Assembly (NCBI RefSeq): GCF_040207125.1
Contig: NZ_CP157940.1
Location: 2,170,001-2,234,000 of the forward strand
Direction of reading: 5' to 3'
Length of the DNA: 64,000 nucleotides
Source of the DNA: Lacrimispora sp. BS-2
GTDB taxonomy: Bacteria; Bacillota; Clostridia; Lachnospirales; Lachnospiraceae
This document shows, in pieces, positions 1-64,000 of this stretch. Both the position numbers and the translations under genes were made by a program. Numbering within the stretch: position 1 is the stretch's first letter; each line of letters opens with the position of its first letter. The notes under the pieces were generated by a model. That model had not been told where the DNA came from and did no database searches. It saw only the letters and a program-made list of their open reading frames with translations.

Positions 1-125
1 TTGCAGCCTACCCAGGTAAAGAAATAGCTTGACATTAGGGAATGGACTCTTTGCACAACTACATAATAAAATTGAAATTGATATCAATAGATATAAAATA
101 CCTAATTTTTTCATCATTTACATCA

Positions 126-622
126 TTAGAAGTTGCCATCTAAAATATAACGCCAAATTGAATTATTTTCTTTCATAGAACTTTTTAAGTCTTCATAGCT
201 TGCGGCGAATTGATAATAACCATCAATGGGTAAAATTACTATAAAGCTATCATCAGTAAAATAAAAGTTATCATCACTCATTGTAAAGTTATTCTTAAAA
301 CGATCAAATATTTCATTAATCGTAGTTTCATCAGAATTTTTTGTATCCACATCAATGCCATTAAAATAGTGATGATTTAGTTTATCTTTAAATGAATCAT
401 CAAATAGTTCATCTATAGTTATTTTTTTACCAGTAGCTAAATTGATATTTATTGAATATACCCAGTTGGTACCGTGAGCACTTCCTTGTGCGTAAATATA
501 CCCTTCAAATTTAATACTTAAAACATGATTATTTGCATACATTATTGTGTAGCCTACAGGCCATTCAGTACCATTAGCAATACCGCCATTAGAATTTACA
601 ATGTACGAATAAGGGCTTATTG
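126..622 (-). pseudogene. DUF3298-type domain protein, 5' part lost
   Basis: The frame encodes the C-terminal two thirds of a DUF3298 (RsiV-like) domain: a segment around SIKFEGYIYAQGSAHGTN, then NINLATGKKITIDELF, then a FYFTDDSFIVILPIDGYYQ stretch that is typical of the family's end. Family members are secreted or membrane-anchored and start with a signal or transmembrane segment. Here that N-terminus is missing, and upstream sequence in another frame is the start of an unrelated DUF4280 gene. No ribosome site or start codon sits at the domain start near 617. The simplest reading is a deletion that joined two genes. The domain call is by recognition of sequence pattern; the broken state is seen directly. 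Confidence 0.6.
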
Positions 623-898
623 CTGCCTCCTTACGGTATCTGTAAAAGTATTCGGACAATCTTTTTCTACAGCCATTTGTACTTTTTGAGCCTCTGCTGC
701 AGTATCCGGATTTTCCATACTGTAACAGCCGCCAAAGCAAATGATATTTTCAGGTTTACAGTCGTTAATCGTCATCAGTGCCCTATCCTTTAGAAAAACC
801 CCGTGGCTTTTTTCCAATACAACTCTGCTTTTTCTCATACCACAGGTACACGTAGTCCACGCTCCATGAACAACATAAGTGTCTTTTAAATCTGCCAT
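617..898 (-). pseudogene. PAAR-like DUF4280 protein, truncated after about 83 residues
   Basis: The first 83 codons match the start of DUF4280 PAAR-like proteins: VVHGAWTTCTCG with its paired cysteines, then SHGVFLKDRALMTINDCKP, an FGGCYSMENP segment and a CPNT motif. A full-length member would continue for about 30-40 residues with further glycine- and cysteine-containing turns. Here the frame leaves homology at about 650 and stops at 617 inside DUF3298 sequence. DUF4280 proteins are usually linked to toxin or contractile-injection loci, so this is probably a relic of such a locus; that context is inference. The gene starts at ATG 898. Confidence 0.65.
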
Positions 899-974
899 GT
901 TATATTCTACCTATCTGTTTTAAGATAGTCTTATTATAATATAATAAATTGCCTATGTCATGTTCATGTAATAA

Positions 975-1118
975 TCAACGTTTAAGATGTAAGTTTTGGC
1001 AAAACCTTCCAGAATAACGGACATCAGTCCCATCTTTAATTTTATTACCGCTTTTCAAATAAGAATTCATAAATTCACCCATAACAGCCTTTTGTGGTAT
1101 ATCCTTTCTTCTCTCCAT
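975..1118 (-). pseudogene. Short 47-codon ORF, possible IS256-type transposase N-terminal fragment
   Basis: An ATG at 1118 is preceded by GGAGG at 7 bp spacing, so the start looks genuine. The 47-residue product begins MERRKDIPQKAVMGEFMNSY and has a KSGNKIKDGTDV segment resembling the N-terminus of some IS256/mutator transposases. The frame then runs into unrelated sequence and stops at 975, where a complete transposase would continue for about 350 residues. It sits among other mobile-element debris. The family assignment is weak because only about 30 residues can be compared; it could be an unrelated small gene. Confidence 0.35.
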
Positions 1119-1542
1119 AATAATACCTCCAAACTGATTAATTCTATCTTACATCAATTTGAAGGTCTACACAATCTTTGGAGTACTCCTATTTAGCCGA
1201 GCGAGGCACGAACCATTGAATCGACTTATGTGTCGTCTTCTTTAATATTACATTCTTCAGGAAGCTTGTTTTCCCTCACACTTTTGAACGCTGGTTGACG
1301 TATGGTATGCAGTTCCAAGACGCAATTCAGACGATAAAAAGCTTATATTTGGGGCCAAAAATGAGAATGAACAGCAGAATCCTTTTCATCCAAAGATAAG
1401 CCAGTATACCGTTTACGATATAAATAGGCCTGATATCGCAGATCGAAACACAGACACACAACTGGCTTCTGGATTCTACTGCTGCATTTCAAAATTATTG
1501 TTCCACGATAGTTCAATGTGTTTAGCCTTGACGATAACCCCA
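1119..1542. other. Gene-poor decayed stretch
   Basis: No intact gene is visible. On the minus strand a frame ending near 1233 reads through about 38 codons to a TAA, with no start or ribosome site, and another frame of 68 codons (1343-1549) overlaps the end of the broken recombinase. Neither shows a motif I recognise. The stretch is best read as eroded mobile-element sequence between a possible IS256 fragment and the recombinase remnant. Confidence 0.4.
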
Positions 1543-1794
1543 TCACCATCTCTCCTTATCGTTTTTCGGGCACATAATCAGCCGTTGATTTATATCTCCA
1601 ATTCTTATCGAAATATCAGACCACATTAGAGAACAAAAATCGCCGCCTCGTAGTCCAATATTCATAGCACAAATAAACATTGTAAGATTTCATCCCGTAA
1701 TCATTTCCTTAGATAAGGAGGCAGCATTTTCAATTCTGTCTTGGAATAGCTTGTATATTACAATGATATCATCACGCCCATATAAGCAATTCAT
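1543..1794 (-). pseudogene. Tyrosine recombinase/integrase remnant with in-frame stop
   Basis: From ATG 1794 the minus strand reads MNCLYGRDDIIVIYKLF and then hits an in-frame TGA at 1690-1692. The same frame continues with NLTMFICAMNIGLRGGDF and CSLMWSDI, which is the box I region of tyrosine recombinases (usual form: GLR.sDll.L.wsDi), up to a second stop at 1543. The N-terminal arm-binding region and the C-terminal HxxR and Tyr motifs are not found in frame. It therefore looks like a dead integrase of a lost element. The recombinase match is recognised by motif only. Confidence 0.55.
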
Positions 1795-1821
1795 TTTTGT
1801 TGATTCTCCTGTACCAGACTT

Positions 1822-1953
1822 TTACTTAGATCCATAACGTAGATCTGTCGTTCCATCGGCTTTGAAACGTGGCATGTTAATAATTTCAGCACGATTAATT
1901 GGGGTTTCAGATTGGACTTTCTCTAAACTGCTTCTTTCCTCTGAAACTGACAT
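1822..1953 (-). CDS. Small 43-residue protein of unknown function
   Basis: A 43-codon frame starts at ATG 1953 behind a strong GGGAGGAG ribosome site and stops at 1822. It contains an acidic, polar N-terminus (MSVSEERSSLEKVQ) and ends MPRFKADGTTDLRYGSK. It lies 27 bp upstream of the integrase remnant in the same direction, an arrangement seen for small accessory ORFs of integrative elements. I do not recognise a family. The good start signal is the main reason to list it. Confidence 0.4.
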   Translation of the reverse strand: MSVSEERSSLEKVQSETPINRAEIINMPRFKADGTTDLRYGSK

Positions 1954-2048
1954 ATTGACTCCTCCCATTATTTATTTGATTTATACGCACTATAAAAGGC
2001 ACTGGATTATTCCAAGGCCTTTTAACTAATTACAATATTCTTCTCTTT

Positions 2049-2444
2049 TTATTCTTCTTTCTTTTCCGGTTCACCTTTAATAGTTGGTAACTTGCTAATC
2101 TGTTTAAACAAGTAGGTTTCTCCACCCATCATAACTGTGAATGTCCGCTTTTTTCCATTATATACTATCTTAGTATTATGAAATTTAGAACTATTGATAA
2201 AATGTTCATTACCGGATCCTTTGGAATAAGTCCCTTTATCCGTTTCATTATAATTATAGTAATAAAATGTATAATTATTATCCAAATCAAATTCCATAGA
2301 TGTGAAGGGAAGTTTATCACATGTGTAACTCCCTTGCAAAATTGGAGATTCCTTCATTGATTTCTTATAATCAAGAAAAATACCAACTACACATACAAAT
2401 AAAAAAGCAAGCAGCCCAACCAATATTTTTTTATGTGTTTTCAT
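2049..2444 (-). CDS. Small membrane-anchored protein, unknown function
   Basis: The 131-residue product has a basic N-terminus followed by one hydrophobic segment (about residues 8-25, KILVGLLAFLFVCVVGIFL), with no lipobox cysteine in the usual position, so it is probably an N-terminally anchored extracellular protein. The outer part is rich in Tyr, Asn and Lys, and resembles small beta-rich proteins that replace or follow a deleted larger gene; I recognise no domain. The C-terminus is charged (KGEPEKKEE). It starts 2 bp after the stop of a truncated upstream frame, so the two were probably cotranscribed once. Confidence 0.55.
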   Translation of the reverse strand: MKTHKKILVGLLAFLFVCVVGIFLDYKKSMKESPILQGSYTCDKLPFTSMEFDLDNNYTFYYYNYNETDKGTYSKGSGNEHFINSSKFHNTKIVYNGKKRTFTVMMGGETYLFKQISKLPTIKGEPEKKEE

Positions 2445-2446
2445 TT

Positions 2447-2638
2447 TTACTTTACTTTCACCACATCTAAATAATCCATCGCAGGCATTTTTAGGTATTC
2501 ATCGCCAACATATTCCCATATTATAATAAAATCCAAAGCATTTCCATCCATTCCCATGATATCAGAATCACGCCATAATGATCCGTAATACAAAAAAACC
2601 ACGGAAAAATGTGAGAACCATAAGGATTTACAGATTTC
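2447..2638 (-). pseudogene. C-terminal fragment of an unidentified gene
   Basis: An open stretch of about 63 codons reaches a TAA 2 bp before the next gene. It contains GSLWRDSDIMGMDGNALDFI and ends with IWEYVGDEYLKMPAMDYLDV and VKVK. There is no start codon or ribosome site before the internal Met codons, and an in-frame stop bounds it at 2639. The aromatic, acidic composition resembles small cytoplasmic immunity-type proteins, but I cannot name the family. It is read as the tail of a gene whose beginning was deleted. Confidence 0.35.
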
Positions 2639-2788
2639 TTACGATTTTAAGATTTCCACTGCCAAATATTTACAAATACTTTACTCATCCTTACGAAAGC
2701 CTAAATTTCATTGACTCCAACTTGCTCCCAGGTATATACTCTAGCCAAATTTAAAATAACCAATGAAATTATAAGGAGGTCAAAATCT

Positions 2789-3244
2789 ATGAAAAAAAAG
2801 TATTTAATGGTTATAGTATTATCTATGGTTTTAGCCATAGGAGGTGCTATGTCATCATTTGCTGCGGGATTTGTGAGCACTCCCCAGGGGATGAAGTACC
2901 AGTGGGGATCTGGTGATTACTGTACGAATAACTGGGTCAACTACAAAAGTCATTGGTTCTTTTTCGGAGACGACCAGCTTATGCGTACCGGTTGGATTCA
3001 AAGAGATAACACTTGGTATTACACAGCTGACACCGGTGAGCTTCAGGGGGGTATTATGAAAATCAATGGTAATGTCTACTACTTTGACACCAATTCCCTG
3101 AAAATGGTAACTGGTTCCTACACCTACAATGGTGTCACACATAACTTTACTGAAAATGGAACTACTGACGGTGGCCCATACGTGTACACAGAATGGAACA
3201 GTGATGGCACCATCAGGCGAGGCACAAAATTGGGTGTCCGTTAA
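2789..3244 (+). CDS. Secreted protein with choline-binding-type wall repeats
   Basis: The start at ATG 2789 is chosen because AAGGAGG lies just upstream and it opens a typical signal peptide (MKKKYLMVIVLSMVLAIGG, cleavage likely after SFAA). The mature part, about 125 residues, holds two to three cell-wall-binding repeats with the W-x-Y pattern: HWFFFGDDQLMRTGW, then NTWYYTADTGELQ, then GNVYYFDTNSLKMVTG. Such repeats bind choline or other teichoic-acid substituents. There is no catalytic domain, so the protein may be a lone wall-binding module or structural surface protein. It is the only plus-strand gene of the left accessory patch. Confidence 0.8.
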   Translation: MKKKYLMVIVLSMVLAIGGAMSSFAAGFVSTPQGMKYQWGSGDYCTNNWVNYKSHWFFFGDDQLMRTGWIQRDNTWYYTADTGELQGGIMKINGNVYYFDTNSLKMVTGSYTYNGVTHNFTENGTTDGGPYVYTEWNSDGTIRRGTKLGVR

Positions 3245-3504
3245 ATCTGAATATTTAAGAAAGGGTCAATTTTGACCGTCCCCAGCAGAGCCTTCTACTA
3301 TAAGGCCTGCAGGGGTATAAGAGCCAGGGGCAGATCAAGTAATTTCCACTCGTTATCAGAATTTGTTAATCCAAAAGTCATTGTTCAGAAGATATAATTG
3401 CAAAACATGTTGCTTCTCTGCTGGTTTCAGCGACCATTTTTTCATTTATAGTTGTTACATGCGGTTCCCAACATATAACACGCTGGCACTCTGCATTTTT
3501 AATT
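3245..3504. other. Gene-less stretch with a weak hairpin
   Basis: Just after the surface-protein stop there is a short inverted repeat, GGTCAA/TTGACC (3264-3277), without a clear T-tract, which could act as a weak terminator. The rest shows no supported gene. It may contain decayed IS66 sequence, but I cannot identify the second IS end in it. Confidence 0.4.
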
Positions 3505-3807
3505 CTATCTAATTTTAATAAATTCACTCCCGCCACAAGTAATTGTCAGATGTTGTGTATTCACATAAACCTGGCACCTACACCCCTCAGGCGCATCCAA
3601 TCCTCCAATGTGTACACTTGAAGAAAATCTAACTATTCCCTTACATTTATCATTTCTACTTAGTATTGCTAAATGTACCACTCTAACAAAAAAAGCATAT
3701 ACGGGCAAGCAATCAGAAAGTGTCTGATTGCTTGCCCTGCATTCCTGAACCCGTTTAATCCAAAGGCTGAGTTTCTGGGAATCAGTTGCTACGGTTAAGC
3801 GATCCAT
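3505..3807 (-). pseudogene. IS66-family TnpA-like ORF, chimeric/truncated
   Basis: The first 32 residues (MDRLTVATDSQKLSLWIKRV then QECRASNQTLSD) resemble the helix-turn-helix N-terminus of the small IS66 protein TnpA, which normally continues with W-C-x-x-N-x-I-x-x-x-x-Y-Y-Y-W. Directly after LSD the homology is lost at a perfect 14-bp inverted repeat, and the remaining 65 residues are not recognisable. A GGAG site precedes ATG 3807. An IS66-type terminal repeat lies about 100 bp upstream. TnpB and TnpC are absent. The ORF is therefore a dead remnant. Confidence 0.55.
3703..3737. repeat. Perfect 14-bp inverted repeat inside the IS66 remnant
   Basis: GGGCAAGCAATCAG (3703-3716) and CTGATTGCTTGCCC (3724-3737) are exact reverse complements separated by 7 bp. 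The arms include the codons where TnpA homology ends. On the minus strand a T-run follows about 8 nt beyond the stem. It may be the scar of a fold-back rearrangement or a terminator-like hairpin. Confidence 0.7.
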
Positions 3808-3823
3808 AGATAAATCTCCAATC

Positions 3824-3849
3824 CCTTAAGGTACTTAAGTTCCTTAAGG
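3824..3849. repeat. Cluster of CCTTAAGG/CTTAAG palindromes
   Basis: Two copies of CCTTAAGG (3824-3831 and 3842-3849) flank a CTTAAG, immediately upstream of the IS66-type start codon. The spacing between the outer copies is 18 bp. It could be a transposase-binding or regulatory site within the IS end; function is unknown. Confidence 0.45.
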
Positions 3850-3899
3850 CTTTTAGAATTAGAGACATTATCTCACAATTAAAAATCAAAAAATATACA

Positions 3900-3920
3900 C
3901 CGACATATTTTGACGCTTAC
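3900..3920 (-). repeat. IS66-type terminal inverted repeat (single end)
   Basis: Read on the minus strand from 3920 the sequence begins GTAAGCGTC, the conserved outer tip of IS66-family terminal repeats, and leads towards the tnpA-like start about 110 bp further on. I found no matching opposite end (GACGCTTAC in the other orientation) in the neighbouring sequence, so the element is truncated. Confidence 0.55.
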
Positions 3921-4101
3921 AATTAAAAAATTATTACTGCCGGAGAACTTGAAAATATCATCATATCGGTTTCCAGCCCCACTTTAATATTTACTATCAC
4001 CATACACCAAATTTTACTAAAAAAACACCCATCGACTATATTTCGACAGGTGTTGATGTACACATCTCTTAATAGGCCATACCATAAAATTCTCAATGCA
4101 A

Positions 4102-5172
4102 TTAAACCGATTCTTCCTTCAGCCATTTTACCCACTGGGCATAATATTTTCCCAGTACATGGGAACCGTCTGTCGTGTATGCGTGATTCAGGCTGCCTCC
4201 TTCATCGTCAAATATTTCATTAACATCAATATAATAGCAGCTGTTTTCTTCTGCTATCTTCTGTATTTCCTGATTCAAACTATTAATTTTATTGTTGCTG
4301 TAAACAGGACTTTTTTTTGATTTTTCACTGGTAATATGAAGATTTGCTTCCAGGACTATTATTGCTTCTGGCTGCATTTTTTTGATTTTATCTAAAACCA
4401 CTTTATATTGTTTTATAGTCTGGGACATATCATAACCCAGTTCGTTGATGCCCAGCATCAGGTAAATCATCTGGTAATGATCCCTTGAAAGAACCTCATC
4501 CAGAGTCAGTTTCTCACCTCCTGATGAAATACGGGCAGTTAATACATTGAAAACGCTCATGCCGGAGTTGGCAAATACTGAGGCACTCCCCAAGTCTCCA
4601 TATTCGGAAAGTCCCATGGTTCTGGAATCTCCAACAAACAGTACGCCTTCAAAATTTTCCGGTGGCTTTGGCCTTTCTCCTGGCTGCAGGAACGCAGGAG
4701 ACGACACAAAATCTGTTGTTTGCCCTGCATTTACGTCCAGACGAGCTTTTTCTCCGTCTGAAGCGTCTACTGCATTCATATCATTTGTCCCGTTCGAACT
4801 GTCCGTTGCATCTGCACCACTTGCTTCGCTTGCACTATTTGTTGCACTCTCATCAGCAGTTTTGTCTGAACTGTCAGTTTCATCTATACTATCAGTTGCA
4901 TCTATACTGTCAGTCTCGTTCATACTGTCAGTTTTGTTCATACTGTCAGTTTCGTCTATACTGTCAGTTTCGTCCACTCTATCAGTTTCGTCCACTCTAT
5001 CAGTTTCGTCCACTCTATCAGTTTCGTCTATACTGTCCTCATGCAGCCATTTGCCCCCTGCCATGTTCAGCCCCAGGGAGGTTAACTGATCTATGCTTCC
5101 AGCTGATACATGCAAAACGGCAGTCAATACCAGACTAACGGTCAAAAGAAAGGTAAACCAGTATTTTCTCAT
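4102..5172 (-). CDS. Secreted SGNH/GDSL-type hydrolase with hexapeptide repeat spacer
   Basis: Start ATG 5172 is preferred because GAGGA precedes it and it opens a signal peptide (MRKYWFTFLLTVSLVLTAVL). The product is 356 residues. After the signal lies a Thr/Asp/Ser-rich spacer of six-residue units (DETDRV, DETDSI, NETDSM), then an SGNH domain of about 200 residues: block I FVGDSRTMG with the nucleophile Ser, block III LGINE, and a late TDGSHVLG with the Asp and His of the triad. Such enzymes add or remove acyl groups on glycans. It starts 17 bp after the MBOAT gene ends, so the two probably work together: the MBOAT passes acyl groups across the membrane and this protein transfers them to a surface polymer. 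The substrate is unknown. Confidence 0.85.
   Translation of the reverse strand: MRKYWFTFLLTVSLVLTAVLHVSAGSIDQLTSLGLNMAGGKWLHEDSIDETDRVDETDRVDETDRVDETDSIDETDSMNKTDSMNETDSIDATDSIDETDSSDKTADESATNSASEASGADATDSSNGTNDMNAVDASDGEKARLDVNAGQTTDFVSSPAFLQPGERPKPPENFEGVLFVGDSRTMGLSEYGDLGSASVFANSGMSVFNVLTARISSGGEKLTLDEVLSRDHYQMIYLMLGINELGYDMSQTIKQYKVVLDKIKKMQPEAIIVLEANLHITSEKSKKSPVYSNNKINSLNQEIQKIAEENSCYYIDVNEIFDDEGGSLNHAYTTDGSHVLGKYYAQWVKWLKEESV
4861..5034. repeat. 18-bp tandem repeat coding for DETD-type hexapeptides
   Basis: About nine to ten 18-bp units are seen; three consecutive ones on the low-coordinate side of 5034 are identical (unit GTTTCGTCCACTCTATCA on the plus strand), and the rest diverge stepwise. 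Since 18 bp keeps the frame, copy-number change would lengthen or shorten the spacer without inactivating the hydrolase. Confidence 0.85.
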
Positions 5173-5189
5173 CGTTTTTTCCTCACAAT

Positions 5190-6611
5190 CTAAAAATTGA
5201 AATACATAAACGGATCGTTTGCCCCCATTTTCATACAATAGGCACTCAGCCAGAATATGATCAGAAGGGCAATTGCTGTACACAGGTTTTTCCGTTTTCG
5301 GTCATACAGTCTTCGTGGAAGACCGGTCATGAAAAGGAAACCGGCACTTAAGGACATTCCGTAGACCCTTCCGTATTTCAGGAAATCTCCAGCAAAATAT
5401 GTATATTTACCGGCAGGTGCCAGAAAGGGGAACAGCCGCTGAACATATATTCCCAACTGTGAAAAATCCGTTATTGCAAATAACATCCATGTAAGAGGAA
5501 TTGCAAACAGCATATACACATGCCCCAAAGTTCTCCAGCGTTCCAGCAGTTTTCCCAGTCCCAGCTTTTCTAATGAAATCAGTGCAAACAGCGCAATTCC
5601 CCATAAGAGAAAATTGAGGCCTGTTCCGTGCCATAGTCCGGTCAGGAGCCATACTGCAAGCATATTCCGAAAGGTTTTTAAGGAGCCCTCGCGGTTTCCG
5701 CCCAGCGGAATATATACATAATTCCGGAACCAGCCGCCCAGAGTCATGTGCCATCTGCGCCAAAAATCTGTCATGGTCAGAGCCATATAAGGATGGTGGA
5801 AGTTATCCGGAAGGGAGAATCCCAACATCCTTCCCAGTCCCTTTGCCATCAGGGAATAGCCATAGAAATCAAAATACAGCCGCAGGCTGAAAGCTGCCAG
5901 TCCCATCCATGCAAGAGGCGTTGAAATACTTTCATATCCTACTGCTCCAATCTGGCTCCACAGTCCGCCTATCTGGTTTGAAAGCAGCACCTTTAAGCCC
6001 AGTCCGATTGTAAATTCCCGAAGTCCTGCTTCCACTTGTTCCAGGGTGTGGACCCGCTTTTTAATTGACTCCCTGAGAGAAGCATAGGTTACGATCGGTC
6101 CGGAAATAAGCTGAGGAAACATGGTCATATACAGGGCAAAGTCCAGAAATGATTTTTCCGGGTCCGCATCCTTCCGATACACATCGACCAGATAAGAAAT
6201 GGCCTGAAAGGTATAAAAGCTGATTCCCAGCGGAAGAGCCGGCTGAAGAACAGGAAGGGCAGCTTTCTCCAGTCCTCCATTTTGAAGCAATAAACTGATC
6301 TGTTCAATCAGGAAACCAGAATATTTAAACAGAATCAGCCAAAACAGGTTGTAGGCAATTCCCAGGCGAAGCCATTTCCCGCGTCTTAAGCGAGATTTGT
6401 ATCGTTTCATTTTCCTGCCAATGCAGTAATTGACGCAGACAGAAAACAGCAAAAGCACCATATAGGCCGGATGGTCCGCAACTCCATAAAAATAAAAAAG
6501 CAGGCTTCCTGCAAGCAGGCAGATATTTTTTGTTCTGTCCGGACACACATAATAAAGAACCAGAAACACCGGCAGAAATTGAAATATAAACTCCAGGCTA
6601 CTAAAAATCAT
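5190..6611 (-). CDS. MBOAT family O-acyltransferase (AlgI/DltB/PatA-like)
   Basis: The 473-residue protein is a multi-pass membrane protein of the normal length for the AlgI group. It carries the MBOAT signature region FWRRWHMTLGGWFRNYVYIP followed by LGGNREG, and the later invariant His in LTGLWHGTGLNFLLWG. Members take an acyl group from a cytosolic donor and hand it to an extracellular acceptor protein. The neighbour downstream is a secreted SGNH hydrolase, matching the PatA/PatB or AlgI/AlgX pairing used for O-acetylation of polysaccharide or peptidoglycan. No dltA or dltC is nearby, so teichoic acid D-alanylation is unlikely. It is the first gene of a two-gene unit; an AGGA site lies 11 bp before the ATG. 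Confidence 0.9.
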   Translation of the reverse strand: MIFSSLEFIFQFLPVFLVLYYVCPDRTKNICLLAGSLLFYFYGVADHPAYMVLLLFSVCVNYCIGRKMKRYKSRLRRGKWLRLGIAYNLFWLILFKYSGFLIEQISLLLQNGGLEKAALPVLQPALPLGISFYTFQAISYLVDVYRKDADPEKSFLDFALYMTMFPQLISGPIVTYASLRESIKKRVHTLEQVEAGLREFTIGLGLKVLLSNQIGGLWSQIGAVGYESISTPLAWMGLAAFSLRLYFDFYGYSLMAKGLGRMLGFSLPDNFHHPYMALTMTDFWRRWHMTLGGWFRNYVYIPLGGNREGSLKTFRNMLAVWLLTGLWHGTGLNFLLWGIALFALISLEKLGLGKLLERWRTLGHVYMLFAIPLTWMLFAITDFSQLGIYVQRLFPFLAPAGKYTYFAGDFLKYGRVYGMSLSAGFLFMTGLPRRLYDRKRKNLCTAIALLIIFWLSAYCMKMGANDPFMYFNF

Positions 6612-6950
6612 TTGACATTTATTCCTAACATATGTATTTATTATATTAGACGAAACAGGAGACCGGAAAGTTGCAGATTTCTGTAAAATTTTGTGTTTTT
6701 TTGTCTGCCAAGCAATGTTTTAAAGTATCAGATGGTTATAGTTGGAGCAGACGTTATCATTTTACCAGCAGGGAGATGGGGCGTATATAATGCTGTTGCA
6801 AACAGATTGATTTTTCTTGTTTCGATAATTTGTAAAATCACAATTTACAAACAAAAAACAGGCAGGTCCCAAAATATGAAATACCCGCCCTCTTTCTTTA
6901 ATGCTAATTCTAAATACTGTAATGCTTCATTCTTATCCAATGAAAGCATA
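6612..6950. other. Non-coding upstream region of the MBOAT unit
   Basis: This AT-rich stretch holds no supported gene. It should contain the promoter of the MBOAT-SGNH unit on the minus strand; a TAATATAATAAATA segment near 6640-6655 could supply a -10, but no convincing -35 is visible. On its far side it grades into a wall-binding repeat remnant (6951-7043). Confidence 0.4.
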
Positions 6951-7043
6951 TCAGCTTTGCACCCATTTTACACTCTGATCCAGATAATACCATTTACCAC
7001 TAACCGTTTCCAAATCTGTGTCCATAGCACTATCAGTCCCTGA
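6951..7043 (-). pseudogene. Remnant of a wall-binding repeat protein
   Basis: A 30-codon open stretch bounded by stops reads GTDSAMDTDLETVSGKWYYL then DQSVKWVQS. The SGKWYYLD core is the hallmark of choline-binding-type wall repeats. There is no start codon at the proper end or ribosome site, and the stop follows immediately. It is likely the tail of a lost surface protein; similar repeats occur in the intact proteins at 2789 and 39148 in this window. Confidence 0.4.
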
Positions 7044-7087
7044 TTAAAACCAGATTACTCTTTTATTCTCTATTTTTATATCTATAA

Positions 7088-7846
7088 TCAAGAGTATCCT
7101 TTACTCACCTCAATATAACTCAAAAACACATACTCAATAACAGTCAAAAAATTAACAAACGAATTGTGATACAAATGTTCCCCAATCTTAACCGGACTAC
7201 TAACCGCATACAAACTATAATCACTCATACCCGCCAGCAAATTACTTTGAAGATTTGTGATAGATACTATTTTTACCTTCTTCAGATGAAGCAGTTGCAG
7301 GGTATCCTTTATCTTCTGCACATTCCCGGATAAAGAAATTACAATCACCAGATCATCAGGTCCCAGATTCTTTGACAACATGCAAAGCTCATCACTGGCG
7401 CCTACACAATAGATATATTTATTCATCTGCATAAACAAACGCTGCATTTCCATTGCACAATGGCTCTGGGCCTGTCCCGTTCCATAAACAACAACATTTT
7501 GTGACTTATGAATTTCCTTTGCTATGACGGACAGATTCGCAGATGATTCTGTCTGCTGGCACGTATTCAGAAAATCACTTCTTACGCTTGATTTGATATC
7601 CTTATCATTGCTTTTCACTTGTTCTTTATTTTCCCATTTCAAATAATTCTTAAATTCACTGTATCCGGAAAACCCCAGCTTTTGGGTCAATCTTAAAATA
7701 GTGCTCTTCGATGTATTGCATTCATTTGCCAGGTCTTCAATACTCATTTCAGAAATCTTATATACAATTGCCATGATAATAGAAAGGCTTTGAATGTCTG
7801 ATTCATTTAATTTATCATAATTTTTATTAATCGCTTCAATCAGCAT
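7088..7846 (-). CDS. RpiR/MurR-family transcriptional regulator (HTH + SIS)
   Basis: The 252-residue protein has an N-terminal RpiR helix-turn-helix (about residues 1-75; SIEDLANECNTSKSTILRLT and QKLGFSGYSEFKNYL) and a C-terminal SIS sugar-phosphate-binding domain (about 105-240; VVVYGTGQAQSHCAMEMQRL, later VIVISLSGNVQKIKDTL). Such proteins sense phosphosugars. It lies directly downstream of, and in the same direction as, the GH4 glucosidase and PTS permease, with a 156-bp gap, so it is probably the local regulator, sensing a disaccharide phosphate or glucose-6-phosphate. A 14-bp AT-rich palindrome before the permease gene is a candidate operator. Confidence 0.9.
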   Translation of the reverse strand: MLIEAINKNYDKLNESDIQSLSIIMAIVYKISEMSIEDLANECNTSKSTILRLTQKLGFSGYSEFKNYLKWENKEQVKSNDKDIKSSVRSDFLNTCQQTESSANLSVIAKEIHKSQNVVVYGTGQAQSHCAMEMQRLFMQMNKYIYCVGASDELCMLSKNLGPDDLVIVISLSGNVQKIKDTLQLLHLKKVKIVSITNLQSNLLAGMSDYSLYAVSSPVKIGEHLYHNSFVNFLTVIEYVFLSYIEVSKGYS

Positions 7847-8002
7847 GATGCCACCTCATTTTAATATTTCTTTCATAGTATCATATCCCGGGCAAAAAAT
7901 ATACTATCGATATCCGGCTCTAATATTAAGAAAAATGACAGAAAAAAGCTCTGTCATTTTTCAATAAAATATATAAACTATCCCCTCTTTTACAATTTCA
8001 CC

Positions 8003-9370
<1,368 letters not shown>

Positions 9371-9374
9371 TCAT

Positions 9375-10922
9375 TTATAACAGCTTTTCAAATTCATTTT
9401 TTACATTTTCTACATCAAAACCAATGATTACCTGTATTGCTTTCCCTTTGCGGACAACGCCTTTTGCATTATATTTCTTAAAATCCTCATCTGCTGCAAC
9501 AAGGCTTTCCTCTTTCACACTGAGACGTAATCTTGTCATACAATTTGTAACGCTTTCGATATTTTCCCTGCCTCCTAAAGCCTGTAAAAAGCCAACCGCT
9601 TCGTCATGGAAAACACTGGATGCAGATCCGGTCTGCTTTGCCGGCTCAACTTCATTGCTCATATCTTTCTCTCTGCCGGGAGTCATAATATTGAATTTCT
9701 TTATGGCCCAGTAAAATACCACAAAATAGATTACAGAGAAGATCAAACCGATCACAATATGAGTAATGACTTCTCCCATATGATTCTTCATCATCGGCAT
9801 CCAATTGTAGGTGATATAATCCATGAGCCCTCCGCCTTGATAACCTACGACACCAAACATGTACAAAACAGTCGAAAGCAAAGCAGCAAGAACTGCACCT
9901 ACCGCAAACAGCATGGGGGATATAAATAAGAATGTAAACTCAATTGGCTCAGTAATACCGCATAATACAGCAGGTATCGCAGCAGAAATCAGCATCGCTG
10001 CAACTTTCTTTCTATTTTCCGGACGGGCCGTTTTATACATGGCCAGCGCTATGGCAGGCATTCCCCAGACGGCACAGTTTCCATATAATGCAAATCCACC
10101 GGTAGGAAACAATTCCTTTAAGGGAGCTGTGGAAGCAGCGTATTCATTTACATGGGCCATCCAGTGTGTCCAGTTACCGTCTGCTATGACTGCTGGACCT
10201 AAATCAAACGGCGTCCATAAAAAATGATGCAAGCCGGTAGGAAGGGTAATGCGCTCTAAAAAGGTAAACAGGAATACACCAAGATTACCGGATTTTGATA
10301 AGAACTCCTGCAATCCTAAAATAGCGGATTGGACACCGGGCCATATAAAGCATACTGCAAAGGACATTGGAATCATGAAAACAAAACCAATAATAACGAT
10401 TAAAGCGGAACCTTGAAAAGAGCTTACTACGCTTGGAAGTTTCTTATCATACCAGCAGTTGTGAATCCATACGGCAATTGCAGCAATCATAATGGCCCCA
10501 ATAACGCTCATATCCATTGTTTTAATTCCTGCGACCATTGCAAGTCCGCTTGTTCCGCCTATTTCCTGAGCGAAATCTACATGGAACATTGTATCGCCAA
10601 AGAATGTAAGCAGAGACTGAATAAAGTAATTAAAGATAATATAAATTACAAAAGATTCCATCGCCGCACGGCCTGCTGCCTTTTTTGCCAGGCCAATGGG
10701 CAATGAAATTACAAATAACAATGGAAGCTGATTAAAAATTGCATATCCCCCATCATACATCATGGACCAGAATCTATACCAGGTCGTAGTGTCTGCTGCT
10801 AAAGCCCCCATAATATCTGCATTCATGAAAATGGTCGAGAATCCGATGATAATACCGGCAAATGGCATAAGCATTACGGGTGCCATCATCGCTCCTCCAA
10901 ACCTCTGCAGTTTCTCCATCAT
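9375..10922 (-). CDS. PTS alpha-glucoside-type EIICB permease
   Basis: The 515-residue protein starts with a glucose-superfamily EIIC domain (residues 1 to about 410, about ten membrane segments; MMAPVMLMPFAGIIIGFS, GITEPIEFTFLFI) and ends with an EIIB domain (about 435-515) carrying the phosphorylated Cys in ESVTNCMTRLRLSV. No EIIA domain is attached or encoded nearby, so a glucose-type EIIA from elsewhere must serve it, as for many alpha-glucoside permeases. It precedes the GH4 enzyme in one operon. A 14-bp palindrome lies 29 bp upstream of the start. Similar proteins are named MalP, AglA or GlvC; which sugar is carried cannot be told from sequence. Confidence 0.9.
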   Translation of the reverse strand: MMEKLQRFGGAMMAPVMLMPFAGIIIGFSTIFMNADIMGALAADTTTWYRFWSMMYDGGYAIFNQLPLLFVISLPIGLAKKAAGRAAMESFVIYIIFNYFIQSLLTFFGDTMFHVDFAQEIGGTSGLAMVAGIKTMDMSVIGAIMIAAIAVWIHNCWYDKKLPSVVSSFQGSALIVIIGFVFMIPMSFAVCFIWPGVQSAILGLQEFLSKSGNLGVFLFTFLERITLPTGLHHFLWTPFDLGPAVIADGNWTHWMAHVNEYAASTAPLKELFPTGGFALYGNCAVWGMPAIALAMYKTARPENRKKVAAMLISAAIPAVLCGITEPIEFTFLFISPMLFAVGAVLAALLSTVLYMFGVVGYQGGGLMDYITYNWMPMMKNHMGEVITHIVIGLIFSVIYFVVFYWAIKKFNIMTPGREKDMSNEVEPAKQTGSASSVFHDEAVGFLQALGGRENIESVTNCMTRLRLSVKEESLVAADEDFKKYNAKGVVRKGKAIQVIIGFDVENVKNEFEKLL

Positions 10923-10950
10923 AATAATATCCTCCTATAGGTAAGTGTGA

Positions 10951-10964
10951 ATTTTCGCGAAAAT
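10951..10964. promoter_or_regulatory. 14-bp palindrome, candidate RpiR operator
   Basis: ATTTTCGCGAAAAT is a perfect palindrome located 29 bp before the permease start codon, downstream of where the promoter should be. RpiR/MurR regulators commonly bind AT-rich palindromes of this kind with GAAA/TTTC half-sites. Assignment to the local RpiR gene is inference. Confidence 0.5.
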
Positions 10965-10997
10965 CTTCATCCGTAAATAACATAGCATACCGGCATA

Positions 10998-11021
10998 TAA
11001 AAAAACAGCCCTGTAAGGGCT
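10998..11021 (-). terminator. Rho-independent terminator between radA and the PTS unit
   Basis: On the minus strand the stem AGCCCT/AGGGCT with a 3-nt loop is followed by GTTTTTTTATA. It lies about 120 bp beyond radA and before the PTS promoter, giving a second stop after the radA hairpin. Confidence 0.7.
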
Positions 11022-11099
11022 TTCGGCACAAGGTAAGAATATCTGTTATTTTTCCCATTTATGCGGGAAATTTCTCAATTACTTATAGAGTAACTAATA

Positions 11100-11143
11100 T
11101 TACCAAATAAAATAAGGGTGAAGCCCTCAAAATGGCTTCACCC
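11100..11143 (-). terminator. radA terminator overlapping its stop codon
   Basis: GGGTGAAGCC pairs with GGCTTCACCC across an 8-nt loop, followed by TTATTTTATTT on the minus strand. The upstream arm contains the last codons of radA, so the stop codon lies inside the hairpin. Confidence 0.8.
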
Positions 11144-12529
11144 CATAACCCTTACAATAGCCTCTCTTACATTCCCGACTCCAATCAGGCGCATCCCTTC
11201 CACCTTCCCCATCTTTCCCAGGGAAATTTCCGGCATTACGCAGGTATTAAATCCCAGCTTCTTCGCCTCATTCACTCTCTGCTGAGCCATGGACACGGCC
11301 CGCACCTCTCCTGCCAATCCCACTTCCCCGAAAATAATGGTTTTCGGATCCACGGCCTTGTCCTTCATGCTGGATACAATCGCCATAATAATGGCTAAGT
11401 CTAAAGCAGGCTCATTCATACGTAAGCCGCCAGTAATATTCACATAAGCATCAAAATGAGACAGGTCATAATGGCACCGTTTTTCCAAAACAGCCATCAA
11501 AAGGTTTACCCTGTTATAATCCGTACCTGCCGCAGTACGCCTGGGCATACCAAAGGCTGTTGGAGTAACAAGGGCCTGAACCTCCAAAAGCATGGGTCTG
11601 GTGCCTTCCATGGAACAGGCAACCACTGCACCGGAGGCATCCTCCGGCCTTCCGCTGAGCATGTATTCCGAAGGGTTCTTCACCTCGGAAAGCCCGCTCT
11701 CAACCATTTCAAAAACGCCGATCTCATTGGTGGACCCAAAACGGTTCTTCACTCCCCGGATGATCCGGTAAGAAGCGCTTCTGTCTCCTTCAAAATATAA
11801 AACTGTATCAACCATATGCTCTAAGACTCTGGGACCGGCCACCACACCTTCTTTTGTTACATGGCCGACGATGAATATGGCAATTCCCGCACCCTTGGCG
11901 ATCTGAAGCAGGATATTGGTAGATTCCCTTACCTGGCTGACACTTCCCGGGGCGGAAGAAATTTCTTCCCGGAACATGGTCTGTATGGAATCAATGATCA
12001 CCACATCCGGCTTTTCTTCCTCAATAGCACTTTCAATCAGCTCCAGTCCTGTTTCACAAAGGAATAATAAATCCCCCTTCACTTCCCCGATCCGGTTTGC
12101 CCGCAGCTTAATCTGTTTTAAGGATTCCTCTCCTGATATGTAAAGCACCTTTCTGCTGTCGGCTGCCAGGTTGCGGCATACCTGCAAAAGCAGCGTGGAT
12201 TTGCCAATGCCCGGATCACCGCCAACCAACACGAGAGAGCCTTTGACAACACCCCCGCCAAGAACCCGGTCCAGTTCCTCATATCCGGTTTTCATCCGGT
12301 CCTGCTCGTCTAATTGGATTTCAGACAACCGGGAAGGCCTGGCATTCATGAAATGATTTCCTGCAGTCGCTTTTCCACTGATTCCCCGCTTAGCCGCAGG
12401 TTCTTTTTTTCCGGCAGGCTCCTCCACAAACGTATTCCATTCCTTACAGGCCGGGCACTGCCCCAGCCATTTTGCCGATTCATATCCGCATTCCTTACAG
12501 AAGAATGCTGTTGTTTTCCCCTTTGCCAT
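11138..12529 (-). CDS. radA: DNA repair protein RadA
   Basis: RadA is a RecA-like ATPase that drives branch migration of recombination intermediates. The start ATG 12529 (MAKGKTTAFF) is chosen over a longer frame because GGAGG precedes it. The 463-residue protein shows the N-terminal zinc finger (CKECG...CPAC), Walker A GDPGIGKST, the RadA-specific KNRFG motif and a C-terminal Lon-like domain (ITGGLRMNEPALDLAI). Length and order are normal. In many Firmicutes radA lies near clpC and mcsAB, as it does here, separated by one unknown gene. Confidence 0.97.
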   Translation of the reverse strand: MAKGKTTAFFCKECGYESAKWLGQCPACKEWNTFVEEPAGKKEPAAKRGISGKATAGNHFMNARPSRLSEIQLDEQDRMKTGYEELDRVLGGGVVKGSLVLVGGDPGIGKSTLLLQVCRNLAADSRKVLYISGEESLKQIKLRANRIGEVKGDLLFLCETGLELIESAIEEEKPDVVIIDSIQTMFREEISSAPGSVSQVRESTNILLQIAKGAGIAIFIVGHVTKEGVVAGPRVLEHMVDTVLYFEGDRSASYRIIRGVKNRFGSTNEIGVFEMVESGLSEVKNPSEYMLSGRPEDASGAVVACSMEGTRPMLLEVQALVTPTAFGMPRRTAAGTDYNRVNLLMAVLEKRCHYDLSHFDAYVNITGGLRMNEPALDLAIIMAIVSSMKDKAVDPKTIIFGEVGLAGEVRAVSMAQQRVNEAKKLGFNTCVMPEISLGKMGKVEGMRLIGVGNVREAIVRVMG

Positions 12530-12545
12530 GGAATTCCCTCCTAAC

Positions 12546-12588
12546 GAAAAAATCTGGGCCCGGCTCTTCATAAAAGAGCCGAACCCAG
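12546..12588 (-). terminator. Rho-independent terminator after the 137-residue protein gene
   Basis: A long hairpin (CTGGG-CCGGCTCTT arm, 12554-12568, pairing with AAGAGCCG-ACCCAG) is followed on the minus strand by six T residues. It lies between the unknown gene and radA and partly overlaps the region just upstream of the radA ribosome site. Confidence 0.8.
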
Positions 12589-12600
12589 CTTTACATCCTG

Positions 12601-13014
12601 TTATCTTCGCTTGATCTTCACTGCTACAGGTGTTTCTTCATTCAGTTCTACGCTGATGGACAGCTTTCCGCTCATATTGGTTCTCATGCCTCCAACGGCA
12701 GCATCAGCCACAAACACCTCATATTCCGTATCCTCTGCCAGCTGAATGGTCAGCTGTGCATCCTTGTCACCTTCTACTAAAAATTCCACTCCGTCATTGG
12801 ATACGGTGAAATTCATGGCAGCGGTTCCCGGTACGGATTCATATACGAACATGCCGTTTCGTTCCAGCTTGGTTATTTCATAAAAGGTCTTTACTTTATA
12901 TAAATCACCATCGTGCTCAAAATCCTGTAATTTTGACTTTGTCTTTAATTTGTAATTACCAAAACTGATCGTTCCGTCTTGTTCTGTACGGATTAATTCT
13001 TCAATTACCGGCAT
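12601..13014 (-). CDS. Conserved 137-residue protein of unknown function
   Basis: ATG 13014 follows GGAGGGCAAACC. The product is soluble, with no signal or membrane segment, rich in beta-strand-like alternation (FGNYKLKTKSKLQDFEHDGD) and with a regular C-terminal half ending in KIKRR. Similar proteins in clostridial genomes sometimes carry the label endosialidase, but no catalytic sialidase motif is visible here and I do not adopt that name. It forms its own unit between clpC and radA with a strong terminator. Confidence 0.75.
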   Translation of the reverse strand: MPVIEELIRTEQDGTISFGNYKLKTKSKLQDFEHDGDLYKVKTFYEITKLERNGMFVYESVPGTAAMNFTVSNDGVEFLVEGDKDAQLTIQLAEDTEYEVFVADAAVGGMRTNMSGKLSISVELNEETPVAVKIKRR

Positions 13015-13115
13015 TGGTTTGCCCTCCTAGTATTTTGTTTACTTATCCTTTTTAAGGCGATGAACAAATGATTTCGCTTGTAGCTATTATACACGAATTG
13101 ATATGAAAAGGCTAG

Positions 13116-15566
13116 TTATTTCACCAGTTCCTTAACAGAAAATTTTAATCCGTCCTCACCTGCAGTCACAGCAACGTTATCCCCTGTTTTTACCGTTCCA
13201 TTTAAAATTTCTTCTGCCAGCTTATCCTCCAGGCAGTTCTGAATGGTACGCCTTAAGGGTCTTGCACCGTATTTCTCATCATATCCCTTATTGATCAGGT
13301 AATCCTTTGCATCCTCTTCGATTTCCAGGGTGATGCTCATCTGTTCTGATGTCCGCTTCATGATATCCTTTACCATGATCGTCACAATATCCTTCATGTG
13401 CGTCTTATTTAACGTATGGAATACGATGATCTCATCGATCCTGTTAATGAATTCAGGCTTGAACAAACGCTTTACTTCTTCCATTACCCGGTCCTTCATG
13501 ATTTTATAATCAGCCTTTTCATCTGAAACCGCACCAAAGCCCAGACGTTTTGGAGATATGATGTTCTCCGCTCCTGCATTGGAGGTCATGATGATAATGG
13601 TATTCTTAAAATCAATCTTCCGGCCCTGGGCATCTGTAATATGACCGTCATCAAGCACCTGGAGCAGAATATTGAACACATCAGGATGGGCCTTTTCAAT
13701 CTCATCAAACAATATGACAGAATAGGGATTCCTGCGGACCTTTTCACTTAGCTGTCCGCCCTCGTCATAACCTACGTATCCTGGCGGTGAGCCAATCATC
13801 TTGGAAACGCTGTGCTTTTCCATATACTCAGACATGTCTACCCGGATCAGGGCGTTTTCCGTACCGAACATGGCTTCTGAGAGGGCCTTGGATAACTCGG
13901 TTTTTCCCACGCCCGTAGGCCCTAAAAACAGGAAGGAGCCAATGGGGCGCTTAGGATCCTTAAGTCCCACTCTTCCCCGCCGTATGGCCTTTGAAACAGC
14001 GGTAACCGCTTCCTCCTGGCCGATTACCCTCTCATGAAGGATATTTTCCAGATTGCAGAGGCGTTCGCTCTCTCCCTCTTCCAGCTTTCTTACAGGGATC
14101 TTAGTCCAGCTTGATACCACATCAGCGATCTCTCCCTCATCGACTATAAGGTTTTTTGAGGTTTTTTCCTTCTGCCAGCGCTCCCGGATCTTTTCTATCT
14201 TTTCCCGCTTCTTTTCCTGTTTTTTCTTAATGGTTCCAGCCTTTTCATAGGCTTCGGCCTTAATGGCTGCTTCCTTCTGATCCTCCAGCAGTTCGATCTC
14301 AGCTTCCAGTTCCTTAATTTCTGCCGGTTCCACAAATGTGGTCAGGCGTACCTTGGAAGAAGCCTCATCAATGACATCAATGGCCTTATCCGGAAGGAAA
14401 CGGTCATTGATATACCTGGAAGACAGCTTTACCGCAGCCTTTATGGCATCTTCTGTAATGGTCACCTTGTGATGATCCTCATACCGTCCCTTAAGCCCTC
14501 TTAATATGCCGATAGCAGCTTCTTCGGAAGGCTCCTCCACCGTAACCGGCTGGAAACGCCGTTCCAGGGCAGAGTCCTTTTCAATATATTTACGGTATTC
14601 TTCAATGGTGGTGGCACCGATCAGCTGCAGTTCTCCTCTTGCCAGGGAAGGTTTTAATATATTGGAGGCGTCAATGGCTCCCTCCGCTCCGCCGGCACCG
14701 ATAATCGTATGGATCTCATCGATGAACAAAAGGACTTCCCCATCATCGATCACCTCGGCAATCACCTTTTTAATTCTCTCTTCAAATTCTCCCCTGTATT
14801 TGGAACCGGCCACCATGCCGGATAAATCCAGGGTCAGAAGCCTTTTATCTGCAATGGTTTCAGGTACATCACCTCCTGCTATCATCTGCGCCAGGCCTTC
14901 CACAACTGCTGTCTTACCCACTCCAGGCTCTCCGATGAGACATGGATTGTTCTTGGTTCTCCGGCTCAGTATCTGGATCAGCCGCTTGATCTCCGACTCT
15001 CTTCCAATGACCGGATCAAGCTTTCCCTGTACCGCAAGCTCCGTCAAATCCCTGCTGTAGCTGTCAAGAGTCGGTGTGCTCCCCTTTGCCTTTGGTGATT
15101 TCAATAACTCTTCTTTATTGGCAGGAGCATCCTCTCCCATAGCGGAAAGCACATCAATATAAAGCTTTTGAATGCTGATCCCAATGGTATTTAAAAGCCT
15201 GGAAGCGACGCAGTCATTGTCACGGATTATGGAAATGAGCAAATGTTCTGTACCGATTAAGTTTGCTTTAAACCGCACGGCTTCCCGGTAGCTGTTCTCA
15301 AGGACCCTTCTGGCACCAGGAGTATACCCTCCGTCTTCTTTCAGACGGACTGCCTGATCGGGAGCGATAAGCTGGCTGATCAGGTTTAAAACCTTATCCT
15401 CTTTTACCCCGTTCTCTTCCAGGACCCTGGCAGCCACTCCGCTGCCCTCTTCTAAAAGCCCCAGTAATAAGTGCTCCGTTCCCACATAGCTGTGGCCAAG
15501 ACGTTCCGCTGCCTGCACAGCCAGATTAATGGCTGTCTTGGCCTTTGTCGTAAATCTGTCTATCAT
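13116..15566 (-). CDS. clpC: ATP-dependent Clp protease ATPase subunit ClpC
   Basis: ClpC unfolds substrates for ClpP and, in Firmicutes, recognises phospho-arginine-marked proteins made by McsB. The 816-residue protein has two N-domain repeats (FTTKAKTAINLAVQAAERLG; from about 85 a second copy), AAA-1 with Walker A GEPGVGKTA, a coiled middle domain with a UVR motif (about residues 420-460), and AAA-2 with GPTGVGKTE and a C-terminal D2 domain. The start has AGGAGG upstream. It is the last gene of the GntR-mcsA-mcsB-clpC series; a strong hairpin separates it from mcsB. Confidence 0.97.
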   Translation of the reverse strand: MIDRFTTKAKTAINLAVQAAERLGHSYVGTEHLLLGLLEEGSGVAARVLEENGVKEDKVLNLISQLIAPDQAVRLKEDGGYTPGARRVLENSYREAVRFKANLIGTEHLLISIIRDNDCVASRLLNTIGISIQKLYIDVLSAMGEDAPANKEELLKSPKAKGSTPTLDSYSRDLTELAVQGKLDPVIGRESEIKRLIQILSRRTKNNPCLIGEPGVGKTAVVEGLAQMIAGGDVPETIADKRLLTLDLSGMVAGSKYRGEFEERIKKVIAEVIDDGEVLLFIDEIHTIIGAGGAEGAIDASNILKPSLARGELQLIGATTIEEYRKYIEKDSALERRFQPVTVEEPSEEAAIGILRGLKGRYEDHHKVTITEDAIKAAVKLSSRYINDRFLPDKAIDVIDEASSKVRLTTFVEPAEIKELEAEIELLEDQKEAAIKAEAYEKAGTIKKKQEKKREKIEKIRERWQKEKTSKNLIVDEGEIADVVSSWTKIPVRKLEEGESERLCNLENILHERVIGQEEAVTAVSKAIRRGRVGLKDPKRPIGSFLFLGPTGVGKTELSKALSEAMFGTENALIRVDMSEYMEKHSVSKMIGSPPGYVGYDEGGQLSEKVRRNPYSVILFDEIEKAHPDVFNILLQVLDDGHITDAQGRKIDFKNTIIIMTSNAGAENIISPKRLGFGAVSDEKADYKIMKDRVMEEVKRLFKPEFINRIDEIIVFHTLNKTHMKDIVTIMVKDIMKRTSEQMSITLEIEEDAKDYLINKGYDEKYGARPLRRTIQNCLEDKLAEEILNGTVKTGDNVAVTAGEDGLKFSVKELVK

Positions 15567-15598
15567 AAATGCAATCCTCCTGTCATTTTAATTTACGC

Positions 15599-15647
15599 GG
15601 GCAGCAAGCCGGACGAACATGGCTGCATGTTCATTCGGCGGCTGCCC
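15599..15647 (-). promoter_or_regulatory. Strong hairpin between mcsB and clpC
   Basis: The 114-bp gap between mcsB and clpC holds a near-perfect stem: GGGCAGC/GCTGCCC at the base and TGAACATG/CATGTTC nearer the loop. No T-tract follows, so it is more likely an RNA-processing, stability or partial attenuation element than a full terminator. Confidence 0.6.
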
Positions 15648-15680
15648 CGATAGCAGTAAAAAACCCTTAAACCGTGTTTC

Positions 15681-16721
15681 TTACAGCTCCGGTAATTCCT
15701 TCCGGATAAATTCCGCCCTGGCTCCATCCAGTTCTTCCTTGTTTAATGGACGGTCTGAAAGCTTCTGTAAATTCGCCGGCTGGATTCCAAGCATCAGGCG
15801 GTAGACGGAAAAATCTTCCTCCGTATGGATCAGGCCGTCTGCCAGTCCTGCCATGATCTGTGATAGGAAAATCATGGCGTCCCGGGAAGTCAGCCTTCTG
15901 GAGTATTTTAATACCCCATAGGATTTGTATACCTCATCTTCTCTCTCACCTCTGTGCCTCTGGAGAGAAAGCTTTCTTACCTGAAGCTCCTGGTTGGTCA
16001 GCTGAATGGCTGCCTTTGTAACCGTATCTAAGATCTCCCGCTCCGTCTGGCCCAAAGTCTTCTGGTTTGATATCTCATAAAGGGAGCCAAAGTTCTCATC
16101 CCTTTCCCCATGAACACCCCGGATGGAAGCCCCGAACCGGCCCATATCACTGATAAGGCCCTGGAACTTTCTTCCCTGGGACAGCATGGGAAGGTGCACC
16201 ACCACCGATGCCCTTAAACCGGTCCCCATATTGGTGGGAAAGGAGGTGAGATAACCGTAACGGTCATCAAATGCATATGCAAACCGTTCATTGATATAAT
16301 CATCAATTCTGTCCGCCCTTTCCCAAAGTTCTTCCAGATGAAGTCCCATCTGGAGAAGCTGGATCCGGATGTGGTCATCGCAGTTAAGTACAATGCCTGT
16401 ATCTTCATTCTCGGAAATAAGAATGCCGGCAGGCTTCTTATTGGAAACGGCTGCCGAATTAAGGACCCTCCGCTCTTTAAGAGCCGTCCGGTCCAGTTCT
16501 TCCAACTCCCCAAGCATGGCAAACTCAAAATTCTTTCCTTCTGCCTTGCCTAAATCCTTTAAGCCAAACTCCAGTCTGTGGACCATCTCGCTGCTTTCCT
16601 TTTCATCAAGGGCTGCTGGAAACCGGTAATCCTGCCAGTTCCTGACCAGGCGGATCCGGCTGCTTATTACTCCAGGCCGACCAGTGTCCTTCTGTTCAAA
16701 CCATCTAAGCATCTGTCTCAT
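15681..16721 (-). CDS. mcsB: Protein-arginine kinase McsB (active-site Cys replaced)
   Basis: McsB phosphorylates arginines on proteins to mark them for ClpCP. The 346-residue product aligns over its whole length with the ATP:guanido phosphotransferase fold: VISSRIRLVRNW near the start and TNMGTGLRASVVVHLP in the core. In McsB of Bacillus/Geobacillus and in arginine kinases the last motif is preceded by a catalytic-site Cys (CPTN). Here codon 161 is TTT, giving SFPTN. The rest of the core is intact. Whether kinase activity remains is open. The gene overlaps mcsA by 17 bp and is followed by clpC, fixing its identity. Confidence 0.93.
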   Translation of the reverse strand: MRQMLRWFEQKDTGRPGVISSRIRLVRNWQDYRFPAALDEKESSEMVHRLEFGLKDLGKAEGKNFEFAMLGELEELDRTALKERRVLNSAAVSNKKPAGILISENEDTGIVLNCDDHIRIQLLQMGLHLEELWERADRIDDYINERFAYAFDDRYGYLTSFPTNMGTGLRASVVVHLPMLSQGRKFQGLISDMGRFGASIRGVHGERDENFGSLYEISNQKTLGQTEREILDTVTKAAIQLTNQELQVRKLSLQRHRGEREDEVYKSYGVLKYSRRLTSRDAMIFLSQIMAGLADGLIHTEEDFSVYRLMLGIQPANLQKLSDRPLNKEELDGARAEFIRKELPEL

Positions 16722-17322
16722 TTCCTTTCTTCAGCTCTCTTATCTTATCGCGGCATACGGCTGCCATCTCGTAATCCTCAAAGCGCAGGGCTTCCTTTAA
16801 TTTGGCATCCCACTGAAAGATTTCCTCACGGTTGCCCACGCTTTTGGGGTGCAACGGCATGCCCTCAGAATGGCCGTCCTGAAAGCCGGAAGCAGTGTCT
16901 CCTTCTTCCCCTGTTCCCAGTCTTATGTTCATGTAGTCCTGCCTCTGGTAAACCGGTGTTTTTCCCGTATGGATGAGATTTCCATGAAGCTGCTTTAAGC
17001 TCTCTTCCATCAGAGGGCCGAACACACTGTAACAATCTGCACAGCCGAATCTGCTGTCTCTGACAAATTCATCGTACCCGGTTCCGCAGGTCGGGCACAT
17101 GATCTGATGGAGCTTATCCGGCTCCTGATCTGTATCTTCTATTCCCAAAAGACCGGAAAGCAGTTTTCCTAAGGGAAACTCTCCGTCAAAAATAGCTGCG
17201 TACACGCCAAAATCCATCTCTTTTGCGCACTGGGCACAAAAATGATGCTCTTTCCTTGTCCCATTTACAACTTCTGTATATTGTATATTTGCTTCGCGAA
17301 TTTTACATCTTTCACATAACAT
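16705..17322 (-). CDS. mcsA: McsA-type zinc-finger activator of McsB
   Basis: McsA stimulates McsB kinase and, with it, delivers substrates to ClpC. The 205-residue protein has four CxxC motifs: MLCERC, HFCAQC, CPTC and CADC (pairs near residues 3-6, 29-32, 80-83 and 99-102), forming two zinc-binding modules. A C-terminal UVR motif (LKEALRFEDYEMAAVCRDKI) is also present. The middle linker is somewhat longer than in Bacillus. It follows the GntR gene by 22 bp and overlaps mcsB. Confidence 0.93.
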   Translation of the reverse strand: MLCERCKIREANIQYTEVVNGTRKEHHFCAQCAKEMDFGVYAAIFDGEFPLGKLLSGLLGIEDTDQEPDKLHQIMCPTCGTGYDEFVRDSRFGCADCYSVFGPLMEESLKQLHGNLIHTGKTPVYQRQDYMNIRLGTGEEGDTASGFQDGHSEGMPLHPKSVGNREEIFQWDAKLKEALRFEDYEMAAVCRDKIRELKKGNETDA

Positions 17323-17344
17323 AATGAACCTCCAATCCAGTGAA

Positions 17345-17731
17345 TCACTCTTCCCTCTGGCCCCTTAAAAATGACTGGAATATTTCATCAACCAGCTGGT
17401 GAACCTCTTCACATGATACATTTTTACAGACTCCTCTGGCAAGCACAACTCCTAAATCTTTGCGCATTTCATCAAGGACCTGGATTTTATCCACGTCCAG
17501 GGACACTACGGCCCCTTTACGGCGGTCCAGCTTGACGAACCCTTCCTGTTTCAGCACAGAGTACGCCTTATTTACCGTATGCATATTAATACCTATGTTG
17601 TCGGCCATCTGGCGCACGGAAGGCAGGGGGTCACCTTCTCTTATACTTTCAGTGGCGATTCCTATGATTATCTGGTTCCGAAGCTGGATATATATGGCTT
17701 CATCACTGTTAAAATCAATTTGTAAAAACAT
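17345..17731 (-). CDS. YtrA-type GntR transcriptional regulator heading the mcsA-mcsB-clpC operon
   Basis: The start ATG 17731 gives MFLQIDFNSDEAIYIQLRNQ, the usual beginning of short YtrA-subfamily GntR regulators; a longer frame lacks support. The 128-residue protein has a winged helix (REGDPLPSVRQMADNIGINM, then HTVNKAYSVLKQEGFV) and a short C-terminal helical dimerisation part, with no ligand domain. In Bacillus the first gene of this operon is ctsR; no CtsR-like protein is encoded here. The gene sits directly behind a consensus promoter, followed by a TATAAC direct repeat that may be its own operator. It may be the operon's regulator; its signal is unknown. Confidence 0.9.
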   Translation of the reverse strand: MFLQIDFNSDEAIYIQLRNQIIIGIATESIREGDPLPSVRQMADNIGINMHTVNKAYSVLKQEGFVKLDRRKGAVVSLDVDKIQVLDEMRKDLGVVLARGVCKNVSCEEVHQLVDEIFQSFLRGQREE

Positions 17732-17748
17732 ATTTTCACCATCTTTCG

Positions 17749-17794
17749 TTATATCTGTTATACACATAATAGCACAACCCATTGCCTTTTTCAA
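17749..17794 (-). promoter_or_regulatory. Sigma-A promoter of the GntR-mcsA-mcsB-clpC operon
   Basis: On the minus strand TTGAAA (17789-17794) and TATTAT (17766-17771) are spaced by 17 bp, close to the consensus. Just downstream the start region carries TATAAC-AGA-TATAAC (about 17750-17764), a direct repeat well placed for a repressor. No GGTCAAA-type CtsR heptads are seen. Confidence 0.75.
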
Positions 17795-17928
17795 CATAAA
17801 AAATCAATTGGCATCATTCCCCTTTTTAAACGTTGCATGGGATCCGTCCTGCTGGTCATTATATGGTCAGATTTCTTAAAATATAAATTGATTTTTTCTA
17901 CCGGTTCCTTATGATAAAAGCCTATAAC

Positions 17929-17954
17929 GAAAGCACCTTCATTCAGGTGCTTTC
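17929..17954 (-). terminator. Terminator-like hairpin after the cohesin gene
   Basis: GAAAGCACC/GGTGCTTTC with an 8-nt loop lies 30 bp beyond the cohesin stop. On the minus strand it is followed by GTTAT, a weak T-tract, so efficiency is uncertain. Confidence 0.55.
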
Positions 17955-17984
17955 ATCACTGTCATTCTAATTGTTTACAATTCT

Positions 17985-19817
17985 TTAATCATCCAGATCC
18001 AGGAACTCAAAGTCGTCTTCATCCTTGGCAGGCTCTTCTGCTTCCTTAAAGCCTTCCGGCTCCCTATAGCCCGGCCTTTGTCCGCCTTTTCCCTTTGGTT
18101 TCCCGGAATGGCCTTCCACAGAAGATGTCAGGTCCCGTTCTAATTCTTCCAAACTGGCTTCCTCGATGAAATCATCCTCGTCACGGATTTCTGATTCTGC
18201 CTCATCATCGTAATCAGGCTCGTCCACATATTCTTCCTGGTATTCCGGATCCAGTCCGGTTCTTAAGTTTTGTCTGTCAAATTCTTCCCTGCTGTATCTT
18301 TTGATCTTGCTTGTAGGGATTTCTTCCTCCGGCTCATCCCACAGTCTGTCATCTGCCGGTTTTGGTTCCTTTCCTTTACCGGAGCTGTCCCTGCCTGGCC
18401 GGATCGGGCCTGATCCGTTTCCTTTTCTTACAAGGACGATCACAGCAACCAGCAGGCCAAGGGCCGCGACGCTCACTGCAATTAAAATGTAGAACTGCCT
18501 GTAGTAATCCCTGGTCAGCCGGTCGTATGTGTTTGCCATTTCCACATACTTACTATTGGAAACCCCGGAAGCATAGTATTTTTGAATGGTCTTTTCAGTA
18601 AGATCATAACGGTAGAAACTCTTTTCTCCGTTCCAGTTCATTGCATAGAACAGGCAATATTGAGGCTCAGCCTCTGAGTCTTCCACCCAGCCGGTCACCC
18701 GCGCGCCGTCAATATCGGCCTGCCGTTCACGGAAGCCTTCCGGCACAACCGTATCCTTGTCAAGAGGAATGATGACAATGGCCTTTGCAATGGTCTCTAC
18801 CTGTACGAACTGGGCCCAGGAATCAGAGCCCTCATTATAAATGTAGAATCCGCCATTTCCTCCTGAATCCTTTAAATAAAGGAGAAGCAGGTCTTTTTCC
18901 AGTCCTTTTCCAGCCATGACTTCTGTTCCTTTATAGGAATAAGTCTGAGACTCAAAGCCTTCCGGAAGCGCTGCTTCATCAAAGGATGAAGCAATGCTGT
19001 ATTCCGTTCCGTTTATGGTCACCGCTGCCTCGCCGAATTCGGCCTCAGAAGTTTCTGTACTTCCTCCTGTGGCAGGGACTGTTTCTCCACCCTCTGCCTT
19101 TTTAACCTGAATGGTATAATTCTTAACGGTCTGCCCATCCTCTGCAGTTACCTTGACAACCACCTGGTTTTCTCCGGCCTTTAAGCCCTTTTCTCCCTGA
19201 AGAGTTACATGGGCGCCGGCATTGGCTGCCACCGCATTGACTACCAGGTCCACTGTGTTTGCGTCAACCTCTGCCGTATAGCTGTCAACAGCCGCAGAAA
19301 ATGCCGGAGTCAGGGTCCCTGGAGAAATTTTTAATGATTTCAGTGTTGCATCTTTTGAATATGTGGCAGGAGAGGTGACCTTAACCGATGAGCTCCCCTG
19401 CTTGCTGAGTGAAACCGCCTGGGAATCCACATCATAGATTTCCTGGGAAGTTATGCTGATCTGGGTATTTCCCGCCTGCAGAGCCTTAAACTTCAAGGTA
19501 AAACTAAAGGCCTTCTGATTGGCGGAATCCATGGTTCCTAAAACCTTAATAGCCCCTGCGCCGCCATTTGCATTGGTTCCCCCGACAAACTCCAAAATAT
19601 TCGGATCATAAGCCAGCATGATCTCCGCCGTACCCAGGGCGCTGTCACTGGTCACTTTCATGTTTACGGTTACTTCGTTCCCCACCATGACCGATGGGTC
19701 AGAAAACGCGATCTTGGCATCTGCGGCCCAGGATACCAGCCGTCCGGCAGGACAGGATATGGCAATCACACAGACCAGCATAATACCAGCCGTCAGTTTT
19801 TTTAGTTTCCTATTCAT
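17985..19817 (-). CDS. Membrane-anchored cohesin-domain protein
   Basis: The 610-residue protein begins with a signal sequence (residues 1-32, ending SWAA), followed by a cohesin domain (about 33-150; IAFSDPSVMVGNEVTVNMKV, LGTAEIMLAYDPNILEFVGG), then a cadherin-like beta-sandwich module (about 155-240; SLKISPGTLTPAFSAAVDSY), a folded middle region of unknown type, one membrane segment (about 440-462) and an acidic, basic-patch cytoplasmic tail ending DFEFLDLDD. Cohesins bind dockerins in a Ca2+-dependent way. The gene 24 bp upstream encodes a dockerin on a wall hydrolase, so this is probably its anchor at the membrane. There is no SLH or sortase signal. The long cytoplasmic tail could pass a signal or bind a partner; that is inference. 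Confidence 0.85.
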   Translation of the reverse strand: MNRKLKKLTAGIMLVCVIAISCPAGRLVSWAADAKIAFSDPSVMVGNEVTVNMKVTSDSALGTAEIMLAYDPNILEFVGGTNANGGAGAIKVLGTMDSANQKAFSFTLKFKALQAGNTQISITSQEIYDVDSQAVSLSKQGSSSVKVTSPATYSKDATLKSLKISPGTLTPAFSAAVDSYTAEVDANTVDLVVNAVAANAGAHVTLQGEKGLKAGENQVVVKVTAEDGQTVKNYTIQVKKAEGGETVPATGGSTETSEAEFGEAAVTINGTEYSIASSFDEAALPEGFESQTYSYKGTEVMAGKGLEKDLLLLYLKDSGGNGGFYIYNEGSDSWAQFVQVETIAKAIVIIPLDKDTVVPEGFRERQADIDGARVTGWVEDSEAEPQYCLFYAMNWNGEKSFYRYDLTEKTIQKYYASGVSNSKYVEMANTYDRLTRDYYRQFYILIAVSVAALGLLVAVIVLVRKGNGSGPIRPGRDSSGKGKEPKPADDRLWDEPEEEIPTSKIKRYSREEFDRQNLRTGLDPEYQEEYVDEPDYDDEAESEIRDEDDFIEEASLEELERDLTSSVEGHSGKPKGKGGQRPGYREPEGFKEAEEPAKDEDDFEFLDLDD

Positions 19818-19841
19818 ATTGTCTCCTATTTCTGTTGGACT

Positions 19842-22166
19842 TTAAAGTCCGAGGATTTTTTTCTGCAAAAGCAGAAGATCCTGTGAATTCACCTTGCCGT
19901 CTCCATTTAAATCAGCTGCCAGCTTGCCCTTCTCAGATATGGTTTCCAAATTCAGAAGGTAACGCTGAAGCTTCAGAACATCCAGGCTGTTTATTTTTCC
20001 GTCCCCATTAATATCTCCTTTTGCACTGGAGGAGGACTGGCCGTCGGCAGGAGCCTGGGTCTGCTGCGGACTGCCTGTGACAGCTTCGGTCACCTTAATG
20101 TCCGTTCCAGGTCCCTGGGCTATGACTCCTGTAGAAGTCTGAACGGAAATGCTCGTGGAACCATTGGGAGCTATGGTCACATTGCTCCCACCCGGTGTTC
20201 CTGCATTATCCGTACCGGAAGGCTTGGATACTCCCGGGCCGATGCTGCCGCCAGGGCCGGAAGAGGCATTGCCTCCGGAACCGGAAGAAGGATTGCCACC
20301 GGAGCCTGTTCCTGTACCAACGCCTGAGGTATAAGTAGGACCGTTGTTCTGGCGCACTACATGAAGGACGTATTCCCTGACACTTCCATTTTGGGCAGTA
20401 ACTGCCACCTTGATATCATTATTACCGCTTGAAAGCGATATAGTCCCTGTTCCTTTGACAGAAGCCAAAGAACTGAGGGCAGTTGCATACACGTTAATGC
20501 TTGATACTGCGGGATCCACAATTAAGTTGTATTCAAGGGTATCACGGCTAAAGGTAGGAGTCATGGAAAATCCCTCCACACTTAAGCCAGACAGCTTATT
20601 GTTTGGATTGCCGTCGCCCGTAGGCTGGCTGCAGGCGTTGTCAGGCATGTTATTATAAACCGGTATCTTAAACTCAAGCTCTGTCTGTTTCATATCACTG
20701 TTATAGGCCTTTGAATAAACAGCACCCTCTGATGCAGCTCCCTGCACATTGGTCATATACTGGTGTTTATATAAATTAGACCCCTGTACATTAAACTTCT
20801 TCAGATAAAAGGTATCCTGCCCAACTTTTACATAGTTATTACCATAATAGAACGCTCCGCCTAAAATTGATTTTTCAGGAGAATTCCATGGCCTTTCATA
20901 ATTGCCTGACTGGGACGCCCACCATAAGCCTCTTTGCACCGCGGTCATATTTCCGGATTGATATGCTTCTATATTAAAAAAATTATAATATCCTTCATAA
21001 CCGGATTCTTTACCTGAAATGCTTTTGCCTGATCCGGAAGATCCCTGCTCCTGAATGATCATGGCAGCAAGGACATAAGGGTTTACTCCTGACTGGGAAG
21101 CCGCATTCATGATCATGTTCACATAGGCACTGTTGCCTGTTACCGATCCAGTGATATTAGTATTGGATGAGGATGGTCCTGTCAGGCTGGCACCTGGCCC
21201 GTATTCCATGACAACGGGAAGGTTTTTAGGGGTTATGGAAGCCTGCGGCCCTTCCAGGCTGGCCTTTCCTGAATCGGTTTCCGATGCTGCCCCTGTACCG
21301 GGGTTAATAGCCGCACCCGGCCCAATGACAGCTCCTGGCCCTGTGACGGTGCCGCCGGAAGAACTGTCCGTATTTCCCGGGTTACTGCTTCCGCCGGAAG
21401 ATTCTCCGGATAAAAACGTACCCTTTACCATGGTCTTTAAGCCTTCTGCCGTATGCTTATTACTGTCATAGGTGTGGGTCATAAATTGGAATACATTGGT
21501 CTCATCAAGGAAATTTCTGGGATCCATATAATATCTTACAATATCCCCTGAAGCTGTGACCCAACTGCTTCCGTCATATCCGATCCATGTACTGGTGTCC
21601 CAGTTATAAGCGCCATCTACCGTAGATTTCCAGGATGACAGACTGTTGGTGTGGACCAAGGTCTTTCCTACCTGGCTTTCTTCCTTAACGGCTGTGTTCC
21701 AGTCCAGGTTTGTATGCTGGGCGCGGAATACCCACTTGGGATACTGGGCATGCAGCGTACGAAGCTTTACCTTATAGCTTTCCGGAAACCCTTCCGCAGT
21801 AAGCCGGGACTCAAAATCCGCATTATTGGTATAGGTGGCTGGAAACTTAAGATAGCTTTTGGAAACATATCCGGTAACTGCCTGGCCGCCGGAACCGGAT
21901 ACCCGGATCTGATACCAGAGCGCTCCATCCGAAGCGTTTTTTTCATCGATCACTGTTACCGATGCTCCATTTGTTAATTTTGTAACGACTGAATAGGTCG
22001 TACCCGGGCCGCTTCTCACATTCAATGTGGTGGCATTTACCGTTGCAGCCTTTTCCGTATAAGCATAAGCATTTATGTATGGCGAAACCGCTCCCATATA
22101 AGAGTCCATCACCAGGACGCTGGCCAGAATGACGGCCATCTTACGAGCTTTTTTATACTTTTTCAT
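19842..22166 (-). CDS. Dockerin-bearing glucosaminidase-type peptidoglycan hydrolase
   Basis: The 774-residue secreted protein shows, in order: a signal peptide (about 1-36), an SH3b wall-binding domain (about 40-108; TTLNVRSGPGTTYSVVTKL), a Trp-rich N-terminal module (about 115-245), a Ser/Gly/Pro linker, a glucosaminidase domain (about 345-500; VNPYVLAAMIIQEQGSSGSG, with a likely catalytic Glu), a cadherin-like module, a second low-complexity linker and a C-terminal type I dockerin with two Ca2+ loops (DINGDGKINSLD and DLNGDGKVNSQD). It should cut the glycan strands of peptidoglycan. It is cotranscribed with the cohesin protein, which suggests tethering rather than a cellulosome. The promoter is consensus. 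Confidence 0.9.
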   Translation of the reverse strand: MKKYKKARKMAVILASVLVMDSYMGAVSPYINAYAYTEKAATVNATTLNVRSGPGTTYSVVTKLTNGASVTVIDEKNASDGALWYQIRVSGSGGQAVTGYVSKSYLKFPATYTNNADFESRLTAEGFPESYKVKLRTLHAQYPKWVFRAQHTNLDWNTAVKEESQVGKTLVHTNSLSSWKSTVDGAYNWDTSTWIGYDGSSWVTASGDIVRYYMDPRNFLDETNVFQFMTHTYDSNKHTAEGLKTMVKGTFLSGESSGGSSNPGNTDSSSGGTVTGPGAVIGPGAAINPGTGAASETDSGKASLEGPQASITPKNLPVVMEYGPGASLTGPSSSNTNITGSVTGNSAYVNMIMNAASQSGVNPYVLAAMIIQEQGSSGSGKSISGKESGYEGYYNFFNIEAYQSGNMTAVQRGLWWASQSGNYERPWNSPEKSILGGAFYYGNNYVKVGQDTFYLKKFNVQGSNLYKHQYMTNVQGAASEGAVYSKAYNSDMKQTELEFKIPVYNNMPDNACSQPTGDGNPNNKLSGLSVEGFSMTPTFSRDTLEYNLIVDPAVSSINVYATALSSLASVKGTGTISLSSGNNDIKVAVTAQNGSVREYVLHVVRQNNGPTYTSGVGTGTGSGGNPSSGSGGNASSGPGGSIGPGVSKPSGTDNAGTPGGSNVTIAPNGSTSISVQTSTGVIAQGPGTDIKVTEAVTGSPQQTQAPADGQSSSSAKGDINGDGKINSLDVLKLQRYLLNLETISEKGKLAADLNGDGKVNSQDLLLLQKKILGL

Positions 22167-22234
22167 CTGTTTCTCCCAATAAGTCCTCTTGAATTTTATA
22201 AATTTCCAATTATATGTAAATGATACATTTATTT

Positions 22235-22264
22235 ATTATAATGACAAATGATACCATGTGTCAA
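22235..22264 (-). promoter_or_regulatory. Sigma-A promoter of the dockerin-cohesin operon
   Basis: TTGACA (22259-22264) and TATAAT (22235-22240) are both perfect consensus hexamers on the minus strand, spaced by 18 bp. The start codon lies about 65 bp further on. The region repeats ATGATAC on both sides of the -10, which may matter for regulation. Confidence 0.85.
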
Positions 22265-22323
22265 CTGAATCAGCTAAAGTTCAGACAAATGGAAATATTT
22301 GTAAGAAAATCTTTAGACTTATG

Positions 22324-22357
22324 AAAAAAAGGCCTCCCAAAATCGGGAAACCTTTTT
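22324..22357 (-). terminator. Rho-independent terminator of the decarboxylase operon
   Basis: Nine bp after the oadA stop, AAAGGTTTCCC pairs with GGGAGGCCTTT, and the 3' arm runs into seven T residues on the minus strand. It closes the five-gene decarboxylase unit. Confidence 0.85.
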
Positions 22358-22365
22358 GATGAATA

Positions 22366-23778
22366 TTATACGGGATAAGCCTTATTTTCCTTATCTGCCA
22401 GAGCAGAATCCACGCCGGTCTGCTGTGCGGCCCGGTACTGGAAGAATTCCTTGGCAACCGTCGGAAACAGTGCGTAGGAAAGTACATCTTCATCCTGCTG
22501 CTTCCACTGTGCGCATTCTTTCTCAAACTGAGGAAGCTGGGGCGGAATCAAATCAGCCGGGCGGCAGGTGATCGGCGTCTCATCGCCGATGATCTTCTTC
22601 TGGACTTCCGCGTTAAATGGTTTCACCGTCTGTCCGAACTCGCCCATGAAAATCTTCTTTGTCTCTTTTGTTACCATCTTATACCGTTCACCGCTAATGA
22701 CATTTAAAACAGCCTGGGTACCCACGATCTGGGAAGACGGAGTAACAAGAGGCGGTTCTCCAAAGTCTTTCCGTACCTTTGGAATTTCCCGCAGTACTTC
22801 CATATACTTGTCTTCCTGACCGGCTTCCTTTAACTGGCTCACCAGGTTGGAAAGCATGCCGCCGGGCACCTGATACTGAAGAGTCTTGATGTCCACGCCA
22901 AGTACTTTTGGATTTAAGCGGCCGCTCTTTAATGCTTCCTCTCTGATGGGCTGGAAGTATGCGCAGATTTCCGCCAACAGGTTCTGATCGTAACCCGTAT
23001 CATAGGCCGTGCCGCGGAAGGTCTCAACCATGACCTCAGTAGCCGGCTGGCTGGTTCCAAGGGCAAGAGGTGACATAGCGGTATCAATGATATCACAGCC
23101 TGCTTCAACCGCCTTTAAATAGGTCATGGAAGCAACGCCGGAAGTGTAGTGGGTGTGTAAATCTATAGGAAGCTTTGTAGATTCCTTTAACGCCCTTACC
23201 AGCTCATCAGCCTTGTACGGTGTTAAAAGGCCTGCCATGTCCTTGATGCAGATGGAATCAGCCCCCATATCCTCGATCCTCTTTGCAATGTCCTTCCAGT
23301 AATCCAGGGTATAAGCTTCTCCCAGGGTATAGCTTAAAGCAACCTGTGCATGGCCTTTTTCTTTATTGCACGCAGTTACCGCAGTCTGTAAGTTGCGCAG
23401 ATCGTTAAAGCAATCAAAAATCCGGATAATATCAATGCCGTTGGCCAGGGATTTCTGGACAAAATACTCTACCACATCATCGGAATAATGGTTATAGCCC
23501 AGGATATTCTGTCCCCGGAACAACATCTGCAGCTTTGTATTCTTAAATCCATCCCTTAATTTTCTCAGCCTCATCCAGGGATCTTCCTTTAAGAAACGCA
23601 GGCATGCGTCAAAGGTTGCACCGCCCCAGCATTCTACTGCATGATAACCAACCTGATCCATCTTCCCGATGACGGGAAGCATCTGCTCGGTTGTCATTCT
23701 CGTAGCAAACAAAGACTGATGAGCGTCACGAAGGACTGTCTCTACAATCTTAACCGGCTTTTTCTCTATTTCTGCCAT
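22366..23778 (-). CDS. oadA: Oxaloacetate decarboxylase alpha-type carboxyltransferase subunit (no biotin domain)
   Basis: This subunit moves CO2 from oxaloacetate (or pyruvate in the reverse sense) to biotin on a carrier protein. The 470-residue product has the HMGL-like TIM barrel (ETVLRDAHQSLFATRMTTEQ; ECWGGATFDACLRFLKEDPW; the metal-binding HTH in DLHTHYTSG) and the post-barrel PYC/OADA region, but ends before any AMKM biotinyl domain. That domain is encoded separately three genes upstream. It is the last gene of the cluster and lies 67 bp after the beta subunit. The 5S subunit of transcarboxylase and pyruvate carboxylase subunit B are alternatives; the OadB neighbour favours the Na+ pump. 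Confidence 0.93.
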   Translation of the reverse strand: MAEIEKKPVKIVETVLRDAHQSLFATRMTTEQMLPVIGKMDQVGYHAVECWGGATFDACLRFLKEDPWMRLRKLRDGFKNTKLQMLFRGQNILGYNHYSDDVVEYFVQKSLANGIDIIRIFDCFNDLRNLQTAVTACNKEKGHAQVALSYTLGEAYTLDYWKDIAKRIEDMGADSICIKDMAGLLTPYKADELVRALKESTKLPIDLHTHYTSGVASMTYLKAVEAGCDIIDTAMSPLALGTSQPATEVMVETFRGTAYDTGYDQNLLAEICAYFQPIREEALKSGRLNPKVLGVDIKTLQYQVPGGMLSNLVSQLKEAGQEDKYMEVLREIPKVRKDFGEPPLVTPSSQIVGTQAVLNVISGERYKMVTKETKKIFMGEFGQTVKPFNAEVQKKIIGDETPITCRPADLIPPQLPQFEKECAQWKQQDEDVLSYALFPTVAKEFFQYRAAQQTGVDSALADKENKAYPV

Positions 23779-23845
23779 TGTCTTACCTCCATGTTTGTCA
23801 ATTCTTCTGATTGCAGGAAAGGCTTAAAGCCTTTCCATGTGAAAG

Positions 23846-24994
23846 TTATCTTACTCCGAATATTGCCATAAATGTACCGGCCGCAACTGCTGTGCCGATA
23901 ACACCTGCCACGTTTGGTCCCATGGCATGCATCAGCAGGAAGTTGGTAGGATCTGCCTCAGCGCCCACCTTCTGGGATACACGGGCTGACATAGGAACCG
24001 CAGATACACCTGCGGAGCCGATGAGGGGATTTACCTTGCCGCCTGTAACCTTGCACATCAGCTTGCCAAACAATACACCGGCAGCCGTTCCTACTGCAAA
24101 AGCCACCAGGCCTAAAACAACGATCTTAATGGTACTTAAGTTTAAGAATGCTTCCGCACTAGTCGTAGCACCTACGGAAGTACCTAGCAGAATTACCACG
24201 ATATACATCATGGCATTGCCTGCAGTTTCCGTCAGCTGCTTCACCACGCCGGATTCTTTAAATAAGTTTCCAAGCATCAGCATGCCCACCAGGGGAGCTG
24301 TTGTAGGAAGAATGAAACATACCACCGTTGTTACGATGATCGGGAATAAGATCCTCTCAAGCCTTGATACAGGACGAAGCTGCTCCATCCGGATCTTTCT
24401 CTCTTTTTCCGTGGTCAGAAGCTTCATGATGGGCGGCTGGATAATGGGAACCAGCGCCATATAGGAATAAGCCGCAACCGCAATGGGGCCCATGAGGGAA
24501 GTCATTCCCAGCTTTCCTGCAAGGAATATGGAAGTCGGTCCGTCAGCCCCTCCGATGATGGAGATGGCAGCAGCAGCCTTATCGTTAAAGCCCATGAAGA
24601 TGGCAAGAAAATACGCAGTATAGATACCAAACTGGGCTGCCGCTCCAAGAAGAAAGCTCTTTGGATTGGCAATCAGGGGCCCAAAATCCGTCATGGCTCC
24701 CACGCCCATGAAAATCAGGGGTGGCAGGATGCCCCATTCATCCAGCTTAAAGAAATAATTCAGCAGTCCGCCTCCGGAGCCATCCGCTCCAGCTTCCTTC
24801 ATAATATCCGGGTAGATATTAACCAACAGCATACCAAAGGAAATCGGCACCAAAAGCAGGGGTTCAAAACCTTTCCTTATAGCCAGATATAAAAATATAA
24901 AGGCTACAAGGATCATGATCATATTTCCTGCGGTCAGGTTAAAAAATGCGGTCTGCTGAAGAAGATTTGTAAATGTATTACTAATATAATCCAT
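23846..24994 (-). CDS. oadB: Na+-translocating decarboxylase beta subunit (OadB/MmdB/GcdB)
   Basis: The beta subunit decarboxylates carboxybiotin and couples this to Na+ export. The 382-residue protein has about ten membrane segments and the diagnostic [19 protein letters not shown] stretch, whose Asp is the key ion-binding residue in the Klebsiella enzyme, and the later [10 protein letters not shown] and [14 protein letters not shown] segments typical of the family. Length is close to the usual 370-430. It lies 56 bp downstream of the biotin carrier gene in the same operon. Confidence 0.96.
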
Positions 24995-25050
24995 GTTAAT
25001 CCCTCCATATTGGATCCGCCCTGTTTGTCTTTACAGCGGATCCTTCCGTA

Positions 25051-25440
25051 CTAGTTTAATGTAGCCAAGGTTGCTCCTGCTTCTACTGAATCGCCGATCG
25101 CTACATTAACACTGGCAACGGTTCCATCGGAAGGTGCTACGATCTCATTCTCCATCTTCATTGCTTCAAGAAGAATCAGCACATCCCCCTGTTTCACCGC
25201 CTGTCCCTGGTTTACCTTAACGCCAAGGATCTTGCCTGGCATAGGAGCTGCTATCTTTAGACCGCCTTCTGAACCGGTGCTTGCTGCCTTCACCGAAGCT
25301 GCCGGTGCTGGGGCTGGCGCAGCGGGAACAGGGACAGGGGCTGATGGCTTATTTGCAGCTGCCAGTACACCTGTGGAAGGGCCTTCTTCTACGGTTACGT
25401 CATAAACATTTCCATTAACTGTAATTGTATAGTTCTTCAT
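25051..25440 (-). CDS. Biotin carboxyl carrier protein of the decarboxylase
   Basis: The 129-residue carrier has a short N-terminal part (MKNYTITVNGNVYDVTVEEG), a flexible Ala/Pro linker (about residues 32-50) and a biotinyl domain with LLEAMKMENEI, in which Lys95 carries biotin. Gamma subunits of methylmalonyl-CoA and glutaconyl-CoA decarboxylases (MmdC, GcdC) and the 1.3S transcarboxylase subunit have this build. It shuttles the carboxyl group from the two carboxyltransferases to the membrane beta subunit. Confidence 0.96.
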   Translation of the reverse strand: MKNYTITVNGNVYDVTVEEGPSTGVLAAANKPSAPVPVPAAPAPAPAASVKAASTGSEGGLKIAAPMPGKILGVKVNQGQAVKQGDVLILLEAMKMENEIVAPSDGTVASVNVAIGDSVEAGATLATLN

Positions 25441-25461
25441 GATGTTAATCCTCCTGATTGT

Positions 25462-26238
25462 TTAAGCTTTTTTCCATTTACCGGCCGGAGCCCGTCTGAT
25501 TGAGCGGACCACAAGGCCACTTGGTGAACTTCCTTCAGATGCTGCAATAGCCGCAGTAATCACTGCTACCAGTTCTAAATCATCTACAAGTTCTTCTTCC
25601 TCTTCTGCTGCAGGGGCAGAAACCACAGGAAGGGACGCAGGGACAGGCTTCTGTGCCTGTGCCTTGCCATTTATCTTATCTTCAAGCTTACCGATATACC
25701 GGAAGCAGCCGATGAGCAGGCTGATAAAAATCAGCACAATAAATACAGTTCCCATTCCCATCAGGGTATTGAACACGGCCTTTTCCATCCGTTCGCCCAG
25801 GGAATATTCCGGTATAAATGCTACACCGGTGATCTTAGTGAGCTTTGAATCCGTTGTAATGGAAAATTCCATATTTCTCTTTTCAAATTCTGCTTTAATT
25901 GTAGCGCTGTACCCATGATCAATGGCCTCTACCTTCACCGTATCACCGATTGATACCAGGGCGCCAAGTTCATTTTTTACATTCTTCCAGGAATCCACGC
26001 CCTCAGCCAGAGCAGCATACTCATCCTGAGACTGCATGTTTTTCTTAAACTCAGGAACCTGACTGTCCTCAAGGCCGGTATACAGTTCCAGGAAGGAACC
26101 GGGAAGCTGCTCCATCTGCATCTGGATCCTGGCATCAATTTCTTCGGCTGTGGTATCGGCTTTGCTGCACGCAGATAATGAAAAGAGGCAGGCTGCCATA
26201 ATAAGTCCCAATGCTACTCGTTTCATATTCAGTTTCAT
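25462..26238 (-). CDS. Lipoprotein-like OadG/delta-type subunit
   Basis: The 258-residue protein begins with a lipoprotein signal (AACLFSLSACSK, lipobox Cys about residue 24), followed by about 110 extracellular residues, one membrane segment (about 152-176; MGMGTVFIVLIFISLLIGCF) and a cytosolic part with a Pro/Ala linker and a C-terminal RRAPAGKWKKA. The membrane segment and RYIGKLED flank match OadG-type small subunits, which hold the soluble and membrane parts together. The extra N-terminal extracellular domain makes it three times the size of Klebsiella OadG, as is common in Clostridia. It starts 17 bp after the carboxyltransferase stop. Confidence 0.8.
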   Translation of the reverse strand: MKLNMKRVALGLIMAACLFSLSACSKADTTAEEIDARIQMQMEQLPGSFLELYTGLEDSQVPEFKKNMQSQDEYAALAEGVDSWKNVKNELGALVSIGDTVKVEAIDHGYSATIKAEFEKRNMEFSITTDSKLTKITGVAFIPEYSLGERMEKAVFNTLMGMGTVFIVLIFISLLIGCFRYIGKLEDKINGKAQAQKPVPASLPVVSAPAAEEEEELVDDLELVAVITAAIAASEGSSPSGLVVRSIRRAPAGKWKKA

Positions 26239-26255
26239 ATACCTGTCACCTCATT

Positions 26256-27710
26256 CTAAATCGTGCCATGTTTTTTTGCCGGACGATCCTCTCTCTTTGT
26301 GAACAGCATCTCAAATGCCGCAATGACCCGTGCTCTTGTTTCGCCGGCATCTATGATATCATCAATATATCCTCTCTTAGCCGCAGAAAGGGCACTGGAC
26401 TGAAGCTGCCTGTAATTTTCCGTCTGCTTGCTGATCAGTGCATTTCCATCCTCTGCCTTTTCAATCTCATCCGCATACATGATCTTTACCGCTTCCGCCG
26501 GTTCCATCATACCGATGCTGGCCGACGGCCAGGCATAAACAATATCCGCTCCAATGGACTTGCTGTTCATGGTCAGATATGCTGTTCCAAGGGCCTGTAA
26601 AAGAATAACCGTCACTTTGGGAACTGTGGCATTGGCAAAGGCATAGGTAAGCCTTGCAGCTGCTCTGGCAATCTTTTTCTCAGAGCATTTAGATGTTTCA
26701 TACCCTTTTACATTTACAAGGGTAAGTACCGGAATACTGAATGCATCACAGAAATTAATGAATCTTGCAGCTTTTTCACAGCCATGACCACTTAGGAGTG
26801 CATCATATTCCCCTGTCTTAATGCCGCTTTCATTATAAGACTCCGTTCTGTTTGCAACACAGCCAACGGTCATGCCATTTAAACGGATAAAACCGGTTAC
26901 CATGGAAGCAGCATATTCCTTCCTGGTCTCCAGAAAGAACTGATTATCGGAAATCTGAGTCAATGCAATCGCCGTATCCCCAACATAATTCTCCAGATCA
27001 GAGCATATACGGTTTAAATCGTCATTGCATTCCTCATAAGACATGTCATCCTCACTGTTTGCAGGAAGAATGGAAATGAGAGTCCTGATATTATTTAAAA
27101 TGTCATCTTCTTCTCCCGTAAAATCCACCATGCCGGTTTCCCTGCTCTGGTAGTCCGCGGAAGCAGTATTGCATTTATCTGTATAATTTCCCTGAATGGC
27201 ATTGGGAGAATTGACAAACAGTCTGCCACCCTTTGTTTCCATAAAGGTGAAGTCTGCCATTGCTGCGGAAACAGCCATGCCGCCGCCGCAAGTTCCGAAT
27301 ATCGCTGTTATCTGAGGGATTACTCCGGATGCCAGGGTCTGGCTCATATAAATCTCACCAAATCCGTTTAAGGAGTCGGTTGCTTCCTGAAGCCTTAAGC
27401 CGGCACAGTCGACCAGACCGATGACCGGTGCGCCGGTCTTCATAGCCATGGTGTAGAGTTTCGTAATCTTCCTTGCGTGCATCTCACCTATTGAGCCGCC
27501 CAGAACCGATGCGTCCTGGCTGTACACATAAACAAGGCATCCCTTAATGGTACCATAGCCAGTAACAACACCGTCAGCAGGAGTTTCCTTCGCTGTCATG
27601 TTGAAGTCTGTGTTCCTTGCGGTAACATAGCCGCCAACTTCAACAAAACTGTTCTCATCAAGCAAGGCATGAATCCGGCCGCTTGCCGAGTTTTTCGTTG
27701 AATTACTCAT
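26256..27710 (-). CDS. mmdA: Acyl-CoA carboxyltransferase (MmdA/12S type)
   Basis: This 484-residue subunit of the crotonase-fold carboxyltransferase group transfers the carboxyl group between an acyl-CoA and biotin. ATG 27710 (MSNSTKNS) is chosen because GGAGG lies 8 bp before it. Typical elements are YVYSQDASVLGGSIGEMHAR, AIFGTCGGGMAVSAAMADFT and, in the C-terminal half, a GYET segment and PKVTVILLQALGTAYLTM. Relatives are methylmalonyl-CoA decarboxylase alpha, the 12S transcarboxylase subunit and propionyl-CoA carboxylase beta. It is the first gene of the operon that also holds an OadA-type subunit, so the complex has two different donors or acceptors. The acyl-CoA is most likely methylmalonyl-, malonyl- or glutaconyl-CoA; sequence alone does not decide. 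Confidence 0.88.
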   Translation of the reverse strand: MSNSTKNSASGRIHALLDENSFVEVGGYVTARNTDFNMTAKETPADGVVTGYGTIKGCLVYVYSQDASVLGGSIGEMHARKITKLYTMAMKTGAPVIGLVDCAGLRLQEATDSLNGFGEIYMSQTLASGVIPQITAIFGTCGGGMAVSAAMADFTFMETKGGRLFVNSPNAIQGNYTDKCNTASADYQSRETGMVDFTGEEDDILNNIRTLISILPANSEDDMSYEECNDDLNRICSDLENYVGDTAIALTQISDNQFFLETRKEYAASMVTGFIRLNGMTVGCVANRTESYNESGIKTGEYDALLSGHGCEKAARFINFCDAFSIPVLTLVNVKGYETSKCSEKKIARAAARLTYAFANATVPKVTVILLQALGTAYLTMNSKSIGADIVYAWPSASIGMMEPAEAVKIMYADEIEKAEDGNALISKQTENYRQLQSSALSAAKRGYIDDIIDAGETRARVIAAFEMLFTKREDRPAKKHGTI

Positions 27711-27937
27711 TTTGCAATCCTCCATTTTGTAATTTTCTACAGTCATTTGTTATATATTTAACAAAGTACTATGCAATAACACCAATTTCTGCCAATTATA
27801 ATTGTATAACGAATTTAGGTAAATTTCAAGTAGCGGATCGAGTCTTTTTCACATTATATCGGAAAAATCGACTTTAAATATAACACAATTTGTACAATAC
27901 AAGATAAAAAATCCTGGTAAAGCAAATCAAACAATCT

Positions 27938-27967
27938 TTAAGACAGTATTTTACCCATTATTTAAGT
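27938..27967 (+). promoter_or_regulatory. Pair of TTAAG boxes, possible cit regulator site
   Basis: TTAAGA (27938-27943) and TTAAGT (27962-27967) lie 24 bp apart, resembling the 22-bp-spaced TTAAGA pairs found before citD and before the citrate transporter gene. The spacing and the last base differ, so this is the weakest of the three. Confidence 0.3.
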
Positions 27968-28011
27968 TTTTCCTCTATCATTAGCCCATGTGATAAAAAA
28001 GGAGGCAGATT

Positions 28012-28041
28012 ATGATTAAGGAATTTTGGATCATCTCCTGA
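28012..28041 (+). CDS. Possible 9-codon leader peptide
   Basis: ATG 28012 follows AAAAAAGGAGG at ideal spacing and encodes MIKEFWIIS before TGA at 28041. A terminator-type hairpin starts 17 bp after the stop. Strong start, very short frame and following hairpin are the pattern of a translated leader or a small regulatory transcript, but no downstream plus-strand gene exists to be controlled. It could equally be a relic. Confidence 0.3.
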   Translation: MIKEFWIIS

Positions 28042-28057
28042 CCCACACATAGGAAAG

Positions 28058-28088
28058 AAAGATGCCGGAATCTGATTCCGGCGTCTTT
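28058..28088. terminator. Hairpin terminator of the citrate transporter gene (bidirectional shape)
   Basis: AAAGATGCCGGAATC pairs with GATTCCGGCGTCTTT around the shortest of loops. On the minus strand it follows the transporter stop by about 30 bp and runs into CTTTC; on the plus strand it is followed by a T-rich stretch. Confidence 0.75.
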
Positions 28089-28116
28089 CCCATTTGGATT
28101 TTATTTTAGGATTCTA

Positions 28117-29454
28117 TTAAATAGTTAGTACACCAAGTAAAAGGCCAGCCACCAGGCAAACCAGGCTCACTCCCCATATCCACAGGAAGCAGGTCTTAAT
28201 ATGGTCTTTAATCTCTACTCCAGCCAAACCGATTCCCAGGAATGTAGCCGGAACAACAGGGCTTATGAACGTTGCGCAGTTTCGGCAGACCACCATAGTG
28301 ATGGCAATATGGGAAGGATCTACGCCAAATTTGTTTCCGATACCGATCAAAACCGGAAGCAGACCATAGAAATAGGAATCCGTACAGAACAATAAGGTCA
28401 GCGGTACGGACAGCACTCCGATGATTAACGGCAGGAAACGGCCCATGGACTGAGGTATAAATGAAGCCAGTGCATTGGCCATGTGGTTCATGATCTCACT
28501 GTCTTCCAATACTCCAAGGAATACACCAGCCGCCAGAATGGTTGATGCCATCATAAGACCAGGACCGGCGTGGGATTTAATGATCTTATTCTGAAGCTTA
28601 GCACCAGGATAGTTGACTAAAAGTGCTGCGACGCATCCAATCATGAAAATATAATAGGAAGGTACCGGCATGAAAACAAGAGCTACTATAACAACTAATG
28701 TCAGAATAATGTTGAAACCAAACAGCTTTGGCCTTGCCAGTTCCCCGATATCAGCGGCAGAAGCACTTTCTTCCAGGGCTTCGTTATCTTCTATGACCAG
28801 AGTGCTGTTGATTCCAGCCCCTCTCTTCTTTTCAATAACTCCCCAGAAAAATGCAGTAAACAGAGCAACAACGATGCCCACAGCCTGCATGGGCAGAAGC
28901 TTCATCCAAAGGACATTGGCTTCTACCTCCAATACGGAGGCAGCACGCATGGTGGGGCCGCCCCATGGAAGCAGGTTCATAACGCCCATGGAGGTGACGC
29001 ATATTAAAAGCAGCGTTGTCGGACGCATTTTCAGTTTCTTATAAACCGGAAGCATGGCTGGAATGGTAATTAAGAATGTAGAAGCACCGCCTCCATCCAG
29101 ATGGCCGATTATGGCGATAATGCTGGTCATGAAAGCCACGCCTACTACATTGTTCCCCACTTTTTTCATAAGCGCATCTATGATGCGGTCAAACATTCCT
29201 GCATCGGTCATAATTCCGAAAAACAGCACGGAAAATATGAACAGCGCAGCAGTAGAATGTACTCCGGATACCCCCTTTGAAATAAATTTCCCCACTTCAC
29301 TGACTGTGAAGGTTCCGGTCAAAACCAGGATCAGCGCACTTACGGTAGATACCCCGATAAACGCCAGCGCCGGAACAGTAACATTTCTCAGCAGTAAAAC
29401 AATGATCATGATAATGGTTGCAAAACCTAATAATGCAAGCATTGTCTCATTCAT
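28117..29454 (-). CDS. CitMHS-family citrate:cation symporter
   Basis: The 445-residue protein has about eleven to twelve membrane segments over the full length of the CitMHS family, which imports citrate complexed with a divalent metal together with protons. Characteristic stretches are FFGIMTDAGMFDRIIDALMK, IGHLDGGGASTFLITIPAML and MGVMNLLPWGGPTMRAASVL. The start follows GAGGAGGAAG. It lies between the decarboxylase operon and the sensor kinase gene and supplies citrate for the lyase. An alternative divalent carboxylate substrate cannot be excluded, but the context argues for citrate. Confidence 0.92.
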   Translation of the reverse strand: MNETMLALLGFATIIMIIVLLLRNVTVPALAFIGVSTVSALILVLTGTFTVSEVGKFISKGVSGVHSTAALFIFSVLFFGIMTDAGMFDRIIDALMKKVGNNVVGVAFMTSIIAIIGHLDGGGASTFLITIPAMLPVYKKLKMRPTTLLLICVTSMGVMNLLPWGGPTMRAASVLEVEANVLWMKLLPMQAVGIVVALFTAFFWGVIEKKRGAGINSTLVIEDNEALEESASAADIGELARPKLFGFNIILTLVVIVALVFMPVPSYYIFMIGCVAALLVNYPGAKLQNKIIKSHAGPGLMMASTILAAGVFLGVLEDSEIMNHMANALASFIPQSMGRFLPLIIGVLSVPLTLLFCTDSYFYGLLPVLIGIGNKFGVDPSHIAITMVVCRNCATFISPVVPATFLGIGLAGVEIKDHIKTCFLWIWGVSLVCLVAGLLLGVLTI

Positions 29455-29540
29455 GTTTTCTTCCTCCTCTATACTTTTTATTTATGGGAACAGTATAAAA
29501 GCCCAACCTTACACCCTTCCTCCTTCTCTCTTTCATTTCT

Positions 29541-29568
29541 TTAAGAGAAAAATTAAAAGTTGTTAAGA
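29541..29568. promoter_or_regulatory. TTAAGA-N16-TTAAGA direct repeat before the citrate transporter gene
   Basis: Two identical TTAAGA hexamers (29541-29546 and 29563-29568, plus-strand reading) are 22 bp apart, two helical turns, as expected for an OmpR-type dimer pair. The same unit with the same spacing precedes citD. A possible -10 (TATACT, minus strand, 29492-29497) without a good -35 lies 44 bp away. The repeats point opposite to the transporter gene, unlike at citD. Confidence 0.5.
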
Positions 29569-29579
29569 TTAGGCTTTTT

Positions 29580-31787
29580 TTACAATCTTTCCTCACAGTT
29601 CTTTACTGCTTTTAATATGGCGGAGTCTGAAACCGGTTTGTCGATGTATTCATCAATTATTTTCCGTTTCTTGGCCTCTATGATTTCCCTCGTCACCCGG
29701 TCCGTCATAATGATCCGGATAATATCCGGATACTGCCCCTGAAGGGACATACAGAAATCCGTGCCGCTTTTCCCGTCAATATAATGCTCCGTCACAATGG
29801 CATATACTTCCTGCTCCTTCAAAACTCTCCTGGCCTCTTCAAAATCCATGCAGACCGTCAAAGGCACATGAAGCCTGCTGAAATTCTTTTCCAGAAGCCG
29901 CAATACCTTTGGATTATCGTCAATGATCAGAAGCCTTAGCAGGTCCCCATTTTCCTCCTCTGCCTCCTGCTGACCTTCCTGCTCCTTCCGTTCATTCACA
30001 GGAAGGAAGATATGAAAGACGCTGCCTTCTCCCAGCCTGCTTTCAGCAAAGACATGTCCTTTGTGGGAATGAACAATCTGCTCAACCAGAGAAAGGCCAA
30101 GGCCCGTTCCTGCACCACTTTTCTTTGTCGTAAAAAACGGATCAAAAATCTGCTTTAATACCTCTTCGCTCATGCCTTCCCCGTCGTCTGCAATGTCAAT
30201 CCGCAGGTAATACTTCCACTCTTCTGAAACAGAGGAAAGCTTGTATTGTTTTAATTCCTCCGATCTTACTCTGCTCCCTCTTATGGTTATGGTCCCTCCC
30301 TTGTGGCCGATTGCATGGATTGCATTCACACAGATATTTAATATCACCTGATTCATCTGGGTTTCGTTTCCCAGAAAGCATTCATCGGATAAGGCAATTT
30401 CTTTCTTCAGATGCACGTGGGTCGGACACACCGAGCTTACCATTTTTATGGCACGGCCCAGTACCTTTGCGGCATTTATGTTTTTAAAGGCAGTCTCCAT
30501 ATTTTTCCGGCTTAATGATGAAATCTGCTGGATGATCTCTTTTGCCTTTCTGGAAGCTTCATAAATCTCTGCTGCACTGTCATAGGATTCCGCCCCCTCC
30601 GGAAATTCAAGCATCAGCAATTCCGCATATCCCATGATCGGAGTCAGTAAGTTATTAAACTCATGGGCAATGCCGCCGGTCATAGTCCCCATGATCTGAA
30701 GTCTCTGCTGGTGGGCAATGGTTTCTTCACTTTGATGCAGTTCTTCTAAAATTTTATTAAGCTCCCAGAGATAGGCGATCTCTTCTGTATCCTTCCTCTT
30801 CTGGACCCGCAGAACTTCGATATAAAACACCATTCCCAGAACCACGGATACAATTCCTAAAAAGACCAGGCCCAGCTTGAAAAATCCGGCTGCGACCGGG
30901 ATATAAATATCATTATAATCAATCACCGCACTGACTACCAAAAAACCGCTTCCTATGATAGCCGGGGAGTAAGCGCTGACCTTTTTCACCTCAGGGACCC
31001 CCGGGTCCAGCCACCAGTAGGAGTAATACTCAGAAACCCCTGATTCACCTCTGTTCTGATTTTCTATCATCTGCTGTAAGCTGGTTAAATCCTTATCAGG
31101 AAACATCTCCTGCCGGCCTGAAATCACATTGATCCCCCACTGACTTTCCTGAGGGTGAATGAGGATGATCCCTTTTGAATCCTTGATCACCACATACCCA
31201 TTGGTTCCCAGACGAATATTGGAAACAAGAAAATTGTAATAATTCTTTTCATCTAAAACAACGGAAAGAGATCTGCCGTCAGGAAGAATTTTCTTTACAA
31301 TCAAATACATTTTCCCATTTTCCAGTTTGCACTGCCGAAAGCTCATATCCTGACTGATCTCTGTGACGGAATACGTCGACGTCACTCCATATCCATTCAC
31401 ACTTTTTAATAATCTTCCGTTTTCATCCTCCAAAATAACATCAAAAACAAACCGGCTGTGATTCGTCACATAACTCTGGAGTATGCTCCAATCCTCCCTG
31501 CCGGCCTTTTTGCTGTTCTCGTCTTCTACAGCGCAAAGGGTATTTAAATCTGCCTGATATCCTTCAATGAAAATCTTTAAATTTTCTCCCATACTCTGAG
31601 TTGTCAAAAGCATCTGTTTCTTTTGATTGTCTATAATCGTTTCTTTATATTCATTCCAGATGCTGAATACAAGACAGCAGAAAATAAGCAGCACGGATAC
31701 CATGGCACAAAACATGAATACCGTCCCAAATCTCTTGTTTTCCTCTATTTTGCTCATGAATCTATCCTCTATTTGCCTGTTCCTCAT
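29580..31787 (-). CDS. Hybrid sensor histidine kinase with Cache-type sensor and degenerate receiver
   Basis: The 735-residue kinase has a membrane segment (about 22-44), an extracellular double-Cache-like domain (about 45-295; a conserved-looking YVVIKDSKGIILIHP stretch), a second membrane segment (about 303-327), a HisKA box with the phospho-acceptor His375 in GGIAHEFNNLL, and an ATPase domain (NICVNAIHAIG; DDGEGM; GAGTGLGLSL). It ends in a receiver domain with intact acidic pair IIDDN, TDR and DKPV lysine, but the phosphorylated Asp is Glu667 (YAIVTEHYIDG). The adjacent, divergent OmpR-type gene probably encodes its partner. Location beside the transporter and cit genes suggests sensing of extracellular citrate. 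It differs from the CitA family in having Cache and a receiver. Confidence 0.9.
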   Translation of the reverse strand: MRNRQIEDRFMSKIEENKRFGTVFMFCAMVSVLLIFCCLVFSIWNEYKETIIDNQKKQMLLTTQSMGENLKIFIEGYQADLNTLCAVEDENSKKAGREDWSILQSYVTNHSRFVFDVILEDENGRLLKSVNGYGVTSTYSVTEISQDMSFRQCKLENGKMYLIVKKILPDGRSLSVVLDEKNYYNFLVSNIRLGTNGYVVIKDSKGIILIHPQESQWGINVISGRQEMFPDKDLTSLQQMIENQNRGESGVSEYYSYWWLDPGVPEVKKVSAYSPAIIGSGFLVVSAVIDYNDIYIPVAAGFFKLGLVFLGIVSVVLGMVFYIEVLRVQKRKDTEEIAYLWELNKILEELHQSEETIAHQQRLQIMGTMTGGIAHEFNNLLTPIMGYAELLMLEFPEGAESYDSAAEIYEASRKAKEIIQQISSLSRKNMETAFKNINAAKVLGRAIKMVSSVCPTHVHLKKEIALSDECFLGNETQMNQVILNICVNAIHAIGHKGGTITIRGSRVRSEELKQYKLSSVSEEWKYYLRIDIADDGEGMSEEVLKQIFDPFFTTKKSGAGTGLGLSLVEQIVHSHKGHVFAESRLGEGSVFHIFLPVNERKEQEGQQEAEEENGDLLRLLIIDDNPKVLRLLEKNFSRLHVPLTVCMDFEEARRVLKEQEVYAIVTEHYIDGKSGTDFCMSLQGQYPDIIRIIMTDRVTREIIEAKKRKIIDEYIDKPVSDSAILKAVKNCEERL

Positions 31788-31868
31788 TGACTTGTCTCCG
31801 GGTTAATATTATAATAATTTAAGAAAGTTTCGATTTATTTCTACAAAAATTTCACTTAGGGGGAAGCT

Positions 31869-32552
31869 ATGTCTGATAAAGTATTAATTGTGGATGACGA
31901 TCCGGCGATCTGTAAATTACTGGAGAAAGTCATGCACAGCAACGATCTGGAAACCAACGTTGCGGACAGCGGACTTTCCGCACTGAATCATCTTAAAAAC
32001 CACACTTACGATATGATCCTCATGGATGTGATGCTGGGCGATATGGAAGGCTTTGAAGTCATCAAACGGCTGCGCAGCCAGGGCATCCAGACTCCCATTA
32101 TGATCATAAGCGGAAGAAGCGAGGATTACGATTCCCTTTATGGCCTTTCTGTAGGTGCGGATGATTACATAACCAAGCCATTCCGTCCCCTGGTGCTGGG
32201 TGCCAAGGTAAAGGCTTTGATCCGCCGCAACAAAAATCAGGTGTACAGTTCGGATGTTCTGGAATGCGGATCTTTCACTTACAATACTTCCACCATGCGG
32301 TTTTATAAAAACGGAGAAGAAATTGTTCTCTCTTCCAAAGAGAGCAGCCTGATGCTGCTGTTTTTAAAGCATCCGGGCCAGGTATTTACAAAAGACATGA
32401 TTTACGATCATGTGTGGGGAAACAGCGTTGCCGTAGATGATAATGCCATCATGGTGTATATCAACCGCCTGCGTGGTAAAATCGAAGAAGACCGGCAAAA
32501 GCCGGTCCATATCTTAACAGTCAGAGGCCTTGGATACCGGTTTAACCCGTAG
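31869..32552 (+). CDS. OmpR-family response regulator
   Basis: The 227-residue protein has a receiver domain (1-120; acidic triad DDD at 9-11, phospho-acceptor Asp53 in MILMDVMLGDMEG, Thr/Ser switch in IISGR, Lys in ITKPF) and a winged-helix DNA-binding domain (130-227; FTKDMIYDHVWG, ending HILTVRGLGYRFNP). It starts 81 bp from the kinase gene in the opposite direction, behind GGGGGAAG. It is the likely activator of the citrate genes. Its last 39 bp overlap citC tail to tail. Classical citrate systems use CitB-type regulators with a different output domain, so this is a different solution. Confidence 0.95.
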   Translation: MSDKVLIVDDDPAICKLLEKVMHSNDLETNVADSGLSALNHLKNHTYDMILMDVMLGDMEGFEVIKRLRSQGIQTPIMIISGRSEDYDSLYGLSVGADDYITKPFRPLVLGAKVKALIRRNKNQVYSSDVLECGSFTYNTSTMRFYKNGEEIVLSSKESSLMLLFLKHPGQVFTKDMIYDHVWGNSVAVDDNAIMVYINRLRGKIEEDRQKPVHILTVRGLGYRFNP

Positions 32553-33569
32553 GCCTTCTGCCTCTTTTTTCTTTTCAAGGTATTGCAGTGTCGTTTCCGG
32601 CACCAGGCCCTTTATCCCTTCAAGGTCTCCGTTTTCATACCTTTTCCGGACCTCAGATGCACTGATTGCCTCTCCCTCAAAACCCTTCCTCTCGATTTCC
32701 ATTACAGAAATTCCATAACGGGGCAGAATCTTTTTCATTTCCTCATTGTAATGACCGGTTACAGCGCATACCGGTTCTGTTCCCACGAAGCGCTTTGTTA
32801 TCCCAAGAACCGGGGCAATGCGCCTGCCGAAAAGCTCTAAGTCCAAATGGCAGCAAGCCCTTTCCCTGCGGACCTTTTCCTTCATGAAATAGGTGGGAAA
32901 GGTGGCTGCTGATATGACAAAATCAGCTGCCTGGTGAACGATGGCACGTGGCAGATCCTTAATTCCTTCCTGTACCATAAAAAAGCGTTCGTCCGCCCCA
33001 AAACTGCTTCTGTTATCGGCAAGAACCAGTACATGGACATAGTCACAGCAGTTAAGGGCCTGTTCAACCAGATACCGGTGGCCATAAGTAAATGGATTGC
33101 AGTTGGCAACGATGGAGCCCACAGCCACCCCTGGTTTCAATGCCTCCGCCGGAGACTCTGAGATCAGGCGGTCCACAAACTCTTCAAATCCTTTCTTCCT
33201 GTTTTCCATAAAAAGGACATCATCAGTCATAAGAACCGTATAAAATCCAAGATCCTCAAACATTTCCCTGTTTTCCGGCTTTGTGTACATAAGAATATGG
33301 GATCTGCCATTCTCAAATTCATACTGGGTAAGACATGAGATGACAGACCCGGATAAACCAAGCCCCCGTGCGTTTTTATCAACCGCAATGCATTTTAAGA
33401 CATTCTGCTCCGCTGATCCGGTGGCAAGGATCCGGTAATTCTCATCAAGGAGACATACGCTGTATTCGATCCCCTGGTCATAATCCAGATCATTCCGTTT
33501 TAAAAAATCCTTTAACAGTTCCAGTTCTTTTCCTTTAAACGGCCTTCCTTCCAGCTTTACGAATTCCAT
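32514..33569 (-). CDS. citC: [Citrate (pro-3S)-lyase] ligase
   Basis: CitC activates citrate lyase by acetylating the thiol of its acyl carrier prosthetic group with ATP and acetate. The 351-residue protein has an N-terminal GNAT-like part (NARGLGLSGSVISCLTQYEF) and a C-terminal nucleotidyltransferase domain with CNPFTYGHRYLVEQAL (a TYGH form of the HxGH motif) and ISASEVRKRY. Length is usual. It is the last gene of the cit operon, overlaps citG by 35 bp, and overlaps the response regulator gene tail to tail. Confidence 0.96.
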   Translation of the reverse strand: MEFVKLEGRPFKGKELELLKDFLKRNDLDYDQGIEYSVCLLDENYRILATGSAEQNVLKCIAVDKNARGLGLSGSVISCLTQYEFENGRSHILMYTKPENREMFEDLGFYTVLMTDDVLFMENRKKGFEEFVDRLISESPAEALKPGVAVGSIVANCNPFTYGHRYLVEQALNCCDYVHVLVLADNRSSFGADERFFMVQEGIKDLPRAIVHQAADFVISAATFPTYFMKEKVRRERACCHLDLELFGRRIAPVLGITKRFVGTEPVCAVTGHYNEEMKKILPRYGISVMEIERKGFEGEAISASEVRKRYENGDLEGIKGLVPETTLQYLEKKKEAEGLRVKPVSKASDC

Positions 33570-34449
33570 AGAATCTCCCCCTCACCGGTTCTTTTATCAG
33601 TTCATTTATGAAGATTGCCACAGCCAGAAGGTCCGCACAGCCCCCAGCACTTATATTTTTCTTTATAAAGTCCGCGTCCATTTGTTTCAGGGCCATCATG
33701 CTTTTGTCTCCGTAAGCCCCGCCGGAAAGCAGGAAATCCCCTGCCATGCACTGAACCTTTAAAAGGACGGACGAATCATGTCTTGCAATGATGTTTGAAT
33801 CCTCTACCTGGCTCATGAGCATAAACAGGGTTTCCAGTTTGATCCGGTTCCAGTCCCGGCCTTCCCTAAGGCCTTTTGCCATGGTGGGAAGGGCGATTTT
33901 TCGCACGGAGGCATAGCCGGTCATGGCCTCTCCTCTTGCGCCGGCAATCCCGTGTTTATTTAAGGACTGCATATTCCCCAATTCCAATTCCTTTACCAGG
34001 GTCTCCCTGACCATGGCCTGTTCCATTTTAATCAGACAGTCTATTGTCACAGTTCCATAAACCTCCATGCATGCCCCGGCGGCTGCACTTAAGATTCCCA
34101 TGTGAAAGATCAGCCCTTTATGGGTATTCACTCCTGCCGTAGCCTTGTACATGGCTGCCTCTGCGGCCATACCGATCCGGCGGATTCGCTCAAACAGCAG
34201 CCCTGGCATATGAGGAAGCCTCATGCCTTCCAAGGCCATGGAGGCAAAATACGGTTCTAAAGCCGCCGCACTCCTTTCAAAGGAGGTAACGTCCATGTCT
34301 TTATGGGCACCTGGGGAATACAGATCCACCAGGCCGGGCTTGGGAGTCGTATAAACCTCCTCAAGCATGGCCCGGTAAGCCATGTTCCCGATATAGAAAG
34401 CCGTCTTTTCAAATGTCTCTTTGGGTTTCACACCAGAACTGACATCCAT
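33535..34449 (-). CDS. citG: Triphosphoribosyl-dephospho-CoA synthase
   Basis: CitG makes the precursor of the citrate lyase prosthetic group from ATP and dephospho-CoA. The 304-residue protein carries the family motifs LEEVYTTPKPGLVDLYSPGA, AGVNTHKGLIFHMGIL and a late DSNIIARHDS. It starts 3 bp after citF stops and overlaps citC. Unlike some species it is not fused to citX, which is separate at the other end of the gene set. Confidence 0.95.
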   Translation of the reverse strand: MDVSSGVKPKETFEKTAFYIGNMAYRAMLEEVYTTPKPGLVDLYSPGAHKDMDVTSFERSAAALEPYFASMALEGMRLPHMPGLLFERIRRIGMAAEAAMYKATAGVNTHKGLIFHMGILSAAAGACMEVYGTVTIDCLIKMEQAMVRETLVKELELGNMQSLNKHGIAGARGEAMTGYASVRKIALPTMAKGLREGRDWNRIKLETLFMLMSQVEDSNIIARHDSSVLLKVQCMAGDFLLSGGAYGDKSMMALKQMDADFIKKNISAGGCADLLAVAIFINELIKEPVRGRFYGIRKAGRKAV

Positions 34450-34452
34450 CGT

Positions 34453-36015
34453 TTATTCTCCTGTAAACTGAAACTCCTTGATTTTACGCACCACATCCAT
34501 GATGGTACCATCCCGGCTTTCGATAATCCCTACGATCTTATCATCAAACTGCACCTTTTCCGGTTCCCCTACGATGGAGTATGCGATATCCCGCAATTCC
34601 TCAATGGTCTTAAATGGCAGATCCACGTCTTTCATACACTGGATCAGATCCTGCCTTCTCGGATTGATCGCAATACCGTAATCCGTGATCACCACATCAA
34701 TGGATTCGCCGGGAGTGGTGACCGTTGTGACCTCCGAGCAGACAGCCGGAATCCTTCCCTGCAGGAGCGGAGAAATTACTATGGTGCATTTTGCTCCGGC
34801 TGCAGTGTCCGGATGCCCTCCCTGAGCGCCGGTAATCATGCCGTCTGAGCCTACCACTACATTGCAGTTATAATTCACATCCACTTCCAGAGCTGCCAGG
34901 ATCACAAAATCCAGCTTATTTACGACAGCTCCCTTATTAAAGGGATCCGCATATTCTCCCGCACTGATTCGAAAATGCTTGGGATTGATAACGGATTCTA
35001 CTGCATCCAGATCGAAATCCTGGGTATCTAAGAGGGCGTCAACCTGATTGTTCTCCAATAAGTCGCACATGGGCTTTGTAAGCCCTCCTACCCCGAAGCG
35101 CATACGCACATTTCTCTCCTTCATGATCTTTGCAAGAGAAATGGTGGAGGCAATGGAAGCTCCGCCTACCCCTGTCTGGTATGAAAATCCGTCCTTAAAA
35201 TACGGGGTATTGACCACAAACTGGGTACAGTAATCTGCCATCATAAGCTTACGCATATCTGCAGTTGGTTTTGCAGCTCCGGTTGCAATCTTATCCGGAT
35301 TTCCAATCTCATCAACAACTACCACATAATCTACTTTTGTCATGGAGATATGGGCGGGGAAGTTGGGGAACGGAACCAGACAGTCAGTGATTGCCACCAC
35401 CTTATCGGCATAGTCGGCATCTGCCATAGAGTAAGAAAGAACGCCGCAATCCGATTTTCCGCCGATGCCCCGGCAGTTTCCATAGTCATCGCAGGTAGGT
35501 GCGCCGATAAATGCGATATCGATCCTCACCTCTCCGGTTTCAATGGCACGGACTCTGCCGCCATGGGAACGCATAACGGCCAGACCCCTTAATTTTCCTT
35601 CAGATATGGCCCTGCCGATCTTCCCCCTGACACCGGAGGACTGTATCCCGGTAATCGTTCCATCCTCTATGTAATCCACCAGTTTATCGTGGGCTTTCCC
35701 TAATGAACTGGCACAGATGGTAATATTCTTGATTCCCATGTTGTGGATCTCCTCCATCACCATGTTTACCACATAATCGCCTTCCCGGAAATGATGATGA
35801 AAGCCCAGGGTCATTCCATCCTTTATCCCGCATTTTACCAGACAGTCGTGAATGCTTTCCACCAGCTTACTTTTATCCGAATTGATCACGCACTTCGTGA
35901 CCGGACCGTCTTTTTTATATTCAAATCCATCAAAGTGATGAACACCCATAAAAGGTTTTTTTCCTGTCAGTTTTAAGATTTCTTCCGGAATCTCTCTCCC
36001 TACTGCATTAATCAT
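34453..36015 (-). CDS. citF: Citrate lyase alpha subunit
   Basis: CitF is the citrate:acetyl-ACP transferase of citrate lyase. ATG 36015 (MINAVGREIPEEIL) is preferred: it has AGGAG upstream and lies 1 bp after the citE stop, giving 520 residues, the family's usual length; a start further upstream would overlap citE. Typical stretches are GITLGFHHHFREGDYV-like (read here as GMTLGFHHHFREGDY), GVRGKIGRAISEG and GGHPDTAAGAKC. It acts in the cytosol as part of the D-E-F complex. Confidence 0.97.
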   Translation of the reverse strand: MINAVGREIPEEILKLTGKKPFMGVHHFDGFEYKKDGPVTKCVINSDKSKLVESIHDCLVKCGIKDGMTLGFHHHFREGDYVVNMVMEEIHNMGIKNITICASSLGKAHDKLVDYIEDGTITGIQSSGVRGKIGRAISEGKLRGLAVMRSHGGRVRAIETGEVRIDIAFIGAPTCDDYGNCRGIGGKSDCGVLSYSMADADYADKVVAITDCLVPFPNFPAHISMTKVDYVVVVDEIGNPDKIATGAAKPTADMRKLMMADYCTQFVVNTPYFKDGFSYQTGVGGASIASTISLAKIMKERNVRMRFGVGGLTKPMCDLLENNQVDALLDTQDFDLDAVESVINPKHFRISAGEYADPFNKGAVVNKLDFVILAALEVDVNYNCNVVVGSDGMITGAQGGHPDTAAGAKCTIVISPLLQGRIPAVCSEVTTVTTPGESIDVVITDYGIAINPRRQDLIQCMKDVDLPFKTIEELRDIAYSIVGEPEKVQFDDKIVGIIESRDGTIMDVVRKIKEFQFTGE

Positions 36016-36016
36016 C

Positions 36017-36916
36017 TTACAAATCTCCTTTATATACACCGGAGGCCTTGGCAAGCTCTATGGTTCTCTTGGCTCCGTCATAGAACGCAATGTCGATCAT
36101 CTTTCCGTCTACGGTAAATACTCCGATTCCCTCTGCCTTTTTCTCCTCGATTTCCTTAACGACCTTTTCTGCAAACGTGATATCCTTCTGCGCAGGCGTA
36201 AAAATCTCATGGACAACCGGAATCTGGCGGGGATTGACAATGGATTTTCCGTCAAATCCCATCAGATGAATGGTTTCCACATCCTTCCGGAAGCCTTCCA
36301 TATCATCAAGGTTTGTATAAACCGTATCAAAGCACTGGACCTTTGCTGCCCTGGCCGCAATGATTAAATTCTGTCTGGCTCCCATTAACTCAATACCGGT
36401 TCCAGTAATATGGGTCTGAAGGTCTTTGGTATAGTCTCCGCCGGAAAGTGCAATTCCAAACAGCCTTTCGGAAGCCTCGCAGATATCCAGCGCCTTTACC
36501 ACTCCTCTTGCGGATTCTATGGCAGCCATAATAAGGGTCCTTCCTTCCGGAATGCCGAAATCTTCTTCTGCTGTCCGGATCTCCGCTTCCACTGCCTTTA
36601 TCTCCTCAGGCCGTTCTGTTTTCGGGATCCGGATGGCATCACAGCCGCCTGCAACCGCACAGCGGATATCCTCCTTCCAATAAGGAGTATCCAGGCCGTT
36701 GATCCGGACCACCCGCTCGCAGCCCCTGTAATCGATCTCCTTAAGTGCATGATATAGGGAAAATCTGGCTGCATCCTTCTGGTTTTCTGCCACCGCATCC
36801 TCTAAATCCAGCATAAGGGAATCTGGTTTATAAATATACGGATCCTTAATGAGGCCCGGTTTCTGGGCATTTAAAAACATCATGGTTCTTCTGAGCCGTT
36901 TCTTATTCGGATTCAT
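36017..36916 (-). CDS. citE: Citrate lyase beta subunit (citryl-ACP lyase)
   Basis: CitE cleaves citryl-ACP to oxaloacetate and acetyl-ACP. The 299-residue protein has the HpcH/CitE TIM barrel with SLMLDLEDAVAENQKDAAR, VRINGLDTPYWKEDI, and the metal- and substrate-binding Glu in AAIESARGV, plus FDGKSIVNPRQIPVV. It overlaps citD by 4 bp (ATGA), showing translational coupling. Confidence 0.97.
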   Translation of the reverse strand: MNPNKKRLRRTMMFLNAQKPGLIKDPYIYKPDSLMLDLEDAVAENQKDAARFSLYHALKEIDYRGCERVVRINGLDTPYWKEDIRCAVAGGCDAIRIPKTERPEEIKAVEAEIRTAEEDFGIPEGRTLIMAAIESARGVVKALDICEASERLFGIALSGGDYTKDLQTHITGTGIELMGARQNLIIAARAAKVQCFDTVYTNLDDMEGFRKDVETIHLMGFDGKSIVNPRQIPVVHEIFTPAQKDITFAEKVVKEIEEKKAEGIGVFTVDGKMIDIAFYDGAKRTIELAKASGVYKGDL

Positions 36917-37215
36917 CGTTTCTTTTTGCCTCCCCAGAGAATATTTTCAAACTGGTCTATGGAACGGGATACCGCTCCTTCCACGCGCGCCTTAATGGTG
37001 CAGTCCAGTGCTCCCTTATCAACAACCGTGATTCTCACATTGTCAATACTGAGATTTCCAAGGGTCTCCATGATTACCTTCCTGATCCTGTTGCCATACT
37101 GGTTCATTACTGCGCTTTCCAGCACAAAATCGATTTTACCATCACCTGGCTCAACAGTTACCTGACAGTCGCTGGACTCCAATGTACCGGCCATGGCTGG
37201 TTTTTTTATCTCCAT
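36913..37215 (-). CDS. citD: Citrate lyase acyl carrier protein (gamma subunit)
   Basis: The 100-residue carrier holds the phosphoribosyl-dephospho-CoA prosthetic group on a Ser near the N-terminus; here AGTLESSDCQV places it at Ser14. The rest (KIDFVLESAVMNQYGNRIRK and VRITVVDKGALDCTIKARVE) matches the family. A GGGAGG site lies about 11 bp upstream. It is the first gene of the citDEFGC series and lies just downstream of a promoter with paired TTAAGA boxes. Confidence 0.96.
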   Translation of the reverse strand: MEIKKPAMAGTLESSDCQVTVEPGDGKIDFVLESAVMNQYGNRIRKVIMETLGNLSIDNVRITVVDKGALDCTIKARVEGAVSRSIDQFENILWGGKKKR

Positions 37216-37253
37216 TTTGCTTAAAGCCTCCCTTTTATCTTTGATAATTTCAT

Positions 37254-37294
37254 TTTATAGGGAGAATCTTAACCAGGGGAAAAAGGAATCTTAA
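37254..37294 (-). promoter_or_regulatory. citD promoter with TTAAGA-N16-TTAAGA activator site
   Basis: On the minus strand two TTAAGATTC motifs start 22 bp apart (hexamers at 37289-37294 and 37267-37272), and the nearer one ends 7 bp before a TATAAA -10 (37254-37259). There is no -35. This is the layout of a promoter activated by an OmpR-family protein bound at the -35 region. The neighbouring response regulator is the obvious candidate. Confidence 0.65.
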
Positions 37295-37305
37295 AATTTA
37301 TTAAG

Positions 37306-37333
37306 AAAGAGGCAGATTCTCATCTGCCCCTTT
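37306..37333 (-). terminator. Hairpin at the citX stop codon
   Basis: AGAGGCAGAT pairs with ATCTGCCCCT around a 4-nt loop that contains the citX stop. On the minus strand it is followed by CTTAATAAATTTT, a loose T-rich tail, so it is a weak or partial terminator placed directly before the citD promoter. Confidence 0.5.
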
Positions 37334-37853
37334 CTATTAACCAGGAATCTATGATACTCTCAACACGTCCGTAAAGCTCCTTAACGGTATGGCTCCTGCT
37401 GCGGCCGCACAGCTTTGCATCCGTTTCACAAATCAGGCATTTCCGCACAGGGGAGCCTAATTCTTCCCTGCTGATCCCCTTTCCTGCCTCATCGTATACG
37501 TCGATATCAAACAACCTTCCAAGGGGATGGGTTTCTTCCATTTGAATCGTTATCTTTTTCACAAAATGGGGATCAGGACTTTTCACTGCATAGAGCTTAA
37601 AATAACCGGCCTTCTCTCCCACCGCGGTCTCCTCCATCACAGTCAGCCCATGTTCCGTAAACAGACGGTTAAGCTCTTCTCCTCCTGCGGAAAATGCCAG
37701 AAGAATGCCGGGTGAGGTTTTCCTTGGACCGGGAATGTTCATCCCGAGAGCCACGATAGTGGCTCCATCATGATCTTTTTGAAGTGTTTCCTGCATTCTT
37801 ACTTTCTTTTCACGGAAAGAAAGCATCTCATCTAAAGTAACATTCTCTTCCAT
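37320..37853 (-). CDS. citX: Apo-citrate lyase phosphoribosyl-dephospho-CoA transferase
   Basis: CitX attaches the prosthetic group to CitD. The 177-residue protein is of usual length and has the family signatures ALGMNIPGPRKTSPGI, HPLGRLFDIDVYD and CLICETDAKLCGRSRSHT. It starts 1 bp after a lipoprotein gene, so those two are translationally linked, and it is separated from citD by a hairpin and a new promoter, which allows different expression levels for the enzyme and its maturation factor. Confidence 0.95.
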   Translation of the reverse strand: MEENVTLDEMLSFREKKVRMQETLQKDHDGATIVALGMNIPGPRKTSPGILLAFSAGGEELNRLFTEHGLTVMEETAVGEKAGYFKLYAVKSPDPHFVKKITIQMEETHPLGRLFDIDVYDEAGKGISREELGSPVRKCLICETDAKLCGRSRSHTVKELYGRVESIIDSWLIERGR

Positions 37854-37854
37854 C

Positions 37855-38433
37855 TTATTCCCTTATTTCTGTTATCCCAAAGCTTCCATCGGTTTTTTCC
37901 TGAAAGGTGATCTTTGATTCTCCTTCTCCCATGGTCACGCCTTTGTCCGTCATTTTCAGTGAAACCGTGTCCACATTGGCAACCGCTACCATAAGATCAT
38001 CTCCAAACACCATGTCAGGGTTCTGCTTAAATAAATCTTCCCGGCTGTTAAGGGTGATGGTCTCCTTATCACCTGTTATGAAAACACAGGGATAAATAAG
38101 AAGATCCCCAAATGCCTGTAAATCCCGGTCCCCTACCGCTTCCTGGATTTTTTCGGCAAATGCCTCCACCTTTTTTTCCGTCCCAGCGCTTTCTTCACTC
38201 TCCACGGCCTCTATTCCCGGCCCTGACTGGTCCATATCCTCTTCCTGAACAATCTCATCAGCCTCATTTTCTTGTGTTCCGGATCTCTCCATCCTGACGG
38301 CCGCAGTCTCTGTTTTTGCCGCTTCCGAAGGAGCGCCGCCCAAATCTTCAGCTTGCTTCCTGCCGCAGCCAGCTGCGAGCAATACAGCAAAAGCAACGGC
38401 CAAACAAAATAAACTGATTTTCTTTTTCAGCAT
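37855..38433 (-). CDS. Putative lipoprotein upstream of citX
   Basis: ATG 38433 is chosen because GGGAGG lies 10 bp upstream and it opens a lipoprotein signal (FCLAVAFAVLLAAGCGRKQ) with a clear LAAGC lipobox. The mature part has an acidic low-complexity stretch (about residues 30-85), then a domain of about 100 residues with KVEAFAEKIQEAVGDRDLQA and a CVFITGDKETITLNSREDLF segment that recalls NTF2-like/SnoaL-type folds, unconfirmed. It is outside the cell, and directly cotranscribed with citX. It may be a citrate-related binding or accessory protein, or only share the transcript. Confidence 0.75.
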   Translation of the reverse strand: MLKKKISLFCLAVAFAVLLAAGCGRKQAEDLGGAPSEAAKTETAAVRMERSGTQENEADEIVQEEDMDQSGPGIEAVESEESAGTEKKVEAFAEKIQEAVGDRDLQAFGDLLIYPCVFITGDKETITLNSREDLFKQNPDMVFGDDLMVAVANVDTVSLKMTDKGVTMGEGESKITFQEKTDGSFGITEIRE

Positions 38434-38615
38434 TTCCTGATTCCTCCCTGCGTCCATTTTTTATCTCCAAGGGTCAAATGGGTTTTCTTTCACCCTTTAA
38501 TCAGGGCACAGTATAGCACCTGTCAGGATAATAAGTCAATAGGGTTTCAAAAACTGTAAACCTTAGTCATCTTTCTGTAAGATTCTCCCCGGTTCTTTAT
38601 CCATTATTTATATTC

Positions 38616-38897
38616 TTAATGGAGGGTAAATCCCCTTCCCCGCACCTCATTGACCTGGTTGATGATCATGGTGGTAAATGCAAACTGCCTTCCCAAAAAC
38701 AAGGCTCCCGCCACAAACATTATAATATTAAAAACTGCCACAAAGGCAGCTACTGGAATCCCAAACTGGTGATAGGCCACCAAAGCAAGTCCGGTCGTTC
38801 CGCCTGTGCTCAGTCCACACGGCAGAATGAACAGGGATACGGCCAGGGCATAAATGGTATTGCCCACAGGCACTGTTGCGATTTTCTTCATATTCAT
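38616..38897 (-). pseudogene. YitT-family membrane protein with internal deletion
   Basis: The frame begins MNMKKIATVPVGNTIYALAV and runs through two to three membrane segments (STGGTTGLALVAYHQFGIPV), as at the start of YitT proteins, then jumps to TMIINQVNEVRGRGFTLH, which looks like the last residues of the family's DUF2179 domain. About 180 residues between are missing; the joined frame is about 94 residues where the family has 280-290. An intact paralogue is at 47251. The deletion kept the frame, so a short membrane peptide could still be made. Confidence 0.6.
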
Positions 38898-39071
38898 ACT
38901 GATGCAGTTCCCTTTCCTTGGATAAACAAACACTTTTAATATACCATGGGCAAATCTTTTATACAATTAATTTTCTGCTGTTTCTTCCAAATATATAACA
39001 GTAATCTGCTGGCCATTATATAGTTTTGAATGGCAAAATCACGATATTTTAATTGACACTGCCAAAGTGCA

Positions 39072-39123
39072 TAAAAATAATAATCCCATGTGTATTATGC
39101 CATTACGCCATACACATGGGATT
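39072..39123 (-). terminator. Terminator of the 1639-residue surface protein gene
   Basis: AATCCCATGTGTAT pairs with ATACACATGGGATT, and the 3' arm is followed on the minus strand by ATTATTTTTATG. It lies about 25 bp beyond the stop. Confidence 0.85.
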
Positions 39124-39147
39124 TGTTTATATCCTGGTTTTAAATTC

Positions 39148-42100
39148 TTATGAAGCCTGCTGTATCCATTCTCCCTTTGCACCTACTCTATAGCCGTCCG
39201 GAGTAACCACATCCTGAGCAAGCTTTCCTACTGTCTCCTTGTAGCCTGGCCCGGATGGATAGAAATAATACCATATTCCATCAATCATGTTCCAGCCTGT
39301 ATACATTGCTCCGAAAGAAGCATCGTTTTGATTATGTAAGAAGTAAGTATTTCCATCAGCATCAGTAAACCAGCCGCTTCTCATATATCCCTGCTGGTCA
39401 AAGAGATACCATGTTAAAGTGCCGTTTAAATCAGCCCGATACCATTCATTTTTTGGATAAGTGCCATCTGGTTTTACGATCCACCAGCCTGTTTCATCTC
39501 GTTTCCATGTACCGCCTGTTTGAACAGAATTATTCTTTGAAGATGATGCGCCTTTGTCTGTAATACTGCTGCCGCCTGATGAGCTGTCTCCGTGGCTGCT
39601 GCCATTGCCGGTGCTGCCGCCTTCTTCCACAGTGCTGTTGTCTTTTTCATCCGCTTTAAATCTCACTTCTCCGGTTTTTTCATCATATTCAAACTGGCGA
39701 AGGGCAACTTCCTCTATGCCGGCAAATCCGATTTTTTCCAAAATGGCTTTTGCTCTGCCCATCATTTCTGCATTAGACTGATTGCTGTTAAGCAATTTTG
39801 CAAATTCAGCACTGTTATACTCAGAAGCATTTCTGCCTTCCATATTTGTCACAGTACCTTTGCCATATTCTTGCCCTGTAACGATCGTTCCTGCACCCTT
39901 TTTAGAAGCAATCTCTTCCAAACCGCTAATCTGAGGCGCATCTGTATTGAAATAGGCATTCTCTACATAGCCGATACCAGCTACACGGCCTGCGATGCCG
40001 CCTATATCTACAGTCGTGGCAGCCGTCTCTAATGCCATATTTGCAAAACTGTTGATGACAATGCCTGCATTCATGCCTGCGATACCGCCTATGGTCATTC
40101 TGGCCCCGTTGCCTTTGGCATAGATTTTTCCTTTGGCATAGTTGTTGATAAGAAGTGATTTGTTCGGTATCGCGCTGATGCCTCCACCATAAGCCCAACG
40201 TTCTTTGCTTTCACTTTTTATGCTTACATCAGTATATGAGTTTGCGATAATACCCCAGTTTATATTGCCAACCAGGCCTGCGGTGTCATTTTGCTTTGAT
40301 GACCAGCTCTCGATCACGCCTTTTGCATAACAATGATCTATATATCCGCCTATGTTTGACGGATTTTCAAAATATCCGGAAAGCAAACCCGTATAGGATA
40401 TGTTGCCGTCTCCCATATATTTGTTATAGACAGCCGCATTTTCAATGCCAAGATTCACCACATAGGCTGACTGCAGATTTGCAAACAAGCCTGCAGATAC
40501 GCAGTATGTTTCCGGACTTTCCTTTGTTCCAATGGTCATGTCACTGATAACGTGACCATTTCCGTCAAATGTGCCTCTGAATCCATATGCACCTGAACCG
40601 CCTGCCGGTATCCACTGGATTCCTGACAGAGAAATATCTCCATCAAGTCTTACATATTTTCCTTTATAATGCTCGTCTTCATTTATTGATGCCGCAAATG
40701 CCACCAGCTGCCCGGCAGTTTTGATCATGTATGGATTTTCTTTTGTACCGTCTCCTGCTTCGAAAATTGAAGGATCTGCATTTCCGTATCCTGTTAAATC
40801 ACGGATGGATGCTTTCTTGGCCGCTGCCGCTATAGCAGATTTAAGCAGCTTTGCCAAATCGCTGTCGCCTGCTAATTGTGAATAATCTTGTGTGGAAATA
40901 ACATATGCGATTACATCATCTGCTATGGCCTCTAAAGCCTGTCCCACGTCATTTCCAGTCATTTTTATGCCGGCAATCTTCCCATCTTTTACAGTCATTT
41001 CTACATAAACATACTTTCCTGCATCCGTCTTTGCTCTGCCATAGTATGTGCCGTCTGCTTTTTCTAAAGTGTTTGGCTCAAATATAGGTGTCATATCTGC
41101 ATACGTTGTTTCTGCTTGTTCACCAGTAGGACGTACTGTGCCGTCTGTAAGCTCCCAGGTTCTTAATTTCATGAAAGAAGGAAGCCCCATGGCATTCTGG
41201 TTGCCAATGTTTACACTGGTGCCATTGTTTAAATCCATAGGGAATGCAGTGAAATTCTTATTCAGCAATGCAGCAAAATCTTTCTCCTGCATCTGTGTTA
41301 ATGTCTTTGAATCAATACCCACATGGTATACGCCGTCATATGGCTCGCCCTCATCATTTATGCCCGCACTGACCATATAACCTACTGGGATAACCGGATT
41401 GCTGATGACACCATTGCTGTTTTGGCGCGCATCTGCGTTATAGTAGGATAAAAATTGTCTTGCAATACCTGTTGACCATCCTGCAAATGAACCTACATAG
41501 GTAGAAAATGACTCTGCTTTCATGTTGCCTGTAGAGTAGCAGTTTGCCACCTTACCTCCATTTACACCAATAAAGGAACCGATAGATGGCATGCCTTCAT
41601 TACCATCTTCACGGCTGGCTTTGCCTGCGACATCGCCTGCAGCATAGCAGTTTGCAATTACGCTTCTGTTGACCATGCCCACGAAGCCGCCGCCCTGTGA
41701 CAGGCCGCCTATGGCTTTGCAGTATACGTCTGCTTCTGACCAGGAGTTGATGATACCGCCTCTGATCGTCTGGCCTGCCAGTCCGCCTGTCCAAACATTG
41801 GCTTTCTTGTGTTTTGTTTCTGCATATATGCTTCCCTCTGTATGGCAGCCGTCAATAAATGCTTTTTCTGTAAGACCTGCTAAAAGACCCGCATAAGCGC
41901 TGGACGGATGGACTACTGCTATTTCTCCATCCACGATACTTAAATTTTTCACTACTGCATTTTCGCCTAATACACCGAAAAATCCATAGAACGTGGTCAT
42001 TTTGGCAGTATCATTCGTATCTGCCTTATCTTCTATATGGGGATTTTCAGCCGATCCAATGTTCATGCCTGTGATCACATGGCCGCGTCCATCAAAATTA

Positions 42101-44067
42101 CCCATAAAGTCATAATGTCCCTGTCCGATAGGCATCCATGTCTCACCGGATACGTCCACATCTTCATCTAAAGCGATATAAATTCCTGCATATTTCACAT
42201 CGTCTGTAAGTGAAACGGCAAACTTACGAAGCTGTGCTTCGGTTTTAAGAATATAAGGTGATTCTTCTGTTCCGTTACCGCTGTCAAATATGGTTGCATC
42301 TATGCTGTCGTCTACGAAAATATTGTTAGTTATAACTAACTCCTGATCAAAACTCCAGGCATAGAAATCCCCTATGGTGCGTACTGCCGCTGACAAATCG
42401 CCCATATTTGCCTGCTTTGCCGCCGCAATGGTCTCAGACGCTTTTGCAATCTCAGACCTTGTAAGACCATTATTTAATGTATCTGCCATAGTCTCACCAT
42501 ATAACTCCTCATCGGTAAGAGCTTTCACATTATTGGTGACATAGCCTGTTATTGTGTCACTTGCCAGCATAAATGGTTTTTCAGTTTTATTGCTGTAATA
42601 TCCATTTACTATTGCTGTAACCGCGCTGCCCATACCGCCGATACCGCCAACTAATTCTTTGGCATCTGCAGCACTTTCAGCCGTAATCATTGCGCCGGAA
42701 AACACATTGTAATATGTACCTGCTGCAATACCTGCAATACCGCCTGCAACTGCAAATAACTGTCCGCCGGTTTCTGCCGATACGCTTCCAAATGTTGCCG
42801 CATTGGCAATGATGCATTTATTATTTGATGCACCAACGATACCGCCTGCATATGTCACGCCTGACTGGGACACGGCTGATACATCAGCATTAACAGATAC
42901 ATTGGCAATGATAGATTCTCCTCCCAAAATTCCGGTAACAGCACCAGCGTAGCTTTTGGCAGAATGGCTTTCTATTTTGCCTGTAATAACTACATTATCA
43001 ATCAATACGTTTTTTTCTGTTTTTCCTGCAACTGCGCCTGCACATGCTTCAGCGCCAGAAGAAGTAATACTGATGTCCACATCTTCCAATTTGATATTTC
43101 TGACTTTGGCACCTGTTTTCATGCAGCCGAAAAGACCTGCGTATGCAAAACTGTCACTTGCGATCGTAAGTCCGTTAATGGTATGGTTCCGGCCATTAAA
43201 TGAACCTGCAAAACCATTGGCTCCAATACCGATCGGTGTCCACTGATCTTCCAATTCGATGTCAGCAGAAAGTTCAATATATTTGCCGCTATAGTCATTT
43301 CCTGCATTTACCTTATCAGCAAATCTCGTTAACTGTATACTGGTTGCCACGATAAATGGATCTGACTTACTGCCATTGCCATCCTGGAATACCTGGTTTT
43401 CTTTGATGACAGCTTTGGAAAGAGCGTCATTAACTGCTTCTTTGATACCGTTTGAACTCTTGGTAGCACCGGATACCCCATCTACATCCGTAGAATTAGC
43501 ATCTATAATAGTTGCAAATAATGCTTTTGCTTTCTCCCAATTATCCGGTGTGTCTCCTTGTGATACTTCTTCTATGTCTACAATAGCGTTATCTTTTATA
43601 GTGACCATTAGCGTTATCGTGCTTTTAAACCCCTTACCGGTCCCTGTGTACTCTCCATCTGCATAATCACCTGCAAGCCCTATAGTTCTCTCAAGGCTGA
43701 AATCGGGAAGCATCTCATTTACGATTTTCCCTGCCTGTGACGGCGTGGACTTGTCAGCCTGTGATGGTGTGGACTTGCCGGACTTTGATGGTACAGGCTT
43801 CTCAGCCTGTGATGGTGCGGACTTGCCGTAATGTGATGATGTGGACTTATCGGCCTGTGATGGTGCGGGCTTGTCAGCCTGTGATGATGCAGACTTGCCG
43901 GCCTGTGATGGTGTGGCCACGTTTGATGAAACTAACTGATCATTACTAAAATCTGACAGATCAGCAGGCTCTGCATATGCCGGCATAGCTGAGGACATAA
44001 GCATAATCAGAGCTAACGCGGCGCTTGCCTTTCGTTTCATACTTTGTCTGATTCGTGTAAAATTCAA
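39148..44067 (-). CDS. Large surface protein with FMN-binding domain, GLUG-type repeats and wall-binding repeats
   Basis: The 1639-residue protein starts at a TTG codon (44067) behind GGAGGAG; an ATG nine codons later is possible. It has a signal peptide ending MPAYA, a repetitive Ser/Gln/Lys/Pro spacer (about 50-115), an FMN_bind domain (about 130-225) with the flavin-attachment motif SGAT at 199-202 (Thr202), and three long homologous beta-repeat blocks, each opening with a GDGTKENPYMIKTAGQL-like motif and containing GLUG-type repeats. A second FMN_bind-like domain between blocks lacks SGAT. Choline-binding-type repeats at the C-terminus (GWWIVKPDGTYPKNEWY, GIWYYFYPSGPG) hold it on the wall. 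Covalent FMN outside the cell suggests redox or electron-transfer work; this is inference. It forms its own transcription unit. Confidence 0.85.
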   Translation of the reverse strand: MNFTRIRQSMKRKASAALALIMLMSSAMPAYAEPADLSDFSNDQLVSSNVATPSQAGKSASSQADKPAPSQADKSTSSHYGKSAPSQAEKPVPSKSGKSTPSQADKSTPSQAGKIVNEMLPDFSLERTIGLAGDYADGEYTGTGKGFKSTITLMVTIKDNAIVDIEEVSQGDTPDNWEKAKALFATIIDANSTDVDGVSGATKSSNGIKEAVNDALSKAVIKENQVFQDGNGSKSDPFIVATSIQLTRFADKVNAGNDYSGKYIELSADIELEDQWTPIGIGANGFAGSFNGRNHTINGLTIASDSFAYAGLFGCMKTGAKVRNIKLEDVDISITSSGAEACAGAVAGKTEKNVLIDNVVITGKIESHSAKSYAGAVTGILGGESIIANVSVNADVSAVSQSGVTYAGGIVGASNNKCIIANAATFGSVSAETGGQLFAVAGGIAGIAAGTYYNVFSGAMITAESAADAKELVGGIGGMGSAVTAIVNGYYSNKTEKPFMLASDTITGYVTNNVKALTDEELYGETMADTLNNGLTRSEIAKASETIAAAKQANMGDLSAAVRTIGDFYAWSFDQELVITNNIFVDDSIDATIFDSGNGTEESPYILKTEAQLRKFAVSLTDDVKYAGIYIALDEDVDVSGETWMPIGQGHYDFMGNFDGRGHVITGMNIGSAENPHIEDKADTNDTAKMTTFYGFFGVLGENAVVKNLSIVDGEIAVVHPSSAYAGLLAGLTEKAFIDGCHTEGSIYAETKHKKANVWTGGLAGQTIRGGIINSWSEADVYCKAIGGLSQGGGFVGMVNRSVIANCYAAGDVAGKASREDGNEGMPSIGSFIGVNGGKVANCYSTGNMKAESFSTYVGSFAGWSTGIARQFLSYYNADARQNSNGVISNPVIPVGYMVSAGINDEGEPYDGVYHVGIDSKTLTQMQEKDFAALLNKNFTAFPMDLNNGTSVNIGNQNAMGLPSFMKLRTWELTDGTVRPTGEQAETTYADMTPIFEPNTLEKADGTYYGRAKTDAGKYVYVEMTVKDGKIAGIKMTGNDVGQALEAIADDVIAYVISTQDYSQLAGDSDLAKLLKSAIAAAAKKASIRDLTGYGNADPSIFEAGDGTKENPYMIKTAGQLVAFAASINEDEHYKGKYVRLDGDISLSGIQWIPAGGSGAYGFRGTFDGNGHVISDMTIGTKESPETYCVSAGLFANLQSAYVVNLGIENAAVYNKYMGDGNISYTGLLSGYFENPSNIGGYIDHCYAKGVIESWSSKQNDTAGLVGNINWGIIANSYTDVSIKSESKERWAYGGGISAIPNKSLLINNYAKGKIYAKGNGARMTIGGIAGMNAGIVINSFANMALETAATTVDIGGIAGRVAGIGYVENAYFNTDAPQISGLEEIASKKGAGTIVTGQEYGKGTVTNMEGRNASEYNSAEFAKLLNSNQSNAEMMGRAKAILEKIGFAGIEEVALRQFEYDEKTGEVRFKADEKDNSTVEEGGSTGNGSSHGDSSSGGSSITDKGASSSKNNSVQTGGTWKRDETGWWIVKPDGTYPKNEWYRADLNGTLTWYLFDQQGYMRSGWFTDADGNTYFLHNQNDASFGAMYTGWNMIDGIWYYFYPSGPGYKETVGKLAQDVVTPDGYRVGAKGEWIQQAS
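43737..43925. repeat. 24-bp tandem repeat coding for SQADKS-type octapeptides
   Basis: About eight imperfect 24-bp units encode PSQADKSA/T-like octapeptides in the spacer between signal peptide and FMN-binding domain. Unit length preserves the frame, so the spacer can vary in length. The units differ at several positions. Confidence 0.85.
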
Positions 44068-44406
44068 AATACTCTCCTCCTAAAAGTGTTATTTTGAGCT
44101 AACTTGACGATTGTAATTATGCTATATTTTTCCATATGATTAAAATTACATATGAATAAACAATTATGAAATCACACTGCCTTATTAAGCTAGCACGATG
44201 TTGAATTTTATCATATTCAGACAAATCTATCAATTATATAGATAATAAAATAATTCAATAGGGAATTATTGAGAAATTTTATTTGTTAAGCATGGCTGAT
44301 TGTTATATATGGTGCGTTCTGATATAGATTTCCCCCGCCTGGCAGATACCGCTGTTGCCATCGGATTAAGCTCCTTACTCTGTAATGCAGCATTGCCATC
44401 AGAAAT
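44068..44406. other. AT-rich upstream region of the large surface protein gene
   Basis: No gene is supported in this stretch. It is strongly AT-rich and must contain the promoter and a leader for the large surface protein; TATAGCATAAT-like sequence near 44110-44130 on the minus strand could hold a -10, but no good -35 is visible. Confidence 0.4.
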
Positions 44407-44436
44407 AACTGGGCTTTCATACTTAAAAGCCCAGTT
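44407..44436 (-). terminator. Terminator of the D,D-carboxypeptidase gene
   Basis: AACTGGGCTTT pairs with AAAGCCCAGTT around a short loop; on the minus strand it is followed by ATTTCT. It lies about 18 bp after the stop. Confidence 0.7.
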
Positions 44437-44453
44437 CCGTCAGTTTTCTTTGA

Positions 44454-45770
44454 TCAGACAGGAATGATTCCCACAAGTCCCGGCATGGAGAGATATTTGC
44501 TAAAGATATTTTTTAAGCACCAGATTGTTGTCAGACGGTCTGCACCTTCGTTCAGACAAACCGGATATTCCTTAATAACCTCTCCGTTTAAGCGGTAAAT
44601 GACAGTTCCCACCGTCTGCCCCTTACGCACCGGAGCATTTAATTCCTTTGGAATATCTGTCTGTACCGTGACTTCCTCCTCGTCTGACAGAAGAAGGGTT
44701 AAGGTCTTCTCTTCCTCCCCGCCTATGCCGCAGGATATCATGACCGGTTCATCCAGGTGGCCTGAGGAAGGAATCCCCTCCTTTACCGGAATATCAGGAA
44801 AACTGATGTCCTTATACACGTTCCTGAAATGAAAGCGTTCCATCCCGTATTGGAACAGCTTTCTTGCATCCGACCATTTATAGGCCTTATGGGGAGGCCA
44901 GCCGCACCCTAAAAGGGCGATGGTATAGGTCCTTCCGCCATCCTGTACCGCTCCCACATAGGAATATCCGGCTCCTCCGGTGAAACCTGTTTTTCCTGAA
45001 AACGCCCCGTCCATCATAGCCAGAAGGGTATTGTGGTTATTGCAGGAAAAGGAACGTTTCCCTTCCAGATCAGCAAAGGAATAGCTTCTCGTTGCCGTAA
45101 TCTTCAGGAACTCATCCTTCTTTGACGACTGGCCGATGCAGTAATTCATGATCCTGGCTAAATCCGCTGCCGTTGTGGAATGTATCTTCACCTGTCCATC
45201 CTTTTCTTCTTTGGCATCCAGTCCATTGGGTGTGATAAAATATGTATCTTCGCAGCCTAAATCCCTGGCTTTTTCATTCATGAGCCTGGCAAACCCCTCC
45301 TGGCTCCCTCCAACGTGCTCTGCGATCATCATGGCGGCATCATTATGGGATTCCAGCATCAGGCTGTAAAGCAGATCCTTAAGCAGGAACTTCTCTCCCT
45401 TATAGACCCCTAGATGGACCTTAGGCTGGGAAGCCGCATTCTGGCTGGCAGTTACTGTGTCAGACAGATTTCCATACTCCAAGGCAAGGATGCAGGTCAT
45501 GATTTTTGTGGTGCTGGCCATGGGACGGGCCAGATTCTCATTTTTTGCGTATAAAATGCGGCCGGTAGAGGCATCCATCAAAACGGCTGACTGGGCATAA
45601 AGATTTAGCTCATCTTTTGTCTGAACCGGCGCGTTTTTTTCTCCTTTCTCCTCTGTTACTGTTGTGTTCTCATTAACGGCCTCTTTTTCTGAAAGCTTAA
45701 CCGCAGCAGTACCTGTCCCTATGAGAAAGACAATCACTGCTGCCAGCAGTATTCCTCTGGCATGCCTCAT
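44454..45770 (-). CDS. D-alanyl-D-alanine carboxypeptidase (DacF/PBP5-like)
   Basis: The enzyme trims the terminal D-Ala from peptidoglycan stem peptides outside the membrane. The 438-residue protein has an N-terminal membrane segment (ILLAAVIVFLIGTGTAAV), the S11 active-site motifs STTK (about residue 86), SHN (LESHNDAA) and KTG (SGKTGFTGGAGYS), and a C-terminal beta domain with an additional hydrophobic end that may hold it at the membrane. Length fits DacF of sporulating Firmicutes. The gene diverges from dinB. Confidence 0.93.
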   Translation of the reverse strand: MRHARGILLAAVIVFLIGTGTAAVKLSEKEAVNENTTVTEEKGEKNAPVQTKDELNLYAQSAVLMDASTGRILYAKNENLARPMASTTKIMTCILALEYGNLSDTVTASQNAASQPKVHLGVYKGEKFLLKDLLYSLMLESHNDAAMMIAEHVGGSQEGFARLMNEKARDLGCEDTYFITPNGLDAKEEKDGQVKIHSTTAADLARIMNYCIGQSSKKDEFLKITATRSYSFADLEGKRSFSCNNHNTLLAMMDGAFSGKTGFTGGAGYSYVGAVQDGGRTYTIALLGCGWPPHKAYKWSDARKLFQYGMERFHFRNVYKDISFPDIPVKEGIPSSGHLDEPVMISCGIGGEEEKTLTLLLSDEEEVTVQTDIPKELNAPVRKGQTVGTVIYRLNGEVIKEYPVCLNEGADRLTTIWCLKNIFSKYLSMPGLVGIIPV

Positions 45771-45829
45771 GAAAGAGCCTCCGACGTGGATTTATTTTAT
45801 CCTATTCCGCAGTTTTTTTAATTATTCCC

Positions 45830-45859
45830 TTTACTTCCCGAACATATTTTCGGTATAAT
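45830..45859 (+). promoter_or_regulatory. dinB promoter with LexA (SOS) box
   Basis: TTTACT (45830-45835) and TATAAT (45854-45859) are 18 bp apart. Between them CGAACATATTTTCG (45839-45852) differs at one base from the Firmicute SOS box CGAAC-N4-GTTCG. LexA bound there would block the promoter, so dinB is probably induced by DNA damage. Confidence 0.7.
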
Positions 45860-45962
45860 AAGAGAGAAGGAAGTTTGAATCTCTAAGTGCCCCTAAGGGT
45901 AAAAGTCAAACTGCCAAAAGACCTGCCTTTATTAAGTAAATTATATCAAAGGAGAGACGGAT

Positions 45963-47207
45963 ATGGTACCAGAACCCTTAGTTTTTCACATAGACGTAAA
46001 TTCCGCATATTTAAGCTGGGAATCTGTCAGCCGGCTGGAAGCTGACCCAGAAGCCCTGGATTTACGGACCATTCCATCAGCAGTAGGCGGTGACGCCTCT
46101 TTAAGACATGGAATTGTTCTGGCTAAATCCACGCCCGCAAAAGCATTTGGGATCACAACCGGGGAACCCATCAGCCAGGCCCTGCGCAAGTGCCCTGCCC
46201 TGACCGTTGTTCCGGCCCGGTTTGACGTGTACCTTGAAAAATCCCGGGAATTGATGGAGCTTTTGTCCGATTACACCCCTGACATTGAAAAATTCAGCAT
46301 TGACGAGGCCTTTCTCGACATGACCTCCACCATCCACCTTTTTGGCTCTCCGATTGAGGTGGCAAACCAGATACGGGAAAGGATCCGGCAGAATCTGGGG
46401 TTTACGGTGAATATCGGTATCGCTCCCAACAAGCTCTTAGCCAAGATGGCCTCGGATTTTAAAAAGCCTGATCTCTGCCACACTCTGTTTTCCCATGAGA
46501 TACCTTCCAAAATGTGGCCTCTCCCCATTCGGGAACTGTTTTTTGTGGGCCATTCCGCCCAGAAAAAGCTGGAAGGCATCGGCATACACACCATAGGGGA
46601 GCTTGCAGCCTGCAATGTAAACCACTTAAAGCCCCTTCTGGGGGGAAAGTATGCCCTGCTGATACATGATTATGCCTTGGGCATTGATACCTCTCCCGTG
46701 GCAGAACGGGAGCCTTTAAACAAGGGCTACGGTAACAGCACCACCCTTTCCCATGATATAGACGACTTTGACATGGCCTGCCAGGTCCTCCTGTCTTTAA
46801 GCGAAACCGTGGGCGCCCGCCTTCGTGCAGATCATGTTATGAGCGACTGCGTCTGTGTGGAGACCAAGGACTGGAATTTTCAAACCAAGTCCCATCAGAT
46901 GACCTTAAACAATCCTACGGATTCCACCACAGTAATTTATGAAAATGCCTGCAAGCTGCTTAAGGAGCTTTGGGACCGCACTCCCCTGCGCTTAATCGGC
47001 GTGCGTACCACCAAGATTTCAGAGGAAGGCTTTTGCCAGCTTAATCTTTTTGAGTCTGAGCAGTCCCGCAAGATGAAGGAAATGGAAAAGGCGGTGGATC
47101 ATATCCGCAGCAAATTCGGGACCGACAGCGTCAAAAGAGCCAGCTTTTTAAAAAAGGATGCCATTGTGGATCACACTTCCGGCCATGGAAAATCCGGCAT
47201 AAAATAA
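45963..47207 (+). CDS. dinB: Y-family DNA polymerase IV
   Basis: The enzyme copies damaged DNA without proofreading. The 414-residue protein has the Y-family catalytic motifs FHIDVNSAYLSWE (first Asp) and FSIDEAFLDMT (Asp-Glu), a helix-hairpin-helix thumb (LEGIGIHTIGELAAC) and a little-finger domain. AAGGAGAG precedes the ATG. A near-consensus LexA site covers its promoter, about 105 bp upstream. Near the C-terminus FCQLNLFE resembles a beta-clamp-binding QLxLF motif. Confidence 0.95.
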   Translation: MVPEPLVFHIDVNSAYLSWESVSRLEADPEALDLRTIPSAVGGDASLRHGIVLAKSTPAKAFGITTGEPISQALRKCPALTVVPARFDVYLEKSRELMELLSDYTPDIEKFSIDEAFLDMTSTIHLFGSPIEVANQIRERIRQNLGFTVNIGIAPNKLLAKMASDFKKPDLCHTLFSHEIPSKMWPLPIRELFFVGHSAQKKLEGIGIHTIGELAACNVNHLKPLLGGKYALLIHDYALGIDTSPVAEREPLNKGYGNSTTLSHDIDDFDMACQVLLSLSETVGARLRADHVMSDCVCVETKDWNFQTKSHQMTLNNPTDSTTVIYENACKLLKELWDRTPLRLIGVRTTKISEEGFCQLNLFESEQSRKMKEMEKAVDHIRSKFGTDSVKRASFLKKDAIVDHTSGHGKSGIK

Positions 47208-47245
47208 GGGTGTATCTGAAAACTGTCATGTTTTCAGATACACCC
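47208..47245. terminator. Strong hairpin between convergent dinB and yitT genes
   Basis: GGGTGTATCTGAAAAC and its perfect 16-bp complement enclose a 6-nt loop, directly after the dinB stop and just before the yitT stop. On the minus strand it is followed by TTATTTTATG, the better of the two tails; it probably serves both genes. Confidence 0.85.
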
Positions 47246-47250
47246 TCAGC

Positions 47251-48129
47251 CTAAAACTGCCCTCCAATGGCTTTAAACCCTTCACCATAAACCTCATTGG
47301 AATCCGTGATAATAAGAAACGCTTCCTTGTCTGTTTCGTGGACAGCGTGGCGGATTGGCACCACCTGGCTGTTGTTGCAGGCGCACATGACCACCTTCTT
47401 TTCATCCAGGGAATAGGAGCCCTGTCCGTGAAGGAAGGTACTGCCCCGCCCGGTGTTTTCCTCGATTCTCTGAGCCACCTCTTCTGCATGAGAGGTGACC
47501 ACAAAAACCAGCTTTCCGGCTCCCAGGCCAATCATGATCTTATCGATTACCATGGTGGTCACAATGGTAGAGAGCATGCCAAGGATAACTGCATCCAGAT
47601 TACGGAACACGAAACCTCCGGCAATGATTACTATGGCATCCACCACAAGGGATATTTGTCCAATAGTCAGGTGAGGAAAAAGCTTCCGGATCGCCATGAC
47701 CAGAAAGTCCGTGCCTCCTGTGGAACAGTTTCTTAAATAGACGATGGTCAGCCCCAGACCTGAAAAAATTCCGGTGCAGGCAGCAGCATACAGGGGATTT
47801 CCCTGGTAAACCGGCAGATAAGGGACTACATAGTCCAGCACAAGGGCAAAGATGACCATACTCTTCATGGAACGGAGCAAAAAACGCCTTCCCAAAAGCT
47901 TGTAACTGACTAACACGATGGGAATGTTAAGGACCATGCTGGTAATGCCCATGGGCAGACCGAATAAATGGCGCAGGATCAATGCGATACCGGATACTCC
48001 TACAGGAGCGAATTCCGCGCTTACCGCAAAATTATAGATTCCAATATTGAATAAAAATGCTCCCGCCAGATCGCTCAAAAGATCGATCCCCAGCTCCTTT
48101 GGCGAATATTTCTGTTTGATTGTTATCAT
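47251..48129 (-). CDS. YitT-family membrane protein
   Basis: The 292-residue protein has five to six membrane segments (residues about 15-180; GVSGIALILRHLFGLPMGIT, LGLTIVYLRNCSTGGTDFLV) followed by a cytosolic DUF2179 domain (about 215-292; GRGSTFLHGQGSYSLDEKKV, ending EVYGEGFKAIGG). Its function is not established. It is full length, unlike the deleted copy at 38616. Confidence 0.93.
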   Translation of the reverse strand: MITIKQKYSPKELGIDLLSDLAGAFLFNIGIYNFAVSAEFAPVGVSGIALILRHLFGLPMGITSMVLNIPIVLVSYKLLGRRFLLRSMKSMVIFALVLDYVVPYLPVYQGNPLYAAACTGIFSGLGLTIVYLRNCSTGGTDFLVMAIRKLFPHLTIGQISLVVDAIVIIAGGFVFRNLDAVILGMLSTIVTTMVIDKIMIGLGAGKLVFVVTSHAEEVAQRIEENTGRGSTFLHGQGSYSLDEKKVVMCACNNSQVVPIRHAVHETDKEAFLIITDSNEVYGEGFKAIGGQF

Positions 48130-48167
48130 GAGTATGCTGCCTCCATTTCTTTCGCCCTGCTTTCACC

Positions 48168-48440
48168 TTATAGGAAATAATCATTGATTTCAAATTCTTT
48201 TTTACCGATCCGCACCTGTTTAATGAGAACGTTTGCTTCCCCCTCTTCTTCGGAGCAGACTCCTGTCACCTGAATCTGTACCTTACCATAGGATTCCGTC
48301 AAAATCAGTTCTTTATCCATAATTCCCCTGTCTGCGATTGCTTCTGCCAAATCTAGCAGAACCTCGTCCACATCTTCCATTATGTTGTTTCTTTCAAATT
48401 CAATTTCCAATTCCTCATAAATATCTTGGTCAAACATCAT
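48168..48440 (-). CDS. Small conserved acidic protein, unknown function
   Basis: A GGGGGG run precedes two adjacent ATGs (48440 and 48437); either can be the start. The product of about 90 residues is acidic and soluble (FDQDIYEELEIEFERNN; ILTESYGKVQIQVTG) and ends EFEINDYFL. I recognise no named family. It lies 38 bp upstream of the YitT gene in the same direction. Confidence 0.65.
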   Translation of the reverse strand: MMFDQDIYEELEIEFERNNIMEDVDEVLLDLAEAIADRGIMDKELILTESYGKVQIQVTGVCSEEEGEANVLIKQVRIGKKEFEINDYFL

Positions 48441-48527
48441 TAACCCCCCTTTTTTCATTTTCTACCAGCTAATTATAACCCATAGATTCTCCTTGTCAAT
48501 CACTACCCGCCATGATAGAATCGGTTT

Positions 48528-49451
48528 ATGAAAATGACTATGACTTATACCATAAAACAACCCTTTGAAGGGGTGACCGTGAAACAATATCTCTTAAACC
48601 TGGGATATTCCCAGAGCCTGATCCGGCAGCTCCGGAATACTAAAAACGGAATAACGGTGGAAGGAGAGCCTGTCTATACGACCCACGTCCTGAAGACGGG
48701 AGAGTTTTTATCTGTCTTCATCTGTGAGGATGAAAGTTCTAAGAATATTGTCCCCACTCCCATGCCAATTCAAATCCAGTACGAGGATGAACATATCCTG
48801 GTCATTAACAAGGCAGCCGGCGTCCCCATCCATCCGTCCCAGGGTAACTTTGATCATACCCTTGCCAACGGGATGGCATATTACTTTAAAGAAAAGAACG
48901 AAGCCTTTATCTACCGGGCCATTAACCGTCTGGACCGGGATACCACCGGACTTTTAGTGCTGGCAAAAAACCCTTTAAGCGCCTGCATTCTTTCGGACAT
49001 GGTGAAAAAAAGAGAGCTTCACCGCCGTTATCTTGCGGTTGTCCAGGGAAAGCTTCCCTTAAGCGGAACCATTGATGCTCCCATTGCCCGGGTAGACGGC
49101 TCTACCATTGAACGGTGTGTGGACCGGATAAATGGAGAAGAGGCACGCACTCATTATAAACGGCTTTACTATGATCCTGTGACAGGACATTCCCTTGCAG
49201 GCCTGACTCTGGAAACCGGCCGTACCCATCAGATCCGGGTCCATTTAAAATCCATGGGCCATCCCCTGCCGGGAGATTTTCTTTATCATCCGGACTACCG
49301 TTACATCACCCGCCAGGCCCTTCATTCCTTCCGGCTGGATTTCCTCCACCCAATCAAAAAGGAGCCCCTTTCTTTTGAGGCGCCCCTTCCCGAGGACATG
49401 CAGTTCATTGGAATCACATCCACCGAAGGCCTTTGGGATAATGATTTTTAA
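48528..49451 (+). CDS. RluA/RluD-family pseudouridine synthase
   Basis: The 307-residue enzyme converts uridines in rRNA or tRNA to pseudouridine. It begins with an S4-like part (VKQYLLNLGYSQSLIRQLRN), followed by the catalytic domain with the active Asp in AINRLDRDTTGLLVLAKN and GRTHQIRVHLKSMGHPLPGD. Which RNA position it modifies cannot be told. Its last 38 bp overlap the end of the rRNA methyltransferase gene, tail to tail. Confidence 0.92.
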   Translation: MKMTMTYTIKQPFEGVTVKQYLLNLGYSQSLIRQLRNTKNGITVEGEPVYTTHVLKTGEFLSVFICEDESSKNIVPTPMPIQIQYEDEHILVINKAAGVPIHPSQGNFDHTLANGMAYYFKEKNEAFIYRAINRLDRDTTGLLVLAKNPLSACILSDMVKKRELHRRYLAVVQGKLPLSGTIDAPIARVDGSTIERCVDRINGEEARTHYKRLYYDPVTGHSLAGLTLETGRTHQIRVHLKSMGHPLPGDFLYHPDYRYITRQALHSFRLDFLHPIKKEPLSFEAPLPEDMQFIGITSTEGLWDNDF

Positions 49452-50814
49452 GAATTCCCCCGGCAAGCTTGGCAAATCCAATGGAATATCCGCCGGTATT
49501 GACAAGCACCCAGCCTTTATGATTGTCGCCGGAAAGATATGCCTCCCCGGTCAGGGTTTCTCCCTTTAAATACTTTATAACTTCCCCTCCGTCAGCCGGC
49601 AGGTCGATGAAACGGCTCACCTCTTCCTTTTTAAGGAAAAGAGCAAAGCCATGGGATGGCTCAAACCGGTTCTTTTTCACAGTTCCCAGGTGAAGTCCCG
49701 GACGGAGAATTTTGATGCCCTTAAAATCAATCATTTCCGGCGGGATCAGATACAGCTGGTCCCCAAAGAGAATATATTCCTTTCGAAGAAGCAGAGGAGC
49801 AGGATTTACCAGAAAATCCTTTAAAAACGTTTCTAATTCTTTTAATACGGATTTGTCCCTGGTGTACTCCGGAGTGGTCTGCTTTTTTTCAGAAATCCCA
49901 TCTCCGCTCTTTTTTAATACCGCCAGGTAATGGCCTTCCCCTTCTGATCTGTCAGGCCAGATGCGAAAGGTCTTTTCTAAGTCTGCCATGCTGGATTTAC
50001 TCCATGACCGGCGGCCCGGATAAAGTCCAGGACGTTTTCCTGCATCCGCAATGGAAAAATCGGGGTGAGAGAAAAGGAAACCTTCAATGACCTGTTCATT
50101 TTCCTCCGGGGAAAAGGTACAGGTGGAGTAAACCATGGTTCCACCGGGCTTTAGCATTGCCGCGGCATTGGATAGAAGCTCTTCCTGGCGAGCTGCACAG
50201 GCTCTTACGTGCCCGGGTGACCATTCCAGCCTTGCCGTCTCATCCTTACGGAACATTCCTTCTCCGGAACAGGGGGCATCCACCACGATCCGGTCAAAAA
50301 AGCCGGGGAAGCGAAGGGACAGGCTCCCTGAATCCTCGTTGGATACAACCGCATTCCCAATCCCCATACGTTCTACGTTTTGGGAGAGGATCTTTGCCCT
50401 GGCCGGATGGATCTCATTGCTTAGAAGAAAGCCTTTGCCCTGCATCCGTCCTGCAATATGGGTTGTTTTCCCTCCAGGCGCAGCACACAGGTCAAGAATC
50501 TTCTCTCCCGGCCTGGGGTCCAGCAGTTCCACAACAGCCATGGCGCTTGGCTCCTGGATATAATAAAGGCCTGCCTCATGGTATGGATGCTTTCCAGGCC
50601 GTTCTCCTGCCTGGTAGTAATACCCTTCCGCTGCCCATGGAATCTTTTTTAGCTGAAACGGGCAGATCTCATCAAATTTCTCCAGGGAAATTTTTAAAGG
50701 ATTTACCCTTAAGCCCTGAACCCGTTCCTTATCATAGCTTTCTATAAAAGAATCATACTCTGCTCCTAAAAGCCCTTTCATCTTTTCTCTGAACTCATCC
50801 GGTAATTGAATCAT
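49414..50814 (-). CDS. RsmF-like rRNA cytosine-C5 methyltransferase
   Basis: The 466-residue protein belongs to the NOL1/NOP2/Sun family, which methylates C5 of cytosine in RNA with S-adenosylmethionine. Motifs are LDLCAAPGGKTTHIAGRMQG (SAM binding), VDAPCSGEGMFRKD (first Cys) and MVYSTCTFSPEENE (nucleophile Cys). The C-terminal third resembles the RsmF (YebU) PUA-like region. A GAAAAATAATG context precedes the start. Confidence 0.92.
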   Translation of the reverse strand: MIQLPDEFREKMKGLLGAEYDSFIESYDKERVQGLRVNPLKISLEKFDEICPFQLKKIPWAAEGYYYQAGERPGKHPYHEAGLYYIQEPSAMAVVELLDPRPGEKILDLCAAPGGKTTHIAGRMQGKGFLLSNEIHPARAKILSQNVERMGIGNAVVSNEDSGSLSLRFPGFFDRIVVDAPCSGEGMFRKDETARLEWSPGHVRACAARQEELLSNAAAMLKPGGTMVYSTCTFSPEENEQVIEGFLFSHPDFSIADAGKRPGLYPGRRSWSKSSMADLEKTFRIWPDRSEGEGHYLAVLKKSGDGISEKKQTTPEYTRDKSVLKELETFLKDFLVNPAPLLLRKEYILFGDQLYLIPPEMIDFKGIKILRPGLHLGTVKKNRFEPSHGFALFLKKEEVSRFIDLPADGGEVIKYLKGETLTGEAYLSGDNHKGWVLVNTGGYSIGFAKLAGGILKNHYPKGLRWM

Positions 50815-50917
50815 TATTTTTCCTCTGAATTTAAATTTTATAAAAATTACATATATCTGTCATTATTTTTCGAAGTAAGAGCCAAAATAGGAAGAGACCA
50901 ATGACTGGAGGTGTCTT

Positions 50918-51490
50918 ATGTCTTTAATAACCATTACCGCTTACTTCATTATACCCATATATACCATTTTGTTTGCCTGGGGAACCGACTGGTTCACAAT
51001 GAATTTTTCCGTATTAGGGAATCTGTCTTCCAGAAAAAACCTGTTTCTTTTATGGGGTATTATTGTAGGAACGTATTTTTATTACGTTTTAAAACGGATC
51101 ATAGGCGGACTTCCCCGGAACAGAAAAGAAACCGTGATCAGCACCACTGCCCTATTGCTTCTGGCTCTGGCAGTCATCACGCCTTATCTGCCGGACTCTC
51201 AGCCTATTCATGCGGTCCTCCATGTTATTTTATCCTTTTTGGCATCAATTTCTCTTCTTATCTGCCTTTATATGATCATCTGGAAGCTTTATTGCATGAA
51301 TCAGGCGGTTTACCGGCCCTATCTGCATGGCTTACTGGTGATAACGGTTTTGTCTGCCTTTCTCTTTTTCCTGACAGGAATCGTGAGCACGGTGCTGGAA
51401 ATATTTTTCACCCTGTCCTGTACCATACTGCTTGAAAGGCTTTACCGCAGAATCCAGGTTCCAAAGATCACGTGGAGGTCATTGGGCTAA
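50918..51490 (+). CDS. Six-segment membrane protein, possibly DUF998-like
   Basis: The 190-residue product is almost wholly hydrophobic with about six membrane segments; it opens MSLITITAYFIIPIYTILFA and has a short basic end. Charged or polar features include a WGTDWFTMNFSVLGN loop, which recalls DUF998 proteins, but the match is uncertain. GGAGGTG precedes the ATG. It stands alone between two minus-strand genes. Confidence 0.7.
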   Translation: MSLITITAYFIIPIYTILFAWGTDWFTMNFSVLGNLSSRKNLFLLWGIIVGTYFYYVLKRIIGGLPRNRKETVISTTALLLLALAVITPYLPDSQPIHAVLHVILSFLASISLLICLYMIIWKLYCMNQAVYRPYLHGLLVITVLSAFLFFLTGIVSTVLEIFFTLSCTILLERLYRRIQVPKITWRSLG

Positions 51491-51546
51491 AAAAAGGAAA
51501 GTACCCGGAAGAAAAAAACTTCTTACGGGCACTGACCTTTTGCCGG

Positions 51547-51579
51547 GCAAAAGCCCCGGATATAAAAACATACCGGGGC
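51547..51579 (-). terminator. Terminator after the DUF6465-like gene
   Basis: On the minus strand GCCCCGG pairs with CCGGGGC around an AT-rich loop and is followed by TTTTGCC. It lies about 17 bp after the stop of the small Lys/Ala-rich protein gene. Confidence 0.7.
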
Positions 51580-51595
51580 AGTGTCAGCATAAATA

Positions 51596-51943
51596 CTACA
51601 ATATAATCTTATACTGGTCGGAGCCTTCTCCGTCCACAGCATAATAAGCAGTATCTTCTTCCGGTTTTATGTATATCTCAAGGGTTTTCACTGCAGCGTC
51701 TTCATGCTTTGATAAATAATCCTTTTTAACTGCTTCAAGCACTTCTCCTGCGGCAATTTGTTTTCCTGAATATTCCAGAAAGAAGGATACCTCCGGATCT
51801 TTTTTCTTTGCAGCTGTTCTCTTTGGCGCACTGCTTTTTTTCACAGGCGCCTTCCTGACATCATCAGCCGCCGCTGCTTTTTCAACTGCCATTTCCTCTG
51901 GGGCTTTCGCTGTTTTTTTTCCTGCACTTTTATTGTTTTCCAT
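51596..51943 (-). CDS. DUF6465-like small protein with basic Lys/Ala N-terminus
   Basis: ATG 51943 (MENNKSAGKKTAK) is chosen because GAGGAGGAG precedes it. The 115-residue protein has a disordered Lys/Ala-rich N-terminal half and a folded C-terminal half (VSFFLEYSGKQIAAGEVLEA; LEIYIKPEEDTAYYAVDGEG). This build matches DUF6465-type proteins of Lachnospiraceae, of unknown function. The basic tail could bind nucleic acid; inference only. Confidence 0.7.
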   Translation of the reverse strand: MENNKSAGKKTAKAPEEMAVEKAAAADDVRKAPVKKSSAPKRTAAKKKDPEVSFFLEYSGKQIAAGEVLEAVKKDYLSKHEDAAVKTLEIYIKPEEDTAYYAVDGEGSDQYKIIL

Positions 51944-52196
51944 AATTCTCCTCCTCAAACAAATAAAACGGTGACAACCATTGCAACTCAGCCATATCAT
52001 TCATAATTTGGCGGATAGAACGTTTCTATAAAAGACATATGCGTTTGCCGTCAAATTATTCAAATGTTTTAACATGGCTTACCTGTAACTACAAATCAAG
52101 CCTGCCAGTGATGTTTAAAATTAGCTGAGTGAATTATAGAACGAAACCCCTGTTTTGTCAATAAAAACCATCCTCTTCCCATAAAACCGGGTATTT

Positions 52197-52811
52197 TTAA
52201 GGTCTGATCACCAGGCGGGCGCCAGCCATTTTTTCCACAATTTCATACATATTGGTTACGGAACCAACCTGCAGCTTGTCTGTTAATTCATAATGATTCA
52301 GGCAGGTTCCGCAGGTGAGGATTTCCACTCCCTGGGCCTCTAAGCTCTTTAAGTCCTCCAGGGACTGAGAGCCTTCCACAGATAACCTGGCTCCCCCATT
52401 ATAAAGAAGAACCGTCTCAGGAAGCTCTTCCTGCTTGGTAAGGGCATAAACAAATCCCTTCATCAGAATGCGTCCAAGTTCTTCATTGCCTCCTCCCATC
52501 TGATCCGATGAAAGCACTGCTACAAGGCCTTTTTTTCTGGCATCCGGGAAGCATTCTTCCTCTTTGGCCGTTTCTTCCAGATTGCCGGGTTTCCTGTTTA
52601 CGTGGAACAGGATTTCATATTCCCCTTCGGCTTTTTTCTCAGAAACAGGAGCAAATCCCTCATAACTCCCCAGTTTCATTACATTCTGAACTGCAATTTC
52701 ATTGTCCACAAGGACCTTTAATGTACCCTCACCCATATCCTTTAATGCCTCTTTTGCTTTAATAACCGGCTGTGGACATGTCAGGCCTCTGGCATCAACA
52801 ATTTTTTCCAT
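52197..52811 (-). CDS. yedF: YedF-type sulfurtransferase-like protein (TusA + DsrE-like)
   Basis: The 204-residue protein has a TusA-like domain (residues 1-75; DARGLTCPQPVIKAKEALKD, with the active Cys11) and a DsrE-like domain (about 95-200; AVLSSDQMGGGNEELGRILM, LTCGTCLNHYEL). Genes of this type are often near selenium-use genes (selD, selenocysteine lyase); none is visible here. It starts 1 bp after an XRE regulator gene, so the pair is one unit. Confidence 0.9.
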   Translation of the reverse strand: MEKIVDARGLTCPQPVIKAKEALKDMGEGTLKVLVDNEIAVQNVMKLGSYEGFAPVSEKKAEGEYEILFHVNRKPGNLEETAKEEECFPDARKKGLVAVLSSDQMGGGNEELGRILMKGFVYALTKQEELPETVLLYNGGARLSVEGSQSLEDLKSLEAQGVEILTCGTCLNHYELTDKLQVGSVTNMYEIVEKMAGARLVIRP

Positions 52812-52812
52812 G

Positions 52813-53181
52813 TTACCGTTCTCCTTTTCTTCTATTTTCTCTTTCCAGTTCTTCCATTACAATGATCATGGAACGCAAAAGCCGCCTGTTATTCTTAGAC
52901 AGCATCGCTGCCTTCTGTACCATCTCAATGACTTCATAATCATTCTGCCGGGATTGCCCGTCTTCTGCCTCTTGTTCCAGCAAAGAAAAGAAATCCGACA
53001 TTTTAAGACCAAACGCATTGCAGATCCTGCCGAGTTTTGGCAGGCTGATATTGGCTCTCCTTCCAAACAAGCTGGACAATGTGGACTGAGCAATCCCGCT
53101 TTCCTTTGATAACCTGTACATAGACCACTCTTTGCTTCTGTTGATTTCCTCGATTTTCTTAAGTACCGCCTCGTTGTCCAT
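52813..53181 (-). CDS. XRE-family transcriptional regulator
   Basis: ATG 53181 (MDNEAVLKKIEEINRSKEWS) follows GTGAGG. The 122-residue protein has a helix-turn-helix at residues 8-62 (YRLSKESGIAQSTLSSLFGR; LPKLGRICNAFGLKMSDFF) and a helical C-terminus. It is coupled to yedF, and probably regulates that gene or itself. Confidence 0.85.
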   Translation of the reverse strand: MDNEAVLKKIEEINRSKEWSMYRLSKESGIAQSTLSSLFGRRANISLPKLGRICNAFGLKMSDFFSLLEQEAEDGQSRQNDYEVIEMVQKAAMLSKNNRRLLRSMIIVMEELERENRRKGER

Positions 53182-53329
53182 ACAGATATTCCTCACTTCC
53201 CATAGATACAATTATAGTAGTATATAGTACGCAGGTTTTATAGATTGCAATACTTGCTGTATATACTTCTATTATCAGTAGTATCCTATGTTTTGTAAGG
53301 CTTTATAAGCACATGTTCATATAAACCTT

Positions 53330-53365
53330 AAAACCGGGACCAGTCCTTTTTAGGACCTGCCCCGG
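53330..53365 (-). terminator. Terminator after the DUF1292 gene
   Basis: CCGGGGCAGGTCC pairs with GGACTGGTCCCGG around an A-rich loop, followed by TTTTAAGG on the minus strand. It lies just after the stop of the acidic protein gene. Confidence 0.85.
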
Positions 53366-53377
53366 CTTTTCCTCTGT

Positions 53378-53716
53378 CTACTCTTCGTCTTCGTCTTCGC
53401 CTACCAGTTCATCATATTCCGCATCATCCAGTAATTCGTCAAAGGCATCCGCAACGATCTCATATTCCTCGTCATCTTCAATATTTTCAAGATTCGGCTG
53501 CCCGTCCTCCTTCTCAGAATAACGGTACAGATAAACTTCTCCCTCTTCCGCCTCAGGGCCGTTCATCGGAAGCAGTGCAATATAATCTCTTTCGCCTGCT
53601 GTGAAAATGGTAAGTACTACGCACTCCAGCTCTGATCCATCATCCAGGGTCAGTGTAACTGTCATTTCCTCCTGCGGTTCCATATCATCCCGCTCTAAAT
53701 TAGGATCCTGTGCCAT
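53378..53716 (-). CDS. DUF1292-family acidic protein (YrzB-like)
   Basis: ATG 53716 (MAQDPNLERDDMEPQEEM) follows GAGAGG. The 112-residue protein has the DUF1292 core (MTVTLTLDDGSELECVVLTI, DYIALLPMNG, VYLYRYSE) and a very acidic end. The family is widespread in Firmicutes with unknown role. In many genomes it sits near ruvX and alaS; here it does not. Confidence 0.9.
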   Translation of the reverse strand: MAQDPNLERDDMEPQEEMTVTLTLDDGSELECVVLTIFTAGERDYIALLPMNGPEAEEGEVYLYRYSEKEDGQPNLENIEDDEEYEIVADAFDELLDDAEYDELVGEDEDEE

Positions 53717-53815
53717 TCCGATACCTCTCTTTTTTCTTAATCTAGTTGTATGGCGCTTTCTTACGCCTATTTCCACTCTATCAAACAATCCGGCAAAAAT
53801 CAAGGGATTTTATCT

Positions 53816-54340
53816 TTAATATTCAATTCCCTTTCTTGCTGAAATTCCCCTGTCGTATGGATGCTTTACTTTTCTGATTTCCGACACATAATCCGCCATT
53901 TCTACAAGTTTTTCAGAGGGCTCCCTTCCTGTAAAAACCACCTCAAGCCCCTCAGGACGGGCAGAAAGAAACTCCAAAACCCTTTTTTCCTCCACCAGGC
54001 CAAAATTGCATACAGCCATGATCTCATCTAAAACAAGCAGGTCAAAATTCTCCGTTACCGCCTTGTTTAAGGTCCTTTCCAGCAATTGAGAATAATAAAC
54101 GCCCGCCTCTTTTTTCTGCTCAGGGGACATTCTGGAAAAAAAGCCAAAGCTTTGCTCACAGGGCGTGACCGTGATTCCTGAGAGCCCGCTTAATGTCTTT
54201 ACTTCACCGGAATGATCAGTTTTTAAAAACCTGGTAATAAGCACCCGCTTCCCGCTGCCGCAGGCCCGCACAGACAGTCCTATGGCTGCCGTTGTCTTTC
54301 CCTTTCCATCCCCGCAGTATATGTGTACACAGGACTTCAT
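53816..54340 (-). CDS. cobO: Cob(I)yrinic acid a,c-diamide adenosyltransferase
   Basis: The enzyme adds the adenosyl group to cobalamin or its precursors (BtuR/CobO/CobA type). The 174-residue protein has the modified P-loop HIYCGDGKGKTTAAIGL and the DLLVLDEIMAVCNFGLV and GLEVVFTGREP segments of the family. No other cobalamin gene is near. Length is usual. It lies 27 bp downstream of the helicase gene. Confidence 0.94.
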   Translation of the reverse strand: MKSCVHIYCGDGKGKTTAAIGLSVRACGSGKRVLITRFLKTDHSGEVKTLSGLSGITVTPCEQSFGFFSRMSPEQKKEAGVYYSQLLERTLNKAVTENFDLLVLDEIMAVCNFGLVEEKRVLEFLSARPEGLEVVFTGREPSEKLVEMADYVSEIRKVKHPYDRGISARKGIEY

Positions 54341-54367
54341 CTCTCTTTCTCCTCTCCCTATTCCTGA

Positions 54368-56212
54368 TCATTCCCGTTCCAGGTATTCCCGGACAAAACG
54401 GGAAACCTCCTGCTTTTTGCTGTATCTCTCCCGCACATAATTGACGTGAAGCCGCTCTTTTGACCTTGTCATTGCCACGTAAAACATCCGCCGCTCTTCC
54501 TCCAAATCTGCGGGAAGCACTGCCTTATGGTGAGGTGTCACGCCTTCATTGGCGTCCAGAATATAGACGATCCTGTATTCCAGTCCCTTGGAGCTGTGCA
54601 TGGTCATAAGAGAGACTCCATTTAAATTTCCTCCCCCTGACTGGGCCTGGGCTTTTAATTCTTCTCCATATTCTTTCATATGACGGAACCATTCCACTGC
54701 AGTGGGATAACCGGCTGCGCTCTCCTGAAGCTGGTCCAAAACCTCCAAAAGCTCCTCCGGCTTCATTCTCCGGTACTGGGCGTATTCCCGGATGTAATCG
54801 TCATAGCCCACCGCTTTCCTGATATAGTTTACAGCGGCCACAGGCGCCATATTCCTTATCATCTTTAAATCATATTCCAGCTGCTCGACCCGCTCCACCA
54901 TCCAGCCCCTGTCCTGATAAAAGGATTTTATGGATTCCCAGTTCACCGGATTGTTTTCCACCGCGTCCCGGCTTATGTAGCGGTTGGGACGGTTGATGAT
55001 CTGAAGCACATTGGCCCTGGATAAATCACCGGCCGCTGCATGGATATAAGAAACAATGTTTTTTGCAATCCAATGATCGTACAGGTTGGGCACTGAATCC
55101 TTCATGGAGAAGGGGATATTATATTCCATAAACTTTTCGATCAACAGCCTTGGCCCCAGGTTTGTCCGGTAAAGGACCGCCATCTCCTGCCAGTCAAACC
55201 CGGCCTTTGCATAAGCCATGATTTCCTGGACGATTTCCTGGGTTTCCTCCTGGGGATCCTGCCAGACTCTTGTAACAACCGGCTTTCCATGCCCCTTTTT
55301 CGTGATGATCCTTTTCAGAAAACGCATCTCATTGTGGGCGATCAGCTTTCCGGCAGCCTCCACAATTTCTTTGGTGCTTCTAAAATTAATATTTAAAAGA
55401 ACTTTTTTAGCTTCTTTATAATCCTTTTCAAAGCCCAGCATGATTTCCGGCTTTGCTCCCCGGAAACGATAGATGGACTGGTCATCATCCCCTACGATAA
55501 ACAGATTATTTTCCGGCGCTGCCAGCATCCGGACAATTTCATACTGCACCCGGTTAATATCCTGAAACTCATCCACCAGAATATACTGATATTTTTTCTG
55601 CCATGCATTCAGGATGTCCTTTCTCTGGACAAATAATTCATAGCACATCACCATCATGTCATCAAAGTCAATGAGATTGGCCCTGCGAAGCCGGTCCTCA
55701 TACGCGAGATAAAGCTGTTTGAATATTTCTTCAGAGCAGTTTTTGGAATAATAATGATCCAGGTCAATCATCTCTCCTTTTACAGAGCTGATTTCCGATA
55801 AGACGGAGGTTACGAATTCCGCCTCATCCTCCACCTCTACCTGATTCTTATCCATGGCTTCCTTTATGTACTGGATCTTCTGCTCCTCCCTCACAATGCT
55901 GCGGGCATCGTAACGGTAGGCAAACTTAAGTATCCGGAAAAATATGGCATGAAAAGTTCCAAAGCTGACCCCAGACGGCCTGCCGCCCACAAGGCTTTCA
56001 AAACGTTCCTTCATTTCCCTGGCAGCTGCTTTTGTAAATGTGATGACCAGGATATTTGACGGATCCACACCATATGTCCCAATCAAATGACATATCCTGT
56101 GGGTGATGGTAAAGGTCTTCCCGGAACCTGGCCCGGCAAGGACCAGCATGGGACCTTTGTGGTGAAGGACCGCCTCCTTCTGGGCTCCTTCATATATGAC
56201 CTGTTCCTTCAT
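54368..56212 (-). CDS. UvrD/PcrA-type ATP-dependent DNA helicase
   Basis: ATG 56212 (MKEQVIYEGAQKEAVLHHKG) is preferred to an ATG 12 bp upstream because GGAGG lies directly before it. The 614-residue protein has superfamily 1A motifs: Walker A VLAGPGSGKTFTITHRI, DEFQDINRVQ, GDDDQSIYRFRGA, NFRSTKEIV, TMHSSKGLEY and VAMTRSKERL. It is about 100 residues shorter than PcrA, lacking much of the C-terminal end, so it is a UvrD-like relative rather than PcrA itself. Confidence 0.93.
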   Translation of the reverse strand: MKEQVIYEGAQKEAVLHHKGPMLVLAGPGSGKTFTITHRICHLIGTYGVDPSNILVITFTKAAAREMKERFESLVGGRPSGVSFGTFHAIFFRILKFAYRYDARSIVREEQKIQYIKEAMDKNQVEVEDEAEFVTSVLSEISSVKGEMIDLDHYYSKNCSEEIFKQLYLAYEDRLRRANLIDFDDMMVMCYELFVQRKDILNAWQKKYQYILVDEFQDINRVQYEIVRMLAAPENNLFIVGDDDQSIYRFRGAKPEIMLGFEKDYKEAKKVLLNINFRSTKEIVEAAGKLIAHNEMRFLKRIITKKGHGKPVVTRVWQDPQEETQEIVQEIMAYAKAGFDWQEMAVLYRTNLGPRLLIEKFMEYNIPFSMKDSVPNLYDHWIAKNIVSYIHAAAGDLSRANVLQIINRPNRYISRDAVENNPVNWESIKSFYQDRGWMVERVEQLEYDLKMIRNMAPVAAVNYIRKAVGYDDYIREYAQYRRMKPEELLEVLDQLQESAAGYPTAVEWFRHMKEYGEELKAQAQSGGGNLNGVSLMTMHSSKGLEYRIVYILDANEGVTPHHKAVLPADLEEERRMFYVAMTRSKERLHVNYVRERYSKKQEVSRFVREYLERE

Positions 56213-56256
56213 GATCTCCTCCATTTGAAAATCTGCCTTAAGCCGCAGATCCCATC

Positions 56257-56296
56257 AAAAAAAGCAGAGGTCCGGTCACAGCCGGAGCCTCTGCTT
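56257..56296 (-). terminator. Rho-independent terminator of gltX
   Basis: AAGCAGAGGCTCCGGC pairs with the complementary GCCGGACCTCTGCTT arm, and seven T residues follow on the minus strand. It lies just after the gltX stop and before the helicase gene. Confidence 0.9.
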
Positions 56297-56309
56297 CTGC
56301 AATTATAAT

Positions 56310-57770
56310 TTACAACGCTCCATTGCTTAAAAGTTCGATTCCCTTTCTGATTCTCATAAGGGTCTCTTCTTTTCCAAGGACCTCCATAATCTCGGTAGCG
56401 CCTGCGGGAGTCATCTGCTTTCCTGAAACCGCGGTGCGGATGGGCCACATAACAAAACCGGTTTTACACTCCTTTTCGGAAACATACTTTGAAAGCGTTT
56501 CATACAGCGCATCATTGCTGTAATCCTCCTGAGCTTCCAGGATTGGAAGCACATCCTTTAACAGGGCAAGGGAGGTTTCGCTGCCTGTCTTCATTTTCTT
56601 ATTGGTGTACATGGCAGTATCGTATTCCGGCAAAGTCTCAAAAAAGTCAATGTGTTCTGCAATGTCCGGAAAAACTTCGATTCTTGTTTTTACCATGGCA
56701 GCGATCTTTCTTAAGTCCAGATCCTTCTTAATAACATCCTTCAGATAAGGCTCTGCCAATTGGTAGAACCGGTCAAAGTCCATGGATTTCATATATTCGC
56801 TGTTCATCCAACGCAGTTTGGCCATGTCGAAAACTGCCGGGGATTTGCTCATATTGTGGAAGTCAAATTCCTTTATTAAATCCTCTAGGGAGAAAATCTC
56901 CTGGTTGCCCACCGGGGACCAGCCTAAAAGCGCAACATAATTTACAACAGCCTCTGATATGAAGCCCTGCATGATCAGATCTTCATAAGAGGAATGGCCG
57001 CTTCTCTTACTAAGCTTTTTGTGCTCCTCATTGGTAATCAGAGGACAGTGCACATATACCGGAACTTCCCAGCCAAATGCGGCATAAAGACGGTTATATT
57101 TGGGGGAAGAGGACAGATATTCGTTTCCTCTCACTACATGGGTAATTCCCATGAGATGATCATCTACCACGTTTGCAAAATTATAAGTGGGGAATCCGTC
57201 GGATTTGATCAGGACCATATCATCAAGTTCTGAGTTGTCCACGGAAATATCGCCGTATATCTCATCATGGAAAGCGGTTGTTCCTTCTGTAGGATTGTTC
57301 TGGCGGATAACATACGTCATACCTGCTGCCAGATTTGCTTCTACCTCTTCTTTGGAAAGATGGAGGCAGTGCTTGTCATAAGTCATGATCTCCTGGCCTT
57401 CCACAGTCTTTTTAAGGGAATCCAGCCTTTCCTGGGTACAGAAGCAGTAATAAGCTTCCCCTTTTTCTACAAGCTTTTTCGCGTATTCCAGGTAAATACC
57501 GGAGGCCTGGCGCTCACTCTGTACATAAGGGCCTACGCCGCCATCCTTGTCCGGGCCTTCGTCATGGTTTAACCCTGTCTCTTTTAAGGTTCTATAAATA
57601 ATCTCGACAGCACCTTCCACATAACGCTCCTGATCCGTATCTTCAATGCGGAGAAGGAAATCGCCGCCCTCATGCTTTGCAATCAGATAAGCATACAATG
57701 CAGTTCTTAAATTCCCTACGTGCATACGGCCCGTAGGACTTGGTGCGTATCTTGTTCTTATTTTACTCAT
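56310..57770 (-). CDS. gltX: Glutamate--tRNA ligase
   Basis: The start ATG 57770 gives [20 protein letters not shown], the family's usual beginning, with AGGAG 10 bp upstream; an open frame extends 321 bp further but is not conserved. The 486-residue enzyme has the HIGH-type motif (HVGN), the KMSKS-type motif KKLSKRSGH and a full anticodon-binding domain, so it is a true GluRS and not the short GluQ. In this bacterial group the enzyme may also charge tRNA-Gln. Confidence 0.97.
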
Positions 57771-57898
57771 TGTGAACACACTCCTATATCTTCTTTCTCG
57801 TAATGGGCCGGTTAAAGGAATCCACGCCAGAGCCACGTAGTTCATTATATAACGAACCACTGGAAAAAACAATGATTTAGCGGAATTTTCCAAAGCAA

Positions 57899-59248
57899 TT
57901 ATAATTCCAGAAGCCTGCAGGCCAGCTGGAAATATATGATCAGGCTGACCGCATCCACGATTGTGGTAATTAAAGGGGCCGCCATGATTGCCGGATCCAT
58001 GTGGAACACCTTGGCAGCAATGGGGAGAACTCCTCCAATGGTTTTTGCCACAATAACTGTGACCAAAAGGCTGAGCATCACCGTCAGGCAAAGCATCTCC
58101 TGCCCGGGATAAAGGATGATCAGACGGACATAATTCACAAGCCCCAGAATCAGTCCCACAAGGATAGCTACCTTTAATTCTTTAAAGAGCACACGGAAAA
58201 CATCTCTTGTTCCGATCTCTCCCACAGCCATTCCTCTGATGATCATGGTGCTGCTCTGGCTTCCTGCGTTGCCGCCTGTATCCGTAAGCATGGGGATAAA
58301 GGTCACAAGCAAAGGAATCACTGCAAAGGCCGATTCATATCTGGCCAGAATCCCGCCGGTCACCATGCTGCTGATCATCAGTACAAGAAGCCACATGATC
58401 CTGTTTTTTGCCAGCTGGAATACACTGGTTTTCAGATACGGCTTTTCACTGGGGATCATGGCAGCCATTTTTTCGAAATCCTCTGTGGCCTCCTGTTCCA
58501 TCACATCCACTACGTCATCAACCGTGACGATCCCCACCAGGCGTTCTTCGTGATCCACAACCGGAAGGCTTAAAAGGCCGTATTTCCGAAAGCTGTCCGC
58601 CACTTCTTCCTGGTCCTCAGTTGTGACCGCCTTTATCACATGGGTATCCATGATGTCGCCGATGGCCATCTCGTAGGGATTCATTAATAAGTCCTTGACC
58701 GTGACCACACCCTCCAGCCTTCTTGTGGCGTCCATCACGTAACAGGTGTAAATGGTTTCCTTATCCACTCCATGCTTTCTGATATAGTCAAAGGCCTGAG
58801 CCACTGTCATGGTCTTCTTAAGCCCCACATACTCAGCCGTCATAATGCTTCCGGCACTGTTTTCCGGATAGTTTAAAAACTGGTTGATCAGCTTTCTGGT
58901 ATCAGGGGTCGCATTCCGCAGGACCCTTTTTACCACGCTGGCAGGCAGTTCTTCCAACATATCCACCGCATCATCCACAAACAGATCTTCTACTATTGTT
59001 CCCAGTTCGTGATCAGTCATGCTGTTTATAATATGCTCCTGCTTCTCCACATCCAGACATGCGAACACATCGCTGGCCATTTCCTTGGGAAGCATCCGGA
59101 ACACCACCACTGTTTTTTCTGAATCCAATGCCTCAATGAAAGCTGCGATATCCACTTCATTGAATTCCATCAGCACAGCCTTAAGCTTTCGGAACTGACG
59201 GCTGTCAGCAAACTCCATCAGCTCTTCCATATTGTAACTCTCCTGCAT
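57899..59248 (-). CDS. mgtE: Magnesium transporter MgtE
   Basis: MgtE is a Mg2+ channel gated by its own cytosolic domains. The start at 59248 ([19 protein letters not shown]) has GGAGG 9 bp upstream. The 449-residue protein has the N domain (about 20-125; [14 protein letters not shown]), a CBS pair (about 130-255; [20 protein letters not shown] and [20 protein letters not shown]) and five membrane segments with [20 protein letters not shown], the ion-pore region. A long structured leader lies upstream. Confidence 0.95.
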
Positions 59249-59311
59249 TCCACTCTTCCTCCACATGAACTTATTTTTCTGTCGCGGCTATATGGAAGCA
59301 AAACAAATACT

Positions 59312-59474
59312 GCATTGCAGGCAGTTTCCTGCAACGCAAAATAGCCATAATTACAGAACCAGCCTGTAATTCATGGCTATCATAAACGCAGAGAACCGTA
59401 CTCTTTTAACGGCAGCGAGACCAGAGCAGACCCGAAGTACAGGATTCTGCTCTCACTGCCATACGCCTATGATA
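59312..59474 (-). promoter_or_regulatory. Structured leader RNA of mgtE, candidate riboswitch
   Basis: On the minus strand an outer helix (59464-59474 with 59378-59388, TATCATA/TATGATA core) encloses a long hairpin (GGCAG at 59456-59460 with CTGCC at about 59411-59415; GAGAGCAGA/TCTGCTC above it) and a small AGAG/CTCT hairpin. A terminator hairpin follows and begins inside the outer helix's 3' arm, and a third hairpin (GCGTTGCAGG/CCTGCAATGC, about 59312-59337) with T-rich tail comes next. This architecture fits ligand-controlled termination. I do not see the M-box (ykoK) conserved sequence that usually precedes mgtE. Confidence 0.5.
59336..59380 (-). terminator. Intrinsic terminator within the mgtE leader
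   Basis: ATAGCCATGAATTACAG pairs with CTGTAATTATGGCTAT (one bulge or mismatch) and is followed by TTTTGCG on the minus strand. Its 5' arm shares ATA with the outer helix of the preceding structure, so the two are likely to compete. It lies about 90 bp before the mgtE start. Confidence 0.65.
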
Positions 59475-59598
59475 ATTGTCTGCTTCCATCTTCTGACTTC
59501 GACCTTCCACTCTGATTCACTTCCTTTCCTGAATGATATTCTTAATTAAGGATAACAGCTGCCATCATAAAAAGCAACCCCTAACCCTTATTTCTCTG

Positions 59599-62151
59599 TT
59601 AATACATACCTGGCCCTACCGCTTCCACACCGGAATCAGGGCCTCCCGGACCAAAGAAAGGACCATCTTCATCCTCAAAATCTGTGTCTCCCGGGAAAAT
59701 AGGCGGAGCCGTCTCCTTTGGTTTCGTGACCCCCGGGCCGATCTCCTGGGGTTTTCCTGAAGAATCGTCCTGCTTTGGCAGGGATGATGCGTGATTTGCA
59801 GCCTCATCTAACTGCGTCTTTAATCCATCATAATATTCGGTGCCGGAAAGCTGGTCTAAAAGGCTGTAAGCGGAACTTATCTTTTCCTCTGTGAAACTGT
59901 CCCGGTGTCCCAGGGCAGATAGTTCCCCGATCAGGGACTGGAGAGAAGAAACCGTCTGCTCCACCGCCTGCCTGGCTTGCTGGGAAGCCTCTAAGTTTTT
60001 CTGGGCCTGGGCCTCCTGCTTCTTACGTTCTTCCTCTGCCTTCCATTTCCCTCCATTGGCTCTTGCTGCTGACTCTAATACAGAAGAAAACAAATCCTTT
60101 CTTCCTGTTTCACCATCGGTCTTTTCCCCTGCGGAAGTCACATTACAAAAGGAAACCGTTGCAGGCATATCCCAGTCCAGAACCGGAAGTCCTTCGTTTA
60201 TTCCGGCCATGAAGTCATGCCAGATCTTTCCTGAATAGGTTTTTCCATAAACTCCGGGCATGGCCTTAGGCGTGTCATATCCTACCCAGACAGCCGTGGT
60301 ATAATGCTTTGTATATCCGCAGAACCAGGTGTCCTTATTGCTGTTGGTGGTTCCTGTCTTTCCGGCAGCCGGAACGGAAAGCCCCAGACCATAGCCGGTT
60401 CCGTAAGGTTTATCCAGGGTACCCTTTAATATATCGGTGATCATGTAAGCAGTATCTTCCGTAAATACCCTCTCATCCGCCTGGTTTCCATTGTATACCT
60501 CACCGTCATACTGGCTTACCATGCTGACGATACAGGTCTTATTGCTGTACATCCCTTTGTTTGCCAGAACCGAATATCCCTTTGCCATATCCACCACTCT
60601 GGCACCTTCCGTAAAGCCTCCGATGCTCATGCTGCTGTTTCCGTTATCCATATAGCTGATGCCTGCAAAATGCATCTTGCCCAGATAGGCAATGCCTTTG
60701 TCAACGCCGATGTCTCCCAACACCTGCCAGGCCACTGTATTAAGGCTTCGGTTTAATGCCTCCCTTACAGAAACATTGCCATAATATTTTCCGCTGCTGT
60801 TTTTGGGCCCTTTATCAAACAAATGGTCATTCATCAGCCTGGAGGGATAATAATATCCGGTTTCAAAGGCAGGAGCATAGTCAATCAGCGGTTTTATGGT
60901 AGACCCTGGCTGACGCCTGCTTAAGAATCCCCGGTTGTACTCATCATCCGTACCGCGCCCCCCCACAATGGCTACCACGTATCCTGTCTGGTTGTCAACA
61001 CATACTGCAGCGCCCTGTAAGGCGAATTTTCCATTTTCCTGCAGATCCTTAAAGCCCTTCAGCCGGTTGTCAATGTTTTCCTGCAAGGAGTTCTGGATCG
61101 GTGTTTCCAGGCTGGTATGTATTTCAAAGCCTCCGTTTCGGATCATATCGCTCTTTGCCTGATAAAGCTCCTGATACTGTTCTTTATAAGAATCATAAGC
61201 AGCCTGATTGCCAAACACATACTGGAAAATAAAGCCTTCGTTCTTCATGAGTTCCAGGGCAGCGCAGTGTATGGCATAGCTTGTCAGATAGTTCTCTTTT
61301 GTCCCCGGCTCATAAATCTTAGCAACTGTCAGGGGCTGAGCCTTGGCATTCTCTTTTTCCTCTTCCGTAATATACTTACAGAGAGCCATATTGTCGATGA
61401 TCTGGTTCCTCTTCCACTTTGAGGTTTCCGGATGGGCCACCGGATCATATCTTGACGGATTATTGCTGATGCCCGCCAGGGTAGCTGCTTCCCAGACAGT
61501 TAAATCCTTTGCTTCCTTATCAAAATAATAGCGGCTGGCCTCAGATACACCATAGCACCGGTTGGCAAAGAAATTGGTGTTGCAGTAAAATTCCAGGATA
61601 TCGGATTTGGAATATTTATCTTCCATGCGGGGGGCTGCAAAAAATTCGGTCAGCTTTCTCTGGATGGTCCTCTCCTGGGTCAGATAGGTATTCTTAATGA
61701 CCTGCTGGGTGATGGTGCTTCCTCCCTGGGTGGCTACCCCTTTGTTTTTTAAGTATACGATACCTGCACGCAATAGCCCCCTGTAGTCGATGCCATGATG
61801 CTTATAAAACCTTCTGTCCTCCTGGGCAACATAGGCATTCTGAAGGTTCTCGCTGATTCCCGAAATCGGGACGTATTCATAGTGACCGGAATTAATGGTT
61901 CCGATCAAAGTTCCGGCAGAGTCATAAATTCTCGTATCCGTAGGCTGGGAAAAATCTGTCTTGACCGTCTTGCTCATGATGGCATCTGCCTTTTCTTTGC
62001 AGGCTATAATCTCTTTCTGATACTTTAAGAATACAACGCCGCCGGCCAGACACCCCAAAACCATCATTCCCAGAAATACGAAAAGAATGACTTTAATGGG
62101 CCGAAAAAATATGGACCATGGAGTTTTGTGTTTCTTTTTATGTTTCGCCAT
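59599..62151 (-). CDS. Class A penicillin-binding protein (PBP1A-like)
   Basis: The enzyme polymerises and cross-links peptidoglycan. The start ATG 62151 (MAKHKKKHKTPWSIFFRPIK) has AAGGAG upstream. The 850-residue protein has a basic cytosolic tail, one membrane segment (about 24-46), a GT51 transglycosylase domain (AQEDRRFYKHHGIDYRGLLR; GGSTITQQVIKNTYL) and a transpeptidase domain with SxxK (PGSTIKPLIDY), SxN (NRSLNT) and KTG (AGKTGTTNSNKDTW). The C-terminus is a long coiled region (about 690-790) and a Pro/Gly-rich end. It is alone in its unit, upstream of no other gene. Confidence 0.95.
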   Translation of the reverse strand: MAKHKKKHKTPWSIFFRPIKVILFVFLGMMVLGCLAGGVVFLKYQKEIIACKEKADAIMSKTVKTDFSQPTDTRIYDSAGTLIGTINSGHYEYVPISGISENLQNAYVAQEDRRFYKHHGIDYRGLLRAGIVYLKNKGVATQGGSTITQQVIKNTYLTQERTIQRKLTEFFAAPRMEDKYSKSDILEFYCNTNFFANRCYGVSEASRYYFDKEAKDLTVWEAATLAGISNNPSRYDPVAHPETSKWKRNQIIDNMALCKYITEEEKENAKAQPLTVAKIYEPGTKENYLTSYAIHCAALELMKNEGFIFQYVFGNQAAYDSYKEQYQELYQAKSDMIRNGGFEIHTSLETPIQNSLQENIDNRLKGFKDLQENGKFALQGAAVCVDNQTGYVVAIVGGRGTDDEYNRGFLSRRQPGSTIKPLIDYAPAFETGYYYPSRLMNDHLFDKGPKNSSGKYYGNVSVREALNRSLNTVAWQVLGDIGVDKGIAYLGKMHFAGISYMDNGNSSMSIGGFTEGARVVDMAKGYSVLANKGMYSNKTCIVSMVSQYDGEVYNGNQADERVFTEDTAYMITDILKGTLDKPYGTGYGLGLSVPAAGKTGTTNSNKDTWFCGYTKHYTTAVWVGYDTPKAMPGVYGKTYSGKIWHDFMAGINEGLPVLDWDMPATVSFCNVTSAGEKTDGETGRKDLFSSVLESAARANGGKWKAEEERKKQEAQAQKNLEASQQARQAVEQTVSSLQSLIGELSALGHRDSFTEEKISSAYSLLDQLSGTEYYDGLKTQLDEAANHASSLPKQDDSSGKPQEIGPGVTKPKETAPPIFPGDTDFEDEDGPFFGPGGPDSGVEAVGPGMY

Positions 62152-62271
62152 ATCAATGTGACTCCTTTTCATCATTTTTGTGTACAATTGAATCAAGGGA
62201 TATGACTGCATATCCGGTTGATTCACAAGCTGGAGGGCGAAAGATATCTATCTTTCAATCTCAGCATATGA

Positions 62272-62306
62272 CAAAAACGGGAAGCCTCTTTATTAAGACT
62301 TCCCGT
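62272..62306 (-). terminator. Terminator of the tRNA-Thr transcript
   Basis: ACGGGAAG pairs with CTTCCCGT around a loop of about 14 nt and the 3' arm is followed by TTTTTGTC on the minus strand, about 10 nt after the tRNA 3' end. Confidence 0.85.
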
Positions 62307-62316
62307 TTGTTTTCAG

Positions 62317-62389
62317 AGCTGATGACGGGACTCGGACCCGTGACCTCCTCACTACCAATGAGGTGCGCTACCACCTGTGCCACATCAGC
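62317..62389 (-). tRNA. tRNA-Thr (anticodon GGT)
   Basis: The minus strand folds into a standard cloverleaf: acceptor GCTGATG/CATCAGC, D arm with GGTGGTAGC, anticodon stem CCTCA/TGAGG with loop TTGGTAG, variable loop, and T arm ACGGG-TCCGAGT-CCCGT. The anticodon GGT reads ACC and ACU. CCA is not encoded. A terminator follows directly. Confidence 0.95.
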
Positions 62390-62532
62390 ATCTTTTCTGG
62401 TTCATCGCTGAACCTCGTATATCATAGCATGGGAAAATCTGTTTGTCAACGCTTTTTTTACTTTTTTACTTAAATACATAAAATAGCAAAAACTTCAGAT
62501 TTTTACCAAAAAAACCATTCTTTAATCAGGGT

Positions 62533-62587
62533 CCATGAACCCGGAAGAGAACAGAAAACCGGTCCCGTTTCCTGCTCTCTTTCATGG
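62533..62587 (-). promoter_or_regulatory. Long imperfect hairpin after ldh
   Basis: CCATGAA and TTCATGG close a hairpin with an inner pairing between a GAGAGCAGGAAAC arm and a GTTTTCTGTTCTC arm. No T-tract follows immediately, although a T-run occurs about 20 nt later. It may terminate or stabilise the ldh message. Confidence 0.5.
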
Positions 62588-62592
62588 TTTTT

Positions 62593-63537
62593 TTATAAAA
62601 TACCTTCAAAGCTTTCCCTTAGGGTATCACATGAATTATGAAACTGTTTCATCTCTTCTTCCGTCAATGACAGGGAAATGATCCTCTGAATTCCGTTTTT
62701 ATTGATAATACAGGGAACTCCCGCGTACACCTCCGACTGCCCGTATTCTCCCCGCAGCATAGCAGATACTGTAAAAACGCTGTTTTCATCTCCAAGGATG
62801 GCCCTGGTGATTCTGGTGAGTGCCATGCCGATCCCATAGTAGGTGGCCTGCTTGGCCTCAATGATCTGGTAAGCCGCTCCCCGAACCTCGTCTTCGATCC
62901 GTTTCAGTTCTTCCCTGCATGCCATGCCCTCCTCTTCGCAAAGGGACAGAATAGGCTTTGTGGCGATCATTGCCTGGCTCCAGGGCACAAACTCACTGTC
63001 CCCGTGTTCACCCATGACATAGGCATGGACATTTCTTGGATCCACCCGCAGGGATTCTCCTAACAGATACCGGAGCCTTGCCGTATCCAGAGCAGTGCCG
63101 CTTCCAAGCACCCGCTTGGGATTAAAGCCTGACAAAGAATAGGTGATTCTTGTCATAATATCCACAGGATTGGTAGCAACCAGGAAAATTCCGTTAAAGC
63201 CTGATTCCGTTACCGGCTCCACAATGGACTGGAATACGGACGCATTGCGCTTTAGCAGATCAAGCCTTGTTTCCCCGGGCTTCTGGGCTACTCCCGCACA
63301 GATCGCAACAATATCCGCATCCGAGCAATCCTTATATTCTCCTGCATAAATCTTCATATGGGCTGTGGAAAAAGCAAGTCCGTGGTTTAAATCCATTGCC
63401 TCGCCTTCTGCTCTTTTCCGGTTGATGTCAATCAAAACCAATTCATCACAAACGCCCTGGTTTAAAAGGGAATAGGCATAGCTCATTCCAACCATGCCTG
63501 TTCCCACTAATGCAATCTTTCTTTTATCTGTTCTCAT
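62593..63537 (-). CDS. ldh: L-lactate dehydrogenase
   Basis: The enzyme reduces pyruvate to L-lactate with NADH. The 314-residue protein has the Rossmann start IALVGTGMVGMSYAYSLL, the substrate-loop Gln in CAGVAQKPGETRLDL (Gln marks lactate over malate specificity) and the catalytic His in YVMGEHGDSEFVPWS. Length is usual. It follows the PilT-like gene by 65 bp in the same direction. Confidence 0.95.
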   Translation of the reverse strand: MRTDKRKIALVGTGMVGMSYAYSLLNQGVCDELVLIDINRKRAEGEAMDLNHGLAFSTAHMKIYAGEYKDCSDADIVAICAGVAQKPGETRLDLLKRNASVFQSIVEPVTESGFNGIFLVATNPVDIMTRITYSLSGFNPKRVLGSGTALDTARLRYLLGESLRVDPRNVHAYVMGEHGDSEFVPWSQAMIATKPILSLCEEEGMACREELKRIEDEVRGAAYQIIEAKQATYYGIGMALTRITRAILGDENSVFTVSAMLRGEYGQSEVYAGVPCIINKNGIQRIISLSLTEEEMKQFHNSCDTLRESFEGIL

Positions 63538-63602
63538 AATCCAGCCACTCTCCTCTCATTATTATGGATAGTGTATCAGCCTGGTACCCAAACTATGCGC
63601 TC

Positions 63603-64000
63603 TTACAGCGCCCTGTCGATTTTTTTTGCCATTAATTCGCTGTTGCTGCTGTAAATGACGGCGTTTTCCCTGGTAATTTTTCCTTCTTTATATAAATTCA
63701 AAAGACTGGTATCCATGGAAATCATTCCTTCTCCCTGACCGGTGGCGATCACAGAATCGATCTGATGGGTTTTGGCCTCGCGGATCATATTCCGTATGGC
63801 ATTGTTGAAAAACATAATTTCAAACGCCGGATAAACACTGCCATCCACAGCAGGGATCAGCTGCTGGGAGACCACGGCCTGAACCACCATGGAAAGCTGC
63901 ATCCGGATCTGCTGCTGCTGGTTTGACGGAAAATTATCAATGATGCGGTCAATGGTATTGGCTGCCCCCACCGTATGCAGGGTTGAAATCACCAAATGAC
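63603..64000 (-). CDS. pilT: PilT-like retraction ATPase, C-terminal part (runs off the window)
   Basis: The frame is open to the right edge; the first residues seen, HLVISTLHTVGAANTIDRII, match the His box of PilT/PilB-type secretion ATPases, followed by DNFPSNQQQQIRMQLSMVVQ, AVVSQQLIP and a late IDSVIATGQGEGMISMD. These are PilT features; about 230 N-terminal residues with the Walker motifs lie outside. It powers retraction of type IV pili in the cytosol at the membrane. The end near 63603 is complete. Confidence 0.88.
   Translation of the reverse strand, partial: HLVISTLHTVGAANTIDRIIDNFPSNQQQQIRMQLSMVVQAVVSQQLIPAVDGSVYPAFEIMFFNNAIRNMIREAKTHQIDSVIATGQGEGMISMDTSLLNLYKEGKITRENAVIYSSNSELMAKKIDRAL

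Follow-up and report, generated by a model that had tools for sequence, protein, structure and literature searches.

A dockerin-bearing wall hydrolase and a single-cohesin membrane anchor encoded side by side in Lacrimispora suggest a dedicated two-protein complex

The window analysed is a stretch of 64,000 nucleotides from Lacrimispora sp. BS-2. It contains a hydrolase gene and, 24 bp downstream on the same strand, a gene for a membrane anchor. An earlier note had described the two as a cohesin-dockerin system, and this observation was confirmed: the hydrolase ends in a dockerin, and the adjoining gene encodes a single-cohesin protein with one predicted transmembrane (TM) segment. The features of the locus, all on the minus strand, are listed below.

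22235..22264, minus strand: sigma-A type promoter upstream of the pair, TTGACA-18-TATAAT, 12/12 consensus
19842..22166, minus strand: hydrolase gene, 774 aa (open reading frame; Pfam/NCBIfam)
21846..22028, minus strand: SH3_3 domain, residues 47-107 (Pfam, 51.7 bits)
21381..21833, minus strand: conserved N-domain without a Pfam name, about residues 112-262 (alignments)
20649..21125, minus strand: SagB/AtlE-like GH73 glucosaminidase domain, residues 348-506 (NCBIfam SagB; PDB 4pi7, 6fxo, 6u0o)
20349..20585, minus strand: Cadherin-like domain of the hydrolase, residues 528-606 (Pfam, 38.5 bits)
19851..20021, minus strand: type I dockerin with two intact Ca2+ loops, residues 716-772 (Pfam, 66.5 bits)
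17985..19817, minus strand: anchor gene, 610 aa (open reading frame)
19353..19703, minus strand: cohesin domain, residues 39-155 (Pfam PF00963, 25.5 bits)
19101..19343, minus strand: Cadherin-like domain of the anchor, residues 159-239 (Pfam, 43.1 bits)
18564..19052, minus strand: juxtamembrane domain with an internal tandem duplication and no Pfam name, about residues 256-418 (hhalign)
18429..18488, minus strand: predicted TM segment, about residues 444-463 (hydropathy maximum; long helix in the model)
17988..18428, minus strand: acidic, presumably cytosolic tail, net charge -25, C-terminus DEDDFEFLDLDD
17924..17959, minus strand: intrinsic-terminator-like hairpin 3' of the anchor gene, weak by itself

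The sigma-A type promoter matched the consensus at 12 of 12 positions in each of the 15 loci examined, and the layout suggests that both genes would be transcribed together. Terminator-like hairpins numbered seven in the region, against 5.0 expected from shuffles. A role at division or sporulation sites, as proposed in the earlier note, found no support, and the conserved consensus promoter looks vegetative; with no evidence in its favour, a sporulation role was rejected. The GntR gene downstream of the pair is a mere neighbour.

The hydrolase is an exported SH3 / SagB-like GH73 enzyme with a C-terminal type I dockerin. Its GH73 domain is nearest to AtlE and SagB (PDB 4pi7, 6fxo, 6u0o), and its match to the NCBIfam SagB model (E 5.2e-12) lies under that model's own cut-off. 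The Glu at residue 373 was invariant in alignments of 9 and of 25 rows. We take this residue to correspond to the catalytic Glu of AtlE. The homologous catalytic domain and the conserved Glu together point to a SagB/AtlE-like glucosaminidase. The dockerin shows both the duplicated F-hand Ca2+ loops and the dockerin fold; among 95 distinct dockerins, our own loop pattern was found twice in 69, once in 20 and not at all in 6.

In the anchor, the match to PF00963 is narrowly above the cut-off and is accompanied by a cohesin fold, with cohesins taking nearly the whole match list when the anchor model was used in a fold search. Pfam gave no family for the juxtamembrane domain, the two halves of which matched each other by hhalign with a probability of 97.9 and an E-value of 3.5e-12, while controls against other domains were negative. 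When proteins 0.55 to 1.75 times the anchor length were searched with the juxtamembrane region, the 120 matches listed of 129 were tagged only as Cadherin-like or cohesin, or were untagged. The long charged tail to which the earlier note drew attention is indeed acidic here; across relatives neither its length nor its charge is constant, and several lineages with the pair (L036, L077, L128 and L170) have almost no tail. What recurs is a short acidic/aromatic motif at the C-terminus: 94 of 170 tails have it, against 31.3 on average and 42 at most after shuffling, with a pattern composed after the tails had been inspected.

The 4.49-Mb genome holds one cohesin match and one dockerin match, which are the anchor and the adjoining hydrolase. 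Exactly one of each was also found in 19 of the 25 Lacrimispora genomes; the other six gave cohesin/dockerin counts of 2/2, 0/0, 1/3, 1/2, 1/2 and 0/1. The two genes were adjacent in all 21 genus loci recovered in which a single contig carries both of them, with an odd fused frame in L013. The earlier proposal of a minimal, dedicated and non-cellulosomal pair is borne out by these counts. Membership of a cellulosome, which calls for a scaffoldin with several cohesins and for several dockerin enzymes, was rejected with a single match for each module in the genome.

The pair also recurs beyond the genus. Counting distinct anchors with an adjacent hydrolase among the loci collected gave 154 pairs, 21 in Lacrimispora and 133 elsewhere, the latter mostly in other Lachnospiraceae, with some in two other clostridial families and in Bacilli MAGs. 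A dockerin was present on 90 of these hydrolases and absent from 64, whose neighbours retain a cohesin-like domain. The dockerin is thus optional within the hydrolase-anchor pair and, since the pair persists without it, can be no more than one of the means by which relatives keep the couple together. The earlier note had named the retention of one gene without the other in related genomes as refuting its proposal, and the loci go part of the way towards this: the genes mostly stay together, although some anchors lack a neighbouring hydrolase, and it is the dockerin rather than the gene that is often missing. For 30 no-dockerin loci compared by hand, 23 genomes had no PF00404 match at E 0.001, a search that also came up empty for 2 of 40 genomes in which our own model places a dockerin on the hydrolase. 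Starting instead from the hydrolase (60 loci), the cohesin and juxtamembrane anchor lay next to 16 of 19 testable dockerin-bearing enzymes, and a cohesin neighbour accompanied 29 of 40 dockerin-less ones (Fisher p 0.51). In parsimony reconstructions with a gain costing one or two times a loss, the dockerin was regained in Lacrimispora, and a cost of 3 returned the same counts as 2; only at a cost of 5 was its history entirely one of loss.

The cohesin domain itself differs between the two groups. At E 0.001, Pfam recognised the excised domain in 49 of the 55 anchors whose hydrolase bears a dockerin and in 31 of the 50 whose hydrolase has none (Fisher p 0.0013), the sets having been thinned from 90 and 64 anchors, with thinning as the only kinship correction. 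Of ten whole anchors of each kind, two with a dockerin partner and none without reached the Pfam cut-off. At equal GH73 identity, uncorrected for kinship, cohesins of the no-dockerin group showed slightly lower conservation when measured against the juxtamembrane domain. A per-column comparison of cohesin conservation was set aside, since the broader kinship within the dockerin group confounds it. The no-dockerin domains remain recognisable, with cohesins making up the 27 PDB sequence matches listed except 7urp.

Both docking modules were modelled with high confidence, one as a cohesin fold and the other as a dockerin fold. When dockerin and cohesin were joined on one chain of 235 residues, AlphaFold returned good domains with a pTM of 0.53, so their relative placement is not confident. 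In a mirror-tree analysis of 40 pairs thinned from 74, dockerin and cohesin did not diverge together more than the background would give (partial r 0.08, p 0.18); the value for the dockerin against the Cadherin-like domain of the anchor was higher (r 0.15, p 0.03).

Known non-cellulosomal cohesins connect exported enzymes with one another. The anchor resembles them in carrying a cohesin fold beyond cellulosomes, and examples from Clostridium perfringens and Archaeoglobus (2jh2, 2w1n, 2vo8, 2xdh) were among the structure matches listed. A dockerin-bearing peptidoglycan hydrolase, a likeness to the enzyme described here, is treated in the review PMC6403190; that enzyme joins a multi-cohesin cellulosome, whereas in the present genome the single cohesin, on a TM anchor, and the single dockerin are encoded in adjacent genes, and neither module has a further match. 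ScaE of R. flavefaciens, as described in PMC2930009, is a single-cohesin surface protein that likewise captures a dockerin partner; it is attached to the wall by sortase and carries a scaffoldin, while the present anchor relies on a TM helix and has a single enzyme as its counterpart. In Staphylococcus aureus, according to PMC10581084 (structure 6u0o), SagB is scaffolded by SpdC. In both cases a SagB-like GH73 glucosaminidase has a membrane protein of its own as partner; SpdC is homologous to CAAX proteases, while the anchor combines one TM segment with cohesin and beta domains, and Pfam detected in it no CAAX-protease match at E up to 1. Among the open-licence papers listed in our literature searches we found neither membrane tethering of a wall hydrolase by a cohesin nor a description of this pair, although the most relevant survey, Peer 2009, may already mention such proteins.

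These results favour, with a probability of roughly 0.6, a model in which the operon encodes a dedicated wall-hydrolase complex consisting of a membrane anchor and a cohesin-docked SagB-like hydrolase. The couple is best read as comparable to SagB-SpdC and as locked, in Lacrimispora, by dockerin-cohesin binding. The anchor would be held in the membrane by its one TM helix and would present the cohesin on the outside via two further beta domains. The hydrolase, exported with the help of its signal peptide, would dock on this cohesin through its C-terminal dockerin, with a Ca2+ dependence such as type I pairs are known to have. The glucosaminidase would thereby be kept near the membrane and might there trim or release new glycan strands, its presumed substrate.

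A rather unlikely alternative, though one to be taken seriously, is that the partners work together mainly via other surfaces (the juxtamembrane domain, the N-domain or the two Cadherin-like domains). The dockerin would then be an accessory fastening that was lost and may have been regained, and the cohesin fold would serve another ligand. Conserved adjacency in the 64 dockerin-less pairs, the 23 genomes without a PF00404 match, the persistence of a cohesin-matching domain in such pairs and the lack of dockerin-cohesin co-divergence all fit this explanation; the weaker cohesin resemblance where the dockerin is missing and the two Ca2+ loops retained by most dockerins (69/95) speak against it. 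If both modules had degenerated into relics, leaving a cohesin-like Ig-type domain and a dockerin without mutual binding, the weak Pfam cohesin score and the docking result would be accounted for, but intact Ca2+ loops, high-confidence folds and conservation across the genus make this very improbable.

Multi-protein use of dockerins occurs in cellulosomes, and on this general ground the dockerin might be destined for some other cohesin or scaffoldin, whether of its own cell or of a neighbouring one. The genome holds no further cohesin match, however, and with one cohesin in 22 of 25 genus genomes, two in one and none in two, this seems hardly credible. The anchor might instead be mainly a wall-state sensor that signals by its cytosolic tail, with the hydrolase as ligand or reporter. 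The excess of the C-terminal motif over shuffles is in keeping with such a role, but the tails are highly variable, to the point of near absence despite the pair, and no signalling gene emerged as linked, the GntR gene only adjoining; we regard a sensor as improbable. More tentatively than the dedicated complex, we entertain a family-wide version for Lachnospiraceae, in which the anchor cohesin may predate and outlast a dockerin that was repeatedly lost and, in Lacrimispora, regained, and in which the duplicated juxtamembrane domain and the C-terminal motif might connect cutting of the wall with a partner in the cytosol.

Cohesin-dockerin pairs are known chiefly from plant-fibre digestion. Here such a pair appears as a one-to-one tether for the cell's own wall hydrolase, recurrent in a major gut family. 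If the dedicated-complex model is true, many gut Firmicutes would own a SagB-like complex built on another kind of membrane partner, and their genomes would provide a natural experiment in which the same gene couple occurs with and without its docking module.

The hydrolase (SH3_3, SagB/AtlE-like GH73, C-terminal type I dockerin) and the cohesin-bearing membrane anchor form a pair whose domains, folds, layout and conservation are clear. Among the 25 Lacrimispora genomes, a cohesin match was found in 23 and a dockerin match in 24, with exactly one of each in 19. The adjacent genes are present in the window and at 21 genus loci with both halves on one contig. The halves are split over two contigs in G015, the copy in G023 is frameshifted, and the 82%-complete genome G004 has neither a cohesin nor a dockerin match. 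At one of the 21 loci (L013) the frames are oddly fused and the pair region occurs a second time in tandem, along with a masked stretch; this may stem from the assembly. Another genus genome encodes a 71-aa free-standing dockerin-like ORF (L044:5839-6054), perhaps a remnant, alongside a putative esterase read from its ORF.

Beyond the genus, the hydrolase profile matched 200 and dockerin 144 of 397 Lachnospiraceae genomes; the 308 matching the anchor profile are an upper bound, because matches to the Cadherin-like domain only are included. Across Clostridia the anchor profile matched 55/196 genomes at 1e-10, most of those listed through the Cadherin-like domain only. Outside the family, few anchors approach full length (G477, G488, G518 and G623), and a dockerin-bearing neighbour was seen for two such anchors (L184, L186). 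MAGs labelled uncultured Bacilli contributed nine loci with dockerin-bearing pairs, and at a locus labelled Erysipelotrichaceae (L177) the hydrolase is broken and the anchor shows no cohesin match. Once duplicates were removed, 154 anchors had a hydrolase next to them. In 90 of these pairs the enzyme carries a dockerin (21 at genus loci and 69 elsewhere), and in the other 64, none of them from the genus, it does not; as loci were picked by anchor or hydrolase score, these counts are not natural frequencies.

In relatives of the latter kind, such as Hungatella hathewayi (L147) and H. effluvii (L146), the hydrolase stops after the linker and the anchor retains its cohesin domain. Hand comparison with the Pfam dockerin search gave a match anywhere in the genome for 7 of 30 no-dockerin loci. 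For 40 dockerin-bearing loci, the genome held exactly one match in 32 cases, more in 6 and none in 2, so the search misses some dockerins; the single match in G173 lies on a different contig from the locus. We also hand-picked 60 loci (61 hydrolases) from hydrolase-profile rows new relative to the anchor search, a set biased against the best-scoring anchors because loci already brought by that search were excluded. Here a cohesin neighbour accompanied 16/19 testable dockerin-bearing enzymes versus 29/40 others (not significant), 6 of these 29 neighbours having no juxtamembrane match. Since a cohesin neighbour is nearly as frequent without a dockerin, the hydrolase-anchor couple does not require it.

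We mapped dockerin presence onto a quick tree of 176 hydrolases, 94 of which carry the domain and 82 of which do not; many inner branches of this tree are weak. The trait requires 10 changes versus 58.7 in shuffles, and well-supported branches force at least 6. With the root placed, by our choice, on the Bacilli rows, an ancestral dockerin was favoured at every gain cost tried, 1.5 and 3 included; parsimony has Lacrimispora regaining its dockerin when a gain costs 1 or 2, and retaining an ancestral one at 5.

Cohesins facing a dockerin look more cohesin-like than those facing none: Pfam recognises 49/55 versus 31/50, thinning at 70% identity being the sole correction for kinship. Whole anchors, ten per group, gave Pfam cohesin matches at E up to 1 in 5/10 cases both with and without a dockerin partner; two and none, respectively, exceeded the Pfam cut-off.

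The anchor's juxtamembrane domain consists of a ~70-residue unit duplicated in tandem (hhalign probability 97.9, E 3.5e-12); its halves matched neither the cohesin nor the Cadherin-like domains in an hhalign control. The tail varies in length and charge. A C-terminal acidic/aromatic motif, its pattern composed after viewing the tails, recurs in 94/170 (shuffled mean 31.3, maximum 42). The duplication and the motif each suggest that the anchor has roles beyond holding an enzyme.

A palindrome, TGACANATGNNNNCATNTGTCA (window 22242-22263), overlaps the operon promoter at its -35 element and spacer. No other site in the genome matches it with up to two mismatches, and it is a candidate operator. 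Other features of the window are:

17345-17797, GntR-type gene downstream of the operon
11138-17797, clpC and radA near the anchor gene
39148-44067, protein of 1639 aa combining an FMN-binding domain with a borderline choline-binding repeat

In several distant relatives (L084, L096, L099, L103, L121, L129) the anchor gene closely precedes clpC and radA, and a GntR gene may or may not be present (names are ORF readings). A second anchor subfamily of ~500 aa, with cohesin and juxtamembrane domain, is flanked by an LCP-type wall gene and by glmS (also ORF readings) and has no adjoining hydrolase in L038, L118, L123, L125 and L130. In other families of the order (L039-L042), cohesin and dockerin occur together on single proteins, one with BspA-type leucine-rich repeats; the dockerin in L041 falls below the Pfam cut-off. 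The sole dockerin match of G033, whose hydrolase lacks one, belongs to a protein that combines two CBM26 stretches with an RHS repeat (L037:6158-7186).

In the SagB-SpdC complex, SpdC is reported to orient SagB so that it shortens glycan strands (PMC10581084). The window's GH73 domain resembles SagB and likewise has a membrane partner, but by Pfam the anchor is unrelated to SpdC; here the natural contact would be cohesin-dockerin. The two proteins would then bind, presumably in a Ca2+-dependent manner, with the anchor's tail predicted to lie in the cytosol, and the enzyme may trim glycan strands. Against this mechanism count the persistence of the pair without a dockerin, and the failure to obtain a confident dockerin-cohesin docking or to find specific co-divergence of the two domains. 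The tether proposed in the earlier note, in which dockerin-cohesin binding holds the wall hydrolase at the membrane, stands as the likeliest reading for Lacrimispora but cannot account for everything family-wide. The pairing, of which we found no description in the literature searched, is real and conserved, a new combination of known parts.
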